From: Actinomycetota bacterium
GTDB lineage: Bacteria > Actinomycetota > Coriobacteriia > Anaerosomatales > JAENZW01
Direction of reading: 5' to 3'
Assembly: GCA_016841065.1 (NCBI GenBank)
Contig: JAENZW010000009.1
Location: 1-33,082, forward strand
DNA: 33,082 nt
Made by a program: the position numbers and the translations under genes. The notes beneath the pieces were generated by a model. It was not told where the DNA came from, did no database searches, and saw nothing but the letters and a program-made list of their open reading frames with translations. Every line of letters starts with the position of its first letter. Position 1 is the stretch's first letter. Shown piece by piece: positions 1 to 33,082 of the stretch.

Positions 1-2
1 TC

Positions 3-908
3 CGCCGCCGCGAACGCTGGGGATACCGGGTGGTCGGCACGCTCGCGGTCTCCGGGGACGCCGACGTTTCGGCGGCCGAGCGCTCCAGCTTGGCCGTTCT
101 CGGCACCGTGCCGGACGCGTCGGCCGTCGTCGCGGAACACCGCGTGGACCGCGTGATCGTCGTATCGCCAATCGCCCTTCGCGAGCTCATCGAGGATCTC
201 GTGCTTGCCGAAGAAGCCGACGTACGCGTGGACGTGGTTCCCGAGCTCTACGAGGTGTTCATCGGCCAGGTGGACAGCATCGTCGCCGATATCCCACTGA
301 TGGAGATCACGCGCTCGTCGGTAGCGCCGTGGTACTCGACGTTGAAGGTCATTGCGGACACGGTCTTTGCGTTGGTGTTGGTCGTTGTCATGTCACCGCT
401 CTTGCTCGGGGCGGCACTGGCGATCCTCTTCACGATGGGACGGCCGATCCTCTACGTGCAGGAGCGGACGGGCAAGGACATGCGCCCCTTCAGGGTCTTC
501 AAGTTCCGCACGATGGTTCGCGACGCGGAGAGTTCCACCGGCCCTGTTCTTGCTTCGGACGATGACGCGAGGATAACCGCAGTTGGCCGCGTGCTTCGGC
601 GCTTCCGAATCGACGAGCTGCCGCAGTTGGCGAATATTCTGACGGGATCCATGAGCTTCGTTGGCCCGCGCCCAGAACGGCCGTTCTTCGTCGCCCGATA
701 CTCGAAGGAGATTCCAGGCTATCCCGAGCGCTTCAAGGTCAAACCGGGAGTGACCGGTCTCGCCCAGGTGAGCGGTGGGTACGCGACGACTCCAGAGCGA
801 AAGCTGAAGTACGACCTCATATATATGTATCATCAGAACCTGACGATGGATGTAGAGATAGTGATCGAGACCCTCCGCGTGGTGCTCACTGGCCGAGGCG
901 CTCGCTAG
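3..908 (+). CDS. Polyprenyl-phosphate sugar (glycosyl/undecaprenyl) transferase, exopolysaccharide biosynthesis type; 5' end lies outside the window
   Basis: The frame is open from the window start (RRRERWGYRVVGTLAV...) into the given ORF. Bacterial sugar transferase motifs: PILYVQERTGKDMRPFRVFKFRTMV, RRFRIDELPQLANILTGSMSFVGPRPERP, YPERFKVKPGVTGLAQVSG. Confidence 0.93.
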   Translation, partial: RRRERWGYRVVGTLAVSGDADVSAAERSSLAVLGTVPDASAVVAEHRVDRVIVVSPIALRELIEDLVLAEEADVRVDVVPELYEVFIGQVDSIVADIPLMEITRSSVAPWYSTLKVIADTVFALVLVVVMSPLLLGAALAILFTMGRPILYVQERTGKDMRPFRVFKFRTMVRDAESSTGPVLASDDDARITAVGRVLRRFRIDELPQLANILTGSMSFVGPRPERPFFVARYSKEIPGYPERFKVKPGVTGLAQVSGGYATTPERKLKYDLIYMYHQNLTMDVEIVIETLRVVLTGRGAR

Positions 909-929
909 AAGCAGACAAAGGAGATCGCC

Positions 930-3191
930 TTGGCGAAGTCCAAACGACCGAACAAGACTGGCGCGCCCGCCGCGAGAGCGGCGACTGCGGTCGCGCGGGA
1001 TGACAGGATGACCAGCGCCCAGCTCGTCATCTGGGTATGTCTGCATCTCCTCGTCATCGTCGTGCCGATCGCCACGAGCAACCTCACGTGGCTACCCGGT
1101 CAGCGATTCCCGCTCACGTTCGATCAGTTCGACATCGTCAAGGTGTTCTTCCAGCGGGGATTCACCCTCATCGCTCTGGGCGCCTGGTTCTGGCACATCT
1201 TCGTTGAGGGTGGCAAGATACGCCGCACCAAGATCGACTGGCTGATCGGCGTCGTTCTCGCGTGGTTCGTCGTGACGACGGTGTTCTCCATCCACGTACC
1301 GACAGCCATCTTCGGCAAGTATCGTCGCTTCGAGGGCCTGCTGACGTTCTTCACGTACGCCGGTATGTTCTTCGTCGGCACACAGATCCTCGACAGGGCC
1401 TCGCGAATACGCTCGCTGGCAAGATCCCTGTTCTTCTCCGGATCGTTCGTGGCCATCTACGGGTTCGCCCAGTTCGTCGGCTACGATCCCGTTCGCTGGG
1501 GCAACCTGCCCTTCGAGGCCAATCGCTCCTTCTCGACCTACGGAAACCCCGACCTTCTCGGAGGCTTCCTGATCTTCCCGCTCGCTATCGCACTGGGTCT
1601 TGCACTGTCCGAAGAGGACTCGGTGTGGCGCGGCATCTACTGGACAGGCTTCGGCTTCACGGTCATCAGCTGGGTTACCGCATTCACGCGTGGCGCCTGG
1701 ATCGGCGGCACCATCGCCCTGCTCGTTCTTGCCTTCTGCGCATTCAGGCAGAGCGTGCGATTCCGGGAAGTGGACTGGACGTTCACGGGGCTGTTCGGGG
1801 TGGCCGTGACGGCCGTGGTGATCAGGAGTCTGAGCGCAACGACTTCGGTGATGAACGTGTCGAAGCGCGTGCAGTCGATCTTCAACTTCGAAGACGCGAG
1901 CTCTCGGACACGTTTCGAGATCTGGCAGGCCGCGTGGGATGCGATCAAGGACAGGCCCATCACCGGCTTCGGTCTGGATACGTTCCGCCTCGTGTTCCCT
2001 CGCTACAAGCCCATCGAATACGTCGCCGACGCCGGCTATCTGTCGGTCGCCGACAACGTCCACAACTACCCGCTCCAGCTCGCAGCGGCCGTGGGCATTC
2101 CCGGCCTCCTGCTGCTGTACGGGCTCTTCATCACCGTCGCGGTCCTTTCTGCGCCCATCGTGTTTGCGAAGCAAGCGAAGCCCGATCGGCTCGTCCTCGC
2201 GTCGTTCTGGGCGGCTGCGGCGGGCTATCTCTTGGCGTTGAGCTTCGGCATCTCCGTGACCGGCTCGTCGTTCCTGCTGTGGCTCTCGATGGCGGTCGTG
2301 CTCTCGCCGCTCGCCACTACCCGTGAGGTCAAGACGCACTCCTGGGGCGTTGCGGTCGCCGGTGTCGGGATCGTGCTTGTCGCAGCACTGTCGATCGGCA
2401 ACGTCGTCTACATAGTCGCCGACAACCACTATCTGAAGTCGCGCCTCATGCCGCGCGAGCGGGGTGACGAGCGGATTGCCGAAGCCGAGCGGGCAGTCGC
2501 GCTGAACCCGTGGAACGATATGTATCGGGCCGAAATCGGGCTTGCGAACGTCGACATGGTAGTCGCGTACTACACGGCCGCAGGCACTTCTCAGGACGTC
2601 GCCGAGCGCGCGTCTATGGCCGCGCAGGCGCTTCGATACTTTGCCAAGGCGGAGGCGTCGCTGCTCGACACCATCGACTTCGTGCCGTGGGAGTACGACA
2701 ACTACGTATTCACCACGAACCTCTATACGCTCGGGGCGGAGCTTCACCGTCTCAGGGATGATCCCGGTTCCGTAGATCTCATGTACGACCGGGCGATCGT
2801 GATCGGACGCAAGGGTGTCGAGGCGGAGCCATACGGTCCCGCTATCCGCTTCCAGCTGGCGCGAGCACTCATCGAGAAGGATCAGCTGGACGAGGCTCTC
2901 GAGCATATGGAGTTCGCGGTCGAGATGGATCCGAAATACGTCGATGGGTTGATTCTCCTCGGCGATATCTACCGCGCTCTCGATCGTCTGCAGGATGCCG
3001 TCGACACCTACAAGCGCGCCGAAGCACGGATCGCCAAGACCGGGGGGAGTCGCCCGAGTCTGTCGGAGTCGATCAGGACTCTCGAGCAGAGTCTCGGCGG
3101 CGGTGATGGAGCCGGAGGCCAAACAGGAACAGCAGATGGTTCCGTCGAATCGTCACGAAGTAGTGCCGAGACGACGAGCGGGGAGAAATGA
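930..3191 (+). CDS. O-antigen ligase (WaaL-like) multi-pass membrane protein with C-terminal TPR repeats
   Basis: 753 aa with many hydrophobic segments; ligase-like region 'SRTRFEIWQAAWDAIKDRPITGFGLDTFRLVFPRY...ADNVHNYPLQLAAAVGIPGLLLL'; C-terminal TPR-like 'IRFQLARALIEKDQLDEALEHMEFAVEMDPKYVDGLILLGDIYRALDRLQDAVDTYKRA'. Confidence 0.88.
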   Translation: MAKSKRPNKTGAPAARAATAVARDDRMTSAQLVIWVCLHLLVIVVPIATSNLTWLPGQRFPLTFDQFDIVKVFFQRGFTLIALGAWFWHIFVEGGKIRRTKIDWLIGVVLAWFVVTTVFSIHVPTAIFGKYRRFEGLLTFFTYAGMFFVGTQILDRASRIRSLARSLFFSGSFVAIYGFAQFVGYDPVRWGNLPFEANRSFSTYGNPDLLGGFLIFPLAIALGLALSEEDSVWRGIYWTGFGFTVISWVTAFTRGAWIGGTIALLVLAFCAFRQSVRFREVDWTFTGLFGVAVTAVVIRSLSATTSVMNVSKRVQSIFNFEDASSRTRFEIWQAAWDAIKDRPITGFGLDTFRLVFPRYKPIEYVADAGYLSVADNVHNYPLQLAAAVGIPGLLLLYGLFITVAVLSAPIVFAKQAKPDRLVLASFWAAAAGYLLALSFGISVTGSSFLLWLSMAVVLSPLATTREVKTHSWGVAVAGVGIVLVAALSIGNVVYIVADNHYLKSRLMPRERGDERIAEAERAVALNPWNDMYRAEIGLANVDMVVAYYTAAGTSQDVAERASMAAQALRYFAKAEASLLDTIDFVPWEYDNYVFTTNLYTLGAELHRLRDDPGSVDLMYDRAIVIGRKGVEAEPYGPAIRFQLARALIEKDQLDEALEHMEFAVEMDPKYVDGLILLGDIYRALDRLQDAVDTYKRAEARIAKTGGSRPSLSESIRTLEQSLGGGDGAGGQTGTADGSVESSRSSAETTSGEK

Positions 3192-3835
3192 TGAATGGCT
3201 CGCAGGTGCCCAGCACGACAGTGCGGCGGCTGCCATCGTACCTGCAAGCTCTCCTGAGCGCGCAAGTACATAGGCAGTCCGTCGTCAACTCGCTGCAGAT
3301 TGCGGAGATGGTGGGGTCCAACGCAGCTCAGGTGCGCAAGGACCTCTCCTATCTCGGCGAATACGGCACACGTGGCGTTGGCTACGACGTGGACGCGCTC
3401 GTCGCCCATCTGATCCGGTGGCTGGGTATCGAAGAGCATCGCAACGTCGCGATCGTCGGATTCGGTCGCCTGGGTTCTGCACTGCAGGGCTACGCCGGGT
3501 TTGCCGAGCGAGGCTTCCGCGTGGTCGCGGTCCTCGATGATGATCCGGACAAGATAGGACGGCCATTCGACGGGCATGTTGTTCAGGCGATCGGGGATGT
3601 CGAGGAGATCTTCTCGGCTGCGAATGTGGACATTGCCGTCCTGGCGGTGCCTGCGGCTGTTGCGCAGTCCGTCACCGACGCGATAGTCGCGGCTGGCGTC
3701 AAGGCGATTCTCAACTTTGCGCCGACACGCGTCGAGGTACCCGACGACGTGGTCGTCAGGCACGCAGATGTAGCCGCGGAGCTACAGGTTCTTGCATTTC
3801 ATCTGAGTTCTCTCGAACGACGGGCCAATGACTGA
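3188..3835 (+). CDS. rex: Redox-sensing transcriptional repressor Rex
   Basis: Full-length Rex signature: RLPSYLQAL...SLQIAEMVGSNAAQVRKDLSYLGEYGTRGVGYDVDALVAHL, Rossmann 'NVAIVGFGRLGSALQGYAGFAERGFRVVAVLDDDPDKIGR', 'GVKAILNFAPTRVEVPDDVVVRHADVAAELQVLAFHLS'. Overlaps the upstream stop (ATGA). Confidence 0.96.
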   Translation: MMNGSQVPSTTVRRLPSYLQALLSAQVHRQSVVNSLQIAEMVGSNAAQVRKDLSYLGEYGTRGVGYDVDALVAHLIRWLGIEEHRNVAIVGFGRLGSALQGYAGFAERGFRVVAVLDDDPDKIGRPFDGHVVQAIGDVEEIFSAANVDIAVLAVPAAVAQSVTDAIVAAGVKAILNFAPTRVEVPDDVVVRHADVAAELQVLAFHLSSLERRAND

Positions 3836-4532
3836 CAAAGACATCCAGGAGCTCCCGGAAGAGACCCAGCCGCCGGAAGCCGAAGACGAGAGTCCCGATG
3901 CCGAGGAACGCGAACTCGTTCCTGTCTGGCTGGCAGCTCTGGTACTCGTTCTGCTGCTCGCAGTGATGGGAATCGGAGGCTACATCGTCGGCGGCGTCGT
4001 CGGACGCAGCGCGCCCGAGACTCCCGAGGACTTCGATATTCGGCGGGCTCAAGCCGAAGTCGAAGCAGACCCGGCCAACGTTCAGAAGGTGCTCGAACTC
4101 GGTTGGGCATACCAGCAGGCAGGTCAGTTCGAGGAGGCGATCGCGGAGTACGACATCGTGATCGCCGATTCGCCGCAGAACACCGCAGCGCTGTACAACA
4201 AGGGTGTGATCCTTCTGGCGCAGGGCGACGAGAAGGATGCTGAAGCGGCGTTCTGGGACGTGCTGGAGATCGAACCGGCACATGTGCTCGCTGCCAAGAA
4301 GCTGGGTCAGCACTACGCCGACAAGGGGGAGTACCGCTCGCTCCTCGTCGCGGTGAGACCGGCGGCTGAGGCCAATGAGTCTGCAGCCGACCTTCAGTAC
4401 CTGATGGGCGTCGCATACGAGAACACGGGTCATCCGGACTGGGCCGAAGCCCGGTACCGCATTGCCCTCGAGTACTATCCGGACATGGCCGAGGCCAGAG
4501 ATGGCCTCGAACGACTCGGAGTGCAACCATGA
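3828..4532 (+). CDS. Membrane-anchored TPR-repeat protein
   Basis: One N-terminal TM segment (VWLAALVLVLLLAVMGIGGYIVGG), then TPR units ('VLELGWAYQQAGQFEEAIAEYDIVIADSPQNTAALYNKGVILLAQGDEKDAEAAFWDVLEIEPAH'). Overlaps rex by 8 nt. Confidence 0.85.
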   Translation: MTDKDIQELPEETQPPEAEDESPDAEERELVPVWLAALVLVLLLAVMGIGGYIVGGVVGRSAPETPEDFDIRRAQAEVEADPANVQKVLELGWAYQQAGQFEEAIAEYDIVIADSPQNTAALYNKGVILLAQGDEKDAEAAFWDVLEIEPAHVLAAKKLGQHYADKGEYRSLLVAVRPAAEANESAADLQYLMGVAYENTGHPDWAEARYRIALEYYPDMAEARDGLERLGVQP

Positions 4533-5602
4533 TGGCCGAAAGAAGGCGGCTCCATCTCACTCAACGACAGGGATTCATCTTCCTGGCGATCATCCTGGCG
4601 ATCGTTCTCATTGCGCTGATAATCTACCTGTTGCTCGCTCTCTCCGGCGGAGGATTCACGAGGAGTGGCGGTGAGGTGGTCGAGGGCTTGAAGCCGCTGC
4701 TGGTCATCGAGGGTCCCGGAGAGGGCGAGAAGCCGAAGTTCTCCCGACCGATGTCTGCTGCCTTCGGTGCCGACGGCAACATCTACGTCTCGGACAGTGG
4801 CAACAATCGAATCTGCGTGTTCAACGGGCGCGGCGAATTCCTCTTCGAGTTCGGAGAGTTCGGCGTTGCCAAGCCGCTGCCCGGAGCACAGAATTCGTGG
4901 GCCGAGGGGCGACTGAACTTCCCGCTCGGTGTCGACGTGGACGAGAACGGCAACGTGTACGTTGCAGACTTCCGCAACGATCAGATACAGGTCTTCGACC
5001 GAGACGGCACCTTCCTGCGTCGCTTCCCTGATCCGCTCCAGGAGGTGGGCAAGGGCTCATCCGGCCAGGATGGTACCGGCATCGCGGTGACAGACGTGGC
5101 GGTGTGGGCGGGGAAGGTGTACGCACTCGACGCGTACCAGGTCTTCGTATTCACACTGGACGGAGAGTTCTACGCGCAGTTCGGGAAGCCGGGCTCAGGA
5201 CCCGGAGATCTCGATCACCCGAACGGAATCGAAGTTGCGGACGACGGCACGATCTACGTCTCGGACTCCAATCACAACCGCATCATCGCCTATGCCCAGA
5301 CGGGGGACGTCCTGTGGAATCTGGGCGAACCGGTGTCGGATATCGCCAAGGAGGTCGAGTACACCTTCGGCCTGCCCCGGGGAATCACCGTCTTGTCGGA
5401 TGGCTCGCTGCTGGTCGTCGATGCGTTCGAACACGCCCTCACGAGAGTCTCGGCACAAGGCGAGTTCATTCGGCGATATGGGCGACGTGGTACGCAACCT
5501 GCTGAGTTTAACTTCCCTAATGGAATAGACGATACCAAGAACAGGGTTGTGGTCGCCGACAAGGAGAACGACCGCGTGCAGGTGTTGGAGCTGGTGGAGT
5601 AA
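4529..5602 (+). CDS. NHL-repeat beta-propeller protein with N-terminal membrane anchor
   Basis: N-terminal TM (FIFLAIILAIVLIALIIYLLLAL), then repeated 'FPLGVDVDENGNVYVADFRNDQIQVFDRDGTFLRRF' and 'HPNGIEVADDGTIYVSDSNHNRIIAY' units. Start overlaps the previous stop (ATGA). Confidence 0.92.
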   Translation: MMAERRRLHLTQRQGFIFLAIILAIVLIALIIYLLLALSGGGFTRSGGEVVEGLKPLLVIEGPGEGEKPKFSRPMSAAFGADGNIYVSDSGNNRICVFNGRGEFLFEFGEFGVAKPLPGAQNSWAEGRLNFPLGVDVDENGNVYVADFRNDQIQVFDRDGTFLRRFPDPLQEVGKGSSGQDGTGIAVTDVAVWAGKVYALDAYQVFVFTLDGEFYAQFGKPGSGPGDLDHPNGIEVADDGTIYVSDSNHNRIIAYAQTGDVLWNLGEPVSDIAKEVEYTFGLPRGITVLSDGSLLVVDAFEHALTRVSAQGEFIRRYGRRGTQPAEFNFPNGIDDTKNRVVVADKENDRVQVLELVE

Positions 5603-5639
5603 CCGCACCCCCTGTTGGCCATTGAAGGAATCCGATAAC

Positions 5640-6752
5640 ATGAAACGTGCATGTGTCCGCTACATGCCTCTTGGAGCGATTGGTGGGCCGCATAGCTTGA
5701 GAACGAGAACCGTTGTCGTAGTCGCAGCAATCGTTTGCGCATTCACCCTCTCGGTCTCCGTGGCATACGGATACGACGAACTCACCCCCTCGGCGAGCGC
5801 GGGATGCCCCGACTGCCACGGTCTGGAGTCGGGCTTCACGTCGCCCACGGTTGCACCGACCCGCAAAGGACCGCACGGCGGCTACACCACCGGCACGCAG
5901 AAGTGTCAGACATGCCACACGGTGCACGTTGCGCCGGCCGAGGGCGTGCTCCTTCTGCCGAAAGCGACGATCAAGGACACCTGCAACACCTGCCATGACG
6001 GAACCGGCGGCAACGGCGTGTACGGAGTCCTCAACGCAAGAGGAATCACCCCTGCTGCCCAGCATCGCATCGAGGTCACAAATGTGGTTCCCGGCGGCGA
6101 TCCCGGCGGAGGTTCGACAACCAGGACTTTCTCGGCCGCCGATGACTATCTCACGTGCAGCGACTGCCACAGCCCGCACGATGCCATCACTGTGAACGCG
6201 TTCTATGGCGATCGGACGCGAACATCGACCGACACAACCTACCCTCTGTCGCCTGCGACAAACCGTCTGCTCAAGAAGCAGCCAACATCCTCACCGTGGT
6301 CCGTCGATGAGTACGGATCGAGCTGGTGTGGCGGGTGCCACGAGGGTCGCATGTTCGGATCTGCGGGCGTCATCAATCATCCGGTCGAAACCGAGACGGC
6401 GGGCTTCTACTACGACAACATCGTGCGTGTCACGGGCACGGGTACGAACGCCACAGAGTTGGGATCGCTCGGGGGCAACAACTTCGGCTACGTCATGCCG
6501 ATCACACGCAGTGCCCAGCAGTCCGGCCACTATCCGATATGCCAGCAGTGTCACGAGGACGCGCGGAACATCGGCGACACGACGCCAGGTCAGATAGTCG
6601 GCGCCGAGGTCTTCTCGGTCACTACGTCGGACGGCCAGAACGCCGCCAATAACCCCCGATTCCAGACCTTCCCGCACGAATCTGAGAACGCATACTTCCA
6701 GGTCGAGGAGAACGACGACCTCTGTCTCAACTGTCACATCCCCCCCGGCTAG
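5640..6752 (+). CDS. Secreted multiheme c-type cytochrome, 7 CXXCH
   Basis: Preferred start at ATG 5640 (MKRACVRYMPLG...VVVVAAIVCAFTLSVSVAYG, signal-peptide-like). CXXCH: CPDCH, CQTCH, CNTCH, CSDCH, CGGCH, CQQCH, CLNCH. Confidence 0.9.
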   Translation: MKRACVRYMPLGAIGGPHSLRTRTVVVVAAIVCAFTLSVSVAYGYDELTPSASAGCPDCHGLESGFTSPTVAPTRKGPHGGYTTGTQKCQTCHTVHVAPAEGVLLLPKATIKDTCNTCHDGTGGNGVYGVLNARGITPAAQHRIEVTNVVPGGDPGGGSTTRTFSAADDYLTCSDCHSPHDAITVNAFYGDRTRTSTDTTYPLSPATNRLLKKQPTSSPWSVDEYGSSWCGGCHEGRMFGSAGVINHPVETETAGFYYDNIVRVTGTGTNATELGSLGGNNFGYVMPITRSAQQSGHYPICQQCHEDARNIGDTTPGQIVGAEVFSVTTSDGQNAANNPRFQTFPHESENAYFQVEENDDLCLNCHIPPG

Positions 6753-6794
6753 GGTTGGCGACCGACTGGCAACGAGATTCCGAGCTCAGGAGAT

Positions 6795-6818
6795 GGGATA
6801 CCCCGGGGAGGGTATCCC
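6795..6818 (+). other. Perfect 9-bp hairpin downstream of the heptaheme cytochrome (possible terminator or processing element; no T-tract)
   Basis: GGGATACCC-CGGGGA-GGGTATCCC read directly. Confidence 0.55.
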
Positions 6819-6934
6819 AATCGTTGGGGGCTGAACGCCCATCGTTGAAGATGGGTTGCCGGTATCCGGGAGTCAGGCAGGGCGAGGAAGGAGGCATCCT
6901 CTCCACAACGCGAATCGGATTCTATCCGCCCGAA

Positions 6935-6952
6935 ATGTGACGACGCTCACAT
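6935..6952. promoter_or_regulatory. Candidate CRP/FNR- or Rex-type operator palindrome
   Basis: ATGTGA-CGACGC-TCACAT, a perfect inverted repeat with 6-nt spacer, about 90 nt upstream of the giant cytochrome start. Confidence 0.5.
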
Positions 6953-7043
6953 CAATGGTGGACAAGAGGACCGATAACGAGGATGAAGAGGTGTGTCTCG
7001 CTGATGCTTGTGCACGCGTCCACAGCCTGGGAGGTTGGTCGCG

Positions 7044-10000
7044 GTGAGGTGGAGGACATGGTGGCACCGTGCGAGTGTCGCCGGAGTGGTCGCGGTAGCC
7101 GTGGTGGTTGCCCTCGGGGTCAGCGCTGGAGCGGGTGATACGCCCGTAACGGTCGTCGGCGTTCAACCGGAGACGCCCGACGTATCCGGAACGCGCATGG
7201 TGTGGGCCGACAAGGATGGCGCCTCCTATGACGTGTTCCTCTACGACTCCAGCACCGGTGAATCGCTCAGAGTAGCTTCGACGTCGGATGACGAAGTGGA
7301 ACCGTCCATCAGCGGCAACACCGTCGTGTACACGCGTCGTACCGCCGCAGGTGCGGACATCTATGCCTACGACATCACCTCCCGGCAGACCGTCGTAGTC
7401 ACCAACGCTTCCGGTGACCAGATCGCACCGTCGATCGCGGGCACGTACGTAGCGTGGGAAGACCACGCGAATGGCTACCACGGCGAGATCTGGGGTCGCA
7501 ATCTCGCCTCGGGAACTCCCTTCAAGATCGACTCTGGCTACAACGCGGAACTCACGCGGCCGAAGGTCGGCGGATCCGTGGTCGTATACCAGATCAGACC
7601 GGGCGGCGTCGCCGACGATGCCGACGTGAAGTCCTACGACTTCGCGAGTGCGGCCTTCACCAATGTGGCTGCAACCGATGCCGAAGAGGCGCTGCCGGCA
7701 ACAGACGGACGCTATGTCGCCTGGGCCGACGGTACCGCAGGGGACATGGACATCAAGGCCTACGACCTTGAGTCAGGCACGCCAATCGACGTGCGTACGC
7801 AAATCGGGGAGCAGACGCTCCCGTGCGTCGCGGACGGCAAGGTGTACTGGATCGACAGTTCTGTCGGCAAGCGTTTGCATGTGGATACGTTCGACCTCGA
7901 CAGTGCGACATTCTCCGCATTCGACAACCGCAGCGCGTCCGACATGGTTGCGGTGAACGCCGAGGGTACGAGTATCGCGTGGCTGGAGACCAAGGGTGCG
8001 AGCCTCTGGCAGGTGAAGGCATACCTCAACGCGGCTCCGGCTGTTGCTTCGGCTGGAGGCGTGCTCCCCGTTGCCGGCATCGGTTCGCCATTCCGGCTCG
8101 CACAGATTTCCACGGGCGGGGACGCTACCCCGCCGACCGTGGTCGATGTCTCCGTCGCGCCCGGCGCCACGAAGGTCGATGCGAGTGGTGACCTGGCCGT
8201 CTACTTCTCCGAGCCGCTCGATCCCAAGAGCGTCACCGGGACCATCGTGACTCTGCGCAATGAGGCGACCGGCGAGCAGCTCGATGCGTCGGTCAGCTAC
8301 TCGGCTGTCGCCGGCGCGGTCATCGTCGATCCCGTTGCGTCGCTCGCGGAGGGAACCTACACGCTGAGCATCGGCGTCACCGTCACCGACCTTGCCGGCA
8401 ACAGCCTGGTCGAGCCGCTCGATCTCACCTTCGCCACCGGCGGCGAGATCACGGCCGACACGACCAAGCCGACGAAGCCGGGCGGCCCGTGGGCGCGTCC
8501 CGACGGGACGGCCAACGTCGAGGTCTCCTGGATCACTTCGGCTGACAACGTCGGCATCGCCTACTACCGCGTGTATCGCTATACGGTTCCCGGTGGGACT
8601 CTGCTCGGTTCGTGGGATACGGCGGATGGCTCGGCGACATCTTTGGTCGTCCCCAAGCAAGCGGACGAGACCGTCCCGAAGAAGTACACCTACTACTACG
8701 CGGTCCGCGCGTACGACACCGCGACGCCGGCCAACTTCTCGTCGTTGTCGTCCTACGTCGCCGCGGATCCACACGGGACGTACATCTTCGGCCAACAGAT
8801 CAACAACTGCGCGAACTGCCACAGCGTGCATGGTGGCGTGAAGCCGGCGACGTGGTGGTCGCTCGGAGCGCAGAGTGCCGAAGCATGCTACCAGTGTCAT
8901 GGCTCGACGGATGCGGCGACCTCGTACGGCTACGGCTCGACCAAGAACGCCCAGGCGAAGTTCTGGGACTACTCGGCCACGCCGTTGCCGGACGCGGGGA
9001 CTCAGCACCGCAACGACTTCATGGTGTCGCAGCGGGCGGAGTGCGACGTGTGTCACACACCGCACAAGAAGCCCTACAACGAAGCGGCCGGGGTCAAGGA
9101 TCCCGCGACGAGCTACAGCAAGCTGCTCAAGGGACCAAGCGACCCGGGCGACGCGTCGAGCGCACTCGTCTACAGCACGGATCAGACGCCGTTCGGCAAG
9201 GCGTTCTGCTTCGCGTGTCACGGTTCTGCTTCGGGCGGCGCGCTCACGTTCATGACCGCCAAGGGTGGCGCGTCGGCGTACTCGAACACTTCTGGCGACC
9301 ACAACCAGGCGCAGTACGACGCGGCCGGCAATCCGAGCAACGTCGCTCACGACGACGAGGTCGTCCAGTACACGCTGCGCGACGGGGTGACCGATCCCGG
9401 TCCGCTCAACAACTGCGCGGCGTGTCACAACGAGCACGCGGCGGCGACGGGGAGTCTTGCTGACTATCGCCGAAGCGGGACGACGGCTGCGACCTACAAT
9501 CAGGCAGGTTTGTGCTTCGCATGCCATTCCAGCGCGAGTACTGAGACGCGGAGCGTCGGCTCTGTGCCCTTCGCGTGGAACAGCCGCGACGTCAAGGCGC
9601 AGTTCACGAAGGCATCGAAGCACCCGTACACGGCAAGCATCGGCGCTCCAGTTCCGGAGGGCGCGACGTGGTTGCAGACGGCCGAGGCCGACTTCAGCAC
9701 GGATACGCACACGAGGACTTCTGTGGTCGCGGGCGGCAGCGGGGTCTCTGGCGCCGTGCAGCTCGCGCCATTCGGCGGGGCCGGCGCAACGCTTTTCGAC
9801 GACGATTTCGAGAGCGGCGGGTTCGGCAACTGGAACTCGTCGAACTGGGGCACCGACAACAACTCGGGCAACGCACATGGAGGCACGTACTCGGCGGTCA
9901 TGAACACGGTCGGTGCTGATGAGCTCATGGTCAAGACCGTCGACACTGCAGGCCGTACGAACGTCCAGATCTCGTTCTGGCTGATGGGAACGAACACCAC

Positions 10001-13000
10001 TGAGAATACGGACTACGTCCAGCTGCAGGTCTACAACACGGGTACGACCAGCTGGGACACGGTACGCGACATCCCGCTTGACGATCGCGTCACCACGTAC
10101 CGCCAGTTCACGGACAGCATCCCGGCCAGCTACTACTCTGCGACCATGCAGTTCCGCATACTCGGCCGATGCAACATGGCCGACGAGTACCAGCACGTCG
10201 ATGACGTCGCTGTCACGGCCGATCCAGTCGCGGGCTCCTACCAGCCGAGCGGCAACGTGGTTTCGACGCCCGTGCTCGCGTCAGGAGGCACTGTCAACTC
10301 GTGGAACTCCCTGCGCTACACCGGCAATCAGCCGGCGGGCTCGACGTTCCGACTCGACGTCCTGGACGGTGCAGACAGCAGCGTGCTCGTCAGCGGCCTG
10401 ACGCTGGCGGACACGCCCTACTCGCTGATTGGCATCGACAAGGTCGCTCACCCGTCGCTCAAGCTTCGCGCTCGCTTCACCGGTGACGCTCCCGCGCCTC
10501 CGTCGATCTCTGACAACTTCGATGACAACTCCTTCGATACCGCGAAGTGGACCGACTACTTCATCAGCTCCGACGATCCGGACAGTCTGGGTCCGCAGAT
10601 CGTGCTCTACGAGAGCTTCGAGGACGATCCCGGCTGGCAGACCAACTTCCCAACGCAGACAGGGGACTGGGCGCGCTCCACTGCCTGGGATCCAGTGGGG
10701 ACGTACGACATCCGCGGTGGCAATGCCGGTACGAATCCCGACCTGCTGGACAGCCGCGCCATGGGCCTCAACGGCTGGTCGAACGTGAACGTGTCATTCC
10801 AGTGGCAGCGAGCGGGCCTTGACGCCGGTGAGTACATGCGCGTCCAGTACTCCACGAACGGAAGCACGTGGAACGATCTGTGGTCCATTCAGGGCAACGG
10901 CGGCACGAGCGGCGGTACGCAGAGCAACCTCGCGATTCCGTCGCCGACCGCGACGACCTACATCCGGCTTCGCGTCGAGGGTGCGGACGGCACCGAGTAC
11001 GGCTACTGGGATGACATCACCGTGAGCGGGACGCCGCCTGCCACCAGCAATTGGCCGCAGGAGTCTGGCGGACAGCTCACGATTCGTGCCGAAGGCTCGG
11101 ACTTTGGAGGTACCGGCGACCAGGGCGAATTCACCTACATCCAGCCCGCAGCAGCGTCTTGGATTGCCGGCAACGACTTCGAAGCCGTGGTCCGCGTGCC
11201 CTCGTACAACAATCTCGGCAGCAATGGCTGGATGAAGGCTGGCCTCATGCTTCGGACCGGTACGACGGAGGCAAACGCGCAGGCTTCGGGCTCCAAGATG
11301 GCTGGCGTCTACGTGACCGACACGAATGGCATCGACTTCGAGTACCGGACTGCGGTGAACGGCGCAGCTGCGAGCGGCGGGAATCAGGCGGGCGACGTTC
11401 CCGTGTGGCTCAAGCTGGCGCGCGTTGGCAACGTGATCACAAGCTACATGTCTTCCGACGGCTCGTCCTGGACGACGGTCGGTTCGCAGACGGTCAGCAT
11501 GGATACCTACGTGCTCGTGGGCGTTTGCCTCACATCTCATGTGGACGGCACGTTCTCCGAGTCCACGTTCGATGACTTCAGCGTGACACAGATCGGCGGC
11601 ACGGGCTCGACGGTGACGCCACGCCTGGATGACTGGTCGATTGACTACGTTTGGACGCCCGCGCCCAGCGGCCGTTCGATGACCTGCTACAACTGCCACA
11701 ACACGCACTACGTCCAGAAGGGGACGGCGGGCTCGGTGTGGAGCATGACCCGGGCTTCCGATCCCGACAACACCAAGAGCGCATACTCGGGCACGGTGAC
11801 GAGCTTCTGCCTCAGGTGTCACGATGGCGCTCCGCCCACGGCCGTCACCAACCAGTCGAACACGCTTGTGCCCTACAGTGTGGCGCTGTCCGACATGAGT
11901 GCGTACTCGTTCTTCCCGGGCTGGAACAAGAACGGGTTCACGAGCGGTGGGCATGCCACGTCCAGAGTCAACAACATGGTCCCGGGATGCGAGAGTTGCC
12001 ATGATCCACACGCGTCCGACAATCAGCGACTCACTGCGGCGACCGCGTACTACACCGGTGGCGGAGCGTCTCCTCCGAGCCACATCAATGCAAGGCGTGA
12101 CAACACCACAACCTATGCCGAAGAAGACCTCTGCTTCGTGTGTCACCTTGCGAAGCGCTCAATGCCGAACTGCGCAGGCGGGGCCTGTCACTCGGACATC
12201 GACAGCCAGACCGACGTGAAGGTCAACGTGGAGACCGCGTTCAGCGCCGCCTCCGGCAACACCTGGCGGCATCCGGTCGAAGCATCCGACAAGCACAGCG
12301 ACACCGAAGTCGGAGCGTCCGGGCTCGGTTCGGTCAACAGGCATGCAGAATGCGTTGACTGTCACGACCCGCACCTCACGAAGCCTGGCAAGCACACCGC
12401 GGGCAGCGCCAATGCAGGTTCGATCCTTCTGGGCGCCAAGGGAATCAAGCCCGTCTATGGCACCTCCGGCAACTGGCAGGTCATGACGGGTCAGACCGCT
12501 GTGACCCTCGGCAGCGACGGCACGGACGACTACGAGGCATACCTCTGCTTCAAGTGCCACTCGGCCTACTCCGGACAGCCGTTCGCCGTCACGTCCACAT
12601 CCGGCACCAACTACACGTCGACCGACCTCGCGCTCGAGTTCAACCCGGCCAACGACTCCGGTCACAACGTGGTCGGCAACATCTGGCCCAAGACCAGCAA
12701 CCTCGGTCCGAACAACCGCACCTGGAGTCTGCCTACCGACGCGAACTGGTTGCGGACCGGCAACGGGTGGAGCCGCGATTCCATGGTGACGTGCTCGGAT
12801 TGCCACGCGGGCGACGTTACGTCCAACGGAGCGCGTGGTCCGCACGGCTCGTCCGTGCGCTACATCATGGACGAGAACTACACGGGGAACTGGACCACGG
12901 CGTACCTGAACACCGGGAGCGCCAATGATGTGAGCTCGAACATCATCTGCATCAAGTGCCACACGAACTTCCGCAACATGAACGGCGTGCACCAAGAGCA

Positions 13001-13238
13001 CGACGACCGTGGTTCCTTCGACGCGCGGTGTACCGGCTGCCACGTCAAGGTGCCGCACGGCTGGAAGCGACCCAGGCTCATCGGCTACACGGACGATCCG
13101 GCGCCCTATGCGAGCGACGCGCTCATAGACATCACAGATCGCAACTACACGCCAACCGGCTGGAACAAGGACTACTGCTACGAGACCGCCTGCGGCGAGC
13201 ACAGCTCGGGTAGCTTCACTTCCCCCGCTTGGCCCTAG
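7044..13238 (+). CDS. Giant secreted multidomain multiheme cytochrome (15 CXXCH plus 1 CX4CH) with TolB-like propeller, Ig-like, FN3 and jelly-roll/LamG-like domains
   Basis: ORF given from 7008; GTG 7044 preferred (upstream GGGAGG; signal-like VRWRTWWHRASVAGVVAVAVVVALGVSAGAG). Propeller-like 'YDVFLYDSSTGESLRVASTSDDEVEPSISGNTVVYTRR' repeats; 'TPPTVVDVSVAPGATKVDASGDLAVYFSEPL' Ig-like; 'TANVEVSWITSADNVGIAYYRVYR' FN3; heme motifs counted by eye. Confidence 0.88.
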   Translation: MRWRTWWHRASVAGVVAVAVVVALGVSAGAGDTPVTVVGVQPETPDVSGTRMVWADKDGASYDVFLYDSSTGESLRVASTSDDEVEPSISGNTVVYTRRTAAGADIYAYDITSRQTVVVTNASGDQIAPSIAGTYVAWEDHANGYHGEIWGRNLASGTPFKIDSGYNAELTRPKVGGSVVVYQIRPGGVADDADVKSYDFASAAFTNVAATDAEEALPATDGRYVAWADGTAGDMDIKAYDLESGTPIDVRTQIGEQTLPCVADGKVYWIDSSVGKRLHVDTFDLDSATFSAFDNRSASDMVAVNAEGTSIAWLETKGASLWQVKAYLNAAPAVASAGGVLPVAGIGSPFRLAQISTGGDATPPTVVDVSVAPGATKVDASGDLAVYFSEPLDPKSVTGTIVTLRNEATGEQLDASVSYSAVAGAVIVDPVASLAEGTYTLSIGVTVTDLAGNSLVEPLDLTFATGGEITADTTKPTKPGGPWARPDGTANVEVSWITSADNVGIAYYRVYRYTVPGGTLLGSWDTADGSATSLVVPKQADETVPKKYTYYYAVRAYDTATPANFSSLSSYVAADPHGTYIFGQQINNCANCHSVHGGVKPATWWSLGAQSAEACYQCHGSTDAATSYGYGSTKNAQAKFWDYSATPLPDAGTQHRNDFMVSQRAECDVCHTPHKKPYNEAAGVKDPATSYSKLLKGPSDPGDASSALVYSTDQTPFGKAFCFACHGSASGGALTFMTAKGGASAYSNTSGDHNQAQYDAAGNPSNVAHDDEVVQYTLRDGVTDPGPLNNCAACHNEHAAATGSLADYRRSGTTAATYNQAGLCFACHSSASTETRSVGSVPFAWNSRDVKAQFTKASKHPYTASIGAPVPEGATWLQTAEADFSTDTHTRTSVVAGGSGVSGAVQLAPFGGAGATLFDDDFESGGFGNWNSSNWGTDNNSGNAHGGTYSAVMNTVGADELMVKTVDTAGRTNVQISFWLMGTNTTENTDYVQLQVYNTGTTSWDTVRDIPLDDRVTTYRQFTDSIPASYYSATMQFRILGRCNMADEYQHVDDVAVTADPVAGSYQPSGNVVSTPVLASGGTVNSWNSLRYTGNQPAGSTFRLDVLDGADSSVLVSGLTLADTPYSLIGIDKVAHPSLKLRARFTGDAPAPPSISDNFDDNSFDTAKWTDYFISSDDPDSLGPQIVLYESFEDDPGWQTNFPTQTGDWARSTAWDPVGTYDIRGGNAGTNPDLLDSRAMGLNGWSNVNVSFQWQRAGLDAGEYMRVQYSTNGSTWNDLWSIQGNGGTSGGTQSNLAIPSPTATTYIRLRVEGADGTEYGYWDDITVSGTPPATSNWPQESGGQLTIRAEGSDFGGTGDQGEFTYIQPAAASWIAGNDFEAVVRVPSYNNLGSNGWMKAGLMLRTGTTEANAQASGSKMAGVYVTDTNGIDFEYRTAVNGAAASGGNQAGDVPVWLKLARVGNVITSYMSSDGSSWTTVGSQTVSMDTYVLVGVCLTSHVDGTFSESTFDDFSVTQIGGTGSTVTPRLDDWSIDYVWTPAPSGRSMTCYNCHNTHYVQKGTAGSVWSMTRASDPDNTKSAYSGTVTSFCLRCHDGAPPTAVTNQSNTLVPYSVALSDMSAYSFFPGWNKNGFTSGGHATSRVNNMVPGCESCHDPHASDNQRLTAATAYYTGGGASPPSHINARRDNTTTYAEEDLCFVCHLAKRSMPNCAGGACHSDIDSQTDVKVNVETAFSAASGNTWRHPVEASDKHSDTEVGASGLGSVNRHAECVDCHDPHLTKPGKHTAGSANAGSILLGAKGIKPVYGTSGNWQVMTGQTAVTLGSDGTDDYEAYLCFKCHSAYSGQPFAVTSTSGTNYTSTDLALEFNPANDSGHNVVGNIWPKTSNLGPNNRTWSLPTDANWLRTGNGWSRDSMVTCSDCHAGDVTSNGARGPHGSSVRYIMDENYTGNWTTAYLNTGSANDVSSNIICIKCHTNFRNMNGVHQEHDDRGSFDARCTGCHVKVPHGWKRPRLIGYTDDPAPYASDALIDITDRNYTPTGWNKDYCYETACGEHSSGSFTSPAWP

Positions 13239-13260
13239 GGGCAATCGGCAAAGTCGAGAT

Positions 13261-13294
13261 AGCGGGCGGCTTTGGGGCCGCCCGCTCCTTCTCT
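13261..13294 (+). terminator. Intrinsic terminator-like hairpin after the giant cytochrome gene
   Basis: AGCGGGCGGC-TTTGGG-GCCGCCCGCT, perfect 10-bp stem followed by CCTTCTCT. Confidence 0.65.
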
Positions 13295-13315
13295 CCGCTC
13301 GCCGCAGGCGCTAGG

Positions 13316-13858
13316 ATGCCCAGTGTGAGAACGTTCAACTCAAGAGTCGGCAGGATCGTGCTGATCGCCGCAGCCATTGCTCTCGCGGTCATCCTCGTCG
13401 CGTGCGGCAACAGGGAGCCGCGTGAGGAGTCGTTGGGTCCCGGTGAGCCCCCCGTATTGTCTGCTCCAGACCTCTCGACGCCGGAGAGTGCAGTGAGGTC
13501 CTACCTCGACTGGGTCAGCCTGGCCTATCGTCTCGCCAACTCCGAGGTGTCAACTCAGACTCACACTCTGTGGGAGGGCGTGAGAGTGGATTCCTACATC
13601 GAACTCAACCGGCAGCAGGGTCGCGGCATCGAGCAGTACATCGACGTGTTCGAGAAGCGCAGTGAGGCGACAGCGGAGCCGACTGCGACGATTTCAGCGT
13701 ATGAGGAGTGGCGGTACCGATACTTCTCGCTCGACGCGCTGGAGTATCTCGGCCCCGAGTACAGAATCACATACGACACGACCTACACGGTCGTGTTCGA
13801 GGACGGGCGCTGGCTGGTCGACAGCGTCGAGGCCAACGCGCTCACACCGGTGGAGTGA
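13316..13858 (+). CDS. Small lipoprotein of unknown function
   Basis: Signal plus lipobox-like 'RIVLIAAAIALAVILVACGN'; immediately upstream of resB. Start ATG 13316 is chosen over the longer ORF because 13229-13300 contains the terminator hairpin. Confidence 0.65.
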   Translation: MPSVRTFNSRVGRIVLIAAAIALAVILVACGNREPREESLGPGEPPVLSAPDLSTPESAVRSYLDWVSLAYRLANSEVSTQTHTLWEGVRVDSYIELNRQQGRGIEQYIDVFEKRSEATAEPTATISAYEEWRYRYFSLDALEYLGPEYRITYDTTYTVVFEDGRWLVDSVEANALTPVE

Positions 13859-13861
13859 CAA

Positions 13862-15268
13862 ATGTCCGGCCGCAAGTCACCTCTTCGGCACCTGCGCTCA
13901 CGCCGCCTGGCGATCTGGCTGATCCTTGGCATCGGGGTCTGGAGCGCGATTGCCACAACGATCCCGCAGGTCGCGCGCGATTCTGCGGAGGCAACGGCCT
14001 TCGAAGCACGATACGGCCCGTTCGCCGCGCTCGCGCGAGCTGTCGGCCTGGATCACGCATACACCGCGCCGGTCTTCCTGACCGCAGTCGTACTCCTCGC
14101 CGTGGCCACACTCCTGTGCGCCTGGGAGAGGACGATGTGGACGCGAAGGCGCCTGAGGCAGACGCGCGTGGTTTCGGACGGGGTCATCGCGCGACTGCGG
14201 GAGAAGCCCGCCATCATCGTTGATGTGCCACTCGGTAGCCCTTCGCCCCTCGAACAGGCGGCGGGCGCGCTCGGCGCGCTGCGCCTGAAGGTCACCACGG
14301 ATTCGAATCTCGTGACAGCCGAAGGCGGACGGTGGGGGCTTCTGGGCAGTCCGGTGTTTCACTGGTCGCTCGGGTTGTTGATCGTCGTCGTGGGCCTTGG
14401 AACGCTGATGCGTGCGGAGGGCTCCATCGGAATCCCGGTGGGTGAGTCGAGGATCGACACCGCCGAGAGCTACGGTGCCCTGGATGAGGGTTCCCTGTAT
14501 CGGGGACACAGCGGGCTACGGATAGAGGCGACCGACTTCCTCCTCAACTACATGGACGGCACCCGGCACCGCGGTCCCTCGCCCGTGCTCACGCTCTACG
14601 ATGGTGAGACAGTGCTGAAGAGACAAAGGGTGTACCCGAACAACCCTCTGCGCTACGGAAGCCTTCTCATCCACATGGGTGCACACGGTGTCTCCCCGGA
14701 GATCTCACTGGAGACCCCAAGCGGTGAAGAGATACTGAGTGCACGTCCCCTCGTGGACTTCGACGAGACGTCACCCACCGGCACCTCGCCGTCAGGGTTC
14801 TTCCTCATCGACGATGCCACTGGAACCGAGAGCGGCGTCAGAGTCGAGGTCGACCTTCCCGCGCAGGGAAAGACCAACGAGCTCGCCACGGTATCCCTGT
14901 ACGTAGAGCCCGGTGGATGGCTCGAGAGCACGGGCGCGACCGGGCTCACGCGGGGAGGCACCCTTGAGCTCTCGAATGGCGCTGTGCTGCGGGTGCAGAA
15001 CCTCGACTACTACGTACGGATTTCGGTGGCCGATGATTGGTCGGTGCCCTACATCTACGCGCTGCTGGTGATCGGCACGATCGGTCTGTCGGTGGCTGTC
15101 GTTCTCCCGCATCGTGCGGTACGGCTGTTACTGGTGGAAGATGGGGATGGTCGTAGGCTACACGTGCACACATCGCACTCGCGCGGGGATCCCACGTTCG
15201 GCGAGCGAGTCGAGAGGGCGCTGAAGGACAGGTTCTGCGATGAAGATGACAGTGGAGGTGAGCGATGA
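13862..15268 (+). CDS. resB: Cytochrome c biogenesis protein ResB (Ccs1), System II
   Basis: 'LRSRRLAIWLILGIGVWSAIATTIPQ...', 'LGSPVFHWSLGLLIVVVGLGTLMRAEG', 'YPNNPLRYGSLLIHMGAHG'; TM near the C-terminus; adjacent to ccsB. Confidence 0.9.
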   Translation: MSGRKSPLRHLRSRRLAIWLILGIGVWSAIATTIPQVARDSAEATAFEARYGPFAALARAVGLDHAYTAPVFLTAVVLLAVATLLCAWERTMWTRRRLRQTRVVSDGVIARLREKPAIIVDVPLGSPSPLEQAAGALGALRLKVTTDSNLVTAEGGRWGLLGSPVFHWSLGLLIVVVGLGTLMRAEGSIGIPVGESRIDTAESYGALDEGSLYRGHSGLRIEATDFLLNYMDGTRHRGPSPVLTLYDGETVLKRQRVYPNNPLRYGSLLIHMGAHGVSPEISLETPSGEEILSARPLVDFDETSPTGTSPSGFFLIDDATGTESGVRVEVDLPAQGKTNELATVSLYVEPGGWLESTGATGLTRGGTLELSNGAVLRVQNLDYYVRISVADDWSVPYIYALLVIGTIGLSVAVVLPHRAVRLLLVEDGDGRRLHVHTSHSRGDPTFGERVERALKDRFCDEDDSGGER

Positions 15269-16107
15269 CATCCGAGACACTCGAGATCCTTGCCATGTGG
15301 GGAGCTGTGACGGCGTACGCCGTCGGCGGCGTGCTGTACGCCCTGGGGGCTCTCTTCCGTCGCGACCGTCTGCTCGACCTCGCATTTTGGATCTCAGTCG
15401 CGGGTCTGGTGCCGCACACTGCTGGAATCGCAGCTCGCTGGATGCGCGTGGGCCACGGACCGTACATCGGCTACTACGAGGCGGTCTCCAGTCTGGCATG
15501 GTCCACGGTCGTACTACTCGGCATCATCGCGTGGCGGTGGCCGAAGCTGCGGGTCTTGGGAATCGTCATCATGCCGATCTCGTTTCTTGCCATCGGCGGC
15601 GCCATGCTTGCCCCGAAGGCTCCCATAGAGTTGTCCGGCACCCTGGCGTCGTGGTGGCTCACGATTCACGTTACGTTCGCGAAGCTGTCCTACAGCTCGT
15701 TCATCGCTGCGTTCGTGATCGCGCTGGCGTACGTCCTCCGCGAACGGCGAACATCGGGAGCGATAGCGGACCTGCTGGCGAAGCTGCCCGACCAGGCGCG
15801 CCTCGACGATCTCTCCTACCGCTGGATCGCTGTGGGCTTCATCTTCCTGACCGTGATGGTGGGCTCCGGGGCCATCTGGGCAAACGAGGCGTGGGGCCGC
15901 TATTGGGGATGGGACCCGATCGAGACGTGGTCGCTCATCTCGTGGCTGGTCTATGCGGGCTATCTGCACGTGCGGCTGACACTGGGATGGCACGGAAAGA
16001 AGTCTGCGTGGTATGCGATGCTCGCCTTGCCGATCGTGGTGTTCGCGCTCATAGGCGTGCCAGTAGTGTTCCGTTCGATCCACGGTGCGTACCTGCTGGG
16101 GTACTAG
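15265..16107 (+). CDS. ccsB: Cytochrome c biogenesis protein CcsB/CcsA (ResC), haem handling protein
   Basis: WWD-type signature 'GAIWANEAWGRYWGWDPIETWSLISWLVYAGYLHVRL'; polytopic; start overlaps the resB stop (ATGA). Confidence 0.94.
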   Translation: MTSETLEILAMWGAVTAYAVGGVLYALGALFRRDRLLDLAFWISVAGLVPHTAGIAARWMRVGHGPYIGYYEAVSSLAWSTVVLLGIIAWRWPKLRVLGIVIMPISFLAIGGAMLAPKAPIELSGTLASWWLTIHVTFAKLSYSSFIAAFVIALAYVLRERRTSGAIADLLAKLPDQARLDDLSYRWIAVGFIFLTVMVGSGAIWANEAWGRYWGWDPIETWSLISWLVYAGYLHVRLTLGWHGKKSAWYAMLALPIVVFALIGVPVVFRSIHGAYLLGY

Positions 16108-17493
16108 CTAGTCATCATCCTCGACGTCAGTCTCGCCAGCCAGCACCTCGAGTGCTCTGTCCGCTCGCTCGCGCGCCTCGGGGTCGTCCGCTCCGGCGAC
16201 CATCTCCTCGACGACGGTCGGGCAAGACGCGATGACCTCCGCGTCGCTGCCTTTGCTGCGTTCCGCCTCCTCGCGCAGTCCCTCCCAGGTGGACTTCTCG
16301 TCTTGGTCGGTGACGCGTCCCATCTTGAACTCGATCGAGAAGTTCACGTAGGCTTCGAGCAGCCTGAAGACCGCCTTGTCGCCCATAGGCCCTACCGTCT
16401 TCTCGCTCGGCAGCTCGCTCACCTTGCCGTCGACGACCTTGGCGCGGCCGATGATCACGAACCCTCCACGGTCGTCCATGTAGCCGAGGTTGTCGCTCTG
16501 CACGCCGATCACGGTCGGCAGATTCACGAGGTCCCAGTGCGCAAGCAGGCCGACCTCTCCCGGCGGGAGGGGCTTGCCGGTGTCCGGCGACATCGCTGCG
16601 ACGCGCGTCCATGGCGGCGTTGGCATGTGGCGTTCGCCGGTCTTCCCGAGCCAGTGGTTCCGCAGCACGTCGTCTGCGTAGTTGGTCGCGCTTTCTGCCA
16701 TGCCCAGGATGTTCACGCAGTGGCTAGAGGGAACGCCCAGGACCTCCTCGCACAGTTCGTAGTAGTCCTCGCGGGTCACCACCCCGAACCGGCCGCGATA
16801 TCCGCCGCCGTCGCCGATGCGGCTGCCCTCGGGGAGTCTGAACGACATACCCTTCTTTCGGCAGGCGTTGAAGAAGTAGACGTAGGCGCTCGTAGCGCCG
16901 ATGAGCGCGACCGGGATTCCGTCACGTTCCGATTGCCGAAGAGCCGCTACCAGAGACTTCACGTCCACGCCGCTGCGCTTGACCATGAACGCGCTGTCGG
17001 GCGTGCCGAAGTGCTCGCGCGTCTGGTCCATCCCGATAGCCATGCCCATAGTGGGCGCGACCTCCGGACTCGGCGCGAGGATAAGGATTCGGCAGCGCTG
17101 ACCCTCACCGAAGTCGGGGAACAGATAGGCTCCGGTCATCACGCGGTTGGCGGTGTAGATGAGCTCCTGGCCCAGCTCGTCGCGGAAGATACGGCCGCGC
17201 TGGTTCGCGCTCGTCGTGCCGCTCGTCATGTTCGCCTGGACCGCCTCGTCCACCGGGAACGACGCAACGATGTCCTTCTTGAAGGCGTCCGTGGGGTATG
17301 ACGGGATGTCGCGCCAACTCGTGACGGCCTCGGGCGACACTCCGGCAGCCCCGCAGAATGCGCGATAGGGCGCGTTGTTGGCGTACTGGTGGCTGAATAC
17401 CTCGAGCGCGAGATCGTCGAACTCGGACGGGTCCCCGTCGGGTCCCCTGGCAACGAGTGCGAGGATCTTGTCGGCCAGTCTTCTTGAGCTCAT
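16108..17493 (-). CDS. LuxE-like acyl-protein synthetase / acyl-activating enzyme
   Basis: 461 aa: 'LALEVFSHQYANNAPYRAFC...SWRDIPSYPTDAFKKDIVASFP...NMTSGTTSANQRGRIFRDE', 'NILGMAESATNY', typical of the LuxE family (adenylate-forming). Confidence 0.8.
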   Translation of the reverse strand: MSSRRLADKILALVARGPDGDPSEFDDLALEVFSHQYANNAPYRAFCGAAGVSPEAVTSWRDIPSYPTDAFKKDIVASFPVDEAVQANMTSGTTSANQRGRIFRDELGQELIYTANRVMTGAYLFPDFGEGQRCRILILAPSPEVAPTMGMAIGMDQTREHFGTPDSAFMVKRSGVDVKSLVAALRQSERDGIPVALIGATSAYVYFFNACRKKGMSFRLPEGSRIGDGGGYRGRFGVVTREDYYELCEEVLGVPSSHCVNILGMAESATNYADDVLRNHWLGKTGERHMPTPPWTRVAAMSPDTGKPLPPGEVGLLAHWDLVNLPTVIGVQSDNLGYMDDRGGFVIIGRAKVVDGKVSELPSEKTVGPMGDKAVFRLLEAYVNFSIEFKMGRVTDQDEKSTWEGLREEAERSKGSDAEVIASCPTVVEEMVAGADDPEARERADRALEVLAGETDVEDDD

Positions 17494-17658
17494 GGCGCAA
17501 GGGTATCACCCATTCTGCGCAGGGCGTATCGCACCGGCTGCAAGGCGCGTTTCCACAGGAGGCGGGGTTTCGGGGAGCAACTGTGGACCGGCTGGTGTTC
17601 TCGGCAGGATGTGACTCGCAACCTGGGAATCCTGTCAGTGAGAGAGCCAGCGCTCGCG

Positions 17659-17780
17659 GCACAATAGCCGAGGGGCCGAGCGTCGGCGACGGAAGCTTCG
17701 ATCCGACGGTCTGAATGTGGGCACCTTGACCGACGGGGAGCGAGTGGTGCAACCGGCCGTGGGACAGCGGCCGGTTTTCT
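17659..17780 (+). ncRNA. Candidate structured leader RNA (copy A) ending in an intrinsic terminator, upstream of the small tandem cytochrome
   Basis: Shares blocks in the same order with copy B: AGGGGCCG, CGGAAGCT, GGGCACCT, GACG[A/G]GGAGC, AGTGGTGCAACCGGCCGT. Terminator hairpin ACCGGCCG-TGGGACAG-CGGCCGGT then TTTTCT. Confidence 0.55.
17752..17780 (+). terminator. Intrinsic terminator within leader A
   Basis: 8-bp perfect stem followed by TTTTCT, about 80 nt upstream of the start codon. Confidence 0.7.
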
Positions 17781-17861
17781 TGTCTCGGGGGCGACTCGGG
17801 ACAAGAGGGCCGGCCACAGAGCACGCCCGGTGACTGCCGGGCCCAAGAGGAGGGGGAGGAC

Positions 17862-18737
17862 ATGCGGTCCATTCGCTGTCTCCTGGTACTGTGCGCGGCT
17901 GCGTTCGCCCTTGCGCCAGCCTGCGCGTGGGCGCTGACGTTCGAGGGCAACACGGAATGCCGCGTCTGCCACGCTGACGTCGCAAGCGGCGCGCCGATCG
18001 TGGATTTCGGAGCTTCGGCCGTCGACTTCAGTCGTTGCAGGAAGTGCCACTGGCCTGCGCGACACTGGGGCCACGGTGTCGGCGTTCAATGCAACACGCC
18101 GGACTGCCACGTCGGCTTCCCGACCCGAACGGTGTTCTGGTACAGCGACACCTACACCGCGTACGGCTACTTCGACAATGCGGCGTCGATTCTGAAATCA
18201 CCGGCAGAACTGCACCGCATCCACGCCAACGGTTCCTGGCCGAAGACAATTGCGATGGCTATCCCGTACTGCGACAGCTGTCATGAGCCGGCAGCGTGCG
18301 ATACCTGCCATGTCGCGGACCCGTCGCACGGCGATCACACGGCGGGGGCGAATCCGTCGGTCGCGTACAGGGTGGCGCCCGGTGTGGCCAACATGTACAC
18401 CTGCACCGCGTACACGGATGTGAGTTCGTGTGTTAACCCAGCCTGCCACTCGCTTGCGGCTGCGGCGGCCGGTGCCGGGTTTGAACCGCAGTGCTCGGGC
18501 TGCCACGATGTTCAGGCATCACACCACCTCCTTCACGACGCCGGAGCATCACTGTCGCCAGGATGCCGAAAATGTCACAGCTCGTACGTGGATGATGAGC
18601 ATCTCAGGAGAGGTATGCAGTGCGCGGTTTGTCACGGGGACGAAGTGGCGTCCGGCGTGATGGCGGCAGTGGACGCAGGAGATACGTCGTGTGCCGCATG
18701 CCACGGGGCGGTGTTCCACTATCAGAAGGTGCGGTGA
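17862..18737 (+). CDS. Secreted multiheme cytochrome, 8 CXXCH plus 2 CX4CH; paralog of the N-terminus of the 19209-24776 protein
   Basis: Signal peptide MRSIRCLLVLCAAAFALAPACAWA. CXXCH: CRVCH, CRKCH, CDSCH, CDTCH, CSGCH, CRKCH, CAVCH, CAACH. CX4CH: CNTPDCH, CVNPACH. SD GAGGAGGGGGAGG. Confidence 0.9.
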   Translation: MRSIRCLLVLCAAAFALAPACAWALTFEGNTECRVCHADVASGAPIVDFGASAVDFSRCRKCHWPARHWGHGVGVQCNTPDCHVGFPTRTVFWYSDTYTAYGYFDNAASILKSPAELHRIHANGSWPKTIAMAIPYCDSCHEPAACDTCHVADPSHGDHTAGANPSVAYRVAPGVANMYTCTAYTDVSSCVNPACHSLAAAAAGAGFEPQCSGCHDVQASHHLLHDAGASLSPGCRKCHSSYVDDEHLRRGMQCAVCHGDEVASGVMAAVDAGDTSCAACHGAVFHYQKVR

Positions 18738-18829
18738 TGACCGTAGCAGCGCAAATGTGGCTCGGGTTAGGAGGCTTTCGGCGGCGGGTTCCTGAAGTAG
18801 TCTGCGCAAGGATTATGCATAATTAGGAA

Positions 18830-18851
18830 GGTATACCCATACAGGTATACC
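18830..18851. repeat. Two copies of palindromic GGTATACC spaced by 6 nt
   Basis: GGTATACC-CATACA-GGTATACC read directly in the intergenic region. Confidence 0.6.
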
Positions 18852-18892
18852 ATCTGCGTTGTCATGCATCCCCGGAAGCGTTTTCGCAGCTA

Positions 18893-18929
18893 GAGGGTCA
18901 ATTTGTGACTCTCGTCACTATTGACCCTC
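18893..18929. promoter_or_regulatory. Long interrupted palindrome overlapping a putative -35 box (candidate operator)
   Basis: GAGGGTCAAT-TT-GTGAC-TCTC-GTCAC-T-ATTGACCCTC: 10-bp plus 5-bp arms. Confidence 0.6.
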
Positions 18930-18950
18930 AACTCGTCACGGTCACATAAT
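18921..18950 (+). promoter_or_regulatory. Putative sigma70-type promoter for leader B / giant cytochrome
   Basis: TTGACC (18921-18926), 18-nt spacer, CATAAT (18945-18950); predicted start about 18957, just before the leader. Confidence 0.5.
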
Positions 18951-18964
18951 CCCTCTACCAAGTC

Positions 18965-19103
18965 CGTCGGCATCCCGAGACGTGGGGGTGCCAAGGGGCC
19001 GGACATGGCAAGCGGAAGCTGTGATTCGTCGCCCGCGGAACTGGGCACCTGGGGGACGAGGAGCTAGTGGTGCAACCGGCCGTAGTGCTATGGCCGGTTT
19101 TTC
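18965..19103 (+). ncRNA. Candidate structured leader RNA (copy B) ending in an intrinsic terminator, upstream of the giant tandem cytochrome
   Basis: Same block order as copy A; extra 5' hairpin GGCATCCC...GGGGTGCC; terminator ACCGGCCGTA-GTGC-TATGGCCGGT then TTTTTC. Confidence 0.55.
19075..19103 (+). terminator. Intrinsic terminator within leader B
   Basis: 10-bp stem (one G-U pair) followed by a T run. Confidence 0.72.
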
Positions 19104-19208
19104 TATTGTCTGGAGTTCCGCCCAGGATCATCCAGATGGCATATCGGCCACAGACATCGCTGGCGAGATCCGCGCGGCTGCGGATCCGGAGGAGGAGCGA
19201 GTGTACTG

Positions 19209-22200
19209 ATGGGACACGTGAGGAAGATCGTCTTCGCGTGCGCGCTGGCTTCGGCTATCGCGCTTTCGGCGCTTCTGCCGACGCTTGCGGCAGCTGATCC
19301 ACCTGCTGCCCCGTTCGAGACCAACGAGGAGTGCCTCGGCTGCCACGACCTTGCCACAGGCAGCGGTGCGTTCACGAAGGTCGACTTCGGGGCGTCAACG
19401 GTGGACCTGAACAACTGTCGGCCGTGTCACTGGAAGAGGAGCCATTTCGAACACGGGCTCAACGTCCAGTGCAACACGAGCGGCTGTCACGTCGGATTCC
19501 CGACGCGGACGGTGTTCTGGTACAGCCGCACCTACACCCCGTATGGCTACTTCAACAGCGCAGCATCGATCTACACGGATCCCGCCACGCTGCACCGCAT
19601 TCACGTCAACGGGTCGTGGCCCGAGACTCTGAAGGTCGCGAACAACTACTGTGACTCCTGTCATGCTCCGGCGGCGTGCAAGGCGTGCCATTCGGCCACG
19701 CCAGCTCACGATCCACATGCAACGCCGACGTACCCGGCTGTTGGCTACCAGCAGGCCATCGGCACCTACACGTACGGCACCTACAACGCCATCACGACCC
19801 CCGCGACGTGCGTCAACTCCTCCTGCCACGATCGCGCGGGGGCCAGAGCGGGTGCCACCAAGCCCTTCATCCCGTTCTGCGGGTCATGCCATCCAGCCAA
19901 CATCGACACACATGGCTACGACACGGTCGATCACGTTGCGGATGTCGGTTCGGCGATCGACCCGATGGGCGGGACGTGTGGCTCATGCCACTCGATGGAT
20001 CTCCTGTCCGAGCACGAGAAGTCATCTTCGGCACCTTCTGGTCGGGGCTGCGCCACATGTCATCCGAATCCGCGAAACTCATTCGAAGCCTGGGAACAGG
20101 GATGCGAGCAGAGTGGCTGCCATGCCGTCGGCTCGCCCCAGCAGAAGCATCTGAATGCTGCTGGGGGGCATGTGCCCGCAGCGGGGAACGACATCTGCTT
20201 TGACTGCCATGACGGCACCGATCTGCCGTCGATACACGTTGCTGCCACAACGACGACACCGCTCGGCGAGTTCTCAGGCTGCAACGTGTGCCATCGGCCG
20301 GACGCTGACGTATTGAGCAACGACTGCGCGGTGTGCCACTTCACCTTCGAGGGTCACTATGACGGGACCCTGCACACCAGTACATGGACACTCTCCGGCT
20401 GCGACTCCAGCGGTTGCCACACGACACGAGATCTCATGGGAGTGCATCAGGAGCAGAACCCGGCCTTCACCTGCCAGGGCTGTCACGGCAGCGGTGTTGA
20501 GGAGGTCGTGGCTGCTATCGCGACCGGCGACACGGCCTGCGGTGCGTGCCACGGTGGAGTGACCCAAACCGAAGGCCACCGAGCCGTGCACTGGTCGAGT
20601 CCGCTACTTCAGGACGCGACAGGCCCGCACTACTCATACTGGACCGGTTCGGCTGGCACCCAGCCCACAGGAGACTGCGCCGGTTGTCATGTGAGCAACC
20701 TCGTCGACGAGCATCTCGGCATCTACGATGCCGAGACAGGCAACCCGATTCGTCTGCCGCGTCAGAGCGATACCGGGGAGGCACTCGACTGCGCGACCTG
20801 TCACGACTCGGAAGACATCAGCGTGCAGGCGGCGATTCTCGGCGGGTTCACCACGTGCGAGGCATGTCACGCGGTGCACGGGCCCATACAGGACGTGCAC
20901 GCTTCGAACTTCGTGGATACTCCCGAATACGACTGCGGTCTATGCCACGAGTCGAATCTCGCCAACGAGCACAATGGCTCGTTCACCGTCGTGACGCCGG
21001 GCGGGACCGCGCTCACAGGCTGCGACGTGTGTCACGCGTACTACGAGACCCCGCGCGGAACCGAGGTCCAAAACGCGATTTCGCAGACCAACGACACGCG
21101 GTGTTCGGCATGTCACGCCGCATACCATGGCGGCGCCGGAGCAAGTCATACGGCGAACACCACGCCGAGCATCGAGGGCTGCGGCGACTGCCATGACGAC
21201 GATCCGGACACGGATGGGATGGACGTGACTGTAGTCCATGCGGGAGCGGCTGCAGGGCCGTGTTCCGTGTGCCACGCCAACCCGGCGCGGGTACCCGACA
21301 TCGCGACGAAGACCGCGGAGTGCGCGAGCTGTCATGCCGCGAGCGGTACGGACTATCACCGCAACATGTCCGTCCACGCATCGCCGGATGCCGCTTTGTG
21401 CAGCGGGCAGTGTCACCACCAGAACCCGGATGTGACTGCAATACATCCCGCGTGCACGACGTGTCACACCGTAGTCGATACAGAGAATCAAGACACTTCG
21501 TGCACCAACTGCCACCTGATCCAGGGCGTCGACTATCACCCGAACTTCACCGAGCACCACACGCCTGTCGACGCGGGCAGCACGGACTGCGCGCGCTGTC
21601 ACGAGACGACCGACATCCGCGAGCTTCACGTCACCAACGGGTGCGAGACCTGTCACACCGGCGAGTGCGCCAACTGCCACACGCCTCACGGCGGAATGGG
21701 TGGCGGCTATCTGTTGCGCGGCACGCAGTGTTCCGTGTGCCACACGACCTCGGGGACCGACTACCATCTCGGGGCCGGCGCGAAGCACACATTCGAAGGC
21801 ATCGACCCCTCGTGCGTGAGTGCAGGGTGCCACGCGTCCAACTCGCTGCCTGAGGCACACGAGGCCCATCTTGCGCGCTACCCGCAGTACGCCGACACAT
21901 GCGCACTGTGCCACCTGAACGACGACTCCGGGCGCATCGACTGGTCGACTGCCTCCGCTGACTGCTCGTCGTGCCACGAGGTGCACGGCGACATCGACGC
22001 GATCCATCAGGCCCCCGGCTCGCAGGCCTGCGTCGACTGCCACGAGACGGCCGACGTGCGCGACATCCACCCGGCATGCGACACGTGCCACAACGGGACG
22101 ACCGACACGTCGGGAACCACCGCGTGCGGTAACACTGGCTGTCACGTCGGCTACGTCCCGCCTGACCCGAACCACTACCCGGCAGCACCGCACGCGGCAA

Positions 22201-24776
22201 CGACTGCCAGCGGCTGCACCAAATGTCACTCCGCCGATATGAAGACCGAGCACTTCAAACCCACAGTCGGACCGGTGTCGTGCGTTGAGTGTCACGAGAC
22301 GAAGGTCGACGGCTTCACAGCCGCGTGGGACAAGTCATGCGATGCATGCCATACCTCGCGGCACGGCAATCAGAACGCGCGGCACGTCTCAACGCGCTCC
22401 GACTGCGGAGACTCCGGTTGTCACCCGACTGCGGACGTGAGCGACATACACGATGGGACGCCGACATCAGGCGGTCCGGGAGGCGGCACGACCGTCACTG
22501 AGACCCTATTCACGGGTGGCTTCGAGCCGGGGAACTTCAGCGCATGGACGTCTGCATCCGGTTGGACCGTGCGAAACGACCAGAAGCGTTCGGGTTCGTA
22601 TGCTGCGCGTCAGGACACAACCAATCTCTCCACACTGGAGAAGCGAGCCAGCGCTTCCGGTCTTGCCAACCTCACACTCACGTTCTGGCTCAAGGGCAAC
22701 AACAACACGGAGGACGCCGACTGGGTGCGTGTATACGCGACTTCGAACAGTGGGGGCACGTGGACTCAGGTATCGGAGAAGACCCTCGGCGATCGCAACA
22801 GCTCTTGGACGCAGATCACGGTCGCCATCCCGGACGCCTACGCGTCCTCCGGATTCGGCTTCCAGATTCGTGCGTCGGTGAGTAGCATCGATGAATGTCA
22901 GTACGTGGACGACGTCTTGCTCACCGGCGGCCGCTACACGCCGCCGCAAACGCCTTCGCCGCCGACTGCTGGCTGCGAGAAATGCCACACGCCGACCACT
23001 ACTCCATCTTCGACGGATTGCGGTACTGCTGGCTGTCACCCCGGGCTGACCGGTGGCCATCACGAGATACACAACGCAGCTGCCGCGAATCCGACGGGCT
23101 GTGGCGGATGCCATTTCACGTACCTCGATGACGAACACCTCAACCTTGGCTACACGTGTGCTACGTGCCACGACTCTACGAGCCAGGCGGTCCAGGACGC
23201 GATCGCCGCGGGCAAGCGGACATGCGTTGAGTGCCATCCCGACAATCACTACGAGTCCGAGCAGCGTCGCTTCGAATTCAACCCCAACAACAGTTCGATG
23301 CACCGTGCAAGTGCTGATCTGCCAGGCATGCGAGACTCCTTTGTGGTGAACGGCATCACTCGCACCTGGACGCGGCCGAGCACGAGCAGCTTCCTCAAGA
23401 GCGGGTGGACCTACGACTCCGTCGTGGCCTGCTCGGACTGCCACACCTACTCCGGCGCCGTCGGGCCGCATGGCGCGACCATGCAGGTCAACATCGACCC
23501 CGCATACACGGGCGACTACGGCACGGCCACTCTCAGTAGCTACTCTGGAATCATCTGCACGAAGTGCCACACGAGCTTCAGGCCGATGAACGGCGTGCAC
23601 GACGAGGGCGACCACGACGGCAGCGATGGCCGATGCGTCAACTGCCACACGCAAATCCCGCACGGCTGGTCGATGCCGCGACTCCTTGCGTACTCGAGCG
23701 ATCCCGCGCCCTACAACTCGTTGAAGCTTCGCGGGATCCGCGTCAACAACTACTCGCCGTCGTACCACTGGGACGAATCAAACTGCGCGGCCGCTTGCGA
23801 TGATCATGGCAGCTCGGTCACGGGGGCATGGCCCTCCGGCGCTCCGCTGCCGCCACCTGAGTACGGCACGATCACCGGTCGCGTGACAACCAGTGATGGC
23901 GTTGGCATCCTGGGCGCCCTTGTCGAGATTGCGGGCGAGGGCACTACGCAGACTGATGCGTCCGGCTACTTCACTATCTCGAGCTACGTCGGTAGCACGC
24001 ACGTCACGGCCGCGGCCCCCAACTACACGGCTGCCTCCTCGACTGTCATAGTCGTGAAGGATCAGACCGCCACGCTCGACTTCGCACTCACCTACGCGCC
24101 GACGATGGGGAACATCACCGGTACTGTGGTGAGCTCGACGAGCGGCGCCGCCATCTCCGGCGCCACCGTGAGTCTCAACAACGGTTCATCTACGACGACA
24201 GCGGCCGATGGCGCGTACACGCTCGCAAACGTCACGGCAGGCACGTACACGATGACGGTCACGAAGACCGACTACACGACATGGACCGGCGCGGTCACGG
24301 TCGCCGCAGCCCAGACGACTACCCAGAACGTCGCGCTGGCTTCGGCTGGAACCACCAACCTCGCCCTCGGCAAGACATTCAACGCGACCGACTGGGAGAA
24401 CTCGACATACGCGCCGGACAAAGCAGGTGACGGCAGTACGTCGACGTTCTGGTGGTCCGACAACCGCGGCTACTACCGGGCGGCCGAGTCGATCTGGGTC
24501 GATCTAGCGAGCCAGTATCGAGTCGGCAAGGTTGAGATCGTCTGGTACGGCAACTACTGGGCAAGGGATTACAAGGTCTACGTCTCCAGGGACAACAGGG
24601 CTTGGGACAGGGTCTACGAGACCTCCAGCGGCTCTTCGGGCACGAAGACGATCACCTTCAGTGGCAGGGATGCGCGTTACGTGAAGGTGGAGTGCCGAAG
24701 GGCCGGAAGCTCTGGAAACACGGGCTACGGCATGGCGGAACTCAGGGTGTTCGAGTCGACATCCGGAGGCAACTAG
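19209..24776 (+). CDS. Giant (1855 aa) secreted multiheme cytochrome, about 41 CXXCH plus 1 CX3CH plus 8 CX4CH, with jelly-roll, carboxypeptidase-regulatory-like and discoidin (F5/8 type C-like) domains
   Basis: Signal peptide MGHVRKIVFACALASAIALSALLPTLAAA. Heme motifs counted by eye. C-terminal 'YGTITGRVTTSDGVGILGALVEIAGEGTTQTDASGYFTISS' repeats and 'NLALGKTFNATDWENSTYAPDKAGDGSTSTFWWS...VKVECRRAGSSGNTGYGMAELRVFES'. Confidence 0.92.
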   Translation: MGHVRKIVFACALASAIALSALLPTLAAADPPAAPFETNEECLGCHDLATGSGAFTKVDFGASTVDLNNCRPCHWKRSHFEHGLNVQCNTSGCHVGFPTRTVFWYSRTYTPYGYFNSAASIYTDPATLHRIHVNGSWPETLKVANNYCDSCHAPAACKACHSATPAHDPHATPTYPAVGYQQAIGTYTYGTYNAITTPATCVNSSCHDRAGARAGATKPFIPFCGSCHPANIDTHGYDTVDHVADVGSAIDPMGGTCGSCHSMDLLSEHEKSSSAPSGRGCATCHPNPRNSFEAWEQGCEQSGCHAVGSPQQKHLNAAGGHVPAAGNDICFDCHDGTDLPSIHVAATTTTPLGEFSGCNVCHRPDADVLSNDCAVCHFTFEGHYDGTLHTSTWTLSGCDSSGCHTTRDLMGVHQEQNPAFTCQGCHGSGVEEVVAAIATGDTACGACHGGVTQTEGHRAVHWSSPLLQDATGPHYSYWTGSAGTQPTGDCAGCHVSNLVDEHLGIYDAETGNPIRLPRQSDTGEALDCATCHDSEDISVQAAILGGFTTCEACHAVHGPIQDVHASNFVDTPEYDCGLCHESNLANEHNGSFTVVTPGGTALTGCDVCHAYYETPRGTEVQNAISQTNDTRCSACHAAYHGGAGASHTANTTPSIEGCGDCHDDDPDTDGMDVTVVHAGAAAGPCSVCHANPARVPDIATKTAECASCHAASGTDYHRNMSVHASPDAALCSGQCHHQNPDVTAIHPACTTCHTVVDTENQDTSCTNCHLIQGVDYHPNFTEHHTPVDAGSTDCARCHETTDIRELHVTNGCETCHTGECANCHTPHGGMGGGYLLRGTQCSVCHTTSGTDYHLGAGAKHTFEGIDPSCVSAGCHASNSLPEAHEAHLARYPQYADTCALCHLNDDSGRIDWSTASADCSSCHEVHGDIDAIHQAPGSQACVDCHETADVRDIHPACDTCHNGTTDTSGTTACGNTGCHVGYVPPDPNHYPAAPHAATTASGCTKCHSADMKTEHFKPTVGPVSCVECHETKVDGFTAAWDKSCDACHTSRHGNQNARHVSTRSDCGDSGCHPTADVSDIHDGTPTSGGPGGGTTVTETLFTGGFEPGNFSAWTSASGWTVRNDQKRSGSYAARQDTTNLSTLEKRASASGLANLTLTFWLKGNNNTEDADWVRVYATSNSGGTWTQVSEKTLGDRNSSWTQITVAIPDAYASSGFGFQIRASVSSIDECQYVDDVLLTGGRYTPPQTPSPPTAGCEKCHTPTTTPSSTDCGTAGCHPGLTGGHHEIHNAAAANPTGCGGCHFTYLDDEHLNLGYTCATCHDSTSQAVQDAIAAGKRTCVECHPDNHYESEQRRFEFNPNNSSMHRASADLPGMRDSFVVNGITRTWTRPSTSSFLKSGWTYDSVVACSDCHTYSGAVGPHGATMQVNIDPAYTGDYGTATLSSYSGIICTKCHTSFRPMNGVHDEGDHDGSDGRCVNCHTQIPHGWSMPRLLAYSSDPAPYNSLKLRGIRVNNYSPSYHWDESNCAAACDDHGSSVTGAWPSGAPLPPPEYGTITGRVTTSDGVGILGALVEIAGEGTTQTDASGYFTISSYVGSTHVTAAAPNYTAASSTVIVVKDQTATLDFALTYAPTMGNITGTVVSSTSGAAISGATVSLNNGSSTTTAADGAYTLANVTAGTYTMTVTKTDYTTWTGAVTVAAAQTTTQNVALASAGTTNLALGKTFNATDWENSTYAPDKAGDGSTSTFWWSDNRGYYRAAESIWVDLASQYRVGKVEIVWYGNYWARDYKVYVSRDNRAWDRVYETSSGSSGTKTITFSGRDARYVKVECRRAGSSGNTGYGMAELRVFESTSGGN

Positions 24777-24819
24777 AGGCGATTCGCGGTAAGGGATTCG
24801 GGCCCATTTGACGAAGAAT

Positions 24820-24856
24820 AGGGGTGTGGAAGGCAAACGCCTCCGCACCCCTTCGT
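24820..24856 (+). terminator. Strong hairpin terminator after the giant cytochrome gene
   Basis: AGGGGTGTGGAAGGC-AAAC-GCCTCCGCACCCCT then TCGT. Confidence 0.6.
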
Positions 24857-24977
24857 GCGCGAGGGCAACACGCGTCTCTATCAGCGCGAATATGACGTAG
24901 TCGTGGCTTCTTGCGTGATAGACTGGATTGGGGTTCTTGCACGCATGCCATAGGACCGTGCATACATCAGCCGTGCA

Positions 24978-26450
24978 GTGCCGGGAGGGTCTTTGGCCGA
25001 GCTCGAGGTCGTCACTGGCGACATCGACGTCATAGGGGAGATTGCCGAAGAGACGGACGATGGGCGACGTTCGAAGCGCCCGCTCATCCTCCTCCTTCTG
25101 CTCCTGCTTCTCCTTTGCGGGATCACTTCCATCGTGGACACGTGGGTCTCCTACAAGCCGGATGTCGCCCGGTTCGTCGCGCGCAACGTCGAGTGCCTTC
25201 AGTGTCACACGGAGCTCATTCCAGATATGAGTCAACCCTCGGTGCACAACCCCTTCCTCACGAAGGAGTGCACCGTTTGCCACACGCCCCACGGCAAGGA
25301 AGTCGAGCGGACCATCTTCGCCGGTGGTTCGAAGACCTGGGGTCGCGTGCGCACGCTCGTCGAATGGCTGCCGCTCAAGTGGATCATCTCGTTGTACGAC
25401 AGCGTTGCCGGAGTGAAGCGTAGCGATGAGGGTGGCGAGATCGTTAGCACGGAAACGCGACAGGTGAAGGATGTCGAATCGAATCTCGTTCTCCCCGAGA
25501 CAGAGTTGTGCTGGGTGTGTCACGGCAACCTGGGTCCTCAGGCCGTCATGCCGTATCCGCACAATCCCTTCGAGCGGGGATTCTGCACCAACTGTCACGA
25601 CCCTCATTCATCGGACTTCCGCACTCTGCTGGTGCAAGACGAACGCGATCTGTGCGTGACGTGCCATCCCATGGGGCCGCAGTTGTCGCGAGCACAGGTT
25701 CACCCTCCGGCCGGTCAGCGCTGGTGCACGAACTGTCACGACCCTCACGCCTCCAACTGGCGAGGAATCCTCGTCAGCAACCAGAAGGACCTGTGCTTCA
25801 CGTGCCATCCGAGCGTGGCTCCGTTGAGCCTCAAGGCGGTACAGCACAATCCGTTCGCCTACGACAACTGCACCGGCTGCCACGAACCTCACGGCTCAGA
25901 CTACCAGCCGTTGCTCATCACCTATCAGCCGGACCTCTGCTACTTCTGCCACGGCGGTATCCGATACGACTTCCTGAAGGCCAGTCACCACCCGGTCGGC
26001 TCGCAGTTCCTGAACTGCACCGGCTGTCACAACCCTCATGCGACGGACTATTCGGCATTGCTCGTCGCGCGAGACAACCAGCTGTGCTTCACATGCCATG
26101 CGTACCCGGTCCAGGCGACATATGATGGTTCGTCGCACTGGCGCGAGCGACTGCTGTGTGTCGAGTGTCATACTCCCCATGGCTCCAACTTTGCACCCAT
26201 CCTGCGAGACACGAACCCCGACCTTTGTCTGAGGTGTCATTCTAGGTACGAAGGAAACAACAAGCACCCGGTGCGTCCTGTGTACTACGATGTGAATGCG
26301 GCGACGGGACTTACATGCTCGTCGACGTGTCATGATCCACACGGAACCACCAAGAACTACATGCTTCGCAACTACCGCTTTCCGAAGGATGGCAACTGCG
26401 TGATCTGTCATGCCGCGACAAAGGGTGGCAAGGTCGGCGTCAACTACTGA
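24978..26450 (+). CDS. Membrane-anchored multiheme cytochrome of doubled-CXXCH type (14 CXXCH plus 1 CX3CH)
   Basis: TM 'RPLILLLLLLLLLCGITSIVDTWV'; repeated '[LF]C..CH...FC/NC TNCH/TGCH [DE]PH[AGS]S[DN]' units. Start codon (GTG 24978 or TTG 24993) uncertain. Confidence 0.88.
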   Translation: MPGGSLAELEVVTGDIDVIGEIAEETDDGRRSKRPLILLLLLLLLLCGITSIVDTWVSYKPDVARFVARNVECLQCHTELIPDMSQPSVHNPFLTKECTVCHTPHGKEVERTIFAGGSKTWGRVRTLVEWLPLKWIISLYDSVAGVKRSDEGGEIVSTETRQVKDVESNLVLPETELCWVCHGNLGPQAVMPYPHNPFERGFCTNCHDPHSSDFRTLLVQDERDLCVTCHPMGPQLSRAQVHPPAGQRWCTNCHDPHASNWRGILVSNQKDLCFTCHPSVAPLSLKAVQHNPFAYDNCTGCHEPHGSDYQPLLITYQPDLCYFCHGGIRYDFLKASHHPVGSQFLNCTGCHNPHATDYSALLVARDNQLCFTCHAYPVQATYDGSSHWRERLLCVECHTPHGSNFAPILRDTNPDLCLRCHSRYEGNNKHPVRPVYYDVNAATGLTCSSTCHDPHGTTKNYMLRNYRFPKDGNCVICHAATKGGKVGVNY

Positions 26451-26476
26451 CACAAGCAACGGAGGACGCAAGCGAT

Positions 26477-27622
26477 ATGCCCCGAATCTCCCTCGCTGGA
26501 TTCAAGGATCCTGCGCGTCGCCCTCGCTACCTGATCTGGACCGTGGCTGCGGTCTTGGGCCTCGCGATTGTGGTCGTCGTTGCCCTCGGCGTCACGTCCA
26601 CGTACTGGTTCTGCGCAAACGGCTGTCACAAGGTACAGGACGACACGATTACCGCATACAATCACTCTTCGCACGCGGAGATCTCGTGCATGGCCTGTCA
26701 CATGCCGGTGAACTCCAACCCGGTCACTTTCCTTCTGCACAAGGCCGAGGCGCTCGGCGAACTCTACCTGACGGCCACCAACAGCTACGAACTGCCGTTG
26801 AATGGTGCATCGAAGCTCGCCCTCGAGATGGACTCCGCGCAGTGCACGCAGTGCCATGGTCCCAACAGGCAGTTCACGCCGAGCGTGGGGATCATCATCG
26901 ACCACGCCGTCCACACGGACGAGGACATCACGTGCACGGTGTGCCACAACCGTGTCGCCCATCTCGAGGATTTCGATCTCGTGCTCAAGGATCCCGGCAC
27001 CGGTGAACAGAACCGAAAGCACGACGACTTCATGACGATGACGTCGTGCTTCCGCTGTCACAGCCAGGAAGAAGGGGGACGCGCTCCCGGCGGCTGCGAC
27101 GCGTGTCACCCCGCGGATTTCGAACTGAAGCCTGCGAACCATCTCGAGCCGGGCTTCTACGAGCGCGGGGGTGACTCGGCCGGGCACGCGAGCCTTGCCC
27201 TTGCGTCGAGGGATGCAGCCGCGGAGCAGACGGCGACCGCGGGTGAGGCCGCCACGGACGCCGCCGGGGAAGAAGAGCTTGTGCCGCCGCGCGAGATATT
27301 CTACTGCGGTACGTGTCATGCAGAGTCGTTCTGCGAGGACTGTCACGGCATCTCCATGCCGCACCCTGGGGATTTCGCGAAGGGACACGGCGATGTCGGC
27401 AAGAGCACTCCCGGCGTGTGCGCGAACTGCCACGCGAAGGGTGGAGCCAGCGTGAAGGGTCTGGAGTTCTGCAATTCATGCCATCATCCGCAGGGTGATC
27501 CGACCAAGGCGTGGATACCGCAGCACTTCACCGTTGTCCTTGAGACTGGCGCCGACGCTTGTTTCGACTGTCACAATCCGACATACTGCGCCGAGTGCCA
27601 CGTGGCCGGAATCGTGAAGTAG
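26477..27622 (+). CDS. NapC/NirT-like membrane-anchored multiheme cytochrome (11 CXXCH plus first-heme CX3CH)
   Basis: N-terminal TM then 'STYWFCANGCHKVQDDTITAYNHSSHAEISCMACHMPVNSNPVTFLLHKAEALGELYL', the NapC/NirT layout. Further CTQCH, CTVCH, CFRCH, CDACH, CGTCH, CEDCH, CANCH, CNSCH, CFDCH, CAECH. Confidence 0.87.
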   Translation: MPRISLAGFKDPARRPRYLIWTVAAVLGLAIVVVVALGVTSTYWFCANGCHKVQDDTITAYNHSSHAEISCMACHMPVNSNPVTFLLHKAEALGELYLTATNSYELPLNGASKLALEMDSAQCTQCHGPNRQFTPSVGIIIDHAVHTDEDITCTVCHNRVAHLEDFDLVLKDPGTGEQNRKHDDFMTMTSCFRCHSQEEGGRAPGGCDACHPADFELKPANHLEPGFYERGGDSAGHASLALASRDAAAEQTATAGEAATDAAGEEELVPPREIFYCGTCHAESFCEDCHGISMPHPGDFAKGHGDVGKSTPGVCANCHAKGGASVKGLEFCNSCHHPQGDPTKAWIPQHFTVVLETGADACFDCHNPTYCAECHVAGIVK

Positions 27623-27669
27623 GGGAGCTTGCCGGTCACCCAAGCGTCTTGCACGCCGAAGGAGCCCAC

Positions 27670-28374
27670 ATGTTCGACAGAATCACACGCTGGCTCGCCT
27701 ATGCTGTGTTCGTCCTCATCCTGGCCATCCTCACGCTGGCCTTCTACATAGTGTGGACAGGGGTGTTGAGGCCGCAGCCGCCGCGAACGTACATCGAGCG
27801 GGATCTTTCGCGACTTGAGAGCGTGGTCGAAGCCAAGCCTCAGGTTGCAGAGGGTTGGCGCGACTATCTGAGGACCCTTACTGCGGCAGGGATGTACTCG
27901 AAGGCCCATCGGGTTGCTGACGAGGCACGCTCCGTGCTCGCGAGCGATTCCGCCACTATCGACATCGAGGAGGCGCGCATCTACCTGGCCGAAGCAGACG
28001 TGGAGACCGCACGCACGACCGTCGACACTGCAATCAGCAGCCAGGAAGACGCGCTCGACCGCAAGCTGGCCGAGCTGAATGCGCAGGGAATCCGGGTGGA
28101 ACGCTCGTACATCCAGGGTGGCGAGACCCTCCTGGAGGCCTACATCCTCAAGGCGCAGATACTCTCGGTGCTCGAGGAGTGGGAGGATGCCGCAGCGGCG
28201 TACTCCCAATCGCTGGAGATGAGCCCTGCAATGGCGGACGTTCTCGTTGCGCGCGGCTTCGTCTATTTGAAGCTCGAAGACACATCGAAGGCGAAGAAGG
28301 ACTTCGACAGAGCACTTCAGTTCGATCCCGAACTCGAGACAGCGAAAGCCGGACTTAAGGAGATCGGACAGTGA
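27670..28374 (+). CDS. Membrane-anchored TPR-repeat protein (second copy of TPR-NHL module)
   Basis: ATG 27670 'MFDRITRWLAYAVFVLILAILTLAFYIVWTG' TM; TPR-like 'LLEAYILKAQILSVLEEWEDAAAAYSQSLEMSPAMADVLVARGFVYLKLEDTSKAKKDFDRALQFDPEL'. Confidence 0.85.
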   Translation: MFDRITRWLAYAVFVLILAILTLAFYIVWTGVLRPQPPRTYIERDLSRLESVVEAKPQVAEGWRDYLRTLTAAGMYSKAHRVADEARSVLASDSATIDIEEARIYLAEADVETARTTVDTAISSQEDALDRKLAELNAQGIRVERSYIQGGETLLEAYILKAQILSVLEEWEDAAAAYSQSLEMSPAMADVLVARGFVYLKLEDTSKAKKDFDRALQFDPELETAKAGLKEIGQ

Positions 28375-29633
28375 CGCGCGAGAATCGCGACGAGAACGCC
28401 GGAGCCAACCGAACCAGGATCGTACTGGTTGCGATACTGGTGCTGCTGTTCCTTCTGCTGATTGTGTTGGGGATGTTCACGTTCCGCCTGCTGCGGCCAT
28501 CTGGGGCGCCGGACGCCAAGTCACTGCCTCCGGGCATCGAGTGGGTGCGTTCGATATACGGCTACGGACCCTCAGAGGGGGAGCAGTTCTACCGGCCCAC
28601 AGACGCGGATGTGGCTCCGGACGGGACCATCTGGGGAGTTGACAGGGCGCGCGCACGGATTCTCGGCTTCAATCCGGACGGCTCCTTCAAGCGGATCATA
28701 TCGACGGGCGAGGCGACGCCCAATCAGCCTGGACGAATGTATCTGCCATCGGGAATCTCCACGGATGAAGACGGCAACGTCTACGTGTGCGACTACGGCA
28801 GTGAGAAGGTGCTCGTGTTCTCGCCCGCGGGTGAGTTCCTGCTCGAGTGGCCGGTGCCGTTGCCCACCGACTGTGACGTACTAGGCGAGACTGTCGCGGT
28901 GTGCTCGGCGTACGGCGTCGCGCTTTTCGACAGGCAGGGCACGCTCATCACGTTCTTCGGGACGCGGGGTCCACGCGAGGAGCAGTTCGATCTACCTCAT
29001 GGCATCGCCATCGCAGATGACGGTACGGTGTACGTGTCTGACACCCAGAACAGCAGAGTGAAGGCATACACACAGGGCGGTGACCTGCTGTGGTCAGTCG
29101 GCGAGCGGCGCGGGGTGTCGAGCGAGGCCACGGAAGGCGCCTCGCCGTTCCAGATTCCCTCCGGCATGGTGATTGATGACAACGGGAGGATCGTGCTGGT
29201 CGATCCTTTCGAGTTCCAGCTCATCGTTCTAGACCCGACCAAGGATGGGGAGATCGTCGGGCGGTACGGTGAGTTCGGTGTAGAAGACGGCAGATTCGTC
29301 TACCCCACGGGAGTCGGATACGATCCGTCGCGCGACTGGTTCGTCGTCGCCGACACGACGAACGACCGTCTTCAGGTCGTGCGGATTCCGGGGAGTTCCT
29401 CCAACCCGTTGGCTGCCGTCCGAAGGTTCTTCACGGGTCCGTGGTGGATATGCGCTGTCCCGCTTGCCCTGTTGTTGATCGCTGCGATTGTGGCTTTGAC
29501 GTCGCGCCGCCGCCGCAAAGATGGTGATAGACGGAGAGACGGGGAATTCCCGTCGAGGTCAGATACCACTGATGGTATCGAGGCCACACAAGATAGCGAA
29601 ATCGTTGAAGTCGAAGACCCTTCAAGCCGATAA
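28371..29633 (+). CDS. NHL-repeat beta-propeller protein with N- and C-terminal TM segments
   Basis: 'LPSGISTDEDGNVYVCDYGSEKVLVFSPAGEFLLEW', 'LPHGIAIADDGTVYVSDTQNSRVKAYTQGGDLLWSVGE'; TMs 'RIVLVAILVLLFLLLIVLGMFTF' and 'WWICAVPLALLLIAAIVAL'. ATGA-type overlap with the TPR gene (start GTG). Confidence 0.92.
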   Translation: MTRENRDENAGANRTRIVLVAILVLLFLLLIVLGMFTFRLLRPSGAPDAKSLPPGIEWVRSIYGYGPSEGEQFYRPTDADVAPDGTIWGVDRARARILGFNPDGSFKRIISTGEATPNQPGRMYLPSGISTDEDGNVYVCDYGSEKVLVFSPAGEFLLEWPVPLPTDCDVLGETVAVCSAYGVALFDRQGTLITFFGTRGPREEQFDLPHGIAIADDGTVYVSDTQNSRVKAYTQGGDLLWSVGERRGVSSEATEGASPFQIPSGMVIDDNGRIVLVDPFEFQLIVLDPTKDGEIVGRYGEFGVEDGRFVYPTGVGYDPSRDWFVVADTTNDRLQVVRIPGSSSNPLAAVRRFFTGPWWICAVPLALLLIAAIVALTSRRRRKDGDRRRDGEFPSRSDTTDGIEATQDSEIVEVEDPSSR

Positions 29634-29701
29634 GAAGAATGAAGGTATCTGAAGCGGTGTCGGATATCACTACCTGGGGTTTTTATTGGCATTCAGCTTC
29701 A

Positions 29702-29719
29702 CACAAACGGGGGTTTGTG
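29702..29719. promoter_or_regulatory. Perfect inverted repeat upstream of the hexaheme cytochrome
   Basis: CACAAAC-GGGG-GTTTGTG read directly. Confidence 0.4.
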
Positions 29720-29845
29720 GCACACTTCTGATGGGTGGAGTTCTTGGGGAGAAACCCCGCTTGCGCGGGTCTCACATTCATGAACGGGAGGGAGGTGTAC
29801 CTGCCTATTATGATGCTGAAATCATTGCTTACGGAAGGAAACAGT

Positions 29846-30841
29846 ATGAAGAAGACTGCCCTTGTCGCTCTTCTGGCTGCGGTGTTCGTTCTTGCTACCG
29901 CTGCGTCAGCTTTCGCCGCCATCGCTCCGACATACGTCCCATGGACTGCCGGTGGCGCGAATGCTGGCTCTGCAGACACCCCGCATGCCGACTATCAGCT
30001 TCACACCGAGAAGTGCGCTGTGTGCCACTCTGTGCACAATGCTCCGGCCACTGTCCCGGTTGGCGCGACCGGCGAGACCGAGCTGTTGCTCCGTAGTTCC
30101 GCCGCCGATGCCTGCACGTACTGCCACATCGATTCGAACATCGGCGGCAAGGTCGTCTATGACGGCGTTGCCTCGAACTATCGGACGGACTACGCGTCGA
30201 ACCACTATGGTGGCCCCGCGTCCTGCACCAACTGCCACTCGGTGCACTCTGCGAACACCATCGAAGGTCTGGTGGAATCCAAGATCCTTCGTGACGGTCA
30301 GTTCGCCAACGGTGCCAACTACTTCTATGAGGACGCCTATCTTGACGACCTGTATGGAGCCGGTTGGACCGAGGCGGATGTCGACGCTGACCCCGACCGC
30401 GACGTCCAGATCTCCGTCTTCTGCACGAAGTGTCACGACAACTGGAGTGACGCTGCCGAGACCACCATTAGCGCCTACGGCTACGATGGCGTGGGCTACA
30501 GCTACGTGGACGTCAAGCATCACCCGATGAAGGCCGCCGACGTGATCTTCCTCGCCCAGGGTGCTTCAACGACCACGCAGGTTGCCTGGGTTGACGCGAA
30601 CTACTGCCGCAGCTGCCACGATGCTGGCTACATCAACCAGCCGGCTGGCACGATCACGCAGTCGTTCCCGCACTACACGCCTGGCTACGCCAAGTTCCTG
30701 CAGGTCTTCACGGACGCTGCTTCGAACACTGGCTCGGGTACGATCGGCGCCCCGGGTGCCGACACCGGCTCCGATGACGGCGCATGCATCAAGTGCCACA
30801 TCCGTGGCGCTGGTGGCCAGGGTGCCGGCCTCAGCTACTAG
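29846..30841 (+). CDS. Secreted hexaheme c-type cytochrome (6 CXXCH)
   Basis: ATG 29846 preceded by GGAAGGAA; signal peptide MKKTALVALLAAVFVLATAASAFA. CAVCH, CTYCH, CTNCH, CTKCH, CRSCH, CIKCH. Confidence 0.92.
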   Translation: MKKTALVALLAAVFVLATAASAFAAIAPTYVPWTAGGANAGSADTPHADYQLHTEKCAVCHSVHNAPATVPVGATGETELLLRSSAADACTYCHIDSNIGGKVVYDGVASNYRTDYASNHYGGPASCTNCHSVHSANTIEGLVESKILRDGQFANGANYFYEDAYLDDLYGAGWTEADVDADPDRDVQISVFCTKCHDNWSDAAETTISAYGYDGVGYSYVDVKHHPMKAADVIFLAQGASTTTQVAWVDANYCRSCHDAGYINQPAGTITQSFPHYTPGYAKFLQVFTDAASNTGSGTIGAPGADTGSDDGACIKCHIRGAGGQGAGLSY

Positions 30842-30878
30842 ACGTAGTCTGAGCCGGAACCGGCCTCAAAGCAGGCAC

Positions 30879-30908
30879 GGAAGGCCCCCTCTTCGGAGGG
30901 GGCCTTCC
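30879..30908 (+). terminator. Very stable intrinsic-terminator-like hairpin with UUCG tetraloop
   Basis: GGAAGGCCCCCT-CTTCGG-AGGGGGCCTTCC: 12-bp perfect stem plus C-G-closed UUCG loop; only a short T content afterwards. Confidence 0.75.
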
Positions 30909-31016
30909 TCATGGGGCGATACGCCTTTGTTCGGCATCCCTGTCCAGGTATGATTGTTCCTCGAGCGGCACGGAGCGCGGGGTCCTCCCGCGCTTCCGAT
31001 TCCACAGGTGGAGTGG

Positions 31017-31976
31017 ATGATCAGTCTCCTGCGTAGACACGTTCCGATGTTGACGTTGCTTGGCTTCGGCGCGCTTCTTGTCGTGGTGCTCGCAGCCGGC
31101 TCGTCGTCATCTGCTTGTGTCTCGTGCCACGCCATGCGCCCGTACGCACCCGACGATGCTTCTGCGCACGCCGCAGTCGGTTGCTACCGCTGCCACCTCG
31201 AGAACGGCACCTGGGATTGGCCCGGCCACAAGAGCGTCGAACTGCTGCGAATGTATCCGGCAACGCTGTTCGGCGGGACGTCGGTGCGCGGGATGTCGGC
31301 GCAGGTCTCGTCGAAACCGTGCCTCGACTGTCACGATGGCGTCTTCAAGAGGGTTACCGAGCGGAACGGGCTGCGGGTGCGGCACGAGACGTGCGTCCCT
31401 GACGGCAACGACTGTTCTGCCTGTCACTCGGCGGCGATACACGGCTCGGCCTCACGGTGGGCGCGCCAGCCAGTGATGGAAGACTGCGTCGCGTGCCACA
31501 GGCGCCTCAAAGCCCCGGCGGACTGCGACACGTGCCATCAGGGTCGCTCTGAATCGGAGCGCCTCGCGCGGGGGCCATGGCAGGTCACGCACGGGGCGCG
31601 CTGGAAGGACACGCACGGCATGGGCGCACTCGAGTACTGCTCGACGTGCCATCCGGACGATTACTGCGTCGCGTGTCACGGGATTCCAATGCCCCACACG
31701 GTCGATTTCGGTCGCATCCATGGTGCGCTTTCGACAGAACCCGGAGTCGAGTGCGCGCAGTGTCACAAGTCCCGCGAGTTCTGCGATGACTGTCATGTTC
31801 ATGAGATGCCGCACCCGGCCGACTTCCTCCCCAATCACTCCAGTATCGCGGTGGACCGGGAGGACACGACGTGTTTGTCGTGTCACCCGTCGGAAGCGTG
31901 CTGGAATTGCCACGAGAAGCACGCTCACCCCGGGATGACCGAGGGGACGCTCGGCGGGGGAGGTGCGAAGCAGTGA
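31017..31976 (+). CDS. NapC/NrfH-like membrane-anchored dodecaheme cytochrome (12 CXXCH)
   Basis: ATG 31017 'MISLLRRHVPMLTLLGFGALLVVVLAAGSSSSACVSCHAMRPY...SAHAAVGCYRCHLENG' (CXXCHXM first heme as in NrfH), then 10 more CXXCH. Confidence 0.87.
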   Translation: MISLLRRHVPMLTLLGFGALLVVVLAAGSSSSACVSCHAMRPYAPDDASAHAAVGCYRCHLENGTWDWPGHKSVELLRMYPATLFGGTSVRGMSAQVSSKPCLDCHDGVFKRVTERNGLRVRHETCVPDGNDCSACHSAAIHGSASRWARQPVMEDCVACHRRLKAPADCDTCHQGRSESERLARGPWQVTHGARWKDTHGMGALEYCSTCHPDDYCVACHGIPMPHTVDFGRIHGALSTEPGVECAQCHKSREFCDDCHVHEMPHPADFLPNHSSIAVDREDTTCLSCHPSEACWNCHEKHAHPGMTEGTLGGGGAKQ

Positions 31977-33082
31977 ACTTCGACGAACTCGCAAGAGGCA
32001 TCTCCGAGATCATCGGTGAACCGACAGGCAACCTCACGGCCGCGGTTCTCCTCATCGCGATGCTGGTCCTCCTGGTCCTGATCGTGGTCGTCGCCCTTCT
32101 CTTGCTGATCACCCCCAAGACGCGGGCGGCATCGGCACAGACGGATGAAACAGCAGCGGCTCCAATCGAGTCATCCCCGACAGAGCTCACTGCCGAAGAG
32201 CAGGAGCGCATTGAGGCTCGCGCTCGCAGACGGCGGATCGCAACCTGGCTGATCGTCGGCGTGCTGATGCTTGCAGCCCTCGTCACCGGCTACATCTTCA
32301 CGGGGAGACAGGACTTCTGCGCTGAGGCGTGCCACAGCGGGACTGCCTCTGCGAACAGCAACGCCACAGACGCGCATGCCGCTGTGCGTTGCTCGGCATG
32401 TCATGAGGATGGCTCTCTCGTGGGCGTCCCCGGCGTTGTGATGACACGCCTTCGGTATGTGGTTGTTGCGATGACCGGCCGAGATCCTGCGGGGCCGGCA
32501 GCGGTCCCGTGGGCGCGCTGCTTCGACTGTCACGAGGCGGTGCGTGAGGGCGTCATCGAGGACTCGGCACGTGGAGTGAGAATCTCGCACGCTGAACCGC
32601 TCGCCGCCGGGATGGGGTGCCAGGACTGCCACATCGCTGTAGGCCACGCGGACCCCGACACTCGCGAGCCCGGCATGGCCGTGTGCGTGCGATGCCACGA
32701 TGGCGAAAAGGCGTCGGCCGACTGCGCCGTATGCCATACAGCAGACGCGGCTACGGCACGGACAGCGACGCGGGTCTTCGGCAAGACGAATCTGCCGCCA
32801 CCCAGAGACTGCGGCGGGTGTCACAGCCAGGAGAAGTGCGACGAGTGTCATGGCCTGAGACTTCCACATTCTGTCGCGTTCGAGACGATCGATCACGCCA
32901 AACAGGCGGCTTTCGGGAAGAAGGAACTGTGTATGCGTTGCCATGAACCGGGCGACTGCGCATCGTGTCACATCTGGCCGATGGATCAACACCCGGTCAA
33001 CTGGAGGACAGCGCACACTGTGTACCCGTTCGATTCGCCGTGCGGCTGTCATCAGAACGGCCCGCTGCGTGGGAAGGCCTTC
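31973..33082 (+). CDS. Membrane-anchored multiheme cytochrome, 3' end outside the window (9 CXXCH plus first-heme CX3CH plus CXCH so far)
   Basis: My own translation of the open frame from GTG 31973 (overlapping the previous TGA) to the window end. Two TM segments, then 'DFCAEACHSG...AHAAVRCSACHEDG', CFDCH, CQDCH, CVRCH, CAVCH, CGGCH, CDECH, CMRCH, CASCH, 'SPCGCHQNG'. Absent from the ORF track because no stop is reached. Confidence 0.85.
   Translation, partial: MNFDELARGISEIIGEPTGNLTAAVLLIAMLVLLVLIVVVALLLLITPKTRAASAQTDETAAAPIESSPTELTAEEQERIEARARRRRIATWLIVGVLMLAALVTGYIFTGRQDFCAEACHSGTASANSNATDAHAAVRCSACHEDGSLVGVPGVVMTRLRYVVVAMTGRDPAGPAAVPWARCFDCHEAVREGVIEDSARGVRISHAEPLAAGMGCQDCHIAVGHADPDTREPGMAVCVRCHDGEKASADCAVCHTADAATARTATRVFGKTNLPPPRDCGGCHSQEKCDECHGLRLPHSVAFETIDHAKQAAFGKKELCMRCHEPGDCASCHIWPMDQHPVNWRTAHTVYPFDSPCGCHQNGPLRGKAF

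Follow-up and report, generated by a model that had tools for sequence, protein, structure and literature searches.

Class II c-di-GMP riboswitches are known from C. difficile, where RF01786 switches accompany the pilin operon, CD2831 and cmrRST. These RNAs are transcriptional ON switches, and their targets are adhesins, pili and a signaling system (PMC11477304). A second relevant precedent comes from Geobacter, which regulates extracellular electron transfer by a cyclic dinucleotide through a different RNA class: cGAMP-responsive GEMM-Ib riboswitches that switch on extracellular cytochrome operons (PMC6456294). Here, we analyzed two leader RNAs upstream of tandem multiheme cytochrome genes in a 33,082-nucleotide stretch (the window) from a bacterium of the actinobacterial order Anaerosomatales. 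Aptamer sequence, pseudoknot, pocket and ON architecture are as in the C. difficile switches, whereas the targets are multiheme cytochromes and the hosts are high-GC actinobacteria. The Geobacter RNAs use an unrelated class I aptamer with cGAMP as the ligand, in contrast to the class II aptamer and predicted c-di-GMP pocket of the leaders studied here. The c-di-GMP-II-GAG variant (RF03169) has the same fold as the canonical copies and occurs 82 times in the same genomes. We conclude with high confidence that both leaders are c-di-GMP-II riboswitches of the transcriptional ON type and control cytochromes.

The open literature that we searched contains no paper on c-di-GMP-II with cytochromes, and within it both the cytochrome regulon and the split between canonical and GAG versions look undescribed. 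Some anaerobic actinobacteria of this group are Fe(III) reducers. Across an entire order of underground actinobacteria, this c-di-GMP switch appears to turn on giant electron-carrying heme proteins, and these distant anaerobes seem to reach the logic of Geobacter using class II switches. Regulation by cyclic dinucleotides may thus be a general solution for large extracellular cytochromes.

Class and structure of the leader RNAs

Searching the window with cmscan against Rfam 15 returned exactly two matches, both to c-di-GMP-II (RF01786), which correspond to leaders A and B (Table 1). Both are full length (1-84) and score above the gathering threshold of 53.5 bits, with E-values over the whole window that rule out a chance match. 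By sequence comparison, the two leaders therefore belong to a known class, and the RNA class is not new. A sequence-only reading of this DNA had placed conserved blocks upstream of 17862 and 19209, where we also locate them, and had proposed transcription attenuation by RNAs of a class that it did not recognize. Attenuation by a small ligand upstream of the cytochromes is supported by our analysis; an unknown RNA class was rejected, as the cmscan run that this reading had proposed assigned both leaders to RF01786. The same reading was right that GEMM signatures are absent, which is explained by class II having no motif in common with GEMM/c-di-GMP-I. RF01051 (c-di-GMP-I/GEMM) had no covariance-model match in the window, leaders included, and a GEMM-I identity was rejected. 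A separate RF01051 copy lies elsewhere in the genome (G000:C175:5694-5786). Nor do the leaders carry the hallmarks of the GAG variant (C37, G69, a U-A pseudoknot pair and a GAGACC core): copies A and B have U37, A69 and GCAACC, and RF01786 outscores RF03169 in both (59.9 versus 50.0 bits in copy A; 64.3 versus 51.2 bits in copy B).

The conserved blocks map onto the parts of the aptamer. CGGAAGC contributes to P1/P2, GACGNGGAGC to P3/P2, and GCAACCGG to the ligand pocket and the start of the P1 3' strand, whereas GGGCACC and GGTGC form the pseudoknot (GGGCAC/GUGC). The GCACC/GGTGC pairing described earlier is real: it is the class II pseudoknot, 100% paired in 32 relatives, and 10 sequences carry a double change from A-U to G-C. 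Conservation covers a longer unit than previously noted, from a 5' hairpin (starting at 17650 and 18962) through the terminators.

Comparison with the c-di-GMP contacts in structure 3Q3Z (PMC7288161) matched 12 of the 13 contact nucleotides in copy B and 11 of 13 in copy A. The core from U37 to G73 is complete; its contacts (U37, G39, C68, A69, A70, C71, C72 and G73) are invariant in 32/32 canonical relatives and in both copies, and A13, A14 and A61 are also kept in A and B. The pocket differs from 3Q3Z at U60, which is G in copy A and breaks one P2 pair, and at A74, which is G in all copies, the window's two included. A 25-pair structure including the pseudoknot is paired in 85.4% of cells, and 18 pairs show double changes. 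Its covariation score of 0.378 exceeds the 0.186 of shuffled alignments (0/500 shuffles as high), a test inflated by sequence relatedness; slid controls, which preserve relatedness, gave 0.064 to 0.126. The class II fold was not recovered when the aptamers were folded by MFE, as expected for a pseudoknot, and the covariance model was used instead.

Table 1. Leader RNAs, control elements and genes in the central and 3' part of the window (E-values over the whole window)
Feature	Position	Strand	Details
5' hairpin, leader A	17650..17683	+	11 pairs; one-sided AGGGGC bulge
c-di-GMP-II aptamer copy A (RF01786)	17682..17765	+	59.9 bits, E 4.4e-11
Intrinsic terminator A	17751..17776	+	10 pairs, -18.8 kcal/mol, tail TTCTTGTC; overlaps aptamer 3' strand and ligand-contact bases
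Octaheme cytochrome	17862..18737	+	291 aa, 8 CXXCH
CRP-type operator TGTGACTCTCGTCACT	18904..18919	+	9/10 match
Sigma-70-like promoter, leader B	18921..18950	+	TTGACC-18-CATAAT; sole promoter-like site in 17500-19300
5' hairpin, leader B	18962..19004	+	13 pairs; one-sided AAGGGGC bulge
c-di-GMP-II aptamer copy B (RF01786)	19006..19090	+	64.3 bits, E 2.4e-12
Intrinsic terminator B	19074..19099	+	11 pairs, -17.4 kcal/mol, tail TTTCTATT; overlaps aptamer 3' strand and ligand-contact bases
Giant multiheme cytochrome	19209..24776	+	1855 aa, 41 CXXCH, MtrC-like domain; C-terminal carboxypeptidase-regulatory and F5/8-type domains
Co-directional genes	24978..29633	+	14-CXXCH doubled-CXXCH cytochrome, NapC/NirT-type cytochrome (11 CXXCH), TPR protein, NHL protein

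Conservation and linkage to cytochromes

Of 400 genomes sampled across the bacterial class, 51 contain RF01786 matches, and every one of these belongs to the window's order. Within this order (69 genomes), sorting of the copies by core motif gave 34 canonical (GCAACC) and 82 GAG (GAGACC) aptamers. Where at least 1 kb of downstream sequence could be read, a multiheme cytochrome, defined by at least eight CXXCH motifs in the stretch read, follows 27/30 canonical versus 0/77 GAG copies (Fisher P = 2.6e-22, uncorrected for relatedness). In the three canonical copies that no cytochrome follows, the P1 sequence is GAG-like. The 30 copies include one GCAACC copy that the motif rule missed (G080:C8:234381), which comes on top of the 34 and counts as a non-cytochrome case. 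Cytochrome-linked leaders span 16 genera and 7 families, and the 27 linked cytochromes are homologues of the window's cytochromes, with identities mostly of ~28 to 49%. As the cytochromes are all homologous, the association represents one old inherited linkage maintained through deep divergence, not many independent events. The switch is not indispensable, since close cytochrome homologues in genomes G066 and G074 lack it.

Scanning the genomes of 85,462 species for the sequence pattern uncovered 67 further copies outside the order, in Chloroflexota, Thermaceae, Rubrobacteraceae, Clostridia, Bacilli and other groups. Of these canonical copies, 56 have 600 nt or more of downstream sequence, and none is followed by a multiheme protein; inside the order, the same scan found one after 12/12 testable copies.

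Terminator overlap and the proposed ON switch

Terminators precede both start codons, as the sequence-only reading had pointed out, at distances of 85 nt in leader A and 109 nt in leader B, and their stems vary compatibly, with a G-C pair in A and a G-U pair plus two further pairs in B. They are the only terminator-like sites in 17500-19300, where shuffled sequences average 1.0. In both, the 5' arm, AACCGGCC, starts with A69 of the pocket (17751 and 19074) and consists of pocket bases A69 to G73 plus the P1 3' strand. Because the arm shares these bases with pocket and P1, the ligand-bound aptamer and the terminator are predicted to be mutually exclusive, which argues for an ON switch. Without c-di-GMP, AACCGGCC would pair with the downstream GGCCGGTT to build the terminator, and transcription would end before the cytochrome gene. 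Upon c-di-GMP binding, the same bases would be locked in the ligand pocket and aptamer P1, no terminator would form, and RNA polymerase would continue into the cytochrome gene. After copy B, read-through probably reaches several further electron-transfer genes: the co-directional genes at 24978..29633 probably share its transcript, with no terminator-like site found before 31054. Giant extracellular multiheme cytochromes would thus be made at high c-di-GMP, presumably during surface attachment.

Across the order, a terminator overlapping the aptamer accompanies 24/34 canonical and 71/82 GAG copies versus 101/590 shuffled downstream sequences (both classes pooled). By the rule used, it is missing in 10/34 canonical copies, some of which must work differently. 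These copies could speak for leaders that work as OFF switches or at the level of translation instead of termination. For the leaders of the window such behavior is very unlikely, given terminator arms made of the aptamer's own pocket bases and the resulting exclusion of ligand-bound and terminated states. Improbable, too, is that the natural ligand of the same aptamer and platform is another cyclic dinucleotide, e.g., 3',3'-cGAMP, even though cGAMP-selective GEMM-Ib switches control cytochromes in Geobacter (PMC6456294) and the order has two further c-di-GMP riboswitch types, making more than one signal conceivable. The eight core contacts, U37 to G73, all match the bases of class II c-di-GMP aptamers in 32/32 relatives. 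The GGDEF domains of the genome, 16 in number, also argue against cGAMP: the substrate motif is GHxxGD in all nine domains where it is readable (seven are unreadable), with no instance of GHxxGS, the change that marks cGAMP-making Hypr enzymes.

The two cytochromes lie in tandem and are 49% identical over 251 aa, and the leaders might accordingly resemble each other only through tandem DNA duplication, with no regulatory role. We regard this as barely credible. Similarity between the copies is confined to a structured 47-nt block (17732-17778 versus 19055-19101; 83% identical, ungapped), outside which the leaders have diverged, and 31 genomes of the order conserve leaders of this kind, which show covariation. 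Recent duplication alone, which the sequence-only reading had itself named as the alternative to its proposal, was rejected on the basis of this conservation and the strong covariation. A c-di-GMP-dependent ON switch therefore stands as our preferred reading.

Canonical and GAG versions

Positions 37, 40, 68 and 69 are U, G, C and A in 34/34 canonical copies and C, U, A and G in 81/82 GAG copies. Between the versions, U37 becomes C, A69 becomes G and the pseudoknot pair G40-C68 becomes U-A, so that the change at two contact bases goes hand in hand with that of one pseudoknot pair. Both versions coexist in 26 genomes, where their kinds of target do not overlap. The GAG targets read are mostly large secreted proteins, many of which end in an LPFTGG sorting signal (LPxTG-type, sortase-anchored surface proteins); that of the window's genome is a protein of 1840 aa with SdrD_B repeats, an LPFTG end and a PP-rich segment, and a sortase gene lies nearby. 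The regulons may be separate because the U37-A69 and C37-G69 versions read two different cyclic dinucleotides, or the same one at widely differing concentrations, a suggestion that we put forward only tentatively. If the two-signal reading holds true, the GAG variant would have a distinct physiological role. The strict split in 26 genomes provides a clean natural system for testing GAG sensing.

Convergent to this GAG target, in locus L223 (G000:C175:4500-14500), a c-di-GMP-I switch lies ~90 nt before the gene for a secreted protein of 207 aa that contains an HEVWH motif, and a similar GAG/c-di-GMP-I pair occurs in genome G003 (L224). The arrangement resembles that in C. difficile, where PPEP-1 is under a class I OFF switch and its adhesin substrates are under class II ON switches. 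c-di-GMP-I is present in 56/69 genomes of the order, usually as one copy and often convergent to a GAG copy at ~3-6 kb.

Upstream operators and 5' hairpins

TGTGA-N6-TCACA palindromes, counted at 9 or 10 matches of 10 within 200 nt upstream, accompany 20/34 canonical and 24/82 GAG copies versus 1/590 shuffles. Upstream of leader B, such an operator adjoins the promoter, which suggests a second control, at initiation. TGTGAN6TCACW occurs at only four places in the whole 2.34-Mb genome, three of which are close to multiheme genes, and the G066 and G074 homologues without a riboswitch still carry perfect operators. Further CRP-type palindromes occur at 6936-6951 of the window and at G000:C59:2852-2867. 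Candidate owners of these sites are a CRP-family protein or Rex. The window encodes a Rex-type redox-sensing repressor (3188-3835, + strand; NCBIfam NF003992) within the same cytochrome gene cluster. The half-sites, however, are mostly TGTGAC, not TGTGAA as for Rex, and the genome also encodes a CRP-family protein with the helix SRETASR (L238).

A hairpin with an AGGGGC bulge directly 5' of the aptamer recurs in canonical leaders of the order. Hairpins of at least 10 pairs were found in 14/34 canonical leaders versus ~10% of shuffled sequences retaining GGGG, and AGGGGC lies just upstream of the aptamer in 21/34 canonical, 4/82 GAG and 2/66 outside copies.

The window has nine open frames with at least three CXXCH motifs, and ResB and CcsA-type cytochrome c assembly genes (13862-16107, + strand) lie inside the cytochrome cluster. 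Between the tandem cytochromes, two GGTATACC palindromes are spaced 6 nt apart at 18830-18851 (GGTATACCcatacaGGTATACC).
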